Position numbers and translations under genes: made by a program
Assembly (NCBI GenBank): GCA_009780695.1
Contig: WQZN01000008.1
Location: 50,738-114,737 of the forward strand
Origin: Microbacteriaceae bacterium
GTDB taxonomy: Bacteria > Actinomycetota > Actinomycetes > Actinomycetales > Microbacteriaceae
Length of the DNA: 64,000 bases
Direction: 5' to 3'
The notes under the pieces: model-generated
Database searches by the model: none
Seen by the model: only the letters and a program-made list of their open reading frames with translations
What the model was told of the DNA's origin: nothing
Shown: piece by piece, positions 1 through 64,000 of the stretch
Layout of the letters: each line of letters starts with the position of its first letter
How positions within the stretch are numbered: position 1 is the first letter of the stretch

Positions 1-567
1 GCGCTCGAGCGCACGGCCCACGGCGGCGCGCACCTCGGCGACGCCCTCGGGGTCGAGGTTCGCGGTCGGCTCGTCGAGCAGCAGCAGGCCGGGTCGCATC
101 GCGAGCACACCGGCGATCGCGAGGCGCTGACGCTGGCCGCCCGAGAGCCGTGCGGTCGGGTGCGCGAGCGGGACATCCAGCCCGACGGCATCGAGCGCCT
201 CGGCGACGCGCGGCCAGATCTCGGCCCGCGGCACGCCGAGGTTCTCGCAACCGAAGGCGACGTCGTCGCCGACGCGGGCGAGCACGGCCTGCGCGTCGGG
301 GTCCTGCAGCACGAGACCGGCGCGACCGCGGGCGGCAGCGGCCGGGCGGCCGTCCAGGCCGAGCGAGCCGTGCTGCTCGCCCTCTTCCTCGCCGCCCACG
401 ACGCCCGCGAGCGCCGCGAGCAGCGTCGACTTGCCCGCCCCGGACGGCCCGAGCAGCAGCACGCGCTCCCCCGGCTCGATCACCAGATCGAGCCCGTCGA
501 GGGCCCAGCGCAGCCGCCCGGTGTGCCGCCAGCCCCAGCCGCGCGCCTCGACGCGGGCGGGGCGCAT
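1..567 (-). CDS. ECF transporter ATP-binding protein (partial, runs off left edge)
   Basis: ATPase subunit of an energy-coupling-factor vitamin transporter, acting at the inner face of the membrane. The 189 codons present show Walker A (LLGPSGAGKST), the Q-loop (VLQDPDAQ), the ABC signature (LSGGQRQRLAI) and Walker B (LLLLDEPTANLDP) in order. The ATG at 567 lies 14 nt after the stop of the S-component gene, so the two are co-transcribed behind the TPP riboswitch. The C-terminus and any second ATPase domain lie outside the window. YkoD-type proteins often carry two ABC domains, so the full gene may be much longer. The ORF track missed it because no stop codon is inside the window. Confidence 0.88.
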   Translation of the reverse strand, partial: MRPARVEARGWGWRHTGRLRWALDGLDLVIEPGERVLLLGPSGAGKSTLLAALAGVVGGEEEGEQHGSLGLDGRPAAAARGRAGLVLQDPDAQAVLARVGDDVAFGCENLGVPRAEIWPRVAEALDAVGLDVPLAHPTARLSGGQRQRLAIAGVLAMRPGLLLLDEPTANLDPEGVAEVRAAVGRALER

Positions 568-581
568 CGTGTCGCCCGTGA

Positions 582-1211
582 TCAGACCCTGGCCTTCTCG
601 CGGCGCCCCGCCGCGAAGCGGTCGAGCACGCCCGTGGCGGCGAGCGCCTTCACGAGCAGCCAGCCGACGACGCCGGCCAGGATCGCGCCGGAGACGGCCG
701 AGCTCACGAGGTAGATCGTGTTGAACGCGATCGACTTCTGCGCGTTGCCGAAGACGGCGAGCTCGAGCGCCCACTCGCCGAAGCCGCCCGCGGCGCCCGC
801 GAGCATCGCGACGCCCAGGTTGAACCGGCGGTACAGGAACAGGGCGAAGACGAGCTCGATCATGGCGCCCTGCGCGAGGCCCGAGTAGACCGTGGTGATG
901 CCCCACTGGTTCCCGATCGCCATCTCGACGACCGCGGCGAGCAGCTCGACGAAGAGCGCCGCACCCGGCTTGCGGATCACGAGAGCGCCCACGACGCCCG
1001 CGATGAGCCAGCCGCCGTTGGCGACGCCGCCGAGGCCCGGCGTCACGGCATCGGCCGCGCCGAACCACGCGGCACCCGGCGTGTCCCACAGCCAGTAGAC
1101 GACGCCGAGGGCGATGCCCAGCACCGCGGCGACGATGATGTCGACGGGGCGCCAGCGGCGCCTCCGCACCGGGGCCGCGGCATCCCGCACTGAATCGATG
1201 GTGGCGTGCAC
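582..1211 (-). CDS. ykoE: ECF transporter S component, YkoE family (HMP/thiamine precursor)
   Basis: Integral membrane substrate-binding subunit (209 aa) of an ECF-type transporter. It has about five or six hydrophobic segments starting near residue 25 (VDIIVAAVLGIALG) and the YkoE-like stretch AIGNQWGITTVYSGLAQG. The family is linked to uptake of hydroxymethylpyrimidine or thiamine. The TPP riboswitch directly upstream on the same strand, and the ABC ATPase downstream with a 14-nt gap, support a thiamine-precursor role. The ATG at 1211 is about 50 nt after the riboswitch. The exact substrate is inferred from family and riboswitch, not proven. Confidence 0.85.
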   Translation of the reverse strand: MHATIDSVRDAAAPVRRRRWRPVDIIVAAVLGIALGVVYWLWDTPGAAWFGAADAVTPGLGGVANGGWLIAGVVGALVIRKPGAALFVELLAAVVEMAIGNQWGITTVYSGLAQGAMIELVFALFLYRRFNLGVAMLAGAAGGFGEWALELAVFGNAQKSIAFNTIYLVSSAVSGAILAGVVGWLLVKALAATGVLDRFAAGRREKARV

Positions 1212-1261
1212 TCGTTCTTCCCTTCTCTCGGTGACGAGGGCACGGGAAAAGAGAATCTGCC

Positions 1262-1344
1262 TCCCTGCGCCGGCATGACCCGGATCAGGTTCGACGGTCG
1301 AAGGTTGAGAACCTTCCTCTCAGCCCGGCTCACCGGACTCCCGT
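1262..1344 (-). ncRNA. TPP riboswitch (THI element)
   Basis: Read on the minus strand, the element shows the conserved THI-box blocks GGGAGTCC, GCTGAGAGG, GAACCTGATC and GGGTCATGCCGGCGCAGGGA in the expected order. It sits between the promoter at 1357-1362 and the S-component start at 1211. Thiamine pyrophosphate binding is expected to switch off the ECF operon, most likely by hiding the translation start, since no strong T-tract terminator follows. Confidence 0.95.
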
Positions 1345-1349
1345 GTACT

Positions 1350-1372
1350 GCGCCCAATCATAGACTGGGCGC
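1350..1372. promoter_or_regulatory. Quasi-symmetric divergent promoter with overlapping -10 boxes
   Basis: Two -10 hexamers overlap by 2 bp: TAGACT (1361-1366) on plus for the 34-aa ORF, and TATGAT (1362-1357) on minus for the TPP-riboswitch transcript. They are flanked by a 7-bp inverted repeat, GCGCCCA (1350-1356) and TGGGCGC (1366-1372). The plus transcript would begin at the GTG at 1373. The minus transcript would begin near 1350, just before the riboswitch. No clear -35 boxes are visible on either side. Confidence 0.65.
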
Positions 1373-1477
1373 GTGTCTCCGTTCGCCCCGCTCATCGGGG
1401 TCGCCATCGCGTTCGTCGTGCTGCTGCGCGTGCTGATCTGGAAGCAGCGTCGCGAAGGGAAGAACCGCCGGCGCTGA
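1373..1477 (+). CDS. Small membrane peptide, hypothetical (34 aa)
   Basis: Too short for the ORF track. It encodes MSPFAPLIGVAIAFVVLL followed by a basic tail (KQRREGKNRRR): one membrane helix with a cytoplasmic positive end. The start is a GTG exactly 6 nt after TAGACT, the leaderless pattern used by many genes here. Third positions are almost all G or C, as expected of real coding sequence. It ends 13 nt before the convergent stop of the GerW-like gene. I do not recognise a family, and function is unknown. Confidence 0.5.
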   Translation: MSPFAPLIGVAIAFVVLLRVLIWKQRREGKNRRR

Positions 1478-1489
1478 GCCGGGCAGCGG

Positions 1490-1864
1490 CTACTTGCGGC
1501 GCTTGCGCGCCCACGCGAGCTGCGCGAAGGCCGCGCCGCACGCCGCGACGAACGGCGTCGCCACCACGAGCAGCGCGATCGGGTTCGCCTCGAAGCGCAG
1601 GCCGCGGATGTCGCGCACATAGGCACCGAGCGGGATGGACGCCGCGAAGCCGCCGCCCCCGCTGCCCTCGCCCTCGCCGCTGACCTGCTGGTCGCTCTCG
1701 CGCCCGGCACCGCCGTTGCCGCGCCCCTCGCCCCCGCCGAAGCCGTGCACGGTCAACGCCACGGGGACGATGTGGATGCCGTTCAGCTCGGTCGGCTCGC
1801 CGTAAGCGGACGTGACGCCGACGCCCTTGACGATCTCAGCAATTCTCTCCACCACGGTGCTCAT
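1490..1864 (-). CDS. GerW/YtfJ family protein
   Basis: 124 aa. The N-terminal part (VVERIAEIVKGVGVTSAYGEP, then the V-P-V-A-L core) matches the sporulation YtfJ/GerW family. That family is widespread in non-sporulating actinobacteria, where its role is unknown. A Gly-rich linker (residues about 41-72) leads to a C-terminal hydrophobic helix (PIALLVVATPFVAACGAAFAQLAW) and a basic tail, suggesting membrane attachment. Minus-strand TAGCCT lies 6 nt before the ATG at 1864, so the mRNA is probably leaderless. It is divergent from the phosphatase-family gene at 1944. Confidence 0.8.
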   Translation of the reverse strand: MSTVVERIAEIVKGVGVTSAYGEPTELNGIHIVPVALTVHGFGGGEGRGNGGAGRESDQQVSGEGEGSGGGGFAASIPLGAYVRDIRGLRFEANPIALLVVATPFVAACGAAFAQLAWARKRRK

Positions 1865-1943
1865 GCGGCCAGGCTACGTGGCGACTCGGCGACGTGCCAG
1901 GGTCTTGTCAGGCCAGGCACGACACGCGTGCGAAGATCGTCCG

Positions 1944-2861
1944 ATGCCCGCCCTCCGCCTCACGCGCCTGCTCGGCGACGCGTTCCTGGGCGCGCTGGCC
2001 CTCGCGATCGGCGCGCTGCTGCTCTGGCACCGCGCGATCCCCGACACGGGCGGCGTGATGGGGCTCGTCGAGTCGGTGCTGCCCTGGTTCGGGCTGCCCG
2101 TCGTGGTGCTGGGCATCGTGGGCATCGCGCGGCGCTCGGCCTTCATCGGCATCGGCGTCATGGCATCCGTCGTCATCTGGCTCGCGGTCTTCCTGCCGCG
2201 CATCGTGCCGCACGCAGCGGACGGCACGCCGGAGTTCACCGTGGTCAGCCAGAACATCAATGCCGACAACACCGACCCGCGGCGCACCATCGAGGCGCTC
2301 GAGGCGCAGCACCCGCAGGTCATCGCGCTGCAGGAGCTGACGGCGAGCTCGGCGCAGATCGCCTCGGCGACCCTCGACGCGCGCTACCCGCACCACTACC
2401 TCGTCGGCACGGTCGGGGTGTGGAGCACGCTGCCGTTGGCGCACGAGCAGTCGCTCACCCTGGGCCTCGGCTGGAAGCGCGCACTGCGTGTGGACGTGCA
2501 GACGGGCGCCGGTGACATCCGCCTCTACGCGCTGCATGCCGCCTCGCTGCGCCCGGGCGAGTTCGTGCAGCGCGACACCATGCTGCGCACGCTCGCCTCG
2601 ACGCTGCGGGCGGACGGCTCGAAGCGGCTCATCGCCGTCGGCGACTTCAATGCCGCCTCGACCGACCGCGCCTTCACCCAGCTGCTGAACACGGTGCACG
2701 AACCCGACCTGACGGGCTGGGGCTTCGGCTTCACCTGGCCGGCGACGCTGCCGATCGCCCGCGTCGACCACGTGCTCGAACGCGGGCTGGACGTCGTCGA
2801 GAACCGCACGCTTCCCGGCAGCGGCAGCGACCACCGCGCGGTCGAGGCCGGCGTGCGCTGA
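1944..2861 (+). CDS. Membrane-anchored endonuclease/exonuclease/phosphatase family protein
   Basis: 305 aa. Three hydrophobic segments near residues 10-28, 44-62 and 66-86 are followed by an EEP catalytic domain facing outward: VVSQNINADN, VIALQEL, GDFNAAS and the terminal GSDHRAVE. These are the usual metal-binding Asn/Glu, Asp-Asn and Asp-His positions of the DNase I/phosphatase superfamily. The substrate cannot be told; such three-helix EEP proteins are common in actinobacteria. The ATG at 1944 is preferred over the track's start at 1812 because the longer version would overlap the divergent GerW-like gene and its promoter. It ends 10 nt before the convergent dinB stop. Confidence 0.82.
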   Translation: MPALRLTRLLGDAFLGALALAIGALLLWHRAIPDTGGVMGLVESVLPWFGLPVVVLGIVGIARRSAFIGIGVMASVVIWLAVFLPRIVPHAADGTPEFTVVSQNINADNTDPRRTIEALEAQHPQVIALQELTASSAQIASATLDARYPHHYLVGTVGVWSTLPLAHEQSLTLGLGWKRALRVDVQTGAGDIRLYALHAASLRPGEFVQRDTMLRTLASTLRADGSKRLIAVGDFNAASTDRAFTQLLNTVHEPDLTGWGFGFTWPATLPIARVDHVLERGLDVVENRTLPGSGSDHRAVEAGVR

Positions 2862-2871
2862 CCCCGCCTGC

Positions 2872-4116
2872 TCAGCCGCGATAGTGGTCGCTGTCGCCGA
2901 CCTGGCGCGGCTTCGTGCCGAGCAGGGACGCGGGGGCGAGGATGCCGGCGCCGAACTTCGCCGCGATGCCGTCGACGGCGCGCTCGGTGTCGCGCCAAGT
3001 CTCGTCCGGGTCCCACAGGGCGGGCTGGCCGATCTCGGCCTCGAGCTGGTCGAGCCGCACGCCGATGAGCCGGATCGGCGCCCGATCGCCCCACACCTCG
3101 TCGAGCAGCCCCGCCGCTTCCTCGTAGATGCGCTTGCCGACCGACGTCGACTCGGGCAGCGTGCGCGAGCGCGTGATCGTGCGGAAGTCCGAATAGCGCA
3201 GCTTGAGGCTGACGGTGCGGCCCGCGAGCGCCGCCTGCCGCAGCCGCTCGGCCGCGCGCGATGCCAGGCGCAGCAGCTCGCGCCGCAGCACGGCGGGGTC
3301 GGTGACGTCGAACTCGAAGGTCTCTTCGTGGCCGATCGACTTCTCGACGCGCACCGTCTCGACGTCGCGCACGTCGATGCCGTTCGCGAGCTGCCACAGC
3401 CGCAGACCGCCGACGCCGAGGCGGCGCTCGAGCAGTTCGCGCGGTGCGGCGGCGATGTCGGCGACGGTGCGCAGGCCGAGGTTGTTGAGCGAGGTCTGCG
3501 TCGCGGGCCCCACGCCCCACAGCGCCCCGACCGGCAGCGGGTGCAGGAACGCGAGCGTCTCAGCGACGGGGACGACGAGCAGCCCGTCGGGTTTGGCCCG
3601 ACCCGAGGCGAGCTTGGCCACGAATTTGGTGCCGGCGACGCCGACAGAGGCCGGCAGCCCCGTCTCGTGCCGCACCCACTCGCGCAGCTGCGCCGCGATG
3701 TGCGCGGGGCTGCCGAGCAGCTTCCGCGCACCCGAGACGTCGAGGAACGCCTCGTCGATCGACACGGGTTCGACGAGCGGGGTCGCGCGCCGGAAGATCT
3801 GCATGACCCGCTGCGAGAGCTCGGCGTAGCGTTCCATGCGGGGGTTCACCACGATCGCGTCGGGGCACAGCCGCAGCGCCTGCGCGACGGGCTGCGCCGA
3901 GCGCACGCCGAACCTCCGCGCCTCGTACGACGCGCTCGAGACGACCGAGCGACCCGTGGCGTGGCCCACGATGAGCGGCTTGCCACGCAGCTCGGGCCGG
4001 TCGAGCACCTCGACCGAGGCGTAGAAGGCGTCCATGTCGACGTGCAGGATGTTCGCGCCGGTGTCGTCGACGGGGCCGCGCGTCACCACGCGATCGCTGC
4101 CGTCAGACCTGCCCAT
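2872..4116 (-). CDS. dinB: DNA polymerase IV (Y-family)
   Basis: 414 aa translesion polymerase. The N-terminal palm has HVDMDAFYASVEV (first metal-binding Asp) and SIDEAFLDVSG (catalytic Asp-Glu). These are followed by helix-hairpin-helix thumb sequence (LPVGALWGVGPATQ) and the little-finger domain. The 804-aa ORF in the track is a read-through upstream of the true start. ATG codons at 4125 and 4116 are both possible. I chose 4116 because GACAAT sits 7 nt before it and overlaps the 4125 codon, matching the leaderless arrangement of the divergent gene at 4207. The C-terminus has no evident beta-clamp motif. Confidence 0.9.
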   Translation of the reverse strand: MGRSDGSDRVVTRGPVDDTGANILHVDMDAFYASVEVLDRPELRGKPLIVGHATGRSVVSSASYEARRFGVRSAQPVAQALRLCPDAIVVNPRMERYAELSQRVMQIFRRATPLVEPVSIDEAFLDVSGARKLLGSPAHIAAQLREWVRHETGLPASVGVAGTKFVAKLASGRAKPDGLLVVPVAETLAFLHPLPVGALWGVGPATQTSLNNLGLRTVADIAAAPRELLERRLGVGGLRLWQLANGIDVRDVETVRVEKSIGHEETFEFDVTDPAVLRRELLRLASRAAERLRQAALAGRTVSLKLRYSDFRTITRSRTLPESTSVGKRIYEEAAGLLDEVWGDRAPIRLIGVRLDQLEAEIGQPALWDPDETWRDTERAVDGIAAKFGAGILAPASLLGTKPRQVGDSDHYRG

Positions 4117-4206
4117 GGCATCCATTGTCCCGCCGACCACTGACATCCGGCATCGGATCCGCCACCCGGTCGAAACGATTCGATCAGTGTGTCTAGGCTG
4201 GATGCC

Positions 4207-5211
4207 ATGGACTACCGCTACCTCGGCAACTCCGGGCTCAAGATCTCGGAGATCATCTACGGCAACTGGCTCACCCACGCCTCTCAGGTCGACGACGACA
4301 CCGCGAGCAAGAGCATCCACGCGGCGCTCGACGCGGGCATCTCGAGCTTCGACACCGCCGACGCCTACGCCAACACCGCGGCGGAGGTCGTGCTCGGCGA
4401 CGCGCTCAAGGGCGAGCGTCGCGAGAGCCTCGAGATCTTCACCAAGGTGTACTGGCCGACCGGCCCGCGCGGCAAGAACGACACCGGCCTCTCGCGCAAG
4501 CACATCATGGAGTCGATCAACGGCTCGCTCACCCGCCTCGGCACCGACTACGTCGACCTCTATCAGGCGCACCGCTTCGACTACGAGACCCCGATCGAAG
4601 AGACCATGCAGGCCTTCGCGGACATCGTGCGCCAGGGCAAGGCCCTCTACATCGGCGTCAGCGAATGGAACGCCGACCAGATCCGCGCGGGCCACAAGCT
4701 CGCCAGGGAACTGGGCTTCCAGCTCGTCTCGAACCAGCCGCAGTACAACCTGCTCTGGCGCGTCATCGAGCAGGAGGTCGTCCCGACCTCGGAAGAGCTC
4801 GGCCTCTCGCAGATCGTCTTCTCGCCGATCGCGCAGGGCATCCTCACCGGCAAGTACCTGCCCGGTCAGCCCGCGCCCGAGGGCTCGCGCGCGACCGATG
4901 AGAAGGGCGGCAAGGACATGATCGCGCGCTGGATGCGCGACGACATCCTCACGGCCGTCCAGGGCCTGAAGCCCATCGCGGACGAGCTCGGCCTCACGCA
5001 GGCGCAGCTCGCCGTCGCGTGGGTGCTGCAGAACCCGAACATCGCGGGCGCGATCGTGGGCGCGAGCCGCCCCGAGCAGATCGCGTCGAATGCCGCGGCC
5101 GCGGGCGTGAAGCTCGAGGATTCCGTGCTGGCGCAGATCGAGTCGGTCATCGGCGGCCTCGCCGAGACCGACCCGACCCTCACGCAGTCGCCCGCGACGC
5201 GCGTCGCGTAA
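4207..5211 (+). CDS. Aldo/keto reductase (Kv-beta/YghZ-like)
   Basis: 334 aa NAD(P)H-dependent oxidoreductase with a TIM-barrel fold. The catalytic tetrad is visible as Asp and Tyr in FDTADAYANTAAE, Lys in IFTKVYWP and His in LYQAHRFD. The cofactor-binding end is WVLQNPNIAGAIVGASRPEQI. It is closest in pattern to the potassium-channel beta-subunit-like group; the substrate is unknown. TAGGCT (4194-4199) lies 7 nt before the ATG, so it is probably leaderless. The earlier track start at 4189 would precede the -10 box. A strong terminator follows at 5227. Confidence 0.92.
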   Translation: MDYRYLGNSGLKISEIIYGNWLTHASQVDDDTASKSIHAALDAGISSFDTADAYANTAAEVVLGDALKGERRESLEIFTKVYWPTGPRGKNDTGLSRKHIMESINGSLTRLGTDYVDLYQAHRFDYETPIEETMQAFADIVRQGKALYIGVSEWNADQIRAGHKLARELGFQLVSNQPQYNLLWRVIEQEVVPTSEELGLSQIVFSPIAQGILTGKYLPGQPAPEGSRATDEKGGKDMIARWMRDDILTAVQGLKPIADELGLTQAQLAVAWVLQNPNIAGAIVGASRPEQIASNAAAAGVKLEDSVLAQIESVIGGLAETDPTLTQSPATRVA

Positions 5212-5226
5212 CGCCGGCTCGCCCCG

Positions 5227-5254
5227 AGAAGGCCGCCCTTCGGGGCGGCCTTCT
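5227..5254 (+). terminator. Intrinsic terminator after the aldo/keto reductase gene
   Basis: Perfect 12-bp stem AGAAGGCCGCCC / GGGCGGCCTTCT with a TTCG loop, 15 nt after the stop codon. The right arm ends in TTCTTCGTCT, so a short T-rich tail is present. Confidence 0.9.
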
Positions 5255-5311
5255 TCGTCTCGCCGGGCAGGCGCGGGCGGTCGCACTTTGTGCGTCCTCG
5301 GGCACGGCGGG

Positions 5312-5360
5312 TACTATCTACCCCCATTAGGGGCACAGCCCTGCGGCCCGGCCGCAGGGC
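5312..5360 (+). promoter_or_regulatory. Promoter and leader hairpin of the ParA-like gene
   Basis: A TACTAT -10-like box lies at 5312-5317. The leader then holds a perfect 10-bp hairpin, GCCCTGCGGC (5338-5347) and GCCGCAGGGC (5351-5360), with a 3-nt loop. It ends 15 nt before the GGAGG ribosome-binding site. No T-tract follows, so it is not an ordinary terminator. It may stabilise the mRNA or affect ribosome access. Confidence 0.5.
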
Positions 5361-5384
5361 ACGCCCGAAAGCCCCGGAGGAACC

Positions 5385-7079
5385 GTGACGGACACCACGC
5401 CCATGACCCACACGCCCCACATCGAAGCCACCGTCGTGCGCAGCGCCGAAGGCCCGTTCATCGGGCACATCTCGGTCGACGGCTCGATCACGACGATCGA
5501 GGGCCGCACCGAGGACGGCGTGCGCCGCGACATCGTCCGCGCCGTCGCCGGCGTCGCACAGCGGCTGTCGCAGCCGGTGCGGCTCGTCGCGCGCGACAGC
5601 CTCGGCGTGCAGGAGGTCAAGGTCTCCCCCGACGGCTACACCGAGGCGCTCACCCCCGTGACGCCGGCGACCGGCAACACGATCGACGCCCCGACCCCCG
5701 CCGAGCCGGCGCCCACCGAGGCGCTCGACTTCGACGCGATCCTCGGAATCGGCGGTGCACACAACCCCGGCCAGGTGCCGGCCGAAGACGACGCCACCGC
5801 CACCCAGCCGGCTCGCCGCGCCGCGGCGGTGCCCGAGCTCGACTACCTCTTCCAAGAGACACCTGCGCAGCAGCCGGATGTCGCGCCGGCCGCCCCGGCC
5901 GCGGCCCCCGTGGTCGCCCCGCAGCCCGCCGTGCGCCCGGTCGTGACGCTGCCCGTCGCGCAGCCCGTCACCGCGGCGCCGGTCGCCCCGGTGACGCCCA
6001 TCGTCCCGGTGCAGCCGATCGCCGCCGTGCCGGCACCCCCCGTGCAGTCGGCGCCGGCCGCTCCCGAGAGCCCGGTTGCGGCCACCGGCAACGGCGGCCT
6101 CGAGCCCCTCGAGTTCGTCGACCCGCTCGCGCCCGTCGATGAGCACCCGCCGACCCTCGACGACTTCATGGCGCAGCGCCCGACGGCGCCCATCGCGCCG
6201 GCGGAGTACGGCTGGCAGGGCGCGGTGCGCAAGGCATCCTTCGGGCTCGTCAACCCGGTTCCCGGCGACGCCGAGCTCGAGCGCCGCCGCGACGTGGCCG
6301 CCGTGCAGCGCAGCTTCGCCGGCCCGCGCACGATCGTGGTCATCAACCCCAAGGGCGGCGCGCACAAGACGACCGCGACGATGCTGCTCGCGGCGACCTT
6401 CGGCGAGCAGCGCGGCGGCTACACCCTCGCCTGGGACAACAACGAGACGCGCGGCACTCTGGGCTGGCGCGCGCGCCCCGCCGACCACCACCGCACGGCG
6501 CTCAGCCTGCTGCGCGACGCGGACCGGTTCAGCGCAGCCGGCACGGCCAGCATCGGCGACCTCGACGAGTACGTGCGCGCACAGGGCTCGGCGCAGTTCG
6601 ACGTGCTCGCCTCCGACGAGGACCCGAACGCCACCGAGCTGATCGACGCGGCGGCGTTCGACAAACTGCACGCGACCCTGCAGCGCTTCTACCGCCTGAT
6701 CGTCGTCGACACGGGCAACAACATGCGCGCCGAGAACTGGCAGGCCGCGGTCGCCGCGGCCGATCAGCTCGTCATCATCTCCACGGTCCGCGAGGACACC
6801 GCCGCGAGCGCCGCATGGCTCGTCGACGGCCTGCGCGAGAAGGGCTTCGGCGACAAGGTCGCGAACGCGGTCACGGTGCTCTCGGCGACGTCCGAGGCCC
6901 CGGACCCGCAGCTCGCCCGTCGTCTGCGCGGCCACTTCGGCTCGCTCACACGCGCTGTGCTCGACGTGCCGCACGACCCCTCGCTCGTCGACGGCGGCGC
7001 GATCACCTTCGAGCTGCTCTCGCGCCGCACGCGCGAGGCGTGGCTGAAGGTCGCCGCGACCGTCGCCCAGGGGCTGTAG
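5385..7079 (+). CDS. ParA/MinD-like P-loop ATPase with long disordered N-terminal region
   Basis: 564 aa. Residues 1-90 form a small folded region (HIEATVVRSAEGPFIGHIS). About 90-270 is Ala/Pro/Val-rich and likely disordered. About 313-564 is a deviant-Walker ATPase. The P-loop reads NPKGGAHKTTATM (K323, K328), so the usual glycine before the P-loop lysine is His327. The signature lysine is kept, and LIVVDTGNNMRAENW is the Walker B-like region. The architecture recalls actinobacterial MinD-like proteins in secretion or polar positioning, but no partner genes (ParB, ESX) are adjacent. The GTG start follows GGAGG by 4 nt. Role unknown; ATPase activity is uncertain because of His327. Confidence 0.8.
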   Translation: MTDTTPMTHTPHIEATVVRSAEGPFIGHISVDGSITTIEGRTEDGVRRDIVRAVAGVAQRLSQPVRLVARDSLGVQEVKVSPDGYTEALTPVTPATGNTIDAPTPAEPAPTEALDFDAILGIGGAHNPGQVPAEDDATATQPARRAAAVPELDYLFQETPAQQPDVAPAAPAAAPVVAPQPAVRPVVTLPVAQPVTAAPVAPVTPIVPVQPIAAVPAPPVQSAPAAPESPVAATGNGGLEPLEFVDPLAPVDEHPPTLDDFMAQRPTAPIAPAEYGWQGAVRKASFGLVNPVPGDAELERRRDVAAVQRSFAGPRTIVVINPKGGAHKTTATMLLAATFGEQRGGYTLAWDNNETRGTLGWRARPADHHRTALSLLRDADRFSAAGTASIGDLDEYVRAQGSAQFDVLASDEDPNATELIDAAAFDKLHATLQRFYRLIVVDTGNNMRAENWQAAVAAADQLVIISTVREDTAASAAWLVDGLREKGFGDKVANAVTVLSATSEAPDPQLARRLRGHFGSLTRAVLDVPHDPSLVDGGAITFELLSRRTREAWLKVAATVAQGL

Positions 7080-7089
7080 GCGGGGCCTC

Positions 7090-7150
7090 GGTCTCCGTTC
7101 GCTTCGCTCAGTCGACCAGCGGGGTTTGCCGCTCAGTCGACCAGCGGGGG
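7090..7150. repeat. REP-like intergenic repeat with tandem duplication
   Basis: GGTCTCCGTTCGCTTCGCTC followed by AGTCGACCAGCGGGG. The 20-bp block CGCTCAGTCGACCAGCGGGG occurs twice, at 7105-7124 and 7130-7149 (25-bp period). Related copies lie at 37274-37308 and 62762-62799. All are at gene ends, which fits a dispersed extragenic palindromic family. Confidence 0.6.
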
Positions 7151-7171
7151 CCGGAGGGCCAGGATGGAGAC

Positions 7172-7840
7172 ATGGCTCGAATCGCGATCATCGGCGCACA
7201 CGGCAAGGTCGGGCAGCAGCTCATGCGCGAGCTGTACGACAACGGCGACGACTTCGTCGGCGTGGCCCGCGGTGAAGAGGCGGCGGAGGACATCTTCCGG
7301 CTCGGCGGCGAGGGCGTGACGCTCGACCTCGAGGCGACGGATGCCGCAGCCGTGGCATCCGCCATCGCGGGGTGCGACGCCGTGGTCTTCACGGCCGGAG
7401 CGGGCGCCGACAGCGGTGTGGAGCGCAAGCGCACGGTCGACTACGGCGCGGCGGTGCTGACGATCGAGGCCGCGCAGGCCGCAGGCATCCGCCGGTTCGT
7501 CATGATCTCGGCGTCGGGGGTCGACGACCCGGGCACCGCGACCGTCGTGCCCGACCCGCAGTGGGCGGCGTATGTCGCGGCGAAGCGCGACGCCGACGCA
7601 GCGCTGCGCGACTCGGGCCTCGACTGGACGATCCTGCGGCCCGTCGCGCTCACGAACGACGACGGGACGGGCGAGATCGAGATGCCGCCGTTCGGGGAGC
7701 GCGCGTCCGGCAGCGTCTCGCGTGCGGACGTCGCGGCGACCGTCATCGCGGTGCTCGAGAACCCGGGCACGATCGGCGGACAATGGGAGCTGAGCAGCGG
7801 TTCGACGCCCATTGCCGAGGCCGTCGCCCGGCTAGTCTGA
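7172..7840 (+). CDS. NAD(P)-binding atypical SDR / NmrA-like protein
   Basis: 222 aa Rossmann protein. The dinucleotide site IAIIGAHGKVGQQLM is at the N-terminus. VVFTAGAG, RRFVMISASGVDD and WTILRPVALTND follow as in the YwnB/NmrA-like atypical SDR group. It lacks the classical Tyr-x3-Lys pair in the usual place; AAYVAAKRDADAAL gives a shifted Y-x3-K. It could be an NAD(P)H reductase or a redox-sensing protein. The ATG at 7172 follows CAGGAT by 6 nt. It is 4 nt upstream of the acyl-CoA ligase start, and the ligase's own -10 box lies across this gene's stop. Confidence 0.85.
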   Translation: MARIAIIGAHGKVGQQLMRELYDNGDDFVGVARGEEAAEDIFRLGGEGVTLDLEATDAAAVASAIAGCDAVVFTAGAGADSGVERKRTVDYGAAVLTIEAAQAAGIRRFVMISASGVDDPGTATVVPDPQWAAYVAAKRDADAALRDSGLDWTILRPVALTNDDGTGEIEMPPFGERASGSVSRADVAATVIAVLENPGTIGGQWELSSGSTPIAEAVARLV

Positions 7841-7844
7841 TCGC

Positions 7845-9536
7845 ATGACGTCGGCCGACAAGCCGTGGCTCGCGCACTACGCCCCGGGCGTGGTCGCCGA
7901 GATCGCGCCCGTGACAGACTCCCTGCCCCGCCTCATCGCCCGCACCGTCGCGGACTTCCCCCACGCGATCGCCCTCGACTTCCTCGGCGCGACGACGACC
8001 TACGCGAGACTCGGCGAGCTCATCGACCGCGCCGCCGAGGGCCTGCGCCGCCACGGCATCAAGCGCGGCGACCGCGTCGCGCTCGTGCTGCCGAACTGCC
8101 CCGAGCACATCGTCGCGTTCTACGCCGTGCAGCGCCTCGGCGGCGTGGTGGTCGAGCACAACCCGCTCTACACCGAGCGCGAGCTGCGCCATCAGTTCGA
8201 GGACCACGGCGCCCGCTTCGCGATCGTGTGGCAGAAGATGGCGCAGAAGATCCTCGACCTGCCGGCCGACCTCGGCGTCGACACCGTCATCGCGGTCGAC
8301 ATCGCGCAGGGCCTGCCCGCGTCCAAGCGCCTCGCGATGAAGCTGCCGGTGAAGGCCGCGCGCGAGGCCCGCGAGAAGATGTGGGGGCCGCTGCCCAAGG
8401 GGGCGATCGCGTGGGCATCGCTGCTGAAGTCGCCGCGCATCGCCGACACGCAGCCGCGGCCCGAGGCATCCGACCTCGCCGTCATCCAGTACACGAGCGG
8501 CACGACCGGCACCCCCAAGGGCGCGATGCTCACGCACGCGAACCTGATCTCGAACACCCTGCAGTGCCAGGCGTGGATCCCCGACGTGAAGCGCGGCAAC
8601 GACGTCGTCGTCTATGCGATGCTGCCCGTCTTCCACGCCTACGGCCTGACCCTCGGCCTCACCTTCGCGATGTCGATGGGCGCGCGGCTCATGGTGTTCC
8701 CGAGCTTCGACCCCGACCAGGTGCTCGCCGCCACCAGGAAGCACCCCGCGACCTTCCTGCCCGCGGTGCCCCCGATCATCGACCGGCTGCTGAAGCGGTC
8801 GGCGGAGACCGGCATTCCCCTCACCGGCATCGAGATCGGCGTGTCGGGCGGGATGTCCCTCGACACCTCTCTGATCGCGAAGTGGGAGCAGGCCACGGGC
8901 GGCATCCTCGTCGAGGGCTACGGGCTCAGCGAGACCAGCCCGATCCTCATGATCAACCCGCTCACCGACGAGCGCCGTGCCGGCAGCATCGGCCTGCCCG
9001 TCTCGTCGACGGATGTGAAGATCGTCTCGCGCGACGAAGACGCGCGCGAACAGCCCGCCGGCGCGGAGGGCGAGCTCGCGGTGCGCGGCCCGCAGGTGTT
9101 CCAGGGCTACTGGAACCGCCCGGAGGAGACCGCGGCGGTGCTGCGCGACGGCTGGTTCCACACGGGCGACGTCGCGACGATCGACGAGAACGGCTTCATC
9201 TCGATCGTCGACCGCATCAAGGAGCTCATCATCACGGGCGGCTTCAACGTCGCGCCGAGCGAGGTCGAGGAGGCCGTGGTCGCCCTCGACGGCGTCGTGG
9301 ACGCCGCGGTGGTCGGCCTGCCCGACCCGCATTCGGGCGAGCGCGTGGTCGCCGCCGTCGTGATGCGCCCCGGTGCGCCGTTCGACCCCGAGGCGATGCG
9401 CGCCGCCCTGCGCTCGCAGCTCACGCCGTACAAGGTGCCGCGCGAGTTCCACCAGCTCGACGAGCTGCCCCGCAACATGATCGGCAAGGTGCTGCGCAAG
9501 AAGGTGCGCGAGCAGCTCGCCGACGCGGCCGGGTGA
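7845..9536 (+). CDS. Long-chain acyl-CoA synthetase (AMP-forming)
   Basis: 563 aa enzyme that activates a fatty or other carboxylic acid to its acyl-CoA via an acyl-adenylate. The P-loop-like motif YTSGTTGTPKGAML, adenine motif GYGLSETSPI, hinge WFHTGDVATIDENGF / DRIKELIITGGFNV and C-terminal catalytic lysine region PRNMIGKVLRK are all present. Length and motifs match the FadD/FACL family; chain-length preference cannot be read. TAGTCT (7833-7838), overlapping the previous stop codon, sits 6 nt before the ATG. An internal leaderless promoter is therefore likely in addition to read-through. Confidence 0.93.
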   Translation: MTSADKPWLAHYAPGVVAEIAPVTDSLPRLIARTVADFPHAIALDFLGATTTYARLGELIDRAAEGLRRHGIKRGDRVALVLPNCPEHIVAFYAVQRLGGVVVEHNPLYTERELRHQFEDHGARFAIVWQKMAQKILDLPADLGVDTVIAVDIAQGLPASKRLAMKLPVKAAREAREKMWGPLPKGAIAWASLLKSPRIADTQPRPEASDLAVIQYTSGTTGTPKGAMLTHANLISNTLQCQAWIPDVKRGNDVVVYAMLPVFHAYGLTLGLTFAMSMGARLMVFPSFDPDQVLAATRKHPATFLPAVPPIIDRLLKRSAETGIPLTGIEIGVSGGMSLDTSLIAKWEQATGGILVEGYGLSETSPILMINPLTDERRAGSIGLPVSSTDVKIVSRDEDAREQPAGAEGELAVRGPQVFQGYWNRPEETAAVLRDGWFHTGDVATIDENGFISIVDRIKELIITGGFNVAPSEVEEAVVALDGVVDAAVVGLPDPHSGERVVAAVVMRPGAPFDPEAMRAALRSQLTPYKVPREFHQLDELPRNMIGKVLRKKVREQLADAAG

Positions 9537-9540
9537 CCGC

Positions 9541-10185
9541 ATGACGGCGACCGACCCGCGGCCGAGCAGCCTCGCCACGCGACGCGTCGTGATCATGCTC
9601 GCCGTGGGCGCGGTGTGCGCAGTGGTCACGGGCATCACGAGCTCGTGGTGGTACGCCGGCGTCGCCGGCTGGCTCGCCGCGTGCATCCTCTACATCGCCT
9701 GGGTCTGGGTGCACCTGTGGCCGCTCGACGCACGCGCCATGCGGAGCCACGCCACCCGCGAGGACCCCGGCATCGTGGTGAGCGACCTGCTCATCCTCGG
9801 CGCGAGCGTGGCATCCCTCGTCGCGGTCTCGCTCGTGCTCATCCGCGCGTCGCACCTACCGCAGCCGCAGCACGGCCTCGTCAGCGGGCTCGCGCTCGCG
9901 AATGTCGCGCTGTCCTGGTTCCTGATCCACACGCTGTATGCGCAGGGCTACGCGCGTTCCTACTACGCACCGCCGGAAGGCGGCATCGACTTCGCGACGC
10001 AGGACGACAGCGACCCCGTGTTCAGCGACTTCGCCTATCTCGCGCTCGATCTCGGGATGACCTACCAGGTCTCCGACACCACGCTGCGCTCGATGCGGCT
10101 GCGGCGCCTCGTCATGTGGCACTCGCTGCTGTCCTACGTGTTCGGCACGGCCATCCTGGCCACCGCGATCAACCTCGTGGTGTGA
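9541..10185 (+). CDS. DUF1345 family membrane protein
   Basis: 214 aa with about five membrane segments: RRVVIMLAVGAVCAVVTGI, WLAACILYIAWVWVH, LLILGASVASLVAVSLVLI, GLALANVALSWFLIHTLYA and a C-terminal helix. The stretch GGIDF...DPVFSDFAYLALDLGMTYQVSD is the conserved DUF1345 hallmark. No function is established for the family. It begins 4 nt after the acyl-CoA ligase stop, so the two are translationally linked. It converges on the DUF3054 gene with an 18-nt gap. Confidence 0.88.
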   Translation: MTATDPRPSSLATRRVVIMLAVGAVCAVVTGITSSWWYAGVAGWLAACILYIAWVWVHLWPLDARAMRSHATREDPGIVVSDLLILGASVASLVAVSLVLIRASHLPQPQHGLVSGLALANVALSWFLIHTLYAQGYARSYYAPPEGGIDFATQDDSDPVFSDFAYLALDLGMTYQVSDTTLRSMRLRRLVMWHSLLSYVFGTAILATAINLVV

Positions 10186-10203
10186 CCGCAGGCAGGCGGG
10201 CGC

Positions 10204-10620
10204 TCAGCGCTTGTTGCGGGCGCTGCGCTTGGCGATCGGGCCGACGATGGCGCGCCAGCCGAGCAGGAAGACGCCGAGCGAGATCGAGGCGACGATGACG
10301 AAGGCGAACGCGATGCCCTGGCCGGAGACCACCCGCAGGACCATGCCCACGGCGACCGTGAGCACCCACACCGGGATGCCGACGCGCACGAGGGCGAACG
10401 GCCGACGCCAGGCGCCGGTCACGAGCCACCCGAGCAGCGTGCCGACGAGGAACGGCCACGCGGTGGTCGCGACGCCCCCGAACGCGATGCCCTCGCCGTG
10501 CGAGAGGCGGCCGATGATCGTGAAGACGAGGACCAGCACGACATCCAGCACGACCGAGAGCAGCACCCAGCGGGAGTAGTCGACGTGTGCGGATGCCTGG
10601 CGCTGCGGTGCTGAGCTCAT
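10204..10620 (-). CDS. DUF3054 domain membrane protein
   Basis: 138 aa with four predicted membrane helices. The family pattern is RWVLLSVVLDVVLVLVFTIIGRLSHGEG, then a TAWPFLVGTLLGWLVTGAW block. DUF3054 proteins are small actinobacterial membrane proteins of unknown role. The ATG at 10620 follows AGGATT by 6 nt. The upstream methyltransferase gene ends at 10625, so the two minus-strand genes are separated by 4 nt and are probably one transcript. Confidence 0.87.
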   Translation of the reverse strand: MSSAPQRQASAHVDYSRWVLLSVVLDVVLVLVFTIIGRLSHGEGIAFGGVATTAWPFLVGTLLGWLVTGAWRRPFALVRVGIPVWVLTVAVGMVLRVVSGQGIAFAFVIVASISLGVFLLGWRAIVGPIAKRSARNKR

Positions 10621-10624
10621 GGTG

Positions 10625-12190
10625 TCAATCCTGGCCTAGTCGGGCTGTGTGCGCCGCGGGTGCCGCCACGTCGAGGAAGCCGGTGAAGACCAGCTCGCGC
10701 ACGCGCGGCAGGAGGTCGGCGCGCAGCTCGGCGGCATCCACCTCGAACAGGGCCGCGATCGCATCGCTGATCTGGCCGACGGTCAGCTCGCCGTCGCACG
10801 CGCCGACGAGCCCCGACAGAGCCGGGTCGACCTGCAGCGCGCGGCCGAAGCCCGCACCCTGGTGCAACGTGATGATCGTGGGGTTCTCGTCGCCGGGCCA
10901 CGAGTGACGCTCTTCCGTGACGTCGCGCGGAACGACGAGGTGCAGCTCGGCGAGTTCGGCATCCTCAAGACCCGCGATCGCGTCGTGCACTGCGAGGGCC
11001 CGCCCGATGTGCTCGCCGAGGCCCGCCGGGTTGCTGCCGCTCGTCTCGACCTGCTCGATGCGGGTGAGGGGCGCGGATGCCTCATCCTCAGGCCGGCGCA
11101 GGGTGAGGTACCCGAAACCGACGTAGCCGACCCCGCGCGCGGCGAAGTCGGCGAGCCACTCGGCGTACCACCGGTCGTACTCGGGGTCGCCCGGGCGGGT
11201 GCCGCCGTCGCGGATCCACGTCTCGGCGTAGCGCGGCGCGTCCTGCAGCTCGCGTTCGACGGCCCACAGGTCGAGGTCGCCCGTCCAGTCGCGCACGCGG
11301 TCGAGGCCGTCGTGGTCGGCGCGGTATTCCCAGTTGCCGAGCAGCTGCGCGACGCCGCCGGGTTCGAGGTGGTCGGCGATGCCCTCGACCACGCGCTGCA
11401 CGAGTTCGTCGCCGACGAAGCCGCCGTCGCGGTACTCGTACTCGGGCACGTCGTCGACGCGCGGCGTGATCACGAACGGCGGGTTGCTCACGATGTGCCC
11501 GAAGCGCTCGCCGGCGACCGGTTCGAACAGACTGCCGAGGCGGAACTCGACGTTGTCGATGCCGTTGAGCGCCGCGTTGAAGGCGGCGTAGGCGAGCGCC
11601 GGGGCGGAGATGTCGGTCGCGATCACGCGGCGCGCGTGGCGCGAGACGTGCATGGCCTGGATGCCGCAGCCGGTGCCGAGATCGAGGGCGAGCTCGACAT
11701 CCCGCGGCACGATCAGGCCCGACAGGGTCGTGGACGCCCCGCCGATGCCGAGCACGTGCTCGGGGCCGAGCGCGTGGCCGAGCGCCAGCTCGCCGAGGTC
11801 GCTCGCGACCCACCACTCGGCCGCGCCGAGCGCGTCGGTGAAGGCGTAGGGGCGCAGGTCGACGAGCGGCTCAAGGCCGTCGTCGGCGCGCAGCTCGACG
11901 AGACCGAGGGCGGCCGCCCCGTCGGCGCCGAGCGTCGGCAGGGCGGCGTCGAGCTCGTCGGCGCCGACCGCGAGGCCGAGCACGAAGGCCCACGCGAGCG
12001 TGCCGGCCGGGGCGATCTCACCGGCGGCGCGGCTCGACGCGAGCTCACGCTGGGCGGGAAGGCGGTGGGAGCGGCTCAGCGCTCCCCCGGCGGCGTCCGA
12101 CCACAGCCCCCTCACGGTGTCGACCGTGAAGTCGGCGGCGGCGAGGTCGGCGCGAAGGCCGGCGATGAGATCGGCGTCGAGCGTGGGCAC
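10625..12190 (-). CDS. Class I SAM-dependent methyltransferase, HemK-like (DUF7059/DUF7782 type)
   Basis: 521 aa. The central methyltransferase core has motif I (ELALDLGTGCGIQ), motif II (VIATDIS) and the catalytic NPPF motif (HIVSNPPFVI) found in N5-glutamine and N6-adenine methyltransferases such as PrmC. N- and C-terminal accessory domains flank it, as in actinobacterial proteins often annotated as methyltransferases or transferases of unknown target. The GTG at 12190 has a good ribosome-binding site (GGGAGGATCGACCC). The 655-aa track ORF extends into the neighbouring YciI gene and is rejected. Confidence 0.88.
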   Translation of the reverse strand: MPTLDADLIAGLRADLAAADFTVDTVRGLWSDAAGGALSRSHRLPAQRELASSRAAGEIAPAGTLAWAFVLGLAVGADELDAALPTLGADGAAALGLVELRADDGLEPLVDLRPYAFTDALGAAEWWVASDLGELALGHALGPEHVLGIGGASTTLSGLIVPRDVELALDLGTGCGIQAMHVSRHARRVIATDISAPALAYAAFNAALNGIDNVEFRLGSLFEPVAGERFGHIVSNPPFVITPRVDDVPEYEYRDGGFVGDELVQRVVEGIADHLEPGGVAQLLGNWEYRADHDGLDRVRDWTGDLDLWAVERELQDAPRYAETWIRDGGTRPGDPEYDRWYAEWLADFAARGVGYVGFGYLTLRRPEDEASAPLTRIEQVETSGSNPAGLGEHIGRALAVHDAIAGLEDAELAELHLVVPRDVTEERHSWPGDENPTIITLHQGAGFGRALQVDPALSGLVGACDGELTVGQISDAIAALFEVDAAELRADLLPRVRELVFTGFLDVAAPAAHTARLGQD

Positions 12191-12240
12191 GGGTCGATCC
12201 TCCCATGCCCCCGCTCGACGCCGCGGGGCGCAGGCCGCGC

Positions 12241-12651
12241 TCAGGCGGGCGTCGGCGCCGAGGTCGAACGCGCGCGCACGGTCGCCTCGAGCAGCGCGCT
12301 CGACTGGATCGCGCCCATCAGCGGCAGCACGAGCACACGGCCGAAGCGCGCGCAGGGGTGCCGCGAGCCGATCTCGACGGCCGTCTCGAGGTCGGGCGCG
12401 TTGATGAGGTCGAAGCCCGCGAACCATTCCTTGAACTCCGCGACCGGGGCATCCGTCACGGTCACCTCGCCCGCGCGTTTCGTGACGAGCCGCGCGTCGT
12501 CGCGGGTGGTGAGACGCTCGCCCATCACACGGATGTCGGTCGGGTCGACGCTGGCGAGCCAGTCGCCGATGTCGTCGGATTCGGCGTTCCACGGCTCGCC
12601 GTCGGGCGCATCGGTGTACAGCAGCAGGTACTGCTGGGTCACGTCGGTCAT
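12241..12651 (-). CDS. YciI/DGPF family protein (third of three)
   Basis: 136 aa alpha/beta-barrel dimer fold of the DGPF/YciI group. It has the recognisable TKRAGEVTVTDAPVAEFKEWFAGFDLI segment, here with T-D-A-P in place of D-G-P-F, and a conserved ARFGRVLVLPL end. AAGGAGG precedes the ATG at 12651. It is the last gene of the ECF42 sigma factor operon; ECF42 sigma factors characteristically sit beside such genes. The biochemical function of these proteins is not established. Confidence 0.85.
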   Translation of the reverse strand: MTDVTQQYLLLYTDAPDGEPWNAESDDIGDWLASVDPTDIRVMGERLTTRDDARLVTKRAGEVTVTDAPVAEFKEWFAGFDLINAPDLETAVEIGSRHPCARFGRVLVLPLMGAIQSSALLEATVRARSTSAPTPA

Positions 12652-12685
12652 GATGCCTCCTTGTGTTTGCTTGCTTGCGTTCTGG

Positions 12686-13057
12686 TCAGTCGTTCGGGTT
12701 CGCGTCGGCGGCGTCGAAGTCGCGCGCCGGAATGACGACGAGGCTCCCGATGCGGGCCGAGGGGTGCTTCGCGAGCATCGCGAGGGCGTGATCCATGTCA
12801 TCGGCCTCGATCCACTCGGCGCCCATGAACCACTCCTTGAGCTCGGCGAGCGGCGCGTCGTTCACGATCGTCTCGCCACCGCGCACCGCGATCTCACGGG
12901 CGGTGTCGCGGCCCGAGACGGGCTGGCCGTTGGGCTCCCACCCGGCGGGGCTCTCGCGGAGGGCGAGCCAGGCATCCATCGCCGGTTGGTCGATCGCGTC
13001 GTCCCAGTCGGGCGCGGCCGCATCGGTGAGGTGCAGCACGAGGAACTTCTGCTTCAC
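12686..13057 (-). CDS. YciI/DGPF family protein (second of three)
   Basis: 123 aa. It has the same fold and layout as its two neighbours: KFLVLHLTDA at the start, GGETIVNDAPLAELKEWFMGAEWIEA in the middle and HPSARIGSLVVIP near the end. The DGPF core is again altered (NDAP). It lies 34 nt upstream of the third copy and 25 nt downstream of the first. GTG start with only a weak purine-rich site before it. The three copies arose by duplication and have diverged strongly. Confidence 0.85.
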   Translation of the reverse strand: MKQKFLVLHLTDAAAPDWDDAIDQPAMDAWLALRESPAGWEPNGQPVSGRDTAREIAVRGGETIVNDAPLAELKEWFMGAEWIEADDMDHALAMLAKHPSARIGSLVVIPARDFDAADANPND

Positions 13058-13082
13058 GGTCTCGTCCTCGTCGCTCTGGGCC

Positions 13083-13436
13083 TCAGGCCTGGTCCCAGGG
13101 CAGCGGCACGTTGGGCAGGATGTACAGCTTCTCGGCGTGCGCCGAGGGGTGCTTCGCCATGAGTGCCGCCGCGTCTTCCATCGACTCGGCCTCGATCAGG
13201 TCGAAGCCGAGGAACCACTCCTTGAACTCGGGGAACGGGCCGTCGAGCACGGCCGTCTCGCCGTCGCGGACGACGACCGCCTTCGCGGCCTCGCGGCCGG
13301 CGACCGGCGAGCCGGCACGCGTGGCGCCCGTGCGCTGTCCGTTCTCGATCCATGCGGTGAGAGCCGGAACGTCGGTGGCGTCGTCCCATTCCTCGCCGTC
13401 CGCTGCGCTCATGTGCAGCACCAGGTACTGAGTCAT
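13083..13436 (-). CDS. YciI/DGPF family protein (first of three)
   Basis: 117 aa from the ATG at 13436. This copy keeps the canonical motif, GETAVLDGPFPEFKEWFLGFDLIEAES, and KHPSAHAEKLYILPNV near the end. Its ATG overlaps the TGA of the sigma factor gene by one base (TGATG), so translation is coupled. A GTG one codon earlier (13439) is also possible and is the track's choice. It is the expected direct partner of the ECF42 sigma factor. Confidence 0.9.
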   Translation of the reverse strand: MTQYLVLHMSAADGEEWDDATDVPALTAWIENGQRTGATRAGSPVAGREAAKAVVVRDGETAVLDGPFPEFKEWFLGFDLIEAESMEDAAALMAKHPSAHAEKLYILPNVPLPWDQA

Positions 13437-14671
13437 CACTTCTCCTTCTCGTCGTCGAGTCGGCGCGACTGCGCCTCGAGCCAGCGCCGCTCGGCGGCGT
13501 TGGCGGCTTTCATGCCCGCTTCGGCATATGTCCGGGCGGCCTCGTCGAAGGCGCCTGCGCGCTCGAGCAGCCCGGCCCGCACCGACAGCAGTCGGTGGCC
13601 CCGGGCGAGGCGCTCGTCGCCGTCGAGCAGCGCGAGCTCAGCGAGTCCGGCGAGCGGCCCGCGGGCCATGCCCACGGCGACCGCGCGGCCGAGGGATGCC
13701 GCGGGCCCCGGCTGCAGTTGCACGAGCACGTCGTAGAGGCCCAAGATCTGCCGCCAGTCCGTCGCGTCGGCGTGGGCCGCGGCCGCGTGCACCGCGGCGA
13801 TGGCGGCCTGCACGCTGAGCGAGGTCGCGGGGCCTGCGGCGAGGGCGGATGCCGCGAGCTCTCGCCCCTCGGCGAGCTTCGCCGCGTCCCACAGCGCCCG
13901 ATCCTGCTCGGGCAGCGGAATCGGCAGGCCGTCGGCGTCGGTGCGCGCCTCGGTGCGGGCGTCCGTGAGCAGCATGAGCGCGAGCATCGCTGTGGTGTCG
14001 GCGTCACTCGGTACAGCACTGTGCAACATCCGCGCGAGGCGGACCGACTCGGCGATCAGTTCGCCGTGCACGGGCAGTTCGCCGTCCGCCGGGGCGTAGC
14101 CCTCGTTGAACATCAGGTACAGCGCGATGCGCACCGATTCGGCGCGCTCGGCGATCAGTGCCGGCGTCAGCTCGCCGAACGCACGCCCCGCCTCGTCGAT
14201 CGTCTTCTTGGCGCGGCTGATGCGCTGGCCCATGGTCGGCTCGGGCACGTAGAAGGCCGCTGCGATCTGGCCCGTGGTGAGCCCGCACACGGCGCGGAGC
14301 GTGAGAGCGACGCGCGAGGCCGGCTGCAGAGCCGGGTGGCAGCAGAGGGCGAGCAGGGCGAGGGAGTCGTCGATCGCCGAGGCCGCCGAGCCCGGCGCGT
14401 CGAGCACGGCGTCGCGTTCCTCGCGGGCGTGGCGCGAGACATCCGCCCGCACCGCGTCGATGTAGCGGCGGCGCGCGACCGTCAGCAGCCACGCGCGCGG
14501 GTCGCGGGGCGCACCCGACTTCGGCCACGCGACCGACGCCTCGAGCAGCGCTTCCTGCACGGCGTCCTCGCAGTCGGCGAGGTTGCCGTAGCGACGCACG
14601 AGTGCGGCGGTGACGAGCGGGATGACGGCGCGCACGTTCGCATCGAAGATCGTCTCGATCGCCTCGGTCAT
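13436..14671 (-). CDS. RNA polymerase sigma factor, ECF42 group
   Basis: 411 aa, about twice the size of a simple ECF sigma factor. Region 2 is at the N-terminus (YGNLADCEDAVQEALLEA, WLLTVARRRYIDAVRAD). Region 4 follows (LTTGQIAAAFYVPEPTMGQRISRAKK). A long TPR-like C-terminal extension (DARTEARTDADGLPIPLPEQDR; WRQILGLYDVLVQLQPGPAASLGRAVA) is the mark of ECF42. This group lacks an anti-sigma factor, and the C-terminal domain is thought to control activity. A TGTCGA-N17-CGAC promoter directly upstream suggests autoregulation. Three DGPF genes follow in the operon. Confidence 0.93.
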   Translation of the reverse strand: MTEAIETIFDANVRAVIPLVTAALVRRYGNLADCEDAVQEALLEASVAWPKSGAPRDPRAWLLTVARRRYIDAVRADVSRHAREERDAVLDAPGSAASAIDDSLALLALCCHPALQPASRVALTLRAVCGLTTGQIAAAFYVPEPTMGQRISRAKKTIDEAGRAFGELTPALIAERAESVRIALYLMFNEGYAPADGELPVHGELIAESVRLARMLHSAVPSDADTTAMLALMLLTDARTEARTDADGLPIPLPEQDRALWDAAKLAEGRELAASALAAGPATSLSVQAAIAAVHAAAAHADATDWRQILGLYDVLVQLQPGPAASLGRAVAVGMARGPLAGLAELALLDGDERLARGHRLLSVRAGLLERAGAFDEAARTYAEAGMKAANAAERRWLEAQSRRLDDEKEK

Positions 14672-14721
14672 GGCCGCTCCTTCCCTGTGATCAGCACGTT
14701 CAGCAACGCTGTCACAGAGGG

Positions 14722-14748
14722 GTCGGAGCCGTCACCCGGCTTTCGACA
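14722..14748 (-). promoter_or_regulatory. Predicted ECF42-dependent promoter (autoregulation)
   Basis: On the minus strand TGTCGA (14748-14743) is followed after 17 nt by CGAC (14725-14722), about 51 nt before the sigma factor start. As I recall the published description of ECF42 in Streptomyces, its targets carry TGTCGA at -35 and CGA(T)C at -10. The site lies in the gap between the VOC gene stop (14772) and the sigma gene. Confidence 0.7.
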
Positions 14749-14771
14749 CGGGCGCCGACCGACTCGCCCGA

Positions 14772-15284
14772 TCAGTCGGTCTTCGGCTGCGGGGCCGAGA
14801 TCTGCGCCCACCATTCCTCGACGCGGCGCGCGGACTCGTCCGAGCTCAGGTCGTCTGTGCGGCACATCACGGCCCAGCGGCGGCCGAAGGGGTCGACGAA
14901 GGCGGCGAAGCGGTCGCCGGAGACGAAGTCGGACGGCTGCTCCTTGACCTCGGCGCCGAGTTCGGCCGCGCGGGCGACCGTGGCGTCGACATCCGTCACG
15001 TAGATGACGATCGAGTTCGTGATGCCGGACGCCGCGCGATCGGGCGCGACCAACCCGAAGTCGGGCATCGGGTCGGAGATCTGCAGCCGGCCGGCGCCGC
15101 CGAAATCGAGCTCGGCCTGGCCGATGTACGGCTCGCCGTCGTCGCTGATCGCCTCGAGCCGCAGCACGACCGTCGCGCCGAACACGGCCACGTAGAAGTC
15201 GATCGCCGCGGCCGCGTTCTCGACGACGATGTAGGGCGTCAGCGCCGTGTAGCCTGTGGGTCGCCCGTTCTCCGCGTAGGTCAT
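14772..15284 (-). CDS. VOC family protein (glyoxalase/bleomycin-resistance fold)
   Basis: 170 aa. Repeated beta-alpha-beta-beta-beta units are visible: TALTPYIVVENAAAAIDFYVAVFGA, then ITNSIVIYVTDVDATVARAAELGAE and FVDPFGRRWAVM. It is of the PhnB/YkcA-like type that often occurs near DGPF genes. Ligand and activity are unknown. TACTCT (15296-15291 on minus) stands 6 nt before the ATG, so the mRNA is probably leaderless. It precedes the ECF42 operon on the same strand but is separated from it by the sigma factor's own promoter. Confidence 0.87.
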   Translation of the reverse strand: MTYAENGRPTGYTALTPYIVVENAAAAIDFYVAVFGATVVLRLEAISDDGEPYIGQAELDFGGAGRLQISDPMPDFGLVAPDRAASGITNSIVIYVTDVDATVARAAELGAEVKEQPSDFVSGDRFAAFVDPFGRRWAVMCRTDDLSSDESARRVEEWWAQISAPQPKTD

Positions 15285-15380
15285 GCGGCCAGAGTAGGCG
15301 GGGGGCGGATGTCGCGTCCAGGCATCCCCGAAGCCCCACCCCTCTCGCGCGCCGCCCGCGCGCCCCGCTAGCTTGTGCGC

Positions 15381-15836
15381 ATGACCGCAGCCATCACCTT
15401 CGACCACATCGGCCTCGTGGTCGACGACCTCGAGACGGTCGCCGCCTTCTTCACGGGCCTCGGCTTCACGCGCGACGACCTCGGCGAATCGAGCGGCGAC
15501 TGGGTCGACCGCATCGTCGGCCTGCCGGGCACCGTCGAAGACCTCGTGCTCATCTCGGCGCCCGACGGCAGCGGGCACATCGAGCTGACGAAGTTCCGCT
15601 CGCCGGCCTCCCTCGGCACGCCCGTCGACCTTCCGTCGAACGCGTACGGCCTGCGCCACATCGCGTTCCGCGTGCGGGATGTCAAGGCCACGGCCGCGCT
15701 CGCGAAGGAGCTCGGCTACGACCTGGTCGGCGAGGTCGTCGACTTCCGCAACCTGTTCCGCCTCGCCTACGTGCGCGGCCCGGAGGGCCTGATCCTCGAA
15801 CTGACCGAGGACCTCAACGCCCTCCCTGAGGCGTAG
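15381..15836 (+). CDS. VOC family protein, methylmalonyl-CoA epimerase-like fold
   Basis: 151 aa. FDHIGLVVDDLETVAAFFTGLGF begins the first half. YGLRHIAFRVRDVKATAALAKELG begins the second, with candidate metal-binding His and Glu residues (DHIG, RHIAF, LILELTE). The product may be a dioxygenase, lyase or epimerase-like protein. TAGCTT (15369-15374) is 6 nt before the ATG at 15381, which rules out the GTG at 15375 used by the track. It is divergent from the other VOC gene. Confidence 0.86.
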   Translation: MTAAITFDHIGLVVDDLETVAAFFTGLGFTRDDLGESSGDWVDRIVGLPGTVEDLVLISAPDGSGHIELTKFRSPASLGTPVDLPSNAYGLRHIAFRVRDVKATAALAKELGYDLVGEVVDFRNLFRLAYVRGPEGLILELTEDLNALPEA

Positions 15837-15887
15837 GAAGCTCGCCTCGGTGCAAGCCTGGATCCGCCCGCGGCGGCGCCTGAGTCA

Positions 15888-16232
15888 TCAGAGATCGAGG
15901 AAATCACCGAGCCACGCCCGCACCGAGGCAAGGCACTCGCTCGACACCATGCCGGCGACACCGGTCAACCGATCGCGGGAGAGGGTCCGCGGCTGCTCGG
16001 TCATGATCCACGACGGTCGCTCCAGCCCGGCCGGGCCGATCACGCGCACATGGTTCGGCCAACCACGATCGGTCGTCGTGATCGGCAGCGCGATGACGAG
16101 CGTGGTGACCGCGTCGAGATACCCGGCGGAGGCGACCACCAGGACCGGCCGATGCCCGCCCTGCTCTCGCCCGCGCACCGGCTCGAGCGCGGCCCAGGCG
16201 ACCACGCCGGGCGCGAGTTCGAGGTCGGTCAC
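15888..16232 (-). CDS. PemK/MazF-family toxin (endoribonuclease)
   Basis: 114 aa. It has the PemK/MazF core: PGVVAWAALEPVRGREQGGHRPVLVVASAGYLD, ALPITTTDRGWPNHVRV and SWIMTEQPRTLSRDRL, ending in a helical tail. Such toxins cut mRNA and stop translation until bound by their antitoxin. The GTG start at 16232 overlaps the antitoxin stop by 4 nt (GTGA), so production depends on antitoxin translation. The track's 152-aa version starts inside the antitoxin gene and is rejected. Confidence 0.92.
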   Translation of the reverse strand: MTDLELAPGVVAWAALEPVRGREQGGHRPVLVVASAGYLDAVTTLVIALPITTTDRGWPNHVRVIGPAGLERPSWIMTEQPRTLSRDRLTGVAGMVSSECLASVRAWLGDFLDL

Positions 16233-16465
16233 CGGGGGGCGTCGGTCAGCTCGACGTGCTCCCACTCCGCGGATTCCGTCGCATGCGACGCGGCATCCGC
16301 GGACGAGGTTTGTGCGACGGCGGCCTTCAGTGAGCTCAACCGCCATCTCCGGTCTTCGGCGTCTGCCAGCTGAGCGAGATGGGCGCCGAGGGTAAGGCCG
16401 TCACGCGCAGCCTGAGCCTTGAGCCGGTCGCGGAGCTCGTCGGTCACCTTAATGGTGGTTGTCAT
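16229..16465 (-). CDS. Ribbon-helix-helix antitoxin
   Basis: 78 aa. The N-terminal TTTIKVTDELRDRLKAQAARDGLTLGAHLAQLA is a typical ribbon-helix-helix DNA-binding domain. The acidic C-terminal half (ESAEWEHVELTDAPR) would wrap the toxin. The ATG at 16465 lies inside a perfect palindrome that also covers the likely -10 box (CATACT), implying autorepression by antitoxin or by the complex. Antitoxin first with a 4-nt overlap is the normal order of such operons. Confidence 0.9.
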   Translation of the reverse strand: MTTTIKVTDELRDRLKAQAARDGLTLGAHLAQLADAEDRRWRLSSLKAAVAQTSSADAASHATESAEWEHVELTDAPR

Positions 16466-16479
16466 ACTCTCAGTATGAC
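16461..16479. promoter_or_regulatory. Palindromic operator of the toxin-antitoxin operon
   Basis: GTCATACT-CTC-AGTATGAC: perfect 8-bp arms with a 3-nt centre. It covers both the antitoxin start codon (16465-16463) and the minus-strand CATACT box (16477-16472). Its size and place fit a ribbon-helix-helix autorepressor site on a leaderless transcript. Confidence 0.75.
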
Positions 16480-16504
16480 TCACGGGTGTCGCTGCCGGGT
16501 CGGG

Positions 16505-16774
16505 TCAGGAGCCCTTCTGGGGCCGTTCCGACTTCGGCAGGTGTCTGCGCTCGGAACGGCTGAGCTGCGTGGCCCCGGGCAGACCCTTCGGGGGCCGCCC
16601 GCTGTACCAGAGCCCGGTCTCCTCGAACCACTGCAGCTTGCGATGGTGTTCGTCCAGCGCCGTGCGCACGGCGATCTTGATGACACCGTAGAGCGCCCAC
16701 ATGACGAAGGCGATCACGACGAGGTAGAACAACCAGCCCGAAAACAGACCGGTGATGAGAACCCACTGGCGCAC
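16505..16774 (-). CDS. Small membrane protein, hypothetical (89 aa)
   Basis: One strong N-terminal membrane segment (WLFYLVVIAFVMWALYGVIKIAV) is followed by a charged helical and basic tail (DEHHRKLQWFEETGLWYSGRPPKGLPG...SERPQKGS). I do not recognise the family. GTG start at 16774 with CGGAGC as ribosome-binding site. It lies between the gatB terminator and the toxin-antitoxin operon, on the same strand as both. Confidence 0.7.
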   Translation of the reverse strand: MRQWVLITGLFSGWLFYLVVIAFVMWALYGVIKIAVRTALDEHHRKLQWFEETGLWYSGRPPKGLPGATQLSRSERRHLPKSERPQKGS

Positions 16775-16814
16775 GATGCTCCGTTCCCGACTGAGGTGAT
16801 CTCAACCTAGCGCC

Positions 16815-16848
16815 AAGAAAGGCCTGAGCGGATGCCCAGGCCTTTCTT
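16815..16848 (-). terminator. Intrinsic terminator of the gatCAB operon
   Basis: Perfect 12-bp stem AAGAAAGGCCTG / CAGGCCTTTCTT with a 10-nt loop, 16 nt after the gatB stop. Read on the minus strand, the descending arm ends in CTTTCTT, which supplies a short T-rich tail. Confidence 0.88.
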
Positions 16849-16863
16849 ACTTTCAACCGGTCG

Positions 16864-18363
16864 CTACTGCGCCGCGCGCTCCAGCACGAGCTCGCGCACG
16901 CGCGCGGCGTCGGCCTGGCCCTTCATGGCCTTCATGACCGCGCCGATCACGGCGCCGGCGGCCTGCACTTTGCCGTCCTTGATCTTTTCGAGCACGTCGG
17001 GCTGGGCCGCGAGCGCCTCGTCGATGGCCGCGATGAGCGCGCCGTCGTCGGAGACGACCTTGAGGCCGCGCTTCTCCACGACCTCGGCCGGCGAGCCCTC
17101 CCCCGCGACGACGCCCTCGAGCGCCTGGCGGGCGAGGCGGTCGGTGAGGTCGCCGCTCGCGACGAGAGCCGAGAGCTGCGCGACATCCGTCGGGGCCACC
17201 AGCGTGGCGACGCCGACGCCCTGGGCGTTGGCGATGCGGGTGAGCTCGCCCGTCCACCACTTGCGGGCATCCGCCGGGCTCGCGCCCGCCGCGACCGTCT
17301 GCTCGACGATGTCGAGCAGCTCGCCGTTGACGACGTCCTGGAACTCGAGCTTCGTGAAGCCCCATGCATCGCGCAGACGCGCGTTGCGCTCGGCCGGCGG
17401 CTCGGGCAGCGACGCGCGCAACTCCTCGACCCAGTCGCGGCTCGGGGCGACCGGCACGAGGTCGGGCTCGGGGAAGTAACGGTAGTCGTCGGCGTCCGAC
17501 TTGGGGCGGCCGGCGCTCGTCGTGCCGCTGTCCTCGTGCCAGTGGCGCGTCTCCTGCGTGATCGAGCCGCCCGCCTCGAGGATCGCGGCCTGACGCTGGA
17601 TCTCGTAGCGCACCGCACGCTCGACCGAGCGCAGTGAGTTGACGTTCTTGGTCTCGGTGCGGGTGCCGAGCTTGGTCTCGCCGCGGCGACGCAGCGACAC
17701 GTTCGCGTCGCAGCGGATGTTGCCCTCCTCCATGCGCGCGTTCGAGACGCCGAGCGCCCGGACGATGTCGCGCACGGCCGAGACATACGCGCGACCGATC
17801 TCGGGGGCATCCGCCTCGGCGCCCTCGATGATCTTCGTGACGATCTCGACGAGCGGCACGCCGCCGCGGTTGAAGTCGACGAGCGAGTAGTCGGCGCCCT
17901 GGATGCGGCCGGTGGCGCCGCCCATGTGCGTGAGCTTGCCGGCGTCCTCCTCCATGTGGGCGCGCTCGATGAGCACCGTGACCTCGCGGCCCGACTCGAG
18001 CTCGAGCGTGAGCGAGCCGTCGAAGGCGATCGGCTCGTCGTACTGCGAGGTCTGGAAGTTCTTCGAGGTGTCGGGGTAGAAGTAGTTCTTCCGCGCGAAG
18101 CGGCAGTTCTCCGCGATCTCGCAGCCGAGGGCGAGGCCGAGGCGGATGCTCGACTCGATCGCCTTCCTGTTCACCTGCGGCAGGCCGCCGGGCAGGCCGA
18201 GGCAGGTCGGGCACGTGTTCGTGTTGGCGCCCTCGCCGAAGGCGTTCGCGCAGCCGCAGAACATCTTCGTCTTGGTGTTCAGCTCGACGTGCACCTCGAA
18301 GCCGAGCACCGGCTCGAAGAGCTCGAGCGCCTTGTCGAAGTCGAGCAGCTTGTCCTTCGCCAT
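16864..18363 (-). CDS. gatB: Asp-tRNA(Asn)/Glu-tRNA(Gln) amidotransferase subunit B
   Basis: 499 aa. Subunit of GatCAB that binds the mischarged tRNA and phosphorylates its Glu or Asp side chain before amidation. The opening signature [19 protein letters not shown], the [10 protein letters not shown] zinc-type cysteines, [23 protein letters not shown] and the C-terminal YqeY-like domain ([16 protein letters not shown]) are all present. The ATG overlaps the gatA stop by one base. It is the last gene of gatC-gatA-gatB. Confidence 0.97.
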
Positions 18364-19889
18364 CAGCGGGTGACCTCCGTAAGTAGCGGTGCCTGGCTCA
18401 AGAGGCTGTGGCCCCAGGCATCCTCGAGCAGCGTTTCGATGGCGGCGCCGACCTCGTAGAGGCGCGCGTCCTGGTGGGCGGGTGCGAGGATCTGCAGGCC
18501 GGTGGGCAGGCCGTCTTCCGGCGCGAGGCCCATGGGGATGGACATGCCGGGGATGCCGGCGAGGTTCGCCGGGATCGTCGTCACGTCGTTCAGGTACATG
18601 GCGAGCGGGTCGTTCACGAGCGAGCCGAGCTCGAACGCGGTCGTCGGCGCCGCGGGGCTGATGACGACGTCGGCTTGCGCGAACGCTGTGGCGAAGTCCT
18701 GCTGGATCAGCGTGCGGACCTTCTGCGCACTGCCGTAGTAGGCGTCGTAGTAGCCCGCCGAGAGCGCGTAGGTGCCGAGGATGATGCGGCGCTTCACCTC
18801 GGCGCCGAAGCCGGCGTCGCGGGTGGCGCTCATGACGTGCTCGACGGTGACCGGGCCGGCCTCGGGCTTGACGCGCAGGCCGAAGCGCACGGAGTCCATG
18901 CGGGCGAGATTGCTGGATGCCTCGGCCGGCAGGATCAAGTAGTAGGCCGCGACCGCGTACTCGAAGCTCGGCGCCGCGACCTCGACGACCTCGGCACCCG
19001 CTGCGGTGAGCGCGGCCACGGTCTCGTCGAAGCGCTGCTTGACGCCGGCCTGGAAGCCGCCGCCCTCGCCCGAGAGCTCCTTGACGACGGCGACCTTGAG
19101 GCCTTTGAGGCCATCGCCTGCCGCACCGCGGCGCGCGGCATCCGCCATCGACGGCCACGCGTTGCCGAGCGACGTCGAGTCGAGCGGGTCGTGGCCGCCG
19201 ATCACGTCGTGCAGCAGCGCCGCGTCGAGCACGCTGCGGCTCACGGGGCCGACCTGGTCGAGCGAGCTCGCGAGGGCGATCGCGCCGTAGCGCGAGACGC
19301 CGCCGTAGGTCGGCTTGACGCCCACCGAGCCGGTGACGGCCGCGGGCTGGCGGATGCTCCCGCCGGTGTCCGAGCCGATCGCGAGCGGCGCCTCGAAGGC
19401 CGAGACGGCGGCCGAGGAACCGCCGCCGGAGCCGCCGGGCGTACGGCTCAGGTCCCACGGGTTGTGCGAGGGGCCGTAGGCCGAGTGCTCGGTCGACGAG
19501 CCCATGGCGAACTCGTCCATGTTGGTCTTGCCGAGCGGCACGAGGTCGGCGCCGCGCAGGCGCGCGACGACGGTCGCGTCGTACGGGGGCACCCAGCCCT
19601 CGAGGATCTTCGAGCCCGAGGTCGACGGCATGTCCTGCGTGGCGAGCACGTCCTTGATGGCGATCGGGACGCCGGCCAGCGCGCCGAGCGGCTCGCCGGC
19701 TGCGCGGCGCGCGTCGATCGCGGCGGCGGTCTCCAGCGCGTGCTCGCTGACGTGCAGGAAGGCGTGGACGTCGCCGTCGACCGCGGCGATGCGATCGAGG
19801 TGCGCCTGGGTGGCCTCGACACTCGACACCTCGCGGGCGGCGAGTCGGGATGCCAGTTCGGCGGCGGAGAGCTTGATCAGGTCAGACAT
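18363..19889 (-). CDS. gatA: Asp-tRNA(Asn)/Glu-tRNA(Gln) amidotransferase subunit A
   Basis: 508 aa amidase-signature enzyme that releases ammonia from glutamine for GatB. The Ser-cisSer-Lys triad can be placed as Lys79 (PIAIKDV), Ser154 ([10 protein letters not shown]) and Ser178 ([11 protein letters not shown]), the numbering known from other GatA proteins. Length is typical. It begins 4 nt after the gatC stop and ends overlapping gatB. The complex makes Gln-tRNA and/or Asn-tRNA in organisms lacking the direct synthetases. Confidence 0.97.
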
Positions 19890-19893
19890 CCGC

Positions 19894-20193
19894 TTACTGC
19901 TCCTCGTCCAGGATGGCGGCGACCTTGAACCGGTCGCCCTCGCGCTCGGGGGCGCCCGACAGCGCCTGCTCCACAGTCAGCGACGGGCGCACCTCGTCGT
20001 CGCGGAACACGTTCTGCAGCGGGATCGGGTGGCTCGTGGCGACCACGTCCGGGGTGGCGACCTCGGACACCTTCGCGATGCTGTCGACGATCTTCGCCAG
20101 TTCACCGGTCAGGCTCTCGAGCTCGGCCTCGGACAGATCGATGCGGGCGAGACCCGCGAGGTGGCGCACCAGATCGGTGCTGATTTCAGACAT
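19894..20193 (-). CDS. gatC: Asp-tRNA(Asn)/Glu-tRNA(Gln) amidotransferase subunit C
   Basis: 99 aa small subunit that wraps around GatA and stabilises the complex. [39 protein letters not shown] is the typical N-terminal helical part, and [34 protein letters not shown] the typical C-terminal half. The ATG at 20193 has GGAG 4 nt before it. The promoter is TAGACT on minus (20236-20231), leaving a leader of about 30 nt. The track's longer version runs into the promoter. Confidence 0.95.
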
Positions 20194-20230
20194 GCGGCTC
20201 CGTCGAATCATCGGGCGGGTTACTGCGCCC

Positions 20231-20236
20231 AGTCTA
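20231..20236 (-). promoter_or_regulatory. -10 box of the gatCAB operon
   Basis: Minus-strand TAGACT followed by GGGCGC. The same 12 nt (TAGACTGGGCGC) occur in the divergent promoter at 1361-1372. Here the transcript would start about 30 nt before gatC, which has its own ribosome-binding site. Confidence 0.55.
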
Positions 20237-20326
20237 TTTTGTGCGCAAAACGAAGTCCGAATCCCAGATCCGCGCCGTGCGGAGCGGCGCCCCGTGCCCG
20301 CCGCGCGCGTGCCCGATGATCGAGGC

Positions 20327-20929
20327 ATGCAGAGCAGTCGGCTCGAGGCGTTCAGCGACGGTGTGCTGGCGATCATCATCACGATCATGGTGCTCGAACT
20401 GAAGCTGCCGACCGACGGGCACTCGTTCGCGCAGCTGTGGCACGCTACCGGCGCCGGGCTGCTGACCTACCTGCTCACCTTCGTGTACGTCGGCATCTAC
20501 TGGTCGAACCACCACCATCTCTTCCAGGTGGTGCGCCGCGTCGACGGGCGCGTGCTCTGGGCGAACCTGCACCTGCTGTTCTGGCTCTCGCTCTTCCCGC
20601 TGACGCAGCGCTGGCTCGACGAGTCGTCGATCGCCCGCGATCCGACCGTCGTCTACGGCGTCAACCTGCTGGCCGCCGCGGTCGCCTACTTCCTGCTTCA
20701 GCAGGCGATCTTCCGCACACCGACGGGCAGCGAGCTGCGCGAGGCGCTCGGCCGTGACCTCAAGGGCAAGCTCTCGCCCGTGTTGTACCTCGCCGGCATC
20801 GCGCTCGCCTTCGTGGCGCCGTGGGCCGGCCTGGTGCCCGCCGTCGTCGTCGCGCTGGTCTGGCTCGTGCCCGACCGCCGGGTGGAGCGCTACGTGCAAC
20901 GGCTGCCGGGAGAAGAGCCGCCGAAATGA
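20327..20929 (+). CDS. TMEM175/DUF1211 family putative potassium channel
   Basis: 200 aa with about six membrane helices. The N-terminal RLEAFSDGVLAIIITIMVLEL is the TMEM175 signature in helix 1 (FSDG then a conserved Thr and hydrophobic gate residues). Bacterial members form tetrameric potassium channels. YWSNHHHLF is also typical of the family. The ATG at 20327 is preferred over the track's GTG-type start at 19913, which overlaps gatC. It overlaps the next gene by 4 nt (ATGA). Confidence 0.88.
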   Translation: MQSSRLEAFSDGVLAIIITIMVLELKLPTDGHSFAQLWHATGAGLLTYLLTFVYVGIYWSNHHHLFQVVRRVDGRVLWANLHLLFWLSLFPLTQRWLDESSIARDPTVVYGVNLLAAAVAYFLLQQAIFRTPTGSELREALGRDLKGKLSPVLYLAGIALAFVAPWAGLVPAVVVALVWLVPDRRVERYVQRLPGEEPPK

Positions 20930-21351
20930 AGCTGACTCAGGCGGAGGCACGATCGCGGCTGGGTACCGCGCGGGTCGCCCGGCTGGCGACCCTGAGTGGC
21001 GGCGGCGCCCCGCACCTGGTGCCGATCACATTCGCGCTCGACGGCGACGATCTCTACACCGCGGTCGACCACAAGCCGAAGACGACCAGGCGGCTGCGCC
21101 GGCTCGACGACATCGCGGCGGATCCGCGCGTCGCGGTGCTCGCCGATCAGTACCGCGAGGACTGGGACGCGCTCTGGTGGGTCCGCGTCGAGGGACGGGC
21201 GACGGTGATCACGGATGCCGGTGCGATGCGGCGCCCCGTCGACGCCCTCGTCGAGCGTTATGAGCAATATCGCGCGCAGCGCCCGCTCGGCCCGGTCATC
21301 GCGATCCGGATCGAGCGCTGGACAGGGTGGGCGGCTTCGGCGTTCAGGTGA
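20926..21351 (+). CDS. PPOX-class F420-dependent oxidoreductase-like protein
   Basis: 141 aa split beta-barrel flavin/deazaflavin-binding fold. RLGTARVARLATLSGGGAPHLVPITFALDGDDLYTAVDHKPK is the characteristic first half (TIGR03668-like), and WWVRVEGRATVI follows. F420 rather than FMN is inferred from the subfamily pattern common in actinobacteria. The ATG overlaps the channel gene stop (ATGA). It converges on ligA with an 18-nt gap. Confidence 0.85.
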   Translation: MKLTQAEARSRLGTARVARLATLSGGGAPHLVPITFALDGDDLYTAVDHKPKTTRRLRRLDDIAADPRVAVLADQYREDWDALWWVRVEGRATVITDAGAMRRPVDALVERYEQYRAQRPLGPVIAIRIERWTGWAASAFR

Positions 21352-21369
21352 TCGGCGCGGCTTCTCGAC

Positions 21370-23739
<2,370 letters not shown>

Positions 23740-23798
23740 CTAGCGAGAGCCGCCGACATCCCGTCCCGGCTTCTCGGCCCCGGTGACGAACCGCCCGA

Positions 23799-23869
23799 AC
23801 GCACAGCTCGCGTGTCTTCGGGTTCGCGCCAGCCGCCGACCGCAACCCATACGCACCGCTCGCGTGCGT
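23799..23869. repeat. Pair of related imperfect palindromes between ligA and the kinase gene
   Basis: ACGCACAGCTCGCGTGTCT (23799-23817) and ACGCACCGCTCGCGTGCGT (23851-23869) are two similar 19-mers 52 bp apart. The second has 6-bp arms (ACGCAC / GTGCGT). They lie in the 176-nt gap upstream of ligA and downstream of the minus-strand kinase gene. Function unknown; REP-like elements or operator copies are possible. Confidence 0.4.
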
Positions 23870-23906
23870 CTCGGCCGCGCGCGCATCGGGCCGCATCGCG
23901 AGCGGC

Positions 23907-24644
23907 CTACGTCGCGTCCCAGAGGGCGCGGTAGTAGGCGATGCGCTGCTCGTCGCGTGCGACGCCGTAGGTGTCGAAGAACAACGGCTCCCATCCGTCG
24001 CCGTAGTTCCAGCCGAGGCTCATCGAGGCGACGGCGAGGTCGGCCCAGCGGTCGGCGGCGCCGACGCGGCCGGCATCGACGATGGCGGCGAAGCGGCCGG
24101 ATGCCCCGATGAGGGTGTTCGGCGAGCACGGGTCGCCGTGGCACACCACGAGCCGATCGATCGGCGGCGCCTCGCGCAGGGCATCCGGCACGACCCTGCC
24201 GTTCTCCGCGGCGGTCGCGACCCGCGCGTCGACGGACCACGTGAACGGGCAGGATGCCGCGTCCAGTGTCTCGTGCAGCAGCCGCAGCCCCGACGCGATG
24301 GCGCGCACGGCGGTCTCGGGCTCCGCCTTCCAGGGCGCGGCCACGGCCGAGAGCCCGTCGAGCGCCGCCGTCGCGAGCCACTCGCCGCGCTCGTCGCCGC
24401 CGAAGCCGACCACGCGCGGCGCGGGGAATCGACCCTGCAGCCACCCGAGCCGTTCGCGCTCGGCGGCGAGCGACTCGATCGAGCCGGCCGGGTCCCACTT
24501 GAGGAACACCGGGCCGCTCGCGGCGTCGACGCGGTAGGTGAGACCGCCGACCTCGTTGGCCCACGCCAGTTCGAGCGGCGCGCCCGCTGCGAACTCGAGC
24601 ACGGCCTCGGGGACGGCCGGAAGGCCCGCCAGCGCCCTGCTCAC
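23907..24644 (-). CDS. Aminoglycoside phosphotransferase-fold kinase, APH(3')-like
   Basis: 245 aa. The N-lobe has a lysine-bearing strand (GPVFLKWDPAG) and an ERERLGWL helix. The catalytic loop is VCHGDPCSPNTLI (His-Gly-Asp, then Asn), and the metal-binding stretch is IVDAGRVGAADRWADLA, as in APH(3') enzymes. The family includes resistance enzymes and housekeeping small-molecule kinases; nothing in the neighbourhood (mnmA upstream, no mobile elements) points to acquired resistance. GTG start at 24644, 7 nt after the mnmA stop, so it is probably co-transcribed. Confidence 0.8.
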   Translation of the reverse strand: MSRALAGLPAVPEAVLEFAAGAPLELAWANEVGGLTYRVDAASGPVFLKWDPAGSIESLAAERERLGWLQGRFPAPRVVGFGGDERGEWLATAALDGLSAVAAPWKAEPETAVRAIASGLRLLHETLDAASCPFTWSVDARVATAAENGRVVPDALREAPPIDRLVVCHGDPCSPNTLIGASGRFAAIVDAGRVGAADRWADLAVASMSLGWNYGDGWEPLFFDTYGVARDEQRIAYYRALWDAT

Positions 24645-24651
24645 GCCGCGC

Positions 24652-25758
24652 CTACGCCGAGACCGGCACAGCGCTGACCGTGCGGTCGATCGTGGTCTGC
24701 CCGAGCACGCGCGTGCCGACGTAGACGACCGCGGTCTGGCCCGGCGCGACGCCGTTCAGCGGGGCCTCGGGGGTTATCACGAGCTCACCGTCGCGCACGA
24801 CGGCGATGGCGGGAACGGGGTTGGCGTGCGCGCGGATCTGCACCTCGCACGCGAACGGCGTCTGAGGCTCGGACGGCGCGCGGCCCGCCCAGGTGAAGCG
24901 CGCGCCGGCGATCTCGGCGATGTCGAGCGCCTCCTTCGGGCCGACCACGACGGTGTTGGTGGCGGGCTTCACCTCGAGCACGAAGCGCGGGCGCCCGTCC
25001 GCGGCGGGCACGGTCAGGTTCAGGCCGCGCCGCTGGCCCACGGTGTAGCCGTGCGCACCCTGGTGCGACCCGACGACGTCGCCCGAACGGTCGACGATGT
25101 CGCCATTGGAGATGCCGACGTGCTCGCCGAGCCAGCCGCGGGTGTCGCCGTCGGGGATGAAGCAGATGTCGTGCGAGTCGGGCTTCGACGCGACCGAGAA
25201 GCCGCGGGCCTCGGCCTCGGCGCGCACCTCGGCCTTCGACGGCGTCGCGCCGAGCGGGAACATCGCGTGCTCGAGCTGCTCGGCCGTGAGCACGCCGAGC
25301 ACATAGCTCTGGTCCTTGGCCCAGGCGGCGGCGCGGTGCAGTTCCCTGTTCCCGGCCGCGTCGGTCAGAACCGTGGCGTAGTGGCCCGTGACGACCGCGT
25401 CGAAGCCGAGGGCGAGCGCCTTCTCGAGCAGCGCGGCGAACTTGATGCGCTCGTTGCAGCGCATGCACGGGTTGGGGGTGCGGCCGGCCTGGTACTCGGC
25501 GACGAAGTCGTCGACGACGTCGGCCTTGAACCGCTCGGAGAAGTCCCAGACGTAGAACGGGATGCCGATCAGGTCGGCGACGCGCCGGGCATCCATCGCG
25601 TCCTCGATGGTGCAGCAGCCGCGCGACCCCGTGCGCAGCGTGCCGGGCATGCGCGACAGGGCGAGATGCACGCCTACGACGTCGTGGCCGGCCTCCTTCG
25701 CGCGCGCGGCGGCGACGGCCGAGTCGACCCCACCGCTCATCGCCGCCAGAACACGCAT
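24652..25758 (-). CDS. mnmA: tRNA-specific 2-thiouridylase MnmA
   Basis: 368 aa enzyme making 2-thiouridine at wobble position 34 of Lys, Glu and Gln tRNAs. The PP-loop [12 protein letters not shown] is at residues 7-18. The catalytic cysteines are Cys98 in [12 protein letters not shown] and Cys199 in [11 protein letters not shown]. The C-terminal beta-barrel follows. Minus-strand TAGGCT, overlapping the stop codon of the upstream SRPBCC gene, lies 6 nt before the ATG (leaderless). The cysteine desulfurase at 26839-28002, on the same strand, is the likely sulfur source. Confidence 0.96.
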
Positions 25759-25767
25759 GCCCCCAGC

Positions 25768-26244
25768 CTACGTAAGGCTGCTGACAACCGCCTCGAACTG
25801 GTTCAGCATGAGCTGCTCCATGTCGTTGTGGTGCACGAAGTGCTGCGTGACGAACATGCGGGTGCCCGTGCCGACCGGCTCGAACTCGACCGTCGCGTGC
25901 AGGAACTCGCTGCCGACGACGTCGTCGGCCGTGCGGGTGCCGTCGGTGAACACGAGCCGGTGCTGGGGCTCGACGGCGATGAACTGCAGGAAGCCGAAGC
26001 GGTAGGCGGCGCGCGCCCCGCCCGCGTCCTCCGTGTCGCCGCCTCCATCGAGCCGGTAGAGCGAGCGGCAGCGCGCTGCGAGCACGTGGTGCTCGAAGTG
26101 CGCGGGGGTGTCCGCCGGGCCGTACCACCGCTCGAGCAGCTCGCGTTCGGCGAAGCCGCGCCACGCCACGGCGGGCGGCACGGCCAGTGAGCCGACCGAG
26201 ACGATCGTGCCGGTCAGGATGTCGGTGTCGGCCAGGATCGGCAT
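25768..26244 (-). CDS. SRPBCC/AHSA1-like ligand-binding protein
   Basis: 158 aa. The START/SRPBCC helix-grip pattern is visible: AVPPAVAWRGFAERELLERWYGP, then FEHHVLAARCRSLYRL, VEPQHRLVFTDG and TVEFEPVGTGTRMFVTQHF, with the long C-terminal helix (MEQLMLNQFEAVVSSL). Ligand unknown. The ATG at 26244 follows a GAAAGG site. The 24 nt before it belong to the divergent spacer shared with the EXPERA gene. Confidence 0.83.
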   Translation of the reverse strand: MPILADTDILTGTIVSVGSLAVPPAVAWRGFAERELLERWYGPADTPAHFEHHVLAARCRSLYRLDGGGDTEDAGGARAAYRFGFLQFIAVEPQHRLVFTDGTRTADDVVGSEFLHATVEFEPVGTGTRMFVTQHFVHHNDMEQLMLNQFEAVVSSLT

Positions 26245-26324
26245 CGCACCCCTTTCTCGTTCCCGCGAATCTACCCTCGCTCGGGTCACGGGGCGCAAAC
26301 CCGCGACGGAGTATTTTCGCGAAT

Positions 26325-26855
26325 GTGACGACATCCGCACCGCAGGCCCGGACGGCGCAGAGGGCGAATCTCCGCATCGCGCAGCGGCCGTTCGACTTCG
26401 TCTTCCTGGTGGTCTTCGCCCTGTTCATCGTGACGAGCGTCATCAGCGACTCGGTCGAGGGGCTCGGCCTCGATCAGGTGGCCGACTCGCCGAACCTGCT
26501 CGTCCGCCTGAACTTCTGGTACGCGAGCAACTTCGACCCGCTGTACCAGTCGCACCCGCTCTGGCTGCGCTTCATCTCCGGCACCTCGGCGTTCGTCTAT
26601 ATCGTCTTCTACGTCGTGCTGCTGTTCGCGCTCGTGCGCGCCTGGAACTGGATCCAGCTGCCGTCCGTCATCTACGCGACGATGATCATCTCGCTCACCG
26701 GCATCCCGATCTTCGGCGTCGAGTTCTTCGGCCCGACGGGCCAGGCCACGCCCGACGCCGCCGTCTTCCTCGCCTTCAACCTGCCGTACATCGTCTTCCC
26801 GCTGCTCCTGCTGATCCGCATGCGGAAGCCGATGCCGTTCACCCGGCGGTGGTGA
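26325..26855 (+). CDS. EXPERA-domain (EBP/DUF2781-like) membrane protein
   Basis: 176 aa with four predicted membrane helices: FDFVFLVVFALFIVTSVISD, AFVYIVFYVVLLFALVRAW, YATMIISLTGIPIFGVEFF and LAFNLPYIVFPLLLLIRM. WYASNFDPLY and WLRFIS are typical of the emopamil-binding/TMEM97-like family. The bacterial role is unknown. A perfect TATTTT (26312-26317) lies 7 nt before the GTG at 26325, so it is leaderless. The track's start at 26187 is upstream of this promoter. The 3' end overlaps the convergent cysteine desulfurase gene by 17 nt. Confidence 0.84.
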   Translation: MTTSAPQARTAQRANLRIAQRPFDFVFLVVFALFIVTSVISDSVEGLGLDQVADSPNLLVRLNFWYASNFDPLYQSHPLWLRFISGTSAFVYIVFYVVLLFALVRAWNWIQLPSVIYATMIISLTGIPIFGVEFFGPTGQATPDAAVFLAFNLPYIVFPLLLLIRMRKPMPFTRRW

Positions 26856-28002
26856 GGCCGGCGCGGGCCGCCCTCTCGTAGGCGGCCGGCAGCGCGGCGA
26901 GGAACGCGTCGACGTCGGCCGCGGTCGTCGTGCGGCCGAGCGTGATGCGCAGGCACGAGGACGCCTCGGCCGGCGTGCGCCCCATCGCGAGCAGCACGTG
27001 CGACGGCTCGGGGATGCCGGCCTGGCACGCCGACCCCGTCGACACCGCGACGCCGGCCGCGTCGAGCAGGAACAGCAGCGAGTCGCCCTGCGCGCCGGGG
27101 AAGCTGAAGTGGGCGTTGGATGCCACGCGCCCGGCGCCCTCCGGGCCGGACAGCCGCGCCGCCGGCACGGTGGCCCGCACCCCCGCGATGAGCCGGTCGC
27201 GCAGCCCGGTGAGGCGCGCCCTCTCGGCCTCGAGGGCCGCGACCGAGGCCCGCGCGGCCGCCGCGAAGGACACGGCCGCCGCGACGTCCTGCGTGCCCGA
27301 GCGCACCCCCCGCTGCTGGCCGCCGCCGTGCTGCAGAGCCACCACGCGTGCCGTGCGCGAGAGCACGAGCGCCCCGATGCCGACGGGGCCGCCGATCTTG
27401 TGTGCCGAGACCGAGAGCGCGGCGGCGCCGAGCGAGCGGAAGTCGATCGGCACGTGGCCGTATGCGGCCACGGCGTCGAGGTGGAACGGCACGCCGGCCG
27501 CGGCGGCCGACGCGGCGAGAGCCGTGACCGGCTCGATCGCGCCGACCTCGTTGTTGACCCAGAGCGCGGAGGCGAGGGCCGCGGGGCCGGCGTCTGCGGC
27601 GAGCGCAGCGGCCCAGGCGTCCTCGTCGATCACGCCCTCGGCCGAGAGGCCGACCCACGACACCGTGGCGCCCTCATGGGCGACGAGCCACTCGACGGTG
27701 TCGAGGGTGGCGTGGTGCTCCCCCGCGGCGACGACGAGGCGCGCGGCATCCGACGCCCAGAACATGCCCTTGAGCGCGAGGTTGATCGCCTCGGTGCCGC
27801 CCGAGGTGAAGACGACTTCGATGGGGTCGCAGCCGAGCGTCTCGGCGATCGCCTCGCGCGCCTCCTCGAGGCGGCGGCGCGCCGCCTGGCCGGCCGCGTG
27901 GATCGACGACGGATTGCCGACCTCGCCCATGGCACGGGCATAGGCGTCGATCGCCTCCGGAAGCATCGGAGTGGTCGCCGCGTGATCCAGATAGACAACC
28001 AT
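26839..28002 (-). CDS. Cysteine desulfurase (IscS/NifS class I)
   Basis: 387 aa PLP enzyme that moves sulfur from cysteine to an active-site cysteine, feeding tRNA thiolation and Fe-S assembly. N-terminal YLDHAATTPMLPEAID, PLP lysine at Lys202 (SVSAHKIGGP), ring-stacking His in AGEHHATLD and catalytic Cys326 (VSTGSACQAGI) are visible. The usual DAVQ motif reads DAVA, so the glutamine near the PLP oxygen is missing. The ATG is 8 nt after minus-strand TACAGT, part of the shared divergent -10 element. MnmA downstream on the same strand is the likely acceptor pathway. Confidence 0.93.
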   Translation of the reverse strand: MVVYLDHAATTPMLPEAIDAYARAMGEVGNPSSIHAAGQAARRRLEEAREAIAETLGCDPIEVVFTSGGTEAINLALKGMFWASDAARLVVAAGEHHATLDTVEWLVAHEGATVSWVGLSAEGVIDEDAWAAALAADAGPAALASALWVNNEVGAIEPVTALAASAAAAGVPFHLDAVAAYGHVPIDFRSLGAAALSVSAHKIGGPVGIGALVLSRTARVVALQHGGGQQRGVRSGTQDVAAAVSFAAAARASVAALEAERARLTGLRDRLIAGVRATVPAARLSGPEGAGRVASNAHFSFPGAQGDSLLFLLDAAGVAVSTGSACQAGIPEPSHVLLAMGRTPAEASSCLRITLGRTTTAADVDAFLAALPAAYERAARAGLTTAG

Positions 28003-28009
28003 CGTTCAC

Positions 28010-28016
28010 TACTGTA
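28010..28016. promoter_or_regulatory. Bidirectional -10 element shared by cysteine desulfurase and glgX
   Basis: TACTGTA reads TACTGT on plus (28010-28015), 7 nt before the glgX ATG. It reads TACAGT on minus (28016-28011), 8 nt before the desulfurase ATG. The whole intergenic space is 20 nt, so both mRNAs should be nearly or fully leaderless and must compete for one polymerase site. Confidence 0.7.
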
Positions 28017-28022
28017 GGTCGC

Positions 28023-30077
28023 ATGGGCGACCCGGTTACCGGTGCACAGTTGGGCGTGGCACTCACCGAGCACGGTGGGACCCTGCGCGTCTGGAGCGAG
28101 AACGCGAGCGTCATCGAGCTCTGTGTGTTCGACCGTGCGGACTCCACCGCGGTCGTCGAGCGCGTCCTGCTGACGCGCGGCGCGGGCGACGTCTGGGAGG
28201 GCGCGTCGCAGCGCCTCGTCGTCGGAGCGCCCTATGCGATCCGCGTCGACGGGCCGGCCGGGCCGCGGCACGCCTTCGACCCGCACGACTACCTGCTCGA
28301 CCCGTACGCCAAGGGCGTCGTGCGGATGGGCGAGAACGAGTGGCGCGGGGTCGTGGTCGACGAGGCGTTCGACTGGGGCGGCTCGCGCAAGCCCGGCCAC
28401 AGCATCGACACGTCGGTCATCTACGAGATGCACGTGAAGGGCTTCTCGCAGCTGAACCCCGCGGTCCCCGAAGAGCTGCGCGGCACGTATGCCGGGCTCG
28501 CGCACCCCGCGTCGATCGAGTACCTGACGGGCCTCGGCGTGACCGCGGTCGAGCTGCTGCCCGTGCACCACTCGACCTCCGAGCCGCGCCTGACGCGGCT
28601 CGGCCTCACGAACTACTGGGGCTACAACACGGTCGGGTTCTTCGCGCCGCACGCGCCCTACGCCACGGCGGCCTCACGCCAGGCCGGCGCCGGGGCCGTG
28701 CTGAACGAGTTCAAGGGCATGGTCAGGCTGCTGCACGAGGCCGGGCTCGAGGTCTGGCTCGACGTGGTCTACAACCACACGAGCGAGCTCGGCGTCGGCG
28801 GGCCCCGCACGAGCTTCCGCGGCATCGACAACTCGGCGTACTACCGGCAGCTCGACGACGGCACCTACTACGACGTCACGGGCTGCGGCAACACGGTCGA
28901 CTTCGGCCAGGCGGTCGCGCGCGAGCTCGTGCGCGACTCGGTGCGTTACTGGGCGAACGACTGCCAGGTCGACGGCTTCCGCTTCGACCTCGCCGCGACG
29001 CTCGGCCGCGACGAGAACGGCGCGTTCACCCGCGACCACCCGCTGTTGAACGGCCTCGTCGACGACGAGCGGCTGCAGGGCGTCAAGCTGATCGCCGAGC
29101 CGTGGGATGTCGGCCTCGGCGGCTGGCAGACGGGCAACTTCCCGAGCGGCTGGAGCGAGTGGAACGACCGCTACCGCGACCGCATGCGCCAGTTCTGGCT
29201 GCGCGACATCGCGGACGCCCGGGCGAACGGCGTCGCGACGACCGGCATCGGGGGCTTCGCGACGCGCCTGGCGGGCTCGTCCAACACGTTCAGCGGCGAC
29301 CGCGGGCCGGTCGAGTCGATCAACTTCGTCACCGCGCACGACGGCTTCACCCTCGCCGACCTCGTCGCCTACGACACGAAGCACAACGTCGCCAACGGCG
29401 AGTTCAACCGCGACGGCACCGACAACAACCGCTCGTTCAACCACGGAGCGGAGGGGCCGACCGACGACGCCGACATCCGCTCGACCCGCCGCCGCGCCAT
29501 GCGCAACCTGCTCGGCACCCTGCTGCTCTCGGCCGGCGTGCCCATGCTCAACGCCGGCGACGAGTTCGCGCGCACCCAGCACGGCAACAACAACGCCTAC
29601 TGCCACGACAACGACCTGACGTGGCTGTCGTGGGAGCGCGACCAGGATGCCGCGAACCTGCAGGCCGTGACGGCCGAGCTCACGCGGCTGCGCCGAGAGA
29701 ACCCCGCGGTGCGCCCGGTGCGCTACGCGGTGCTCGGCGAGCACATCCCCGAGTCGAGCCAGATGGACTGGTACGACGCCGCGGGCGGCACGATGGACCT
29801 CGACGACTGGCAGTCCCCCGCCGCGCGCACCCTGCAGTACATCGCGTCGTCGACTCCCGAGTTCGAGGGCTTCAACCGCATCCTGCTCGTCGTGCACGGC
29901 CTCGAGACCGAGGTCGAGGTGACGCTGCCCCTGCACGAGGGCGTCGACGGCTACGAGCTGCTGTGGGCGAGCGACGACGAGTCGCCGAAGCCACACGGCG
30001 AGCGGTTCGCCCCCGGGGATGTCGTCAAGCTCGGCCCCACGTCGATGCAGTTCTTCGTCTGCGGCGGGCGCCCGTAG
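28023..30077 (+). CDS. glgX: Glycogen debranching enzyme GlgX
   Basis: 684 aa isoamylase-type GH13 enzyme that removes short alpha-1,6 branches left by phosphorylase. An N-terminal CBM48 domain (TLRVWSENASVIELCVFD) is followed by the (beta/alpha)8 barrel with DVVYNHTSE. The nucleophile is Asp322 (GFRFDLAA), the acid/base Glu359 (IAEPWDVG) and the third carboxylate Asp440 (TAHDGFTL). MLNAGDEFARTQHGNNNAYCHDN is typical of GlgX. Leaderless ATG at 28023. Its last codons form one arm of a terminator shared with glgP. Confidence 0.96.
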   Translation: MGDPVTGAQLGVALTEHGGTLRVWSENASVIELCVFDRADSTAVVERVLLTRGAGDVWEGASQRLVVGAPYAIRVDGPAGPRHAFDPHDYLLDPYAKGVVRMGENEWRGVVVDEAFDWGGSRKPGHSIDTSVIYEMHVKGFSQLNPAVPEELRGTYAGLAHPASIEYLTGLGVTAVELLPVHHSTSEPRLTRLGLTNYWGYNTVGFFAPHAPYATAASRQAGAGAVLNEFKGMVRLLHEAGLEVWLDVVYNHTSELGVGGPRTSFRGIDNSAYYRQLDDGTYYDVTGCGNTVDFGQAVARELVRDSVRYWANDCQVDGFRFDLAATLGRDENGAFTRDHPLLNGLVDDERLQGVKLIAEPWDVGLGGWQTGNFPSGWSEWNDRYRDRMRQFWLRDIADARANGVATTGIGGFATRLAGSSNTFSGDRGPVESINFVTAHDGFTLADLVAYDTKHNVANGEFNRDGTDNNRSFNHGAEGPTDDADIRSTRRRAMRNLLGTLLLSAGVPMLNAGDEFARTQHGNNNAYCHDNDLTWLSWERDQDAANLQAVTAELTRLRRENPAVRPVRYAVLGEHIPESSQMDWYDAAGGTMDLDDWQSPAARTLQYIASSTPEFEGFNRILLVVHGLETEVEVTLPLHEGVDGYELLWASDDESPKPHGERFAPGDVVKLGPTSMQFFVCGGRP

Positions 30078-30094
30078 CGCCGCCCGCCGCAGAC
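30057..30094. terminator. Bidirectional terminator between glgX and glgP
   Basis: Perfect 14-bp inverted repeat GTCTGCGGCGGGCG / CGCCCGCCGCAGAC with a 10-nt loop. The left arm codes for the last residues of GlgX, the glgX stop is in the loop, and the right arm ends 8 nt before the glgP stop. No T-tract is present on either strand. Confidence 0.7.
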
Positions 30095-30101
30095 GCACCG
30101 G

Positions 30102-32672
30102 TCAGCGCAGCGGCTGGGTGTGCCAGATCCGGTCGATGTAGTCGCGCATCGAGCGGTCCGACGAGAAGAAGCCCGTGCGAGCCACGTTCAGCACCGCCGA
30201 GCGCGCCCAGGCGTCCTGGTCCGCGTATGAGGCGTCCACGCGCGCCTGCGCGTCCACGTAGGCCCGGAAGTCGGCGAGCGCCATGAACCGGTCGTCGTAG
30301 AGCAGGTTGGAGACCAGCGGCTCGAAGACCCCGCGGTCGCCGCCCGAGAAGTGGCCGGACGCGATCAGGTCGAGCGCGGCCTTCAGCTGCGGGTCGCGCT
30401 CGTAGTACTCCTGCGAGCGGTAGCCGGCGGTCTGCACCGCGGCGACCTCGGGCTCGCTCAGCCCGAACAGGAAGAAGTGCTCGTCGCCGACCAGCCGGCG
30501 GATCTCAACGTTGGCCCCGTCGTCGGTGCCGATGGTGAGCGCGCCGTTCAGGGCGAACTTCATGTTGCCCGTGCCCGAGGCCTCCTTGCCGGCGAGCGAG
30601 ATCTGCTCGGAGAGGTCGGCGGCCGGAATCAGCGTCTCGGCGAGCGTAACGTTGTAGTTCGCCGGGAACACGACCTTGAGCACGTCCTGCACGAGCGGGT
30701 CCGCGTTGACGACCGCGGCCACCGAGTTGATCAGGTGGATGGTCTCCTTCGCGATGCGGTAGCCGGGCGCCGCCTTGGCGCCGAACACGAAGGTGCGCGG
30801 CGTGACCTGGTCGGCCGCGACCTTGCCCGAGACGATCTGCTCGTAGAGGCTCACGATGTGCAGCAGCTTGAGGCTCTGCCGCTTGTACTCGTGCAGCCGC
30901 TTCACCATCACGTCGAGCATGTGGTGATCGGGCAGCACGGCGCCGTCGCGGGCGCGCAGCAGCCGGTACAGCCGGGTCTTGTTGAGCTCCTTGATGCGCA
31001 CGAAGGCGGCCCGGAACTCGGCGTCCTCGGCATACGGCTCGAGCTCGGCGAGCCGGTCGAGGTCGGTGAGCCAGCCCGTGCCGAGCGTCTCCGTGATGAG
31101 CGACGAGAGCGCGGGGTTCGCGAGGCGGATGAAGCGGCGCGGCGTGATGCCGTTGGTGACGTTGGTGAACTTGTCGGGCCAGTGCTCGGAGAAGTCGTGC
31201 AGCACCTTGTCGCGCAGCAGCTGCGAGTGCAGCTCGGCGACGCCGTTGACCTTCGCCCCGGCGACGGTGGCGAGGTACGCCATCCGCACCGCGCGCTCCG
31301 GGTACTCTGCGATGATCGACATCCGCCGCGCGCGCATCTCGTCGTTCGGATAGGTCGCCCGCACCTCCGCGAGGAACTCGTCGTTGATGCGGTAGATGAT
31401 CTCGAGGTGGCGCGGCAGCAGCCGGCCGAGGAGGTCGGTCGACCAGACCTCGAGCGCCTCGGGCAGCAGCGTGTGGCACGTGTAGGCGAAGCACTGCTTC
31501 GTGATCGCCCAGGCCTCGTCCCACTCGAGCTTCTCGATGTCGACGAGCACGCGCATGAGCTCGGGCACGGCGATCACGGGGTGGGTGTCGTTGAGCTGGA
31601 AGATGACGCGCTCGGGCAGCGTCGTCACGTCGCCGTCGAGGATGAAGCGGTCGATGAAGTCGCGGATCGAGCACGCGACGAAGAAGTACTGCTGCTGAAG
31701 CCGCAGCTCCTTGCCCTGGGGCGTCGAGTCCTCGGGGTAGAGCACCTTGGTGATGTTCTCCGCGAAGGTCTGGGCGCGCACGGCGTCCGCGTAGTCGCCG
31801 CTGTTGAAGATGCCGAGGTCGAAGGCCTTGGTCGCCTGGGCGCTCCACAGGCGCAGCGTGTTGACCTGGCCGTTCTGATAGCCGGGGACCATGTAGTTGT
31901 ACGGCATGCCGAGCACGTTCCACGACGGCACCCAGCGGGTGCGCTCGACCCCGTCGGCGTCGATGTAGCGCTCGGTGTGGCCCCCGAAATCGACGCGCAC
32001 GGCGTGCTCGGGGTGCGGGAACTCCCACGGGCTGCCGAGGCTCAGCCACGTGTCGGGCTGCTCGACCTGCCGCCCGTCGACGAAGGTCTGACGGAAGATG
32101 CCGTACTCGTAGCGGATGCCGTAGCCGATGCACGGCACCCCCATCGTCGCGAGCGAGTCGATGAAGCATGCGGCGAGCCGGCCGAGGCCGCCGTTGCCGA
32201 GCCCCGGCTCGACCTCCTGCGCACGCAGGGTCGCGATGTCGATGCCGCAGGACGCGAGCGCCTTCTCGGCGATCTCCTCGAGATCCGAGGCGAGCAGGGC
32301 GTTGCCGAGCTGGCGGCCCAGCAGGAACTCGGCGGACAGGTAGCCGACGAGCTTGGCCTTCGTCTCGCGGATCGTGCGCGTGTTCTCGAGCCAGCGGGCC
32401 GACAGGTAGTGCCGGACCGTCCGGGCCAGCGAGAGGTACTGGTCGTTGACCGTCGAGCGCGAGAGCGTCACGCCGGCGTTGCCGTTCAGCTCGCGCAGGA
32501 ACTCGCGCACGAAGCCGTCCACCGAGTGCGGCGGCGACACCACGGGCGCCAGAGCGAAGGGGTGCACGGGCTGGAAGCTCGGGCCCACGCGGCGGGACTC
32601 TGAGGTCTGGACCTCGTCCGCGGTCAGGGGGCTCTCCGGCTGCGCGACATCCAGCTGCTCGTATTCGTTCAC
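30102..32672 (-). CDS. glgP: Glycogen/alpha-glucan phosphorylase
   Basis: 856 aa GT35 enzyme releasing glucose 1-phosphate from glucan ends. The N-terminal half has AKLVGYLSAEFLLGRQLGNAL, GLGNGGLGRLAACFIDS and GYGIRYEYGIFRQ. The C-terminal half has TNVTNGITPRRF, MVKRLHEYKRQSLKLLH and the PLP site EQISLAGKEASGTGNMKFALNGALTIGTDDGANVEI. Length is normal for bacterial GlgP. The GTG at 32672 lies 6 nt after minus-strand TAGCGT (leaderless). It is divergent from glgE across 115 nt and works with GlgX in glucan breakdown. Confidence 0.96.
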   Translation of the reverse strand: MNEYEQLDVAQPESPLTADEVQTSESRRVGPSFQPVHPFALAPVVSPPHSVDGFVREFLRELNGNAGVTLSRSTVNDQYLSLARTVRHYLSARWLENTRTIRETKAKLVGYLSAEFLLGRQLGNALLASDLEEIAEKALASCGIDIATLRAQEVEPGLGNGGLGRLAACFIDSLATMGVPCIGYGIRYEYGIFRQTFVDGRQVEQPDTWLSLGSPWEFPHPEHAVRVDFGGHTERYIDADGVERTRWVPSWNVLGMPYNYMVPGYQNGQVNTLRLWSAQATKAFDLGIFNSGDYADAVRAQTFAENITKVLYPEDSTPQGKELRLQQQYFFVACSIRDFIDRFILDGDVTTLPERVIFQLNDTHPVIAVPELMRVLVDIEKLEWDEAWAITKQCFAYTCHTLLPEALEVWSTDLLGRLLPRHLEIIYRINDEFLAEVRATYPNDEMRARRMSIIAEYPERAVRMAYLATVAGAKVNGVAELHSQLLRDKVLHDFSEHWPDKFTNVTNGITPRRFIRLANPALSSLITETLGTGWLTDLDRLAELEPYAEDAEFRAAFVRIKELNKTRLYRLLRARDGAVLPDHHMLDVMVKRLHEYKRQSLKLLHIVSLYEQIVSGKVAADQVTPRTFVFGAKAAPGYRIAKETIHLINSVAAVVNADPLVQDVLKVVFPANYNVTLAETLIPAADLSEQISLAGKEASGTGNMKFALNGALTIGTDDGANVEIRRLVGDEHFFLFGLSEPEVAAVQTAGYRSQEYYERDPQLKAALDLIASGHFSGGDRGVFEPLVSNLLYDDRFMALADFRAYVDAQARVDASYADQDAWARSAVLNVARTGFFSSDRSMRDYIDRIWHTQPLR

Positions 32673-32775
32673 ACCGGCACGCTACCGAGACCTGGCCGCA
32701 GTTCCACGACCGCCGCGTTACGAAAAGAAGTCGAACGCCCCGGGTGCGGCCTACGACGCGGCCTGTGAGACGCGA

Positions 32776-32781
32776 TAGGTT
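32776..32781 (+). promoter_or_regulatory. -10 box of the glgE-glgB operon
   Basis: TAGGTT, 6 nt before the GTG start of glgE at 32788. The matching divergent box TAGCGT for glgP lies at 32684-32679 on minus. The space between the two boxes holds no obvious palindrome. Confidence 0.6.
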
Positions 32782-32787
32782 CGCATC

Positions 32788-34806
32788 GTGGCGAAAGACG
32801 CGGATGCCGTGACCACCGTCCTCGGGCGGATCCCCCTGCTCGAGCCGGCCCCGGAGGTCGACGGCGGCTTGTTCCCGGCGAAGGCCTTCGCGGGCGAGGT
32901 GGTGCCCTTCGAGATCACCGCCTTCCGCGAGGGGCACGACCTGATCGGGGTCGACCTGGTCCTGCTCGACCCGGCCGGTCAGCAGACCTCGCACCGCCTC
33001 GCGAAGCTCGGGCCCGAGCGCCCCGACCGCTGGGGCGTGCTCGCGCTGCTCGACGCGCCCGGCGAGTGGCTGTTCCGCTTCCAGGCCTGGGCCGACGAGT
33101 GGGCCACCTGGCGCGCCGTCGCCGACAAGAAGATCCCGGCGGGCGTCGACATCGCGGTCACCTTCCAGGAGGGCGCGATCCTCGCCGAGCGCGCCGCGAA
33201 GGACACGCGCCGACCGAAGTCCGAGCGACGTCATCTCGAAGATGTCCGGGCCGCGCTCCTCAACGAGGCGACGGCCCCCGAGGCCCGCCTCGCCGCGGCT
33301 TCCGAACCTCGCCTCACCCAGATCATGACCGAGCGCCCCCTCGTCGACCTGCAGACCCTGTCGGTGACGCGTCGCGTGCAGGTCGAGCGCGCCCGCGCCG
33401 GTGTCGGCTCGTGGTACGAGTTCTTCCCGCGCTCGATCGGCGCCAAGAAGCGCCCCGACGGCAGCTGGCAGTCGGGCACCTTCCGCACCGCGGCGCTGCG
33501 GCTGCCCGAGGTCGCGGCGATGGGCTTCGACGTCGTCTACCTGCCGCCGATCCACCCGATCGGCCGCGCCTTCCGCAAGGGCCCCAACAACGCGCTCGTC
33601 GCGGGCGAGAACGACCCCGGCTCGCCGTGGGCGATCGGCTCGCCCGAGGGCGGCCACGACGCGATCCACCCCGACCTCGGCACCGTGGAGGACTTCCAGT
33701 TCTTCCTCGGCAAGGCCGAGCTCTCGGGGCTCGAGGTCGCGCTCGACCTCGCGCTGCAGGCATCCCCCGACCACCCGTGGGTGCAGTCGCACCCCGAGTG
33801 GTTCACGACGCTGCCCGACGGCACGATCGCCTACGCCGAGAACCCGCCGAAGAAGTATCAGGACATCTACCCCCTGAACTTCGACAACGACTACGACGGC
33901 CTGCGCCACGAGGTGCGGCGCATCGTCGAGCACTGGATCGGGCTCGGCATCAAGATCTTCCGCGTCGACAACCCGCACACGAAGCCGCTGCACTTCTGGG
34001 AATGGCTGATCCACGACGTGAACGCCCAGCACCCCGAGGTCGTGTTCCTCGCCGAGGCGTTCAGCCGCCCCGCCGTCATGCAGACGCTCGCGAAGGCCGG
34101 CTTTCAGCAGTCGTACTCCTACTTCACGTGGCGGAACACGAAGAGCGAGCTCGAGGAGTTCCTCACCACGATGTCCCGCGACTGGGCGGCGCACTACCGC
34201 GCGAACCTGTTCGTGAACACGCCCGACATCCTCACCGAGTACCTGCAGTTCGGCGGCCGGCCCGCGTTCAAGATCCGCGCGGCGATCGCCGCGACCGCCG
34301 GCCCGGTGTGGGGCGTCTACTCGGGCTTCGAGCTCTACGAGTCCGTCGCGCGCCCGGGCGCCGAGGAGTACATCGACAACGAGAAGTACGAGTACCGGCC
34401 CCGCGACTTCGCGCGCGCCCTCGCCTCGGGCGACTCGCTCGCGCCGTACCTCACGATGCTCAACCAGGCCCGCGACGCGCACCCCGCGCTGCGCCAGCTG
34501 CGCAACCTCACGCTGCACCGGGCCGACGACGACGCCGTGCTCGTCTACTCGAAGCACCTGCCCGCACGCTTCGCCCGCTCGGGCAAGGCCGACACCGTCA
34601 TCGTCGTCGCGAACGTCGACCCGCACTCGGTGCGCGAGACGGTCGTCCACCTCGACGTCGAGGCGCTCGGCCTCAAACCGGGCATCGAGTTCGAGGTGCG
34701 CGATCTCGTCACGGGGCAGCGCTGGCAGTGGTCCGCGCGCAACTACGTCCGACTCGACGCGTTCTACGAGCCCGTGCACATCCTCCACGTGAAGGAGCCC
34801 AGCTGA
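32788..34806 (+). CDS. glgE: Alpha-1,4-glucan:maltose-1-phosphate maltosyltransferase
   Basis: 672 aa GH13_3 enzyme adding maltosyl units from maltose 1-phosphate to alpha-glucan. N-terminal domain N is followed by the insert with SWYEFFPRSIGA and the barrel. By counting, the catalytic residues fall at Asp394 (FRVDNPHTKP), Glu423 (LAEAFSRP) and Asp480 (NTPDILTEYL), identical to the numbering known for Streptomyces GlgE. GTG start, leaderless. It overlaps glgB by one base. TreS and maltokinase, which supply maltose 1-phosphate, are not in the window. Confidence 0.97.
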   Translation: MAKDADAVTTVLGRIPLLEPAPEVDGGLFPAKAFAGEVVPFEITAFREGHDLIGVDLVLLDPAGQQTSHRLAKLGPERPDRWGVLALLDAPGEWLFRFQAWADEWATWRAVADKKIPAGVDIAVTFQEGAILAERAAKDTRRPKSERRHLEDVRAALLNEATAPEARLAAASEPRLTQIMTERPLVDLQTLSVTRRVQVERARAGVGSWYEFFPRSIGAKKRPDGSWQSGTFRTAALRLPEVAAMGFDVVYLPPIHPIGRAFRKGPNNALVAGENDPGSPWAIGSPEGGHDAIHPDLGTVEDFQFFLGKAELSGLEVALDLALQASPDHPWVQSHPEWFTTLPDGTIAYAENPPKKYQDIYPLNFDNDYDGLRHEVRRIVEHWIGLGIKIFRVDNPHTKPLHFWEWLIHDVNAQHPEVVFLAEAFSRPAVMQTLAKAGFQQSYSYFTWRNTKSELEEFLTTMSRDWAAHYRANLFVNTPDILTEYLQFGGRPAFKIRAAIAATAGPVWGVYSGFELYESVARPGAEEYIDNEKYEYRPRDFARALASGDSLAPYLTMLNQARDAHPALRQLRNLTLHRADDDAVLVYSKHLPARFARSGKADTVIVVANVDPHSVRETVVHLDVEALGLKPGIEFEVRDLVTGQRWQWSARNYVRLDAFYEPVHILHVKEPS

Positions 34807-37034
34807 TGACTGACCAGGTCCTGCCGCACCTCGATGACGAGACGCTGCGCGCCGTCGCCGAGGGCCGCCATCACGAGCCGCACGCGGTGCTCGGCCAGCA
34901 TCCGGTCGCCGCGGGCCTGGTCAGCGACCCCGTCGCCGTCATCCGCGCCCTGCGCCCGCTCGCCAGCCGCGTCGCCGCCGTGCTCGCGTCCGGCGCACGC
35001 GTCGAGCTCGCGCACGTCGCGCACGGGGTGTGGCAGGGCGTGTCGATCACGGGGATGTCCGACTACACGGTCGAGGCGCACTACCCCGACGGCTCCTCGC
35101 ACACCGCGGAGGACCCCTACCGCTTCTCCCCCACCCTCGGCGAGGGCGACACCTGGCTCATCTCGCAGGGCCGCCACGAAGAGCTCTGGAACGCGCTCGG
35201 CGCTCACACGCGTGAGCACTGGGGCGTCTCGGCGCCGACCCGAGGCGTCGCCTTCGCCGTGTGGGCCCCGAACGCCACCGCGGTGCGCGTCGTCGGCGAC
35301 TTCAACGGCTGGGACGGCACGCGGCACGCGATGCGCTCGATGGGCGCGAGCGGCGTGTGGGAGCTGTTCGTGCCGGGCCTCGGCGACGGCACGCTCTACA
35401 AGTTCGACATCCGAACCCAGTCCGGCGACTGGCTGCGCAAGGCCGACCCGCTCGCGCAGTACGCCGAAGTCCCCCCGGCGACGGCCTCGGTCGTCACGAC
35501 GAGCGACTACACCTGGGGCGACGACGCGTGGATGCAGGCGCGCCGCGCCTCGCAGCACGACCGGCCGGTCTCGATCTACGAGCTGCACCTCGGCTCCTGG
35601 CGCCCGGGGCTGTCCTACCGTGAGGCCGCCGACGAGCTGATCGAGTACGTGACGTGGCTCGGGTTCACCCATGTCGAGTTCATGCCCCTCGCCGAGCATC
35701 CGTTCACGGGGTCGTGGGGCTATCAGGTGACCGGCTACTACGCGGCCACCAGCCGTTTCGGCCGCCCCGACGACCTGCGCTACCTGATCGACCGCCTGCA
35801 CCAGGCCGGCATCGGCGTGATCATGGACTGGGTGCCCGGCCACTTCCCCAAGGATGAGTGGGCGCTCGGCCGCTTCGACGGGCAGCCGCTCTACGAGCAC
35901 GCCGATCCGCGCCTCGGCGAGCAGAAGGACTGGGGCACCTACGTCTTCGACTTCGGGCGCACCGAGGTCCGCAACTTCCTCTACGCGAACGCGCTGTTCT
36001 GGCTCGAGACCTTCCACGTGGACGGCCTGCGGGTGGACGCCGTCGCGTCGATGCTCTATCGCGACTACTCCCGCAACGAGGGCGAGTGGCTGCCGAACAT
36101 CCACGGCGGCCGCGAGTACCTCGAGGCGATCGGCTTCCTGCAGGAGACCACCGCGACGGCGTACAAGCGCTACCCCGGCATCATGATGATCGCCGAGGAG
36201 TCGACGAGCTGGGGCGGCGTCACCGCCCCCACGAGCCAGGGCGGTCTCGGCTTCGGCTTCAAGTGGAACATGGGCTGGATGCACGACTCGCTGCAGTACA
36301 TCTCGCGCGACCCCGCCTTCCGCTCGTACCACCACCACGAGATGACGTTCGCGATGGTCTACGCGTACTCCGAGAACTTCATCCTGCCGATCAGCCACGA
36401 CGAGGTCGTGCACGGCAAGGGCTCGCTCATCGACAAGATGCCGGGCGACCAGTGGCAGAAGCGCGCCAACCTGCGCGCGTTCCTCGCCTTCATGTGGGCG
36501 CACCCCGGCAAGCAGCTCTTGTTCATGGGCCAGGAATTCGGGCAGTGGGCGGAATGGAACGCCGACGCCGGCCTCGACTGGGCGCTTCTCGATCACACCG
36601 ACCACCACCAGGTGGCCGAGCTCGTCGGCCGGCTCAACGAGGTCTACCGCGCCAACTCGGCGCTGTGGCGGCATGACACCGAGCCGCGCGGCTTCGAGTG
36701 GCTCGAGGCGGGCGACGCGCAGCACAACGTGCTCGCGTTCCTGCGCTGGAGCGAGGACGGCCCCGTCGTGGCCGCCTTCAACTTCTCGGGCGCGCCGCAC
36801 GGCGGCTACCGCATCGCCCTGCCGTTCGCCGGCTCGTGGGACGAGATCCTGAACACCGACGCCGTCGAGTTCGGCGGCTCGGGCGTCGGCAACTCCGGCC
36901 GCGTCGCCGCCGAGGACAGGGCGTGGAACGGCCGCGCCGCGAGCGTCGAGCTGAACCTGCCGCCGCTCGGCGCGGTGTTCCTGCGGCCGACGCCCCCGGA
37001 GCCGATCGAGGTCGCGGCCGCCGAGCCGGCTTGA
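34806..37034 (+). CDS. glgB: 1,4-alpha-glucan branching enzyme
   Basis: 742 aa GH13_9 enzyme that makes alpha-1,6 branches. Two N-terminal CBM48-like domains (the second with GVAFAVWAPNATAVRVVGDFNGWDG) precede the barrel. Catalytic Asp411 (GLRVDAVASMLY) and Glu464 (IAEESTSWGG) match the numbering of the mycobacterial enzyme, and ISHDEVVHGKGS carries the third carboxylate. The ATG overlaps the glgE stop (TGATG). The pair glgE-glgB makes branched alpha-glucan in this pathway. Confidence 0.97.
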   Translation: MTDQVLPHLDDETLRAVAEGRHHEPHAVLGQHPVAAGLVSDPVAVIRALRPLASRVAAVLASGARVELAHVAHGVWQGVSITGMSDYTVEAHYPDGSSHTAEDPYRFSPTLGEGDTWLISQGRHEELWNALGAHTREHWGVSAPTRGVAFAVWAPNATAVRVVGDFNGWDGTRHAMRSMGASGVWELFVPGLGDGTLYKFDIRTQSGDWLRKADPLAQYAEVPPATASVVTTSDYTWGDDAWMQARRASQHDRPVSIYELHLGSWRPGLSYREAADELIEYVTWLGFTHVEFMPLAEHPFTGSWGYQVTGYYAATSRFGRPDDLRYLIDRLHQAGIGVIMDWVPGHFPKDEWALGRFDGQPLYEHADPRLGEQKDWGTYVFDFGRTEVRNFLYANALFWLETFHVDGLRVDAVASMLYRDYSRNEGEWLPNIHGGREYLEAIGFLQETTATAYKRYPGIMMIAEESTSWGGVTAPTSQGGLGFGFKWNMGWMHDSLQYISRDPAFRSYHHHEMTFAMVYAYSENFILPISHDEVVHGKGSLIDKMPGDQWQKRANLRAFLAFMWAHPGKQLLFMGQEFGQWAEWNADAGLDWALLDHTDHHQVAELVGRLNEVYRANSALWRHDTEPRGFEWLEAGDAQHNVLAFLRWSEDGPVVAAFNFSGAPHGGYRIALPFAGSWDEILNTDAVEFGGSGVGNSGRVAAEDRAWNGRAASVELNLPPLGAVFLRPTPPEPIEVAAAEPA

Positions 37035-37064
37035 AGAGAGGCTGACCGCGAGGCATCCGACGCG

Positions 37065-37256
37065 GTGATCGAGGATGCCGCAGCCGGCGCGCCCTCGGAG
37101 GCCGTCGTCGCCTTCTCCGAAGCGCACCTCGCGGCCATGGCCGAGGAACCGCCGTCGGTCTTCGACGCGGACGAGACGCCTCTGCGCGCCCTCACCCCGT
37201 TCGACGAGGTGCGCCCGCGCGCCTGGTCGTGGATGCAGCCGGGCGGCGGCAGCTGA
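37065..37256 (+). CDS. Hypothetical small acidic protein downstream of glgB (63 aa)
   Basis: A GTG-initiated ORF 30 nt after glgB on the same strand, ending DEVRPRAWSWMQPGGGS. Third-position GC is above 90 percent, as in the real genes here, and about 15 residues are acidic. The ribosome-binding site is weak. I do not recognise a family. It could be a true small gene co-transcribed with glgEB, or the remnant of a longer one, since a REP-like repeat follows immediately. Confidence 0.4.
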   Translation: MIEDAAAGAPSEAVVAFSEAHLAAMAEEPPSVFDADETPLRALTPFDEVRPRAWSWMQPGGGS

Positions 37257-37273
37257 CCGCGGCACCCGCCCCG

Positions 37274-37308
37274 TTGGTCGACTGAGGCCGCCAGGCCGAA
37301 TGGAGACC
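37274..37308. repeat. REP-like element, inverted copy
   Basis: TTGGTCGACTGAGG followed by CCAGGCCGAATGGAGACC. Its reverse complement lines up with the repeat at 7090-7124 (GGTCTCC-TTCG, then CAGTCGACCA). It lies between the small ORF and the convergent thioredoxin-fold gene. Confidence 0.55.
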
Positions 37309-37334
37309 CTCGCCGACTGCTCGGAACCGACGCC

Positions 37335-38276
37335 TCAGTACAGCAGCGAAGCGAGCCGCCCGCGCGCCTTCACGACGCGCCCGTCGGCGGTGCCCACGAC
37401 CTCGAAGAACTCGAGCAGGCGCTCGCGCACTCGGTTCTTGCCGTCGGCGTCGAGCTGCGGGAAGAGCGTCAGCAGCCGGTCGAAGGCGTCCTCGACGTGC
37501 CCGCCCGACAGGTCGGCGTCGGCGACGTCGAGCTGGGCGTCCACGTCCGTGGGGGCGGCGGCGGCCGCGGCGCGCATCGCGTCGAGCGTCTTGCCCTGCA
37601 GGCGGTGCAGCAGGCTCACCTGCGCGAGCCCGGCCTTGGCCTCGGCGTCGGCGGGGTTCTGCGCGATGGCCTTCTCGTACGCGGTGATCGCGGCCGCATA
37701 GTCGGCCCGCTCGATCGCGTCGAAGGCCTCCTGGTGCAGCGGGGGCAGCGGCTGCGGCTCGGGCTCGGGGGCCTCGGCGTCCTCGTCGTCGACGGGGATC
37801 GTGCCGGTCACGCCGTTCTGCGCCGCGAAGGCGAGCACCTGCTCGATCGCGTCGCGCAGCTCGCCCTCGGGCAGCTCGCCGACGAACAGGCCGATCGGGC
37901 GCCCGCCGATCACGGCGGCGACCGTCGGCACCTGCTGCGCCTGGAACGCCATTGCGAGCTGCGGGCTGCGCTCGGTCTCGACGCGCGCGAGCACGAAGCG
38001 GCCGCGATACGACAGCGCGAGCTTGATGAGCGTCGCCGACAGGCGCGTGCTCTGCTCGGACCAGGACCCCCACAGGTCGACGACCACGGGCACGGACTGC
38101 GAGAGGTCGACGAGGTCGGTGAAGCTGCGGTCGTCGACCTCCACGACGAGACGCGAGGTGCCGGATGCCTCGGCCGGGGCATCCCCGGCAGCCGCCGCGG
38201 GCTGCTGCGCCCGGTTCACCAGCGCGGACAGATCGACCGCACCCTGGAGGCTCGCGCCACGCCCTGCATCACTCAC
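37335..38276 (-). CDS. YbbN/CnoX-like thioredoxin-fold protein with TPR domain
   Basis: 313 aa. An N-terminal thioredoxin fold (VPVVVDLWGSWSEQSTRLSATLIKLA, QVPTVAAVIGGRPIGLFVGELPEGEL) is joined to TPR-like repeats (YAAAITAYEKAIAQNPADAEAKAGLAQV). The usual CxxC or SxxC reads SWSE, so there is no redox cysteine and no thiol chemistry is expected. E. coli CnoX/YbbN protects and hands on unfolded proteins; a holdase role is plausible here. GTG start at 38276 with AGGAG upstream. It follows the large membrane protein gene on the same strand. Confidence 0.88.
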   Translation of the reverse strand: MSDAGRGASLQGAVDLSALVNRAQQPAAAAGDAPAEASGTSRLVVEVDDRSFTDLVDLSQSVPVVVDLWGSWSEQSTRLSATLIKLALSYRGRFVLARVETERSPQLAMAFQAQQVPTVAAVIGGRPIGLFVGELPEGELRDAIEQVLAFAAQNGVTGTIPVDDEDAEAPEPEPQPLPPLHQEAFDAIERADYAAAITAYEKAIAQNPADAEAKAGLAQVSLLHRLQGKTLDAMRAAAAAAPTDVDAQLDVADADLSGGHVEDAFDRLLTLFPQLDADGKNRVRERLLEFFEVVGTADGRVVKARGRLASLLY

Positions 38277-38338
38277 TCGACAGCTCCTGAACTCGTGCTT
38301 TCAACGGCCGCTTGCAGGCTATCAAGCGCGCGCACCGC

Positions 38339-40324
38339 CTACGGCAGCTGCTTCGCGCCGACCATCGCCTGCGACCAGCCCAGCAGACGGATCTGCTCGT
38401 TGGACTCCACGGGGGGCACGTAGAACAGCAGCTGGTAGCTGTAGTCGCTCTCGACGCCGTTCGCCGCTTTGGTCACGTCGATGAACGCGCTCGTCGGGCT
38501 CGACGGGGGCAGCGGGTTGAACTTCGCCGCCGAGTTGAGCAGCTTGTACACCTGCTTCTGCAGCACCGTCGTCGAGACGAGCGCGCCGGCGTCGTTGGTC
38601 GCAAGCGCGATCGGAGCGGTCGACCCGGCCGAGTCGAGATAGGTCAGGTCGAGCAGCTCGTTCTTCGCCTTGATGTCGGCACGCTGCTGGGCCTCGGCCG
38701 CGGCGCCCGCGCCGTCGGTGCCCGTGCCGTCGCTGCCGTTCGCGAGGGTGTCGTCCTTCTTCTTCACGTCCTCGGCGAACTTCGAGTAGTACGGGCTCTT
38801 CGCACCGAGCTTGAGGACGCTCGCGTACTCGGTGGCCAGCTGGCTCGGTTGCACGGCGAGCAGCTTCGAGTCCGGCGGCACGAGGGTCGTGCCGATGCTC
38901 GCCGGCGCGAGGTCGGGGATCTGACCGCCGGTCATCGAGACGAGGTAGGCCACTTTGTAGTTCTCGCGCGGCGACTGCTGGGTCAGGGTCAGGTCGTAGT
39001 ACGTCGGGATCTTCGCCGCCGCGTCCTGCACGACGACGTTCACCACGCGCGGCCAGGTGTCGGTGGCCTGCGGCAGGATCGGGTACAGCTTCTGGTCGAC
39101 CGGCACGGCGGTGGGCAGGGCGTAGCCCGGCTTCGACGCGCGGATCCGGTAGTTCAGCTGGCGCTCGGTGAGGGCGGCCCCCGTGAAACGCGTCGCCGCG
39201 AGGGCCGCGTTGCGGGTGCTGTCGGCGGTCTTCGCCGTCTCGGCGATGCGCTCGACGATGTTGCGCAGCTGCGGCTCGGTCACCGCGGGGGCCGGGTGGT
39301 CGGCGCCCTGGCCCGGCAGCTGGGTCGTGAGCGGCGTCGCGGTCGGGGTCGGCGATGCCGAGGAGGCCCCGATCTGCGGCCAGTAGTCGGAGGAGCAGCC
39401 GGCGAGCGTCAGCGCGCCCGCGAGCACCACGGGCACCGCGATCATGCCGCGGCCGAGAGCGCGCCGGCCGCGCACGTCGGCGCCCCCCGCCGACGCGGCG
39501 GCGAGCTCGCGGCGCTCGGCACGGCTCAGGCGCGGGCCGCGCCCGTTGCTGCCGCCACGACGCGGGCCGCGCCCGCGGCGCATGTGCCGGATGGCGAGGA
39601 TGTAGAACACGATGCCCGCCACGGCGAGCAGGGAGCCCAGCACGATCAGCGGGCCCGCCCACGGGGTGCGCGTGTCCATCGGCCAGGTGAGCGAGATGTC
39701 GCTCGGGGCGGCGTGCGCCCCGTCGCTCGCGATGATCACGCTCACGCCGTCCGGAACGTTCATGGTCGTGGTCTCGGCCTTCTTCCCCGTGAACTGCTCG
39801 AGCCACAGATCGCTGCCTGCGGGGTTCGGGGCGGTCGGAGAGATCGACGCGACCTCGTTGGCCGTCGCGGTCGTGCCGGAGGTCTGAGCGGCCGCCTGGG
39901 TGGCAGCCGGCGTCGACGTCGCGCCGGGCGTCGCCGTGGCGGTCGCGCCCGGGGTCGCCGTGCTGGTCGGCGTGGAGGCGCCGTCGCCCGAGGACGCGCC
40001 GCCCTGGTGCAGGCCGGCCTTCAGCGACTTCGTCGCGGCGTCGTAGGTGAGCCGGGTGTACGGCTCGTCGCCGACCCAGGCCATGACGTCGGCCGTGCGG
40101 CCGTAGGCGACGAACGGGTCGGCCGAGCCGGAGACGTCGAGGGTCTGCTGCCCGTCGATCGCGTTGAGGGTGGACCCCGAGAGCACGATGTAGGGGGCAT
40201 CCGAACTCACCTGGGCCGAGGCGGTGACATCCGCCGCAGGGGCCCAGATGGTTCGCTGGGCGACGCCCACGCCGATCGTGACCGCGGCGAGGACGAACGC
40301 CGCGATGGCAATGACGAAACGCAC
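38339..40324 (-). CDS. Large hypothetical membrane protein with internal lipobox
   Basis: 661 aa. Residues 3-22 form a membrane anchor. Then come an extracytoplasmic domain, a Thr/Pro/Ala linker (TPTSTATPGATATATPGAT), a second helix (PLIVLGSLLAVAGIVFYIL, about 226-244) and a very basic loop. A third helix (MIAVPVVLAGALTLAGC) ends in a lipobox with Cys310. About 350 further outward-facing residues follow. The C-terminal part looks like a complete lipoprotein fused to a membrane protein. The GTG at 40324 is chosen over the ATG at 40381 because AGGAAGG precedes it. I recognise no family; it is divergent from the DivIVA-like gene. Confidence 0.78.
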   Translation of the reverse strand: MRFVIAIAAFVLAAVTIGVGVAQRTIWAPAADVTASAQVSSDAPYIVLSGSTLNAIDGQQTLDVSGSADPFVAYGRTADVMAWVGDEPYTRLTYDAATKSLKAGLHQGGASSGDGASTPTSTATPGATATATPGATSTPAATQAAAQTSGTTATANEVASISPTAPNPAGSDLWLEQFTGKKAETTTMNVPDGVSVIIASDGAHAAPSDISLTWPMDTRTPWAGPLIVLGSLLAVAGIVFYILAIRHMRRGRGPRRGGSNGRGPRLSRAERRELAAASAGGADVRGRRALGRGMIAVPVVLAGALTLAGCSSDYWPQIGASSASPTPTATPLTTQLPGQGADHPAPAVTEPQLRNIVERIAETAKTADSTRNAALAATRFTGAALTERQLNYRIRASKPGYALPTAVPVDQKLYPILPQATDTWPRVVNVVVQDAAAKIPTYYDLTLTQQSPRENYKVAYLVSMTGGQIPDLAPASIGTTLVPPDSKLLAVQPSQLATEYASVLKLGAKSPYYSKFAEDVKKKDDTLANGSDGTGTDGAGAAAEAQQRADIKAKNELLDLTYLDSAGSTAPIALATNDAGALVSTTVLQKQVYKLLNSAAKFNPLPPSSPTSAFIDVTKAANGVESDYSYQLLFYVPPVESNEQIRLLGWSQAMVGAKQLP

Positions 40325-40472
40325 TGGATTCCTTCCTGGCCGCGGTGGGCGGGTACGGGTCACCCACTGGCCAAAAGTCAATAGAGGTTATTCGATGCCC
40401 CTGGGCGGTCCCAGGGCGAACCCTGAACGCCGTCCCTTACTCGGGGTGAACCGGCGCGTCCTGCCCTGCTTG

Positions 40473-40478
40473 TAGCAT
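40473..40478 (+). promoter_or_regulatory. Likely -10 box of the DivIVA-like coiled-coil gene
   Basis: TAGCAT, giving a leader of about 55 nt before the GTG at 40540, with GGAGAG as ribosome-binding site. The same 215-nt gap holds a 7-bp hairpin (CCCTGGG-CGGT-CCCAGGG, 40399-40416). On the minus strand, TAACCT near 40385-40390 may serve the membrane protein gene. Confidence 0.4.
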
Positions 40479-40539
40479 TTCTGGGGTACGTCCGAAATCG
40501 GGCGCCGATCGACTCCACCCCCTCACCGGAGAGCCAGCA

Positions 40540-41988
40540 GTGACCACTGAAGAGTCCGAATTCACCCAAGTCTTCCGCGGCTACGACAAGGCGGAAGTCG
40601 ACAAGGCTCTTCAGGAACTGCGTCGCGAGCTGATCAAGGCGAACACGCAGTCGTCCGACGCTGCGAAAGAGGTCAAGCGCCTCAATACGCGCATCGACGA
40701 GCTGAACGCCGAGATCGAGGAAGTCGGCAGCCCGACCTTCTCCGGCCTGGGCACGAAGCTCGAGAACACGCTCCGCGTCGCCGAGGAGCAGTCGACGCGC
40801 ATGATCGCGCAGGCCGACATCGACGCCGAGAAGCTGCGCTCGCAGGTCGCGCAGGAAGCCGAGCGCATCCGGAACGCCGCGAAGGACCAGGCCGAGCGGG
40901 TCGTCAACGAGGGGAAGACGCAGGCCGCCTCCGAGGTGCAGGACGCGCAGATCGAGGCGAACTCGATCATCGCCGACGCGAAGCGCGATGCCGAGCAGCT
41001 CCTGCAGGACGCGCAGCGTGAGGCCGCGGCCATCCGCGGCGCCGTCGCGACCGAGGCCGCCGAGGTCCGCGCGACGTCGAAGCGCGAGGCCGCCGCCGCG
41101 AAGTCCGACGCCGAGCGCGAGGCATCCGAGGTCCGTGCCGCCGCCGCGAAGGACGCGCAGTCCAGCCGCGAGGCCGCCGCCGGCCTCGATGACGAGGTCG
41201 CTGCCCGCCGCGGCGAGGTCGAGCGCGAGCTCGCCGAAGCCCGCAGCCGGCACGACAGCGAGCTCGACGCCGAGCGCATCGCGCACCGCCAGAGCCTCGC
41301 GACGGCGTCCTCCGAGCACAGCGCCGCGCTGCAGGCCGAGGCCGCAGCGCAGACCTCGCGGCTCGCCGCCGAGCTCGCGGCGCACACCGCCGCCCTCGAG
41401 AGCGAGCGCACCGCGCACGACACCCGACTCGAGACCGAGCTCGCCGAGCACAAGACGAGCCTCGAGCAGGCGCGCATCGCGCACGAGTCGGATCTCGCGA
41501 CGCAGCGCGCGACCGCTCAGACCGAGGTCGACGCGCAGCGCAGCCAGGCGGAGCAGGCCCGGATCGACCTCGAGGTCGAGCTCACCTCGCGCCGCGACGA
41601 GGCCGAACAGGAGCACCTGGCGCGCCACCAGGAGGCCGTGACGCAGACACAGCGCTTCCTCGACGACGCCAACCTGCAGCTCGCCGACGCGATCAAGCGC
41701 GCGAACGACGCCCGCGAGGACGCGAAGTCGATCGAGCAGGATGCCCGCGCCGAGGTCCACGCGAAGCGCAAGTCCGCCGAGCAGGACGCGGCTCAGATCG
41801 TCCGTGATGCCGAGGATCGCGCGCAGGCTCTGATCGAAGACGCCGAGAACCGCACGAAGAAGCTCGTCGACGACGCCGAGGACCGCCTTTCGCAGATCCG
41901 CATCGAGCGCGAGTCGGTCGCCGGCTACTTCGAGAGCCTCCGCGGCGCGCTGCAGCAGGCCGAGAAGGCCACCTCCACCGACGAGTAG
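40540..41988 (+). CDS. DivIVA-like coiled-coil protein with hendecad repeats
   Basis: 482 aa, almost entirely coiled coil. The N-terminus has a DivIVA-type segment (FTQVFRGYDKAEVDKALQELRRELIKAN), which in relatives binds curved membrane at cell poles. Ala/Glu/Arg-rich helices follow. Residues 238-336 are nine units of 11 residues with pattern H-x3-L-x5-A/E. The C-terminal segment (AEQDAAQIVRDAEDRAQALIEDAENRTKKLVDDAEDRL) has heptad or hendecad character. Streptomyces Scy and FilP are related in style. Proposed role: polar growth or cell-shape scaffold. Leaderless permease gene follows 22 nt later. Confidence 0.85.
   Translation: MTTEESEFTQVFRGYDKAEVDKALQELRRELIKANTQSSDAAKEVKRLNTRIDELNAEIEEVGSPTFSGLGTKLENTLRVAEEQSTRMIAQADIDAEKLRSQVAQEAERIRNAAKDQAERVVNEGKTQAASEVQDAQIEANSIIADAKRDAEQLLQDAQREAAAIRGAVATEAAEVRATSKREAAAAKSDAEREASEVRAAAAKDAQSSREAAAGLDDEVAARRGEVERELAEARSRHDSELDAERIAHRQSLATASSEHSAALQAEAAAQTSRLAAELAAHTAALESERTAHDTRLETELAEHKTSLEQARIAHESDLATQRATAQTEVDAQRSQAEQARIDLEVELTSRRDEAEQEHLARHQEAVTQTQRFLDDANLQLADAIKRANDAREDAKSIEQDARAEVHAKRKSAEQDAAQIVRDAEDRAQALIEDAENRTKKLVDDAEDRLSQIRIERESVAGYFESLRGALQQAEKATSTDE
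41251..41547 (+). repeat. 33-bp-period coding repeat (nine 11-residue units)
   Basis: Units such as HTAALESERTA, HDTRLETELAE and HKTSLEQARIA repeat exactly every 33 bp within the coiled-coil gene. His stands at unit position 1 in seven of the first eight units, and Leu at position 5 in the first eight units. DNA identity between units is only moderate, so this is an old, selected protein repeat rather than a recent slippage product. Confidence 0.85.
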
Positions 41989-42010
41989 GCATGGTCGATA
42001 GCCTGAACGC

Positions 42011-43051
42011 GTGAAGATCTCGAACGCGTTCAGGCTCGGTCTCGTCGGCACGCTCGGCGTGGGCGTCGGCTTCCTGATCCTGACGTCGATCGTCAACCTG
42101 TCGACGGTCATCACCTACATCGGCGTCGCGTTCTTCATCGCGCTCGGGCTCGAACCCCTCATCTCCTGGCTCGAGCGCCGCGGCATCCCCCGCTGGGCGT
42201 CCATCGTGATCGTCTTCGTCGTGATCCTCGGCATCGCCGTCGGGGTCATCTGGGCGATCGTCCCGGTCATCATCGAGCAGAGCACGCAGCTCGTGCAGGC
42301 CGTCACCGACTTCGTCAACCGCGGCACCTACGAGCAGTGGTACCAGTGGCTGCAGAACCAGTTCCAACCCGGCGTCGTCGACAACGCCGTCGCGCAGGGC
42401 TGGGCCGAGCTGCAGAAGAACCTGGGCACGATCACGGGCGGCGTGCTGCAGGCCGGCATCGGCATCATCTCGGGCGCGTTCGGCGTGCTGATCGTGCTGA
42501 TCCTCACGATCTACTTCGCGACGAGCCTGCACAACATCAAGCGCGGCGCCTACGCGCTGGTGCCCGCGAGCAGGCGCGCGGGCTTCATCGACATCGCCGA
42601 GCAGGTGACCGATTCCGTCGGCAAGTACGTCATCGGCCAGATCTCGCTCGCGCTCGTGAACGGCATCCTGTCGACGATCTTCCTCACGATCATCCGCGCG
42701 CCCTACCCGATGCTGCTCGCGGTCATCGCCTTCCTGTTCTCGCTCGTTCCGCTCGTCGGCACGCTCTCGGGATCGGCGCTCATCGTGCTGCTCAGCCTGC
42801 TGCTCGGCTCGCCGCTCACCGCCCTGGTCGCGGCGATCTACTACCTCGTCTACATGCAGGTCGAGGCGTATGTCCTGAGCCCCCGCATCATGAATCGCGC
42901 GGTGGCCGTGCCCGGCGCCCTCGTGGTCGTCGCGGCGTTGGCCGGCGGCACCCTGCTCGGCGTCCTCGGGGCGCTCATCGCGATCCCCTTCGCGGCGTCG
43001 GTGCTGCTCATCGTGCGCCAGGTCGTGATCCCGCGCCAGAACCAGCTCTGA
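42011..43051 (+). CDS. AI-2E family (UPF0118) membrane transporter
   Basis: 346 aa with about eight membrane helices. The family pattern is ITYIGVAFFIALGLEPLISWLERRGIPRWASI near the N-terminus. PYPMLLAVIAFLFSLVPLVGTLSGSA and QVEAYVLSPRIMNRAVAVPGALVVVAALAGGTLLGVLGALIAIP form the C-terminal half. Members export small solutes or act in Na+/H+ exchange; the AI-2 link does not transfer to this protein. TAGCCT (41999-42004) is 6 nt before the GTG at 42011, so it is leaderless with its own promoter. Confidence 0.9.
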   Translation: MKISNAFRLGLVGTLGVGVGFLILTSIVNLSTVITYIGVAFFIALGLEPLISWLERRGIPRWASIVIVFVVILGIAVGVIWAIVPVIIEQSTQLVQAVTDFVNRGTYEQWYQWLQNQFQPGVVDNAVAQGWAELQKNLGTITGGVLQAGIGIISGAFGVLIVLILTIYFATSLHNIKRGAYALVPASRRAGFIDIAEQVTDSVGKYVIGQISLALVNGILSTIFLTIIRAPYPMLLAVIAFLFSLVPLVGTLSGSALIVLLSLLLGSPLTALVAAIYYLVYMQVEAYVLSPRIMNRAVAVPGALVVVAALAGGTLLGVLGALIAIPFAASVLLIVRQVVIPRQNQL

Positions 43052-43077
43052 CGCGCGTCTCATCGGTGCTCAGAGCT
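43044..43077. terminator. Weak inverted repeat covering both convergent stop codons
   Basis: AGCTCTGA (43044-43051) and TCAGAGCT (43070-43077) are perfect 8-bp arms with an 18-nt loop. They contain the stop of the permease gene and the stop of the opposing hydrolase gene. It may act as a weak bidirectional terminator; no T-tract. Confidence 0.4.
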
Positions 43078-43798
43078 CGTAGACCTCCGGCAGAGGCAGC
43101 GCGGCGGGATTCACTGCGCGCACGATCTCGGTGAGCACGGTGCGGGTCTGAGTCTCGCCGACCCACAGGTGCTTGCCGCCGGGCACGTCGATGAACTCGA
43201 CCTCGGGAACGGCCCCGCGGAAGACCGGCTCGGCCTCGGCCGGCTTCAGGAAGTCGTCGAGCTCGGGCAGGAGCACCACCATCCGCTTGCCGGAACCGTG
43301 CCAGGCGGCGAGCTCGTCGCGCGTCGCGCGATGCAGCGGCGGCGAGAGCAGCACCACGCCCTCGACGTCGTCGTGCGCGAGGCCGTACTTGATCGCCACC
43401 TCGGTGCCGAAGGACCAGCCCACGAGCCAGGGGCGCGGCAGCCCGCGATCGCGCACGAAGCGCACGGCCGCCTCGAGGTCGAACCGTTCGGTCACTCCCT
43501 CACCGAACTCGCCGTCGCTCACTCCACGCGGCGACTTCGTGCCGCGTGTGTTGAAGCGCAGCACCGCGAGGTCGGCGAGGGCGGGCAGCCGCGCGGCGGC
43601 CTTGCGAAGGATGTGCGAGTCCATGAAGCCGCCGTGAGTCGGCAGCGGGTGCAGGGTGATGAGCGTTGCGGCCGGATGTCCGCCGACCGGCGTCGCGAGC
43701 TCGCCGACCAGGGTGAGCCGGTCGAGCGTGACGAGCTCGATGGGCTCGCGCTCCGCGGGGAGCACGACCGCGCCACGGACCTCCACGGCCTCAGACAT
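43070..43798 (-). CDS. Alpha/beta hydrolase
   Basis: 242 aa serine hydrolase fold. The nucleophile elbow is WLVGWSFGTEVAIKYG (Gly-Trp-Ser-Phe-Gly). The oxyanion region is LHPLPTHGGFMDSHI, which resembles the YfhR/CocE-like TAP group. The acid lies after VVLLPELDDFLKP, and the catalytic His is in DVPGGKHLWVGE. Substrate unknown. The ATG at 43798 follows GAGGGGAG. It lies 45 nt downstream of the small zinc-ribbon gene on the same strand. Confidence 0.85.
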   Translation of the reverse strand: MSEAVEVRGAVVLPAEREPIELVTLDRLTLVGELATPVGGHPAATLITLHPLPTHGGFMDSHILRKAAARLPALADLAVLRFNTRGTKSPRGVSDGEFGEGVTERFDLEAAVRFVRDRGLPRPWLVGWSFGTEVAIKYGLAHDDVEGVVLLSPPLHRATRDELAAWHGSGKRMVVLLPELDDFLKPAEAEPVFRGAVPEVEFIDVPGGKHLWVGETQTRTVLTEIVRAVNPAALPLPEVYEL

Positions 43799-43843
43799 CC
43801 GCCCGACTCCCCTCGCGCGCACGGCGCGCCTCCGCCGCCCGCA

Positions 43844-44140
43844 CTAGGCGATCTTCCAGCAGTGCGTATGCCAGTGCCGCCGGTCCGCCAGGTCGGCCGC
43901 GTCACCGCGCACGCCGTCGGCGCGCCACACCGCCAGGTGCTCGACCCCGACCGCGATGTCGCGACCGCAGCCGGGGCAGACGTAGACCTTCTGCGCGTTC
44001 GCGGCGGAGATCGGCTGCACGGTGTACTGCGCGCCGCGCTTCGTCTCGGTGCGACGCCACCCGAAGGTCAGCCGCTCGACGTCCAGATATGCATCGTCCC
44101 CGGCGGTCTTGCGACCCCGGGGACGATTGCTGCGCGGCAT
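43844..44140 (-). CDS. Small actinobacterial zinc-ribbon-like protein (98 aa)
   Basis: 98 aa. A basic N-terminus (PRSNRPRGRK) leads to VYVCPGCGRDIAVGVEHLAVW and ends in RRHWHTHCWKIA. The CxxC pair plus the late His/Cys cluster suggests a structural zinc site. Such proteins are widespread in actinobacteria under the label ATP/GTP-binding protein, though no nucleotide motif is visible here. Minus-strand TAAACT lies 6 nt before the ATG, so it is leaderless. Function unknown. Confidence 0.78.
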   Translation of the reverse strand: MPRSNRPRGRKTAGDDAYLDVERLTFGWRRTETKRGAQYTVQPISAANAQKVYVCPGCGRDIAVGVEHLAVWRADGVRGDAADLADRRHWHTHCWKIA

Positions 44141-44175
44141 ACAGCGAGTTTATCGAGAGCGCGCTCGCGCTCGGC

Positions 44176-44826
44176 TCAGTACCAGCCGGTCGCCTGGGAG
44201 TGGGCCCACGCTCCGCACGGCGTGCCGTAGCGGCCGTCGACGTAGCCCATGCCCCATTTGATCTGGGTCTGGTAGTTGTCCTGCCAGTCCGGGCCGGCCG
44301 TCGCCATCTTGCTGCCGGGCAGCGCCTGCGGGATGCCGTAGGCACCGCTCGGGTTCGACGCGTGGACGTTCCAGCCCGACTCGCGGTTCCACAACGAGAC
44401 GAGGCAGTTGAACTGATCGGCGCCCATGCCCAGGGACGCGAGATAGGTCTGCGCCCAGGCCTGCGGGCTTCCGGTGGGCACGGCCGCTGCGGGCGCGGCG
44501 GTCACGGTGGTCGTCGTGGCAGACGACGCGCTCGAGGCGCTGCTGCTGGCGCTGGCGCTCTGCGTGGCAGTCGGCTTCGGGGCGGCGGGCACCGAGGCCG
44601 CGAAGTCCTCGTGCTGGACGGAGACCGCCTTGTAGCCGCTCGCGACGTCGAGCGCCTGCGGCTGCTGGCCGGCGAAGCGATCGGTCACGTGAGCGAACTG
44701 CATGCTCGTGTCGGCCGTCGCGAAGCTGTTCGGGTTGACCAGGTTGACGAGGAAGAACCCCGCAGCAGCGGCGAACGCCAGAAGGACGACGATGGGTCGG
44801 GATTTTTTGGAGAAGGAATTGTGCAT
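44176..44826 (-). CDS. Secreted lytic transglycosylase-like protein
   Basis: 216 aa. The N-terminal helix (RPIVVLLAFAAAAGFFLVNLV, residues about 9-29) acts as signal or anchor. A Ser/Thr/Ala-rich linker (TATQSASASSSASSASS) follows. The C-terminal domain, LVSLWNRESGWNVHASNPSGAYGIPQALPGSKM to YGTPCGAWAHSQATGWY, is of the transglycosylase SLT/Rpf-like type with the catalytic Glu in NRESGW. It would cut or remodel peptidoglycan outside the cell. The ATG at 44826 is preferred because the upstream in-frame codons have lower third-position GC (about 73 percent) and the gap looks like a structured leader. Confidence 0.85.
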   Translation of the reverse strand: MHNSFSKKSRPIVVLLAFAAAAGFFLVNLVNPNSFATADTSMQFAHVTDRFAGQQPQALDVASGYKAVSVQHEDFAASVPAAPKPTATQSASASSSASSASSATTTTVTAAPAAAVPTGSPQAWAQTYLASLGMGADQFNCLVSLWNRESGWNVHASNPSGAYGIPQALPGSKMATAGPDWQDNYQTQIKWGMGYVDGRYGTPCGAWAHSQATGWY

Positions 44827-44934
44827 GGTGTGAACGTGGTGGCCCGGGGCCGAGGCCCGCGTCGGAATCTCCGAACGCACGGCCTGTACGGCCGCCTTAG
44901 TCGCTACTCGCCTACCCACGATCACAGAACCATA
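44827..44934 (-). promoter_or_regulatory. Promoter and structured 5' leader of the transglycosylase gene
   Basis: Minus-strand TATGGT (44934-44929) would start a leader of about 95 nt. It contains a hairpin GCGTTCGGA-GAT-TCCGACGC (44878-44859, one bulged T) and a second GC-rich stem (GGGCCTCGGCCC). No Shine-Dalgarno sequence precedes the ATG. Cell-wall hydrolase genes in actinobacteria are often preceded by c-di-AMP riboswitches, but I could not match that consensus here. Confidence 0.4.
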
Positions 44935-44986
44935 ACGGCGAGGTCGGCGGATGCCAAACCGAAAACGTTCGACAGCACGGCTTCCG

Positions 44987-45526
44987 TCACCGAACGGCCA
45001 GCATCACGTCGGTGACCGAGTCGAGCAGCAGATCGACCTGCGCCTCGGTGTAGCCGCCGCGCTCCCCCCGGAACACGACCGTGCGCACCTCTTCGACCGA
45101 GACCGGCAACCCCTCGGAGAAATACCTGATCAAGCGCGAAGAAAACTGATCGACTTGCTCGACGTCGTAGCCGTGGCCGAAGAAGCCAGCACGCGTGAAA
45201 CGCTCGCCGTCGGGCCGGTTGAGTCGGTTGACGATGACCTGGGCGAGCTCGCGCGCCCGCCCGAACCATTCCTTTTCTCCGAGTTCCCTCCGAGCAGCCT
45301 GCCGTTCGCGCTCTGCGAAGACGTCCTCGAGCCGCTCGAGCGCGGCGTCGACCGCGACGGGCTCGTACCCGTGCTTGACCAGATCGAAGGCCGTGCGGCG
45401 GATGTCGGTGGCCGCCAGCCCCTGCTCGCGGCCGTCGAAGACGGCGCGGGCGTGGTCCAGGAAGGCGTCCACCTGCTCGGCGGAATAACCTCGTCGGCCG
45501 CGGTCGACAGTGGGGAAACCGGTCAT
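44987..45526 (-). CDS. DivIVA-domain repeat protein
   Basis: 179 aa with three DivIVA-type helical units: FPTVDRGRRGYSAEQVDAFLDHARAVF, FDLVKHGYEPVAVDAALERLEDVF and FFGHGYDVEQVDQFSSRLIRYF, plus a shorter fourth, VVFRGERGGYTEAQVDLLLDSV. The pattern matches the actinobacterial DivIVA-repeat family (TIGR03543-like). GGAG lies 9 nt before the ATG at 45526. It follows cdsA by 26 nt and is probably the last gene of the pyrH-frr-cdsA transcript. A role in pole or septum organisation is inferred only. Confidence 0.87.
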   Translation of the reverse strand: MTGFPTVDRGRRGYSAEQVDAFLDHARAVFDGREQGLAATDIRRTAFDLVKHGYEPVAVDAALERLEDVFAERERQAARRELGEKEWFGRARELAQVIVNRLNRPDGERFTRAGFFGHGYDVEQVDQFSSRLIRYFSEGLPVSVEEVRTVVFRGERGGYTEAQVDLLLDSVTDVMLAVR

Positions 45527-45552
45527 GTGCTGGGTGCTCCTCGGCTCGGGTG

Positions 45553-46539
45553 TCACGAGAACAGCGGTTGGAAGATCAGGTACAGAGCATAGGCGCCCGC
45601 CGCCGACGGAAGGATCGAATCGAGCCGGTCGAGCACGCCGCCGTGCCCCGGCAGCCAGGTGCTCATGTCCTTGACGCCGATGTCGCGCTTGATGAGCGAT
45701 TCGGCGAGATCGCCGAAGGTCGCCGTCAGGAGCAGCACGGGCCCGAAGACGAAGCCGAACCACCACGGCACGTGCAGCATGAAGACCGAGAGCAGGATGC
45801 CGGCGATGATCGCCGCCGCGGCCGCGCCGCCGAAGCCCTCCCAGGTCTTCCCGGGGCTGATGCTCGGCGCGAGCTTGTGACGGCCGAAGTTGAGCCCGAC
45901 GGCATAGGCGCCGGTGTCGATCGCGACGACCACGATGAGCATCGCGAGAAGCCACCAGCTGCCGCCCGGGGATGCCAGGGGCGATGCCAGCAGGACGGAG
46001 AAGCTCGCCAGCATCCCGATATATGCCTGAACAAGAATGGAGGCGTTCAGGTCGCGCAGCAGCGCCGCTCCCCCGCCGCGCCGGCTGGGCCAGGCGTATT
46101 CCACCAGCCGCCACAGCACGACGAACGCCACGCCGGCGATCGCGACGGCCCAGCGCAGCTCGGCGTCGAGGTAATAGGACGCGGGGATCAGCGCGAGCGC
46201 GGCGATCACACTCGCCGTGCGGGGGATGTCGCGCCCGCTCTGCCGCAGCGCGGTTCCGAGCTCGACCACGCCGAGCGCGACGATCACGCCCGCGACGATC
46301 ATGAAGATCCAGGTCACGAAGATCAGGCTCGCGAGCACACCCGCGCCGGCCACGACCCCGATGGCGATCGCCACGATGAGGTTGCGGCCGGTGCGGGCCC
46401 TGATCCGCTCGTTGACCTGGTCGAACTGCTGCCGCGCCTGATCGAACTGGGCGCGGCCCTCGTGGAGCTGACGCTCGAGGTCGGCGCGCGCGGCCTGGGC
46501 TTGCGCCTTAAAGTCGGGGCCCTGAGGCCGCTGCGCCAT
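45553..46539 (-). CDS. cdsA: Phosphatidate cytidylyltransferase
   Basis: 328 aa membrane enzyme making CDP-diacylglycerol for phospholipid synthesis. A soluble N-terminal extension of about 45 residues (QAQAARADLERQLHEGRAQFDQARQQFDQVNERI, coiled) precedes eight or so membrane helices. The family signature is complete near the end: SLIKRDIGVKDMSTWLPGHG followed by GVLDRLDS. The ATG at 46539 is 4 nt after the frr stop. The order pyrH-frr-cdsA is conserved in many bacteria. Confidence 0.95.
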   Translation of the reverse strand: MAQRPQGPDFKAQAQAARADLERQLHEGRAQFDQARQQFDQVNERIRARTGRNLIVAIAIGVVAGAGVLASLIFVTWIFMIVAGVIVALGVVELGTALRQSGRDIPRTASVIAALALIPASYYLDAELRWAVAIAGVAFVVLWRLVEYAWPSRRGGGAALLRDLNASILVQAYIGMLASFSVLLASPLASPGGSWWLLAMLIVVVAIDTGAYAVGLNFGRHKLAPSISPGKTWEGFGGAAAAAIIAGILLSVFMLHVPWWFGFVFGPVLLLTATFGDLAESLIKRDIGVKDMSTWLPGHGGVLDRLDSILPSAAGAYALYLIFQPLFS

Positions 46540-46543
46540 GGGG

Positions 46544-47098
46544 TCAGACCTCGAGGAGTTCGGCTTCCTTGCGGGTGAGAGCCTCGTCGATCTGGTCGAC
46601 GTGCTTCTTGGTGAGGGAGTCGAGCTCCTTCTCGCCACGACCGATCTCGTCCTCGCCGACCGAGTCCTTCAGGGCGTCGAGGTCGTCCTTCGCCTTGCGG
46701 CGGATGTTGCGGATCGAGACGCGTGCCTCTTCGGCCTTGCCGCGCACGACCTTCACATAGTCCTTGCGGCGCTCCTCGGTGAGCTCGGGCATCGTGATGC
46801 GGATGATGTTGCCGTCGTTGTTCGGCGTGACGCCGAGGTCGGCACGCGCGACGATCGCCTTCTCGATCTCCTTGAGAGCGGTCTTGTCGAACGGCTGGAT
46901 CAGGATGACGCGGGCCTCGGGCACCTGCAAGGAGGCGAGCTGCTGCAGCGGGGTCGGGCTGCCGTAGTAGTCGACCAGCACCCGGGCGAACAGCTGCGGG
47001 TTCGCGCGACCGGTGCGGACCTCGGAGAAGTCCTCCTTCGCGGACTCGACGGACTTGCCCATGCGTTCCGTGGCGTCGGACAGGACATCAGCGATCAC
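46544..47098 (-). CDS. frr: Ribosome recycling factor
   Basis: 184 aa, the normal length. It works with EF-G to split the ribosome after termination. [48 protein letters not shown] opens the protein, and [31 protein letters not shown] is the long-helix region. Start ATG at 47098, 66 nt after the pyrH stop. Co-transcription with pyrH is likely. Confidence 0.97.
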
Positions 47099-47163
47099 GG
47101 TGGCTCCTTCGTAGATCTGTTCCGTCGATTCTATCGACGGGGCTTGCGGGTGGGCGGCAGGCG

Positions 47164-47877
47164 TCAGTGACTGACCAGTGTGCCGATCGTCTCGCCGCGG
47201 ATGGCCGCGGCGACGTTGCCTGCGGGGGCCATGCCGAAGACCTGCATCGGCATCTTGTTGTCCATGCAGAGGCTGAACGCCGTCGAGTCGACCACCTTGA
47301 GGCCGCGGCGCAGCGCCTCCTGGTAGGTGATGTGGTCGATCTTGGTCGCGCTCGGGTCGTGCTTCGGGTCGGCGGTGTAGACGCCGTCGACGCCGTTCTT
47401 AGCGACGAGCACAGCGTCCGCGCCGATCTCGAGGGCGCGCTGTGCGGCGACCGTGTCCGTCGAGAAGTACGGCAGACCTGCGCCTGCGCCGAAGATGACG
47501 ATGCGGCCCTTCTCGAGGTGGCGCTCGGCGCGGCGCGGGATGTAGGGCTCGGCGACCTGCGTCATCGCGATCGCGGACTGCACGCGGGTCTCGGCGCCGG
47601 CCTGCTCGAGGAAGTCCTGCAGGGCGAGGGCGTTCATGACGGTGCCCAGCATGCCCATGTAGTCGGCGCGCCCGCGGTCCATGCCGCTGCGGCTGAGCTC
47701 GGCGCCGCGGAAGAAGTTGCCGCCGCCGACGACGATCGCGACCTCGACCTCGTGCGCCGCGGCCGCGATCTCGCGCGAGAGGCCCGCGATGACATCCGGA
47801 TTGACACCCAGCGAACCCGCCCCGAAGGCCTCCCCCGACAGCTTCAGGAGGACTCTGCGCTTCTTCTGGTCGGCCAT
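47164..47877 (-). CDS. pyrH: UMP kinase
   Basis: 237 aa hexameric kinase making UDP from [26 protein letters not shown] holds the phosphate loop. [45 protein letters not shown] is highly typical, and [31 protein letters not shown] is the UMP-binding part. GGAAGGG is the ribosome-binding site for the ATG at 47877. A promoter is expected in the 130-nt gap after the tsf terminator. Confidence 0.97.
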
Positions 47878-47963
47878 GTCTCGGTGTCGCCCTTCCGGTG
47901 TGTCGTTGTCAGTCGAGGTTATCGGTTATTCCTGTGCCGAAGCGGCTTCGGCGCACACAAAAA

Positions 47964-47997
47964 GGGAGTCCGGATGCCATGCGGCACCCGGACTCCC
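47964..47997 (-). terminator. Intrinsic terminator of rpsB-tsf
   Basis: Perfect 10-bp stem GGGAGTCCGG / CCGGACTCCC with an inner TGCC/GGCA pairing. On the minus strand it is followed by TTTTTGTGTG, a true T-tract that is rare in this window. It lies 11 nt after the tsf stop. Confidence 0.93.
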
Positions 47998-48007
47998 CGA
48001 TCGCGTG

Positions 48008-48835
48008 TTACGCGCCGACCTTGAAGCGGGCGAAGCCCGTCACGGCGATGCCGGCGGCCTGGGCCACCTTGGCGACGTTCTGCGAGTTGTCCTTCGCGTA
48101 GTCCTGCTCGAGCAGCACGACCTGCTTGTAGAAGGCACCGAGGCGACCCTCGACGATCTTCGGGAGCATGGCCTCGGGCTTGCCCTCGTTGCGCGAGATC
48201 TCCTCGACGATGCGGCGCTCGTTCTCGACCGCCTCGGCCGGGACCTGCTCGCGGGTCAGGAACTCCGGCGCGGCGAAGGAGATGTGCTGCGCGATGGAAC
48301 GCGCGGTCTCCTCGTCGGAACCGGTGAACGCGACGACCACGCCGACCTGCGGGGGCAGGTCCTTCGAGGTCTTGTGCAGGTAGATCGAGAAGTTCTCGCC
48401 CTCGACGAAGGCGACGCGGCGCAGGACGATCTTCTCGCCGATGACCGCGGCCTGGTCGTCGATGACCTCGGCGACCGTCTTGGTGGCGGCCGGGGCGGCC
48501 AGAGCCGACTCGAGGTCGGTCGCGCCGGCCTTGATGATCGCCTCGAGCACGCCGTCGCCGAGCGCGACGAACTTGTCGTTCTTCGCGACGAAGTCGGTCT
48601 CGCAGGCGAGCTCGATCAGCCAGGCCTTGCCGTCCGTGGCACGAGCCGCGACGAGGCCCTCGCTGGTGGAGCGGTCGGCACGCTTCGCGTTGCCCTTCGC
48701 ACCCTTCAGTCGAAGGATCTCGATCGCCTTCTCGATGTCGCCGTCAGCTTCGACCAGCGCGTTCTTGGTGTCGACCATGCCGGTGCCGAGCTGCTCGCGC
48801 AGCGCCTTGACGTCGGCGACGCTGAAATTAGCCAT
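48008..48835 (-). CDS. tsf: Elongation factor Ts
   Basis: 275 aa nucleotide exchange factor for EF-Tu. The N-terminal UBA-like domain (SVADVKALREQLGTGMVDTKNALVEADGDIEKAIEILRLKG) and the signature ELACETDFVAKNDKFVALG are intact. The C-terminal half carries the second exchange subdomain. ATG at 48835, 51 nt after the rpsB stop; co-transcribed with rpsB and ended by the terminator at 47964. Confidence 0.97.
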   Translation of the reverse strand: MANFSVADVKALREQLGTGMVDTKNALVEADGDIEKAIEILRLKGAKGNAKRADRSTSEGLVAARATDGKAWLIELACETDFVAKNDKFVALGDGVLEAIIKAGATDLESALAAPAATKTVAEVIDDQAAVIGEKIVLRRVAFVEGENFSIYLHKTSKDLPPQVGVVVAFTGSDEETARSIAQHISFAAPEFLTREQVPAEAVENERRIVEEISRNEGKPEAMLPKIVEGRLGAFYKQVVLLEQDYAKDNSQNVAKVAQAAGIAVTGFARFKVGA

Positions 48836-48886
48836 GGATCTGTGTGCTCCTCAGTGGGTGTGAGAGGTGATGTAGGCGAAAAGTGC

Positions 48887-49714
48887 TTACTCGGCGCTCG
48901 CGGCCGGCTCGGCGTCGGCGACCTTCTCGGTCTCGGCGCTCGACTGGGCGGGGGTCTCGTCGCCCGCGTTCAGCAGCTCCTGCTCCCACTCGGCGAGCGG
49001 CTCGGCCTCTTCGCCCTCGGTCTGCCCGTGCTTCGACATCAGGCCCTCAGCGGCCGCGTCGGCGACGATGCGGGTGAGCAGGGCGACGGAGCGGATCGCG
49101 TCGTCGTTGCCGGGGATCGGGAAGTTGACCTCGTCCGGGTCGCAGTTGGTGTCGAGGATGGCGACCACGGGGATGCCGAGCTTCTTCGCCTCGTCGATGG
49201 CGAGGTGCTCCTTCTTGGTGTCCACGACCCAGATCGCGCTCGGCGTCTTGGTGAGGTTGCGGATGCCGCCCAGCGTCTTGTGGAGCTTCTCGAGCTCGCG
49301 CTTCTTGATGAGCAGCTCCTTCTTGGTGAAGCCGCTGGTGTTGCCCTCGAAGTCGAGCTCCTCGAGCTCCTTCATGCGGGCGAGGCGCTTCGAGACGGTG
49401 CTGAAGTTGGTGAGCAGGCCACCGAGCCAACGCTGGTTGACGTAGGGCTGGCCGACGCGGGTCGCCTGCTCGGCGATCGCCTGCTGGGCCTGCTTCTTGG
49501 TGCCGACGAAGAGGATGCTGCCGCCGTGAGCGACGGTCTCCTTCACGAAGTCGTACGCCTTGTCGATGTAGGTGAGCGACTGCTGCAGGTCGATGATGTA
49601 GGAGCCCGAGCGCTCGGTGAGGATGAAGCGCTTCATCTTCGGGTTCCAACGGCGGGTCTGGTGCCCGAAGTGGACACCGCTGTCGAGCAGCTGACGCATG
49701 GTGACGACGGCCAT
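48887..49714 (-). CDS. rpsB: 30S ribosomal protein S2
   Basis: 275 aa. [26 protein letters not shown] and [40 protein letters not shown] are the standard S2 signatures. [31 protein letters not shown] is the central fold. The C-terminus has an acidic Glu/Ala tail of about 45 residues typical of actinobacteria. AAAGGA precedes the ATG at 49714. The 164-nt upstream gap holds a small hairpin. Confidence 0.97.
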
Positions 49715-49772
49715 GATCGTTCCTTTGTTCTTGAGGTTGATTGTCCTGGTGCCCGGCGCACTCCCACCCGAG

Positions 49773-49787
49773 GCATCCGAAGGATGC
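49773..49787 (-). promoter_or_regulatory. Hairpin in the rpsB leader
   Basis: GCATCC-GAA-GGATGC, a perfect 6-bp stem about 60 nt upstream of rpsB, within the likely 5' leader. S2 leaders in several bacteria bind S2 and repress rpsB-tsf; whether this hairpin takes part is open. Confidence 0.35.
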
Positions 49788-49878
49788 GCTGGGACCTATG
49801 GGAGATCGGGTCGTCGACGTCGAGTCGACTGAAGGGCACGCGTAGTCGCCCCGACATGCGGGGTGCTCGTGAAGTCTA

Positions 49879-51339
49879 TCAGGCTGATTCGCGGAGTTCG
49901 GGATGCCGGCCGAGGAACAGCGCCTCGGTCTTCTCCAGGGCGACGCCCTTCGTCTCCGGCACCCGGAACAGCACGAAGAAGAACGAGAGCGCCGCGAAGA
50001 TCGCGTAGATCGCGTAGGTCCCGGGCAGCGACCACGACGAGAGCGGAGGGAACGTCTCGGAGATGATGAAGTTCGCGATCCACTGCGCGGCGGCGGCCAC
50101 GCCGAGGGCGCGGGCACGGATGCGGCTCGGGAAGATCTCCCCGAGCAGCACCCACACGAGCGGGCCCCACGTGGCGCCGAAGGCGATGATGAAGACGTTC
50201 GCCGAGACGACGGCGACGGCCGCCCAGGCGGCAGGCAGCGTGAGCTGCCCGTTGTGGAGCGTGGCGAAGCTGAACGCGACGGCCTCGAGGCCGAGCGGGA
50301 CTGCCATGCCGATCGAGCCGATCAGCAGCAGGATGCGCCGACCGATGCGGTCGACGAGGGCGATCGCGATGAACGTGACGAGCACGTTCACGATGCCGGA
50401 GATCACGCTGAGCAGGAACGCGTGGGCGCCGAGCCCGACGGCCGTCCAGAGCGAGTTCGAGTAGTAGAAGACGACGTTGATGCCGACGAACTGCTGGAAC
50501 ACCGACAGGATGATGCCGACCCAGACGATCGGGTGCAGGCCGAACGAGGGGCCGCGCAGCGACGCCCTGGCGTTCTTCCTGTCCTCGGCGATCGCCTTCT
50601 CGATGTCGCCCACCGCGGTGTCGATCTCGTTCTCCGGAACGATCGTCGAGAAGACCTGCACCGCCTCGTCGCGGCGCCCGACGAGCAGCAGATAGCGGGG
50701 CGACTCGGGCACGCGCAGGGCGAGATAGCCGTACACCGCCGCGGGGATGACGCCGACGATGAACATCCAGCGCCACGCGCCGAGGTTGAGCCACAACGAG
50801 GCGGTCGCGTCGTTGCCGGCCGCGCTGTTCAGCACGAAGTCGGAGAGCAGGGCCACGAAGATGCCGATGGTGATCGCGAGCTGCTGCAACGACGCGAGGC
50901 CGCCGCGGACGCCTTTCGGCGCGACCTCGCCGATGTAGGCGGGGGCGATGACCGACGCGATGCCGATGCCGAGGCCTCCCACCACGCGCCAGAAGCCGAG
51001 ATCCCACACGCTCTGCGCGAGGCCGGCGCCGATCGCGCTGACGAAGAACAGCGCCGCGCCGAGCAGCATCACGCGCGGCCGACCCCAGCGATCGGCGAGG
51101 TTGCCCGCGATCCAGGCCCCGACGGCGGAACCGAGCAGTGCCACGGCGACGACGAAGCCGTCGACGAACTCACGGCCGGGGCCCGAGACAGCGGGCGCGA
51201 CGATCTGCTTGCCGATGGCATCGACGGCGCCGTTGATGACGGAGGAGTCGAAGCCGAACAGGAAACCACCCACGGCCGCGGCGATGGCGAGCCCGGTCAC
51301 CCTGCGGCGGAACTTCGGATCGATCGATTCAGACGACAT
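49879..51339 (-). CDS. Sugar porter family MFS transporter
   Basis: 486 aa with 12 membrane helices. It has the sugar-porter signatures GGFLFGFDSSVINGAV in helix 1, GNLADRWGRPRVMLLG in loop 2-3, VPESPRYLLLVGRRDEA after helix 6 and RVPETKGVALEKTE at the end, with the central QQFVGINVVFYYSNS in helix 7. It probably imports a hexose or pentose with protons; the exact sugar cannot be told. The ATG at 51339 has GAGGGGC upstream. It is an isolated gene between rpsB and the divergent peptidase gene. Confidence 0.93.
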   Translation of the reverse strand: MSSESIDPKFRRRVTGLAIAAAVGGFLFGFDSSVINGAVDAIGKQIVAPAVSGPGREFVDGFVVAVALLGSAVGAWIAGNLADRWGRPRVMLLGAALFFVSAIGAGLAQSVWDLGFWRVVGGLGIGIASVIAPAYIGEVAPKGVRGGLASLQQLAITIGIFVALLSDFVLNSAAGNDATASLWLNLGAWRWMFIVGVIPAAVYGYLALRVPESPRYLLLVGRRDEAVQVFSTIVPENEIDTAVGDIEKAIAEDRKNARASLRGPSFGLHPIVWVGIILSVFQQFVGINVVFYYSNSLWTAVGLGAHAFLLSVISGIVNVLVTFIAIALVDRIGRRILLLIGSIGMAVPLGLEAVAFSFATLHNGQLTLPAAWAAVAVVSANVFIIAFGATWGPLVWVLLGEIFPSRIRARALGVAAAAQWIANFIISETFPPLSSWSLPGTYAIYAIFAALSFFFVLFRVPETKGVALEKTEALFLGRHPELRESA

Positions 51340-51457
51340 CGGATGCCCCTCTCCCACACAGGCACTCTTTCCCCTCACAGCAGGTACCCGCAATGGATTG
51401 CCCCCAGATCGGAGCAGCTGCTATCGCATGGTGCCCGAGCGGTGGCACGCTTCCCGG

Positions 51458-51946
51458 ATGGTCTACAGATGGTCCGCCGCTGCAGCGGTGCTGCTCGCGG
51501 TCGTGTGCTTCGGCGGCCGCGACGCGCCCGAGGCCGTCGCACCCCACCTGCGGTGGCCCGTCGCCGTTCACCGGGTCGTCGCGCCGTACGAGGCGCCGCC
51601 GGGCCCGTACGCCGCCGGCCATCGGGGCATCGACCTCGCGGCCGCGCCCGGGGACGGCGTCGTCGCGCCGGCCGACGGCATCGTGACGTTCTCGGGCATG
51701 GTCGTCGATCGCCCGGTGGTGACGGTTCAGATCGGCGAGGGGGTCCTCGTGAGCTTGGAGCCGGTCGTGGCGGATGTCCCGCGCGGGGCATCCGTCGCGG
51801 CGGGGCAGCCGCTCGGAACAGTCGGCCACGGCGGCCACTGCGACGCGCGCTGTCTGCACCTCGGTGTGCGCGTCGACGGCGCGTATGTCTCACCGCTCCT
51901 GTTCATCGGCGGCGTTCCGCCGGCGGTGCTGCTGCCGCTGCCCTGA
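51458..51946 (+). CDS. M23 family peptidase (LytM-type)
   Basis: 162 aa secreted or membrane-tethered protein. The hydrophobic N-terminus RWSAAAAVLLAVVCFGG is followed by the lysostaphin-like core: AAGHRGIDLAA (zinc His and Asp), GDGVVAPADGIVTFSG, and CDARCLHLGVRVDG, where the usual HxH is Cys-Leu-His. The CLH variant is common in short actinobacterial M23 proteins and may lack full peptidase activity. An in-frame ATG at 51428 is also possible. It converges on xerC. Confidence 0.8.
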   Translation: MVYRWSAAAAVLLAVVCFGGRDAPEAVAPHLRWPVAVHRVVAPYEAPPGPYAAGHRGIDLAAAPGDGVVAPADGIVTFSGMVVDRPVVTVQIGEGVLVSLEPVVADVPRGASVAAGQPLGTVGHGGHCDARCLHLGVRVDGAYVSPLLFIGGVPPAVLLPLP

Positions 51947-51982
51947 TTCCGACGGCCTGGCCGCCCCTGCCGTGACGACGGC

Positions 51983-52897
51983 TCAGGCGCGGGGGTGGGC
52001 CTGGGCGTAGCTCTGCTTCAAGCGCTCCACCGAGACGTGCGTGTAGATCTGCGTCGTGCCGAGGCTCGCATGGCCGAGCAGCTCTTGCACGGTGCGCAGG
52101 TCGGCGCCTCCGTCGAGCAGGTGCGTCGCCGCCGTGTGCCGCAGCGTGTGCGGGCCTCGTGGCCCGCCCCCCGGGTAGGCGGCGAGCGCCCGCGAGACGA
52201 CGTCGTAGGCCGCACGGGAGCTGAGGCGCTTGCCGCTCGGGCCGAGCAGCAGGGCGTCACCCGCTGCACCGTCGCCGTTCTCCCGCAGCACAGGGCGGGC
52301 GGTGCGCAGGTAGTCGACGAGGGCGCCGAGCGCAGGAACGCCGAACGGGACCGTCCGCTGCTTGTCCCCCTTGCCCGTCACGGTGAGGGTGAGCCGGTCG
52401 AGATCGAGATCGGCGACATCGAGGCCGACGAGCTCGGACACGCGGATGCCGCAGGCGTACAGCAACTCGAGCAGGGCTCTGTCGCGCACCGCCTTCGGGT
52501 CGCCGGTGGACGCGCGCTCCGCCGCCCTGTCGAGCAGCTCCGCCGCCTGAGCCTGGTTCACGATGTGCGGCAGATGACGCCCGAGCTTCGGGGAGCGCAA
52601 CCGGATGCCCGGGTCGACGGCGAGAAGCCCGGCCCGCGCCGCCCATGAGGTGAAAGAACGCGCGGAGGCGCTCCGCCGCGCGAGCGTCGCCGGCGCCAGC
52701 CGGCTCTCGCTCGCCTCCCATTGCCACTGCCGCAGCAGTTCGAGGTCGAGCTCGTCGAGCCGATGGGCGCCGCTGCGCTCGGCGAAGCGGACGAGCCCGG
52801 TGAGGTCCGCCCGATACGAGCGCAGCGTGGCCTCGGCGAGCCCCCGTTCGAAACGGGAGTGGTCGAGGAAGCGCTCGACCGCCGCCGACAACTCCAT
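51983..52897 (-). CDS. xerC: Tyrosine recombinase XerC
   Basis: 304 aa site-specific recombinase that resolves chromosome dimers at dif together with XerD. The N-terminal core-binding domain is followed by the catalytic domain. Arg152 (ACGIRVSELVG), Lys176 (TGKGDKQR), His250 and Arg253 (HTLRHTAATHLL), His276 (LGHASLGTTQ) and the nucleophile Tyr285 (IYTH) are all present. It is the conserved neighbour of dprA and comM in actinobacteria, which supports a housekeeping rather than mobile-element role. Confidence 0.94.
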   Translation of the reverse strand: MELSAAVERFLDHSRFERGLAEATLRSYRADLTGLVRFAERSGAHRLDELDLELLRQWQWEASESRLAPATLARRSASARSFTSWAARAGLLAVDPGIRLRSPKLGRHLPHIVNQAQAAELLDRAAERASTGDPKAVRDRALLELLYACGIRVSELVGLDVADLDLDRLTLTVTGKGDKQRTVPFGVPALGALVDYLRTARPVLRENGDGAAGDALLLGPSGKRLSSRAAYDVVSRALAAYPGGGPRGPHTLRHTAATHLLDGGADLRTVQELLGHASLGTTQIYTHVSVERLKQSYAQAHPRA

Positions 52898-52918
52898 CGG
52901 TCAAGCATGCCCCGCGGC

Positions 52919-54175
52919 TCACCGTTTCTTCGGAACCGACACCCAGCCCTTCTCCGTCTTGCGCACGGCGCCGTCGAGCAGAAGGACGCCGAGCAGCCCT
53001 GCGGTCTCGGGCTCGCCCATCCCGCTGTCGCGTGCGACCTCGCCGACCGTCTTCGCCGTGCGGCCGTTGAGCGTCTTGAGCACGCGGCCGAATCGGGGGT
53101 CCTCGGGGTCGGCCAGCGGCTCGGCGTCGACCTCGCCGTGCACCAGCTCGATGACGTCCTGGGTGCAGGTGACCAGGGTCGTCAGACGCTCCGGGTCGCG
53201 CAATGCGGCGTGACACCCGGCCGACGACGGGCTCGTCACGGGGCCCGGCACGATGCCGACGGGGCGCTCGAGCTCGCGCGCATGGTTCGCCGTGTTCATC
53301 GCCCCGGACCGAGTGCCCGCCTCGATGAGCACGGTCGCACTCGTGAGGGCGGCGATGAGGCGGTTCCGCCCGAGGAAGCGGAACGGCGTGGGCGCCACGC
53401 CGAATGCCGCCTCGGCCACCACGGCGCCCTCACGGGCGATGCGGGCCAGCAGCTCATGGTTCCCGGTCGGATAGAACGCATTCAGGCCGCCCGCCATCAC
53501 CGCGACCGTGCGCCCGCGTGCGGCGAGGGCAGCTCGATGCGACGCGGCATCGATGCCGTAGGCACCGCCGGACACCACCGTCCAGTCGCGCTCGGCGAGG
53601 CCCGCGGCCAGCTCGGTGGCGACATGGGTGCCGTACCCCGTGGCGGCCCGCGTTCCCACGAGGGCCACCGAGTGCTCGAAGTCCTCGAGCATCGTCGGCT
53701 CGCCGAGGCACCACAGCAGGAGCGGCGCGTGCTCGTTCAGCCCGCGCAAGCCGATCGACCATTCGGGGTCGCGCGGCGTGAGCAGGGTCGCGTGCGAGAC
53801 GGCCGCCATGGCGAACACCGACTCGATCAGCGACCCGACCATGCGCGGATGCCACCGCTGGAAGCCCGCGCGGACACCGTCGATCGCGGGCAGACCCCTC
53901 TCGTCATAGGCCTGCGTCACCCGCTGTGCGACGAGGCCCGCGTGATGACGCAGGCGGGCGGCTGTCGGGAACGGCTCGCGATGCAGGACGAGGGAGAGGG
54001 CGACGGCCGCCCCGAGGTCCTGCACGAGAAGGCCCGCGGTGCCGTCGCCGGGCTCGGCGAGGACGCTCCAGATCACCCGCGCGGTGAGCTCCGCATCGTC
54101 GTCGTCGCGCCCCGGCCTCAATCTGTCCCAGAGCACAGCACGCTCCCGCGGCGACATGCCCATAAGTCCGCTCAT
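52919..54175 (-). CDS. dprA: DNA-processing protein DprA
   Basis: 418 aa. The Rossmann-type core has VALVGTRAATGYG, VVSGGAYGIDAASHRAALA, RTVAVMAGGLNAFYPTGNHELLARI, FRFLGRNRLIAALT and GTRSGAMNTANHARELERPVGIVPG. These bind single-stranded DNA and load RecA. The C-terminal winged-helix-like part (TVGEVARDSGMGEPETAGLLGVLLLDGAVRK) is typical. The ATG overlaps the comM stop by 4 nt. An N-terminal extension of about 140 residues contains helices. Confidence 0.94.
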   Translation of the reverse strand: MSGLMGMSPRERAVLWDRLRPGRDDDDAELTARVIWSVLAEPGDGTAGLLVQDLGAAVALSLVLHREPFPTAARLRHHAGLVAQRVTQAYDERGLPAIDGVRAGFQRWHPRMVGSLIESVFAMAAVSHATLLTPRDPEWSIGLRGLNEHAPLLLWCLGEPTMLEDFEHSVALVGTRAATGYGTHVATELAAGLAERDWTVVSGGAYGIDAASHRAALAARGRTVAVMAGGLNAFYPTGNHELLARIAREGAVVAEAAFGVAPTPFRFLGRNRLIAALTSATVLIEAGTRSGAMNTANHARELERPVGIVPGPVTSPSSAGCHAALRDPERLTTLVTCTQDVIELVHGEVDAEPLADPEDPRFGRVLKTLNGRTAKTVGEVARDSGMGEPETAGLLGVLLLDGAVRKTEKGWVSVPKKR

Positions 54176-55710
54176 CCGGTGAACCCCTCTCTCAGTGCGA
54201 TCGCCGAGCAGACATGCTCGACGGTGGGCGAGGACGCGCCGTCCAGATCGGCGAGTGTCCACGCGACGCGCAGCACGCGCATGTACCCACGCGGACTCAT
54301 CGCCCGCCGGTCGTAGTGGCGCTCCAGCGGGGCCATGACCCGGTGGGGCAGCATGCCGATGCCCTCGGTGAGCCAGCGGCTGGGGATCCGCGCATTGGTG
54401 CGCCACGTCTCGGTCGCGAACCGGGCCGCCGCCGCGGAACGGGCCTCGGCGACGCGGGCTCTCAGCTGAGCCGTGGTCTGCCCGCGTGCCTCATCGCCGC
54501 GCCGCAGCTGCGCGGGCGTGAGGCGGCGCACCTGGAGCTGGATGTCCATGCGATCCATCAGGGGCCCCGAGATCCTGCTGAGGTACTGGCGCCGTCGGCC
54601 GGGCGAGCAGGTGCACTCCCCCTCGGTCGAGAGCCCAGACATGCCACACGGGCACGGGTTCGCGGCCATGATCAGCTGGAATTCCGCCGGGTACTCCGCA
54701 CTCTGATTGGCCCGACTGATGGAGATGACCCCGGATTCGAGCGGTTGGCGCAGCGCATCGAGCGCATTCGTCTGGAACTCCGGCGCCTCGTCGAGGAAGA
54801 GAACGCCGTGGCTCGCGCGCACCGCCGCGCCCGGTCGGATCCGCCCGCTTCCCCCGCCCACGAGGGCCGCGGCGGAGGCGGTGTGGTGCGGCGACTCGTA
54901 GGGCGGCCGTGTGACGAGCCCGCTCACCGACCCGAGCTCCGTCAGCGAGCGGATGGACGTCGCCTCGAGCGCAGCGCGGCTGTCCAGGTCGGGCAGGATG
55001 CCGGGCAGCCGCTCCGCGAGCATCGTCTTCCCTGCGCCCGGCGGCCCCAAGAAGAACACGTGGTGGCCGCCCGCGGCGGCCGCGGTCAGCGCGTAGACAG
55101 CCTCTTCGTTCCCGATCACATCGGACATGTCGACCTCGTCGAGCCGCCTGTCGGACTGCGGCGCCGCCAGCAGCGGCTCCATCTCGACCGGGGCGAGGCC
55201 GCCGCCGTGGCGGATCGCCGCCTCACGGAGCGAGACGACGGGCACGACTTCCACACCGGGGACCAGTTCCGCCTCGGCGAGGTTGCCGATCGGCACCATC
55301 ACCCGGCGCGCACCCGCCGCCACCGCCGCCGACACCGCGGGCAGGACGCCGAGCACGGGGCGCACGCGCCCGTCGAGACCGAGCTCGCCGAGGTGCACAG
55401 TGCGCGCGATCGACGCCGCGGACACCTTTCCGTCGGCCGCGAGTGCGGCCAGCGCGATGGCCAGGTCGAACCCCGAGCCGTGCTTCGGCAGCACTGCGGG
55501 CGAGAGGTTCGCCGTCACGCGACTCTGGGCGAGCGAGCAACCCGAGTTGGATGCCGCGGCGAGCACCCGGTGCGCCGCCTCGGCGAGCGAGGTGTCGGGC
55601 AGGCCGATGAGTTTGAACAGCGGAAGCCCCGAGGTGATCGACGCTTCGACATCCACCAGTGAACCGCGCAGCCCCTGCAGCGCGACCGAGAGGGTGCGTG
55701 CCACGCCCAT
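54172..55710 (-). CDS. comM: ComM/YifB family AAA+ ATPase (Mg chelatase-like)
   Basis: 512 aa. An N-terminal Lon-protease-like domain (ALQGLRGSLVDVEASITSGLPLFKLIGLPD) is followed by the AAA+ domain. Walker A is FFLGPPGAGKTMLAERLPG and Walker B is HGVLFLDEAPEF. The four-cysteine insertion reads ANPCPCG...CTCSPGRRRQYLSRISGPLMDRMDIQ. In competent bacteria ComM is a helicase that helps integrate incoming DNA. The ATG at 55710 overlaps the yraN stop. It forms an operon with dprA, though no other competence genes are in view. Confidence 0.94.
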   Translation of the reverse strand: MGVARTLSVALQGLRGSLVDVEASITSGLPLFKLIGLPDTSLAEAAHRVLAAASNSGCSLAQSRVTANLSPAVLPKHGSGFDLAIALAALAADGKVSAASIARTVHLGELGLDGRVRPVLGVLPAVSAAVAAGARRVMVPIGNLAEAELVPGVEVVPVVSLREAAIRHGGGLAPVEMEPLLAAPQSDRRLDEVDMSDVIGNEEAVYALTAAAAGGHHVFFLGPPGAGKTMLAERLPGILPDLDSRAALEATSIRSLTELGSVSGLVTRPPYESPHHTASAAALVGGGSGRIRPGAAVRASHGVLFLDEAPEFQTNALDALRQPLESGVISISRANQSAEYPAEFQLIMAANPCPCGMSGLSTEGECTCSPGRRRQYLSRISGPLMDRMDIQLQVRRLTPAQLRRGDEARGQTTAQLRARVAEARSAAAARFATETWRTNARIPSRWLTEGIGMLPHRVMAPLERHYDRRAMSPRGYMRVLRVAWTLADLDGASSPTVEHVCSAIALREGFTG

Positions 55711-56066
55711 CAGCCGATCCCCCGCAGGTGCTCGATGCGCGCGGGTGCCTCGCGACCGCCGATGATGCCGATCACGTCGAGCCGGATCTGCGGACGGGCA
55801 CCGGCGTGCGCCCGGCACCACTCGGCCGCGAGTCGGCGCAGCGCCGCGATCTTCTTGGGCGTCAGCGCATCGAACGGATGCCCGAAGGCGAGCCCCGAAC
55901 GCGTCTTGACCTCGACGAACACGGTCGTGTCGCCGAGTTCGGCGATGATGTCGAGCTCACCGCGCGTGCCGCGCCAGTTCCGCCCGACGATGCGATAGCC
56001 GTCGGCCTCGAGGAACCGGGCGGCGAGCTGCTCGCCGCTCCTGCCGAGGATGTCTTTGTCCGCCAT
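55710..56066 (-). CDS. yraN: UPF0102 family protein YraN
   Basis: 118 aa with an endonuclease-like (PD-(D/E)xK) fold. LGRSGEQLAARFLEADGYRIVGRNWRGTRGELDIIAELGDTTVFVEVKTRSG contains the candidate Glu, Asp and Glu-x-Lys residues. Function is unproven; it is a conserved neighbour of rnhB and comM. Its TGA overlaps the comM ATG (TGATG). ATG at 56066. Confidence 0.94.
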   Translation of the reverse strand: MADKDILGRSGEQLAARFLEADGYRIVGRNWRGTRGELDIIAELGDTTVFVEVKTRSGLAFGHPFDALTPKKIAALRRLAAEWCRAHAGARPQIRLDVIGIIGGREAPARIEHLRGIG

Positions 56067-56168
56067 GGCAGGCAGACTCGCGGAGAACCTGACGGCGGCA
56101 GGCGGGGCGGCGACTCTGATCTGTGCGCTACGCGGCGCACACGGCGCCTGTGGAGGGCGAGAGACGCC

Positions 56169-56492
56169 CTACTCGTCGAGCGCGAGCTCCTTCGGGAGCT
56201 CGAATTCCTTCGACGACAGCTCCTCGATGTTGACGTCCTTGAAGGTGAGCACGCGCACCGACTTCACGAAGCGATCGGCGCGATAGACATCCCACACCCA
56301 GACGTCGTGCATGGTGATCTCGAAGTAGAAGTCGTGCTCGGTGTCGCGCCGGACGAACTCGACCTCGTTGGCCAGGTAGAACCGGCGCTCAGTCTCGATC
56401 ACGTACTTGAACTGGCTGACCACATCGCGGTACTCGCGGTAGAGAGCCAGCTCGACCTCGCGGTCGTAGTCGTCGAATTCGTCTTCGTCCAT
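56169..56492 (-). CDS. DUF2469 family protein
   Basis: 107 aa acidic protein. It contains YREYRDVVSQFKYVIETERRFYLANEVE and the stretch ITMHDVWVWDVYRADRFVKSVRVLTFKDVNIEEL. It is a highly conserved actinobacterial family always found between rnhB and yraN; no function is established. ATG at 56492, 28 nt after the rnhB stop. The 102-nt gap before yraN shows no clear promoter. Confidence 0.93.
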   Translation of the reverse strand: MDEDEFDDYDREVELALYREYRDVVSQFKYVIETERRFYLANEVEFVRRDTEHDFYFEITMHDVWVWDVYRADRFVKSVRVLTFKDVNIEELSSKEFELPKELALDE

Positions 56493-56520
56493 CGTGGATT
56501 CAGTCTATGGCGACGGCGCG

Positions 56521-57165
56521 TCAGCGGATCCAGGTGCGCCGATGGTGCTCGGACGGCCCCGACTCGGCGATGGCCGCCAGATGGGCCGCCGAGCCGTAGC
56601 CCTTGTTCGACAGCCAGCCGTACTGCGGGTAGTCGTCGTGCAGGGAGATCATGCCGTGATCGCGATGGACCTTCGCGATCACCGAGGCGGCGGCGACGGA
56701 CGCGCACGCCATGTCGGCCTTCACCCGCGTCGTCACGTGCATCCGCGTCTCGAGAACGGGGTTCAGCCAGTCGTGGTTGCCGTCGAGCAGCACGGATGCC
56801 TCGCCCACCGGCGCCCCCGCGGCCCGCAGCGCCCCGAGCGCCCGCCACCCCGCGATGCCGAGCGCGGTCACGATGCCGTGCTCGTCGATCTCGGCCGGAG
56901 TCGACTCGCCCACCGCCGAGAACAGCCCCCACGAAGCGCACTGCGGTGCCAGGCCCTCGCGCACGGCCTCCTTGAGCAGCTTCGAGTCGCGCAGCCCCTC
57001 GGGGAAGGCCGGCATCTCTGGCCCGATCACGACCATGCCGACGGCGACCGGCCCCGCGAGCGCCCCGCGGCCGACCTCGTCGACCGCGATCAGGAACCCT
57101 CCCCCCGCAGCGGCGAAGAGCTCGCGCTCGATGTCGAGCGTCGGTGCGGTGCTCTGCGGGCTCAC
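56521..57165 (-). CDS. rnhB: Ribonuclease HII
   Basis: 214 aa enzyme that nicks DNA at embedded ribonucleotides. The metal-binding residues are in FLIAVDEVGRGALAGPVAV (Asp-Glu), SVLLDGNHDWL (Asp) and the later acidic position after ASVIAKVHRDHGM. The GTG start at 57165 overlaps the lepB stop by 4 nt (GTGA). The track's longer ORF reads through lepB in another frame. Length is normal. Confidence 0.94.
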   Translation of the reverse strand: MSPQSTAPTLDIERELFAAAGGGFLIAVDEVGRGALAGPVAVGMVVIGPEMPAFPEGLRDSKLLKEAVREGLAPQCASWGLFSAVGESTPAEIDEHGIVTALGIAGWRALGALRAAGAPVGEASVLLDGNHDWLNPVLETRMHVTTRVKADMACASVAAASVIAKVHRDHGMISLHDDYPQYGWLSNKGYGSAAHLAAIAESGPSEHHRRTWIR

Positions 57166-57926
57166 TTGCCCTTCTCGTCGACGCCGCGGAACACGTCGGG
57201 GTAGTTGGACAGCCACGACCAGCGCGAGATGGGCCAGCTGATGACGAAGGCGCGGCCGACCACGTCCTTCTCGGGCACGAAGCCCTTGCTCGGCAGGTCC
57301 TGGTGCATGCTCGAGTCTTCCGAGTCGTTGCGGTTGTCGCCGAGCACCCAGAGATCGCCCGGCGGAACCGTCACGTTGAACGGCTTGCCCGCGGGGATGT
57401 CGCCGGTCACCTGCGTGTACGGCTCTTTGATCGGCACGCCGTTGACCGTGATCTGATTCAGCACGTTGCAGCACACGACGTGATCGCCGGGGATGCCGAT
57501 CACCCGCTTGACGAGGTGGTTGTCGCTGTCGGCCGTGGCGAGGCCGATGAAGGTGAAGAAGTCGCTCAGCCCGCGCACGACGGGGTTCGACGACCGCGGA
57601 GCCACGATGTTCTCGCTCTCGCCCGGCGGCAGCCAGTTGCCCGGGTCGGTGAACACGATGACGTCGCCGCGGTGCACCGGGATCAGGCGGGGCTCGAGCT
57701 CGTTCACGATGATCCGGTCGTTGACCATCAGCGTGTTCTCCATCGACTCCGACGGGATGTAGAACGAGCGGATCAGGAAGGTCTTGATGAGGAAGGAGAC
57801 CAGCAGCGCGACGATGAAGATGACGACGATGTCGCGCACGAAGAGCCAGGCCGTGCGCCCTGCGCTGCGCTGGGGAGACCTTGCGGCAGCCCGGGTTTCG
57901 GTCGTGTTGGTCGTGCCGTCAGTCAT
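57162..57926 (-). CDS. lepB: Signal peptidase I
   Basis: 254 aa membrane protease that removes signal peptides. An N-terminal cytoplasmic tail is followed by one helix (VRDIVVIFIVALLVSFLIKTFL). The catalytic serine is Ser61 in YIPSESMENTLMVND, and the general base is Lys140 in DNHLVKRVIGIPGD. The C-terminal GDNRNDSEDSSMH box is intact. AAGGGTGAG precedes the ATG at 57926. The gene follows rplS across the GC-rich terminator at 57959. Confidence 0.96.
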   Translation of the reverse strand: MTDGTTNTTETRAAARSPQRSAGRTAWLFVRDIVVIFIVALLVSFLIKTFLIRSFYIPSESMENTLMVNDRIIVNELEPRLIPVHRGDVIVFTDPGNWLPPGESENIVAPRSSNPVVRGLSDFFTFIGLATADSDNHLVKRVIGIPGDHVVCCNVLNQITVNGVPIKEPYTQVTGDIPAGKPFNVTVPPGDLWVLGDNRNDSEDSSMHQDLPSKGFVPEKDVVGRAFVISWPISRWSWLSNYPDVFRGVDEKGK

Positions 57927-57958
57927 CTCACCCTTGTCCGGTGCCCCCCGAATAGAGC

Positions 57959-57994
57959 GGAGCCCCCGAGCCAGTGTAAAGGCTCGGGGGCTCC
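57959..57994 (-). terminator. Intrinsic terminator after rplS
   Basis: Perfect 14-bp stem GGAGCCCCCGAGCC / GGCTCGGGGGCTCC with an 8-nt loop, 23 nt after the rplS stop. The tail on minus is CGCTCTATTC, only partly T-rich, so read-through into lepB may be substantial. Confidence 0.8.
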
Positions 57995-58017
57995 GAAAAT
58001 GTCGCGTGGCGGGACGC

Positions 58018-58365
58018 TTACGCGTCGCGCTTCTCCTTGATCTTGGCCTTCTTGCCACGGAGCTCGCGCAGGTAGTACAGCTTCGCGCGACGCACGTCGC
58101 CGCGGGTGACGACCTCGATGTGGTCGATGACCGGCGAGTGAACCGGGAAGGTGCGCTCGACGCCGACCTGGAAGCTGACCTTGCGGACCGTGAAGGTCTC
58201 GCGCACGCCGTGGCCCGAACGGCCGATGACGACGCCCTGGAAGACCTGGATACGGGAGCGGTTGCCTTCGATGATGTTGACGTGCACCTTGACGGTGTCA
58301 CCGGGGCGGAAGTCGGGGACGTCCGACTTCAGGCTGGCGGCGTCTACCGCGTCGAGAAGGTTCAT
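58018..58365 (-). CDS. rplS: 50S ribosomal protein L19
   Basis: 115 aa. [45 protein letters not shown] and [23 protein letters not shown] are standard L19 signatures. The ATG at 58365 is chosen; the track's nine extra residues would come from the leader. The 151-nt gap from trmD contains its own promoter element, shared with rpsP. Confidence 0.97.
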
Positions 58366-58479
58366 GGGAGTTTCGCTTCCTGCGACCGCCACAGGTCGGG
58401 CACTGGTCGACTATGAAGAGTAAGGGATTCGCCGCACGATTCCGGCTCCCCTGTGGCAGGGCCGCGCGCGGCACAAGAA

Positions 58480-58493
58480 TCCATTCTGCCAGA
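58480..58493 (-). promoter_or_regulatory. rplS promoter element (copy of the rpsP element)
   Basis: Minus-strand TCTGGCAGAATGGA is identical over 14 nt to the sequence upstream of rpsP (60690-60703). CAGAAT would be the -10 box. TTGGGC lies 17 nt further upstream as a possible -35. The leader to rplS would be about 110 nt. Confidence 0.65.
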
Positions 58494-58516
58494 GCGCGGG
58501 CCGTGGCCCAAATCTG

Positions 58517-59242
58517 CTAGAGCGGCACCGCTCCGTCGTCGGCCAACAGATCGGGGCGCACCCGGCGCGTCCGCTCGACCTGCTGCTCATGACGCCACTT
58601 CGCGATGGCGCCGTGGTTCCCCGACAGCAGGATCGGCGGGACCTCGAGGCCACGCCATTCGGCGGGCTTGGTGTAGCTCGGGTACTCCAGCAGCCCGTTC
58701 TCGTGGCTCTCCTCCACGAGCGACGCGGGATTGCCGACGACGCCCGGAACCAGGCGCCCGATGGCCTCGATCATGGCCATCACCGCGACCTCGCCGCCGT
58801 TCAGCACGTAGTCGCCCATGCTCACGAGCTTGACGCGCGCGCGGGTCGCGACGTGATCGAAGACGCGCTGGTCGATGCCCTCGTAGCGGCCGCAGCCGAA
58901 GACGAGCTGTTCCTCGTCGGCGAGCGAACGCGCCATGGCCTGTGTGAAGACCTCGCCGGCCGGCGAGGGGAAGATCACGAGCGGGTCGGAGCCCTCAGCC
59001 CGATCGGCAGAGCCCGAGTCGAGCAGGGTGTCGAGCACCTCGCCCCACGGCTCGGGCTTCATGACCATGCCGGCGCCCCCGCCGTACGGGGTGTCGTCGA
59101 CCGTGCGGTGCCGGTCGTGCGTGTAGTCGCGCAGGTCGTGCACGCCGAGCTCGATGAGCCCGTTCGTGCGCGCCTTCCCGAGCAACGAGATGTCGAGCAC
59201 ATCGAAGAACGTCGGGAAGATCGTCACGATGTCGATGCGCAT
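58517..59242 (-). CDS. trmD: tRNA (guanine-N1)-methyltransferase
   Basis: 241 aa trefoil-knot enzyme forming m1G37. [24 protein letters not shown] opens the protein. [33 protein letters not shown] and [29 protein letters not shown] are the knot and SAM-binding signatures. The C-terminal [20 protein letters not shown] is typical. It begins 6 nt after the rimM stop in the rpsP-khpA-rimM-trmD operon. Confidence 0.97.
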
Positions 59243-59248
59243 CGGAGG

Positions 59249-59884
59249 TCAGGCCTCTTCGGTCTCGACGGGTTCGGGGGCCTCTGCGGATGCCTCGGCC
59301 GGGGCATCCTCAACGGCCTCGGACCCGACCTCGTCCTCGTCTTCGGGGAGCTCTTCGAACAGCCCGGCCGGCGGGGTGACGGTCAGCGTGCCCGCGACGA
59401 GGTCGACGGCCGGCACGATCGCGGCGACGAAGGGCACGAGCACCTCGCCCGCGGCGGTCTCGATCGCCAACAGGTCCTGGGCGGGCATGTGGTCGACCCG
59501 GGCGACCTTGCCGACCGCGGCGCCGTCGCGCAGCGCGGTGAGGCCGACCAGCTGGTGGTCGTACCACGCGTCCTCTTCGGGAGCGTCGTCGGACGCGTCG
59601 ACCCAGAGGATGGCCTTGATGAGGCTCTCGGCCTCGGTGCGGTCGTCCACGCCGACGAAGAAGCCGACGGGGTGGCCGTTGTACCAGCGCAGCTCGCGCA
59701 GCTCGAGGTTCTTGCCGTGCCACTTCGACGTGTCCGGCACCTGGAGCGAGAAGACGGCACCCGGCACGAAGCGGCGCTCGGGGTCGTCGGTGTAGAGCTC
59801 GAGTTTGATGGCGCCCTTGAGCCCGTGGGCCTTGGTGAGGCGCCCGACCCGCAGCTGAGCGTCAGACGGTTTGGCGACCGCCAT
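59249..59884 (-). CDS. rimM: 16S rRNA processing protein RimM
   Basis: 211 aa 30S maturation factor that binds S19. The N-terminal RimM barrel (RVGRLTKAHGLKGAIKLELYTDDPERRFVPG) and the PRC barrel (YDHQLVGLTALRDGAAVGKVARVDHMPAQDLLAIETAAGEVLVPFV) are clear. A tail of about 40 residues rich in Glu, Ala and Pro follows and is likely disordered. The ATG overlaps the khpA stop by one base. Confidence 0.95.
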   Translation of the reverse strand: MAVAKPSDAQLRVGRLTKAHGLKGAIKLELYTDDPERRFVPGAVFSLQVPDTSKWHGKNLELRELRWYNGHPVGFFVGVDDRTEAESLIKAILWVDASDDAPEEDAWYDHQLVGLTALRDGAAVGKVARVDHMPAQDLLAIETAAGEVLVPFVAAIVPAVDLVAGTLTVTPPAGLFEELPEDEDEVGSEAVEDAPAEASAEAPEPVETEEA

Positions 59885-60120
59885 CAGCGGGCGGTGTCGA
59901 CGACGTCGACACGGACGCGCTCGCTGCCCGCCAGCGCGTTCACCACGGTGCGCAGGCTGCTCACGGTGTGACCACCGCGGCCGATCACGCGGCCGAGGTC
60001 CTCGGGGTTCACGGAAACCTCGAGGACCTCGCCGCGAGGCGAGCTCTTCTGTGCGACCTCGACATCATCGGGATGTTCGACGATGCCCTTGACGAGGTGT
60101 GCGACAGCAGTAGCGAGCAT
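59884..60120 (-). CDS. khpA: KH-domain RNA-binding protein KhpA
   Basis: 78 aa single KH domain with the GxxG loop in LGRVIGRGGHTVSSLRTVVNAL. In other bacteria KhpA pairs with KhpB/Jag and binds many small RNAs and mRNAs. It lies between rpsP and rimM as usual; the start is 11 nt after the rpsP stop and the TGA overlaps the rimM ATG. Confidence 0.95.
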   Translation of the reverse strand: MLATAVAHLVKGIVEHPDDVEVAQKSSPRGEVLEVSVNPEDLGRVIGRGGHTVSSLRTVVNALAGSERVRVDVVDTAR

Positions 60121-60131
60121 GGTGATGAGAC

Positions 60132-60557
60132 CTACTCCGCGGCCTCGTCGGAGGCCTCAGCGGCCTCGTCGGCAGGAGCCTCGACGGCCTCGGCCTTCGC
60201 CGGGGTCTCGGTCTTCGGCTTCAGAACCGGCTTCTTCTTCTCGTCGGCGACGAACTCGGCCTTGCCCTCGGGCGCGACGACCTTGGACTCGGTGTCCTTC
60301 TCGCCCTTGAACTTGGCCCAGTCACCCGTGAGCTTGAGGAGCACGAGGACCTGCTCGGTCGGCTGGGCGCCGACGCCGAGCCAGTACTGCGCACGCTCGG
60401 TGTCGATCTTGATGAGCGACGGGTTCTCCGTCGGGTGGTACTGACCGATCTCTTCGATCACACGACCGTCGCGCTTAGTGCGCGAGTCGGCGACGACGAC
60501 ACGGTAGTAGGGGGCACGGATCTGGCCCAGGCGCTTGAGGCGAATCTTGACAGCCAC
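60132..60557 (-). CDS. rpsP: 30S ribosomal protein S16
   Basis: 141 aa. The S16 core ([41 protein letters not shown]) covers about 80 residues. A charged Lys/Glu/Ala tail follows that is longer than in E. coli S16. The GTG at 60557 with CAGGAGAACT before it is the start. The track's 20 extra residues come from the leader. First gene of the rpsP-khpA-rimM-trmD operon. Confidence 0.96.
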
Positions 60558-60689
60558 AGTTCTCCTGTAGGTGGTGGAGGTGTTGAAGCGAACTGACTGC
60601 GCGGGCTGTGGGGTCAAGCACGCCCTCGCAGGAGGTCTGATGGAGGCTTCGGCGTTCGGATAGAGGGTCGGAACGCATGAAGCCGACAG

Positions 60690-60703
60690 TCCATTCTGCC
60701 AGA
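60690..60703 (-). promoter_or_regulatory. rpsP operon promoter element
   Basis: Minus-strand TCTGGCAGAATGGA, the same 14-mer as upstream of rplS. With CAGAAT as -10 box the leader to rpsP is about 130 nt. No convincing -35 hexamer is seen here, so the conserved stretch upstream of the -10 may itself matter. Confidence 0.65.
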
Positions 60704-60719
60704 CGGAGCACCGGGGCTG

Positions 60720-62759
60720 CTAATCAGCGAGACGGCGCGCCGCCGCGATCCCCTCGCTCGTCGCACGGACGGCGTCGACGGACCGCGCGTCGCGCGCGCC
60801 GCCGACGATCTCGTGCGGGATGACGCGTGCCGCGAGCCCTGCCGAGAGCGTCTCGTTGCTCTCCTGGCCGGCGCAGATCACGACGGTCTCGCCCGGGATC
60901 AGTTCGACGGCGCCGTCCGCGTGCACGACTTCGACGCCTTCCGCTGTGATGCGCCGGTAGTCGATGCCGGCGAGCAGCCGCACGCCCGCGTGCTGCAGCG
61001 CGCCGACGTTCACCCAGCGGCTCGTGATGCCGACGCCCTGGCCGAACTTGCCCTGCCGCCGCAGCACCGTGACGTCGGAGCCGGGCCGCGGGCGCTGGAG
61101 CGCACGGGTCGGGCGCGAGCGGGCGAACTCGGCGGAGCCGTCGAGGTCGAAGCGCGACTCGAACGCGAGCGCGCGCGCCTTCTCGTCGTGGAACTCGACG
61201 AGGAACGCCGCGAGGTCGACGCCGATGCCGCCGCCCCCGATGATCGCGACGCTGCCGGTCGGAACACCCCGGCGGATGGCCTGCTCGTAGCTCAGGACGT
61301 GGGGCAGGTCGGCGCCCTCGATGTCGACGGGGCGCGGGGTGACGCCGGATGCCAGGACCACTCCGTCGAAGGCGGCCAGCGCCTCGACATCCGCCGTCTC
61401 GCCCGTGCGCAGCTCGGCGCCGGCCGCCGTGAGCCGCGCGGCGGCGGAGCGGACGGTGAGGGCGTAGTCCTCCTTGCCGGGCACCCGCGCCGCGAGGGCG
61501 AACTGGCCGCCGAGCGCGTCCCGCGCCTCGAAGACCGTGACCGTGTGACCGCGGCGGGCCAGGTCGTCGGCCGCGGCGAGACCGGCCGGGCCGCCGCCGA
61601 CGACCGCGATGCGCTGCGGCGCGCGGGTCGGCGCGAGCGGGAACTCGAGCTCGCGCGCGGCGCGCGGGTTGACCAGGCAGCCGATCTCCTGGAAGACGAG
61701 CGAGCGGTCGATGCAGGCCTGGTCGCAGCCGATGCACGTGTTGATGCGCGTGAAGTCGCCCGCGAACGAGCGGTTCACGAGCTCGGGGTCGGCGAGCAAC
61801 GGACGTGCGAGCGCGATCGCGTCGACGTGCCCGCGGGCGAGGACCGCCTCGGCGTCGCGCAGATCGTTGACCCGGTTGCTGCCGATGACCGGCAGCTCGG
61901 GGTGGGCCGTGTGGACGGCGTCGGCGAGACGCTCGCCGTATGCGATCCAGGCGCCGTGCGGCACGGATGCCTGCACCGTCGGCACCGTGGACTCGTGCCA
62001 GCCGACGCCCATGCTGAGCGCGTCGACGCCGGCGTCGGCCAGGGCGAGCGCGAAGGCATCCGCCTCGGCCTCGCTCGTCGAGCCCGGCATCAGATCGGTC
62101 GCGGAGACGCGCACCGAGATCGGGAAATCGTCGCCGACGGCAGTACGGACGGCGGCCAGCACCGCGAGCGGGAAGCGCATGCGACCCGTCGCGTCGCCGC
62201 CCCACTCGTCCTCGCGCTGATTCGTGAGCGGCGAGAGGAACTGGTTGAGCAGGTAGCCCTCGGAGGCCATGAGCTCGACCGCGTCGAAGCCGGCCTCGCG
62301 CGCGGCCGCGGCCGCGGCGGCGAAGTCGGCGACGGTGCGCTCGACGTCGGCGCCCGTGAGCTCACGCGGCACGAGGCCGCGCGCGGCACGCCACGGGACC
62401 GGGCTCGGCGCCACGGCCCAGCCGCCGACCGCGTAGCGGCCCGCGTGGAAGAGCTGTGCGGAGAGGAACCCTCCGGCTCCGTGCACCGCGGCCGCCGCCG
62501 CGGCGAAGGTGCGGCGGGCCCCGGCATCCGTCATGACGACGTAGTCGGGGCCGCCGCGCGCCTCGTCGTTGACCGAGATGCCGCCCGTGATGATGAGCGA
62601 CGCGCCGCCCGCGACGCGCTCGCGATAGAACGCGGCGAGTGCCTCTCCCCCGTCGTCACGCGGCTCGAGGCCCGTGTGCATGCTGCCCATCACCACGCGG
62701 TGCGGCAGCTCGAGGGGGCCGAGGTGCCACGGGCGACGCAGGCGGTCTAGCTCAGGCAT
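60720..62759 (-). CDS. FAD/FMN/4Fe-4S oxidoreductase, 2,4-dienoyl-CoA reductase (FadH)-like
   Basis: 679 aa. An N-terminal old-yellow-enzyme barrel binds FMN (LPHRVVMGSMHTGL, GFDAVELMASEGYLLNQFLSPLTNQREDEWGG). The 4Fe-4S cysteines are in CIGCDQACIDRS and GCLVNP. The C-terminal part has an FAD site (IAVVGGGPAGLAAADDLARRGHTVTVFEA) and an NAD(P) site (VAIIGGGGIGVDLAAFL). The layout is that of FadH and trimethylamine dehydrogenase. Neighbouring acyl-CoA dehydrogenase and enoyl-reductase-like genes favour unsaturated fatty acid oxidation. The minus-strand start abuts a REP-like repeat. Confidence 0.9.
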   Translation of the reverse strand: MPELDRLRRPWHLGPLELPHRVVMGSMHTGLEPRDDGGEALAAFYRERVAGGASLIITGGISVNDEARGGPDYVVMTDAGARRTFAAAAAAVHGAGGFLSAQLFHAGRYAVGGWAVAPSPVPWRAARGLVPRELTGADVERTVADFAAAAAAAREAGFDAVELMASEGYLLNQFLSPLTNQREDEWGGDATGRMRFPLAVLAAVRTAVGDDFPISVRVSATDLMPGSTSEAEADAFALALADAGVDALSMGVGWHESTVPTVQASVPHGAWIAYGERLADAVHTAHPELPVIGSNRVNDLRDAEAVLARGHVDAIALARPLLADPELVNRSFAGDFTRINTCIGCDQACIDRSLVFQEIGCLVNPRAARELEFPLAPTRAPQRIAVVGGGPAGLAAADDLARRGHTVTVFEARDALGGQFALAARVPGKEDYALTVRSAAARLTAAGAELRTGETADVEALAAFDGVVLASGVTPRPVDIEGADLPHVLSYEQAIRRGVPTGSVAIIGGGGIGVDLAAFLVEFHDEKARALAFESRFDLDGSAEFARSRPTRALQRPRPGSDVTVLRRQGKFGQGVGITSRWVNVGALQHAGVRLLAGIDYRRITAEGVEVVHADGAVELIPGETVVICAGQESNETLSAGLAARVIPHEIVGGARDARSVDAVRATSEGIAAARRLAD

Positions 62760-62761
62760 GG

Positions 62762-62799
62762 GGTCTCGATACGCGCGCTTCGCGCGCTACTCGGCCACC
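62762..62799. repeat. REP-like element overlapping the 3' end of the SDR gene
   Basis: GGTCTCGATACGCGCGCTTCGCGCGCTACTCGGCCACC, with a GCGCGC-TTC-GCGCGC palindrome. It belongs to the same family as 7090-7150 and 37274-37308 (GGTCTC at one end, TCGxCCA at the other). It contains the stop codon and last codons of the SDR gene at 62787. Confidence 0.55.
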
Positions 62800-63620
62800 G
62801 AGTCGTCGCCGAAGACGGCCGAGTGCAGATCGCCCGTCGTGTCGGACCAGAACGGCGGCGCGATGATCGTGAGACCGCCGTCGACCGTGAGGACCTGGCC
62901 GGTGATGTAGCCCGCCTTCTCCGACAGCAGGAACTGCGCGGCATCCGCCATGTCGTCGGCCTTCGCGGGGCGCCCGAGCGGCAGCTTCGAGATGACCGAG
63001 TCCATCAGCGCCATGCCCGGCACCTTGTTGTAGAAGTAGTCGAGCGAGTCGGTGTCGATGAGACCGCCGTTGACCGCGTTGACCGTGATGTTCTTGGGCC
63101 CGAACTCGGCCGCCATGTAGCGCATGTACTGCTCGGCCATGGCCTTCGAGGCGCCGAGCGCCGCGTAGGTCGGGAAGGCGCGGAGCGAGCCGTAGCTGGA
63201 GATGTAGAGGATGCGGCCGCCGCGGGGCATGCGCTTCACGGCCTGCTGCGCGCCGAGCACGAAGCTGCGCGCGTTCATCGCGTAGCTGCGGTCGATGTGG
63301 TGGACCTTCATCTCCGAGATCGGCTTGAACGCGGCCGCGGCGGCATTCGCGACGAACGCGTCGATGTGGTCGTAGTGCTCGTCGATGCCGGCGAACAGCG
63401 CCTCGATGCCCTCGGGCACCTCGATGTCGGCCTGCACCGTGATGCCGTCGCCGCCCGCGGCGCGCACTGCGGCGAGCGACTCCTCGGCGAGGTCGGCGTT
63501 CTTCTTGTAGTTGATGACGACGTGCGCGCCCTCGGCGCCGAGCTTCTCGGCGAGCAGGCGGCCGATGCCGCGGCTCGCGCCCGTGATGACGACGACGCGC
63601 GCCGAAGTGTTCTCGCTCAC
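62787..63620 (-). CDS. SDR family oxidoreductase, FabL-like enoyl reductase
   Basis: 277 aa. The cofactor motif is TGASRGIG (residues 13-20). The catalytic stretch SSYGSLRAFPTYAALGASK gives Tyr152 and Lys159, i.e. Tyr-x6-Lys. Classical SDRs have Tyr-x3-Lys; the x6 spacing marks FabI/FabL-type enoyl reductases. NITVNAVNGGLIDTDSLDYF and GQVLTVDGG follow. It may reduce enoyl-ACP or enoyl-CoA. The GTG start at 63620 overlaps the acyl-CoA dehydrogenase stop by 4 nt. The C-terminal tail after VDGG (about 28 residues) is longer than usual and ends inside a repeat. Confidence 0.87.
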   Translation of the reverse strand: MSENTSARVVVITGASRGIGRLLAEKLGAEGAHVVINYKKNADLAEESLAAVRAAGGDGITVQADIEVPEGIEALFAGIDEHYDHIDAFVANAAAAAFKPISEMKVHHIDRSYAMNARSFVLGAQQAVKRMPRGGRILYISSYGSLRAFPTYAALGASKAMAEQYMRYMAAEFGPKNITVNAVNGGLIDTDSLDYFYNKVPGMALMDSVISKLPLGRPAKADDMADAAQFLLSEKAGYITGQVLTVDGGLTIIAPPFWSDTTGDLHSAVFGDDSVAE

Positions 63621-64000
63621 CAGTTCAGGATCCCTTCCGTGTTCGCCTCGCCCGTGATCGCGGCGCGGCCGACGACGAGCTTCTGGATCTCGTTCGTGCC
63701 CTCTTCGAAACGCTGAGCGCGCGCATCGCGGTACACGCGCTCGATCGCGTTCTTCTTCCAGTAACCGCGGCCGCCGAACACCTGAAGCGCATTGTCGGTG
63801 ACCGTTGCGAGCATCTCGACCGCGATCATCTTTGCGGCGCTCGACAGAGCGGATGCCTCTGGCGCACTGTTCTCGTACGCGCGCGCCGCCTGGATGATGA
63901 GCGACTTCGCCGCGGCGATCCGGCCGAAGTTCTCGGCGATGTAGAACTGGATGACCTGGCGCTGCGCGAGGGGCTTGCCGAAGGTCACGCGCTCTTTCGA
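63617..64000 (-). CDS. Acyl-CoA dehydrogenase (C-terminal 127 residues; runs off right edge)
   Basis: Flavoprotein of fatty acyl-CoA oxidation, seen only from its last 127 residues. RVTFGKPLAQRQVIQFYIAENFGRI, ATVTDNALQVFGGRGYWKKNAIERVYRDARAQRFEEGTNEIQKLVVGR cover the C-terminal helical domain. They include the EGTNEIQ loop that carries the catalytic Glu in many family members. The stop overlaps the SDR start (GTGA), so the two are translated as a pair. The start and N-terminal FAD region lie outside the window. Confidence 0.92.
   Translation of the reverse strand, partial: SKERVTFGKPLAQRQVIQFYIAENFGRIAAAKSLIIQAARAYENSAPEASALSSAAKMIAVEMLATVTDNALQVFGGRGYWKKNAIERVYRDARAQRFEEGTNEIQKLVVGRAAITGEANTEGILNW

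Follow-up and report, generated by a model that had tools for sequence, protein, structure and literature searches.

The open reading frame at 40540..41988 (+ strand, GTG start) encodes a protein of 482 amino acids, assigned below to the FilP family. An earlier note on the window, i.e. the whole 64,000-nucleotide stretch of Microbacteriaceae DNA analysed here, had placed nine tandem hendecad units with a His every 11 residues at 41251..41547, and these positions do correspond to codons 238–336 of the frame. Seven of the nine units begin with His, the others beginning with Gln (unit 271) and Ala (unit 326); eight units have Leu at +4, the last one Val in its place. The repeat is real, but the nine units are cut arbitrarily out of a longer hendecad rod that covers nearly the whole chain: at residues 60–237 the hydrophobic period of 3.67 residues is at least as pronounced as at 238–336. 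In the latter segment hydrophobic positions gave a strong signal at 11/3 (3.67) and none at 3.5 (power 8.4 versus 0.1), and a 33-bp periodicity is also visible in the DNA of the gene. When a cyclic model of 11 states was trained on 26 orthologues, it spanned nearly the entire chain and had a (V/L/T), d (A/T/H/Q) and h (L) as its core. The protein is almost all helix in an AlphaFold single-chain model. In the DivIVA-like superfamily a heptad coiled coil comes immediately behind the RGYDxxEVD motif (PMC9858780); for this segment the model has a helix at residues 17–61, and residues 1–60 give no clean peak at 3.5. The description of a DivIVA-like protein with a hendecad coiled-coil rod is therefore upheld by periodicity, by domain matches and by a prediction that is helical nearly throughout.

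The 11-state model divides the chain into two modules of fixed length, the N-module (~200 residues after the RGYD motif) and the C-module, with a variable rod between them; a single phase break precedes the rod. In the window's protein the DivIVA-like head (40576..40722, +) comprises RGYDKAEVD (residues 13–21; motif as defined in PMC9858780) and the first coiled-coil helix up to residue 61; it is followed by a second motif, SPTFSGLGTKLENTLRVAEEQ (residues 64–84; 40729..40791, +), at a fixed offset from RGYD. The N-module proper, delimited by the 11-state phase and the model helix, is a hendecad coiled coil of fixed length at about residues 69–214 (40744..41181, +). Model, alignment and DNA self-similarity together place the elastic rod of ~11 hendecad units at about residues 215–337 (41182..41550, +). 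The C-module (residues 338–482; 41551..41985, +) starts with EQARIDLEVELTSRRDEAEQEHLARHQEAV and contains the C-terminal motif GYFESLR (residues 462–468; 41923..41943, +); it was delimited by alignment and by the spacing from a TQ(K/R) element to this motif. Both ends are nearly invariant among relatives: the phase of the 11-state model runs unbroken through the N-module in nearly all homologues, the offset from RGYD to TFSGLG is 53 residues in 79/80 orthologues where the second motif was found, and the TQ(K/R) element lies 93 residues before the C motif in 54/58 orthologues where it was found. The rod is the only part that varies in length between species.

As a measure of length we took the span from the RGYD motif to the GYFESLR-type motif near the C-terminus, for which 93 orthologues could be anchored. 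Across Microbacteriaceae orthologues this span runs from 325 to 1069 residues, a more than threefold range, and yet it leaves a remainder of 2 or 9 on division by 11 in 85/93 cases. Among 90 Microbacteriaceae orthologues with genus labels, anchored at a slightly laxer score and comprising 61 distinct lengths, 80 fell into the same two classes. These classes differ by seven residues, i.e. one heptad, and the phase model places this heptad step at the junction of rod and C-module. Within genera, 17 of 20 length differences were exact multiples of 11, ranging from 11 to 165 residues (1–15 units; binomial P 1.7e-15); the exceptions were 5, 5 and 40 (33 + 7). When moduli 3–30 were tested, concentration was seen at 11 and its multiple 22 only; quantisation by heptads or by any other modulus was rejected, these controls having no concentration. 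On a maximum-likelihood tree of the N- and C-modules there were at least 69 changes of length, but length modulo 11 changed 13 times, compared with 52–58 changes for control moduli 7, 10 and 12. The earlier note had itself named homologues without the 11-residue spacing as grounds for giving up the repeat; the spacing is retained and the number of units varies.

Ten of the 90 genus-labelled orthologues were off-class, several of them from small genomes (about 0.9–2.2 Mb). Three off-class spans (775, 786 and 940; all 5 modulo 11) form an 11-step series of their own within a His-rich clade. The shortest rods occur in four small-genome lineages (~1.3–2.2 Mb), which also account for about half of the off-class lengths, as if the 11-residue constraint were relaxed there. 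Outside the family, spans taken from search tables only were 370 versus 359 residues in one comparison and ~55 residues shorter in another family; this is only suggestive of whole-hendecad differences in places, but not in all families. In the FilP orthologue from an Actinomycetales metagenome-assembled genome (L049, match 5001–6446), a single in-frame stop interrupts the rod at codon 252 of the match; the frame is otherwise intact. No FilP match was found in 21 of 130 Microbacteriaceae genomes, spread over ten of 78 genera, and in these FilP may have been lost or may have diverged past the reach of the search.

Taken as a whole, these data are best explained, with good though not complete confidence, by a FilP-type protein with an elastic rod, made up of whole hendecads, between its two fixed modules; changes that break register would be selected against. 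The DivIVA-like heads would dimerise two parallel chains, whose helices would form a nearly straight and presumably stiff rod linking the N-module to the C-module. Eleven residues correspond to about three helical turns (11 × 98.2 degrees = 1080 degrees). Because three turns are complete, gain or loss of a whole hendecad would leave the hydrophobic stripe unbroken and would keep the orientation of the C-module to the N-module, at ~1.6 nm per unit. Only rare single-heptad (7-residue) steps near the junction of rod and C-module would escape the selection. By analogy with Streptomyces coelicolor FilP, the cellular function being known only for Streptomyces, the rods would join into filaments, probably at the cell pole with Wag31/DivIVA. 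Rods of the S. coelicolor protein are 37 nm long and associate into protofilaments whose repeat is 60 nm (PMC6599971); at ~1.6 nm per unit, the calculated motif-to-motif span is ~67 nm for the window's protein and 48–159 nm in the family.

The DNA of the rod indicates how its length may change. Identity at lags of 33k bases (whole multiples of 33) was 0.52 compared with 0.33 at control lags, and the units therefore arise by tandem duplication; gene length would change when 33-bp units are duplicated or lost in register. This same self-similarity, with neighbouring units often the most alike, and the within-genus steps of one to 15 units are what would be expected if quantisation were purely mutational, produced by slippage or unequal recombination in a 33-bp tandem array with register irrelevant. 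We regard that account as unlikely, although it is the most serious of the alternatives. A 33-bp period (0.45 versus 0.35) is present in the DNA of the N-module too, and yet the length of this module hardly varies. Segments of 66 nt in rod DNA reach 95% identity in the longest rods, but in many genes the units have diverged widely, and in the window's gene the best 66-nt segment is 71% identical. Neutral in-frame insertions and deletions would be expected there, yet nearly all differences are whole hendecads. The mutational mechanism and selection on register can act together.

A second alternative concerns the fold. AlphaFold single-chain models of two orthologues were nearly all helix, with highest confidence in the N- and C-modules and a break near the middle of the chain; such models do not show the parallel dimer. 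The break could be taken to mean that the chain doubles back into a hairpin, antiparallel as in the arms of SMC or Rad50, with the N-module against the C-module and the variable rod distal. However, it moves with the chain midpoint in the second orthologue and was rejected as a modelling artefact; the pairing register differs by ~14 residues between the two, as expected for a lone chain folded in half by the program. The pTM values were only 0.42 and 0.38, and a structure search with the single-chain model returned nothing significant (best E 0.44). The 37 nm of Streptomyces FilP rods, in addition, equals the full unfolded rod length (PMC6599971). A hairpin is thus improbable by comparison with the parallel rod that we favour.

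The His row that first drew attention to this segment (41251..41547, +) needs a separate explanation. The array His occupy residues 238, 249, 260, 282, 293, 304 and 315, and His359 is again in phase, so that 8/10 His of the protein fall in the same phase of 11 (binomial P ~2e-6); the phase is not due to chance, since none of 100,000 shuffles of residues 201–345 reached seven His in one phase. His collects at core position d (h being Leu) in the window's protein, and it does so too in one clade comprising five genera. Proteins of this clade have 22–46 His and units such as RAEHDEKITRE (RAEHDxxIxRE); this one core position holds 14–31 of the rod His in four genera and 8/17 in the fifth. Three genera have long runs of near-identical RAEHDEKITRE-like His units, with up to 46 His per protein. 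In a few other genera His collects at h, and most other orthologues have few rod His, at other positions. Around the window's array the model register is shifted by four residues relative to the flanks, and whether its His is called d or h therefore depends on the register drawn; under either register, His and the next Leu are 33 degrees apart, on the same face.

Seven His in register, and the return of a similar unit in the His-rich clade, are what a pH sensor or a metal-binding ladder steering rod packing might look like; the earlier note had suggested that the stripe could sense pH or bind metal. Conservation of the stripe was nevertheless rejected: in two congeners the rod is three units shorter, the stripe positions are mainly Gln and only two stripe His are shared, and in most orthologues the few rod His are placed elsewhere. 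One His per chain per unit at 1.6-nm spacing would, moreover, give only a two-His site across the dimer without other ligands. A functional sensor or ladder is accordingly very improbable, and a conserved one unlikely. Given that the congeners mainly have Gln there, the His row is, judged from these sequence comparisons, an expansion specific to this lineage, at a polar position on the edge of the core; a local form of the unit, in which the core edge by the Leu stripe carries His or Gln, would have expanded with the repeat in this species.

The assignment to FilP rests on several lines of evidence. The N-terminus matches the Pfam DivIVA domain above its cut-off (1.7e-7) and the TIGR03544 DivI1A domain with 29.3 bits against a cut-off of 22. 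The RGYDxxEVD motif of the DivIVA-like superfamily occurs once; membership of PolyDIV, which has two to eight such motifs per chain (PMC9858780), was rejected on this basis. The FilP family has been defined by two motifs, located where the first and the second coil begin, and its criteria also include filaments that form spontaneously in vitro (PMC2680258). Here the pair RGYDKAEVD and SPTFSGLGTKLENTLRVAEEQ corresponds to RGYDRAQVD and EPSYAGLGARVEKILRLAEEE of Streptomyces FilP; the second motif, of form PTFSGLGxxLExxLRxAEEQ, is common to both proteins, with PSYAGLGARVEKILRLAEEEA as the Streptomyces counterpart. As in the family definition, the chain has a coiled-coil rod of more than 80 residues and no other known domain. 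In five Streptomyces genomes the best match was the ORF of ~332 amino acids that lies beside Scy and is FilP, and Streptomyces FilP searched back against the window's genome had this gene as its only significant match; the two are thus reciprocal best matches, at a low identity of 26–32%. A PDB sequence search found no relative. That the protein is instead an orthologue of DivIVA/Wag31 or Scy can be dismissed as highly improbable, since its weak matches to the NCBIfam models for Wag31 (NF050102, 39.5 bits) and Scy (NF041483, 25.5 bits) are far below the cut-offs (260 and 1040), DivIVA is better matched by a separate 225-aa gene in the window's genome, and Scy is only the second, much weaker match in Streptomyces. 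From its motifs, searches and models, then, the protein is classified as FilP-family, an intermediate-filament-like cell-scaffold type, and not as Wag31 or Scy.

The gene order is also preserved: a YbbN-like thioredoxin/TPR protein, a 680-aa membrane/lipoprotein ORF, this gene and an AI-2E family transporter (42011..43051, +; Pfam 8.8e-57; directly downstream) were found in this arrangement in 14/14 loci examined, which span Gryllotalpicola, Humibacter, Leifsonia, Cryobacterium and others. Scy is located next to FilP; among the flanking genes searched here, no FilP-like neighbour was found. The 680-aa ORF (38339..40381, −) combines a membrane-protein half with an internal lipobox-like LAGCSS and an SCO2278-like lipoprotein domain; the join of the two halves seems to be conserved, as single tblastn matches cover most of its length in 14/14 related loci. 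Further downstream, a 249-aa ORF (44176..44925, −) has a signal-like N-terminus and a C-terminus resembling small secreted lytic transglycosylase-like domains; it has no Pfam match and is kept in most related loci.

Hendecads as such are not new: the earlier note knew of no description of this repeat, but FilP and Scy have been published as hendecad-rich DivIVA-like proteins with family lengths from < 200 to > 1000 residues (PMC9858780). What appears to be new is the strict 11-residue quantisation of length, of which we found no statement in the open-access literature searched; nor did that literature contain a paper linking FilP with Microbacteriaceae. We tentatively suggest that the Microbacteriaceae FilP rod might be an evolvable molecular spacer, free in length (~50–160 nm) but fixed in rotational register, that holds the contact surfaces of head and tail at a constant relative angle and lets filament spacing be tuned in 1.6-nm steps through the copy number of a 33-bp unit. 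Hendecad coiled coils have been little explored, and ~60 natural rod lengths on an 11-residue lattice are a ready experimental series. With it one could test how rod length and phase determine spacing in an intermediate-filament-like cytoskeleton of bacteria, and ask whether selection preserves the phase of a coiled coil and not its sequence.

Among known systems the closest is FilP of the S. coelicolor SCO5396 family (PMC2680258, PMC6599971), which shares the DivIVA-like head, the second N-terminal motif, the reciprocal best match, an Ala-rich hendecad coiled-coil rod and a conserved C-terminal helix. Streptomyces FilP is, however, much shorter, with a matched span of 268 residues in examples from search tables compared with 449 in the window's protein and up to 1069 in its relatives; and it has Scy beside it, where the neighbours here are the AI-2E transporter and the YbbN-like protein. 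Scy also combines a DivIVA-like motif with a very long hendecad rod, but the window's protein falls far under the Scy cut-off, and Scy is restricted to Streptomycetales (PMC9858780). Wag31/DivIVA has the same RGYDxxEVD head but a short coil, and is a separate gene in the window's genome. As for Scy's own periodicity, Walshaw is said to have described in 2010 a higher repeat of 51 residues. A parallel for the quantisation comes from phytochrome-linked diguanylate cyclases and similar sensors, in which coiled-coil linkers are reportedly likewise limited to whole repeats (PMC9587094); those are heptads in a signalling linker, whereas in FilP the unit is the hendecad, the element is a structural rod and the range of lengths is far wider.
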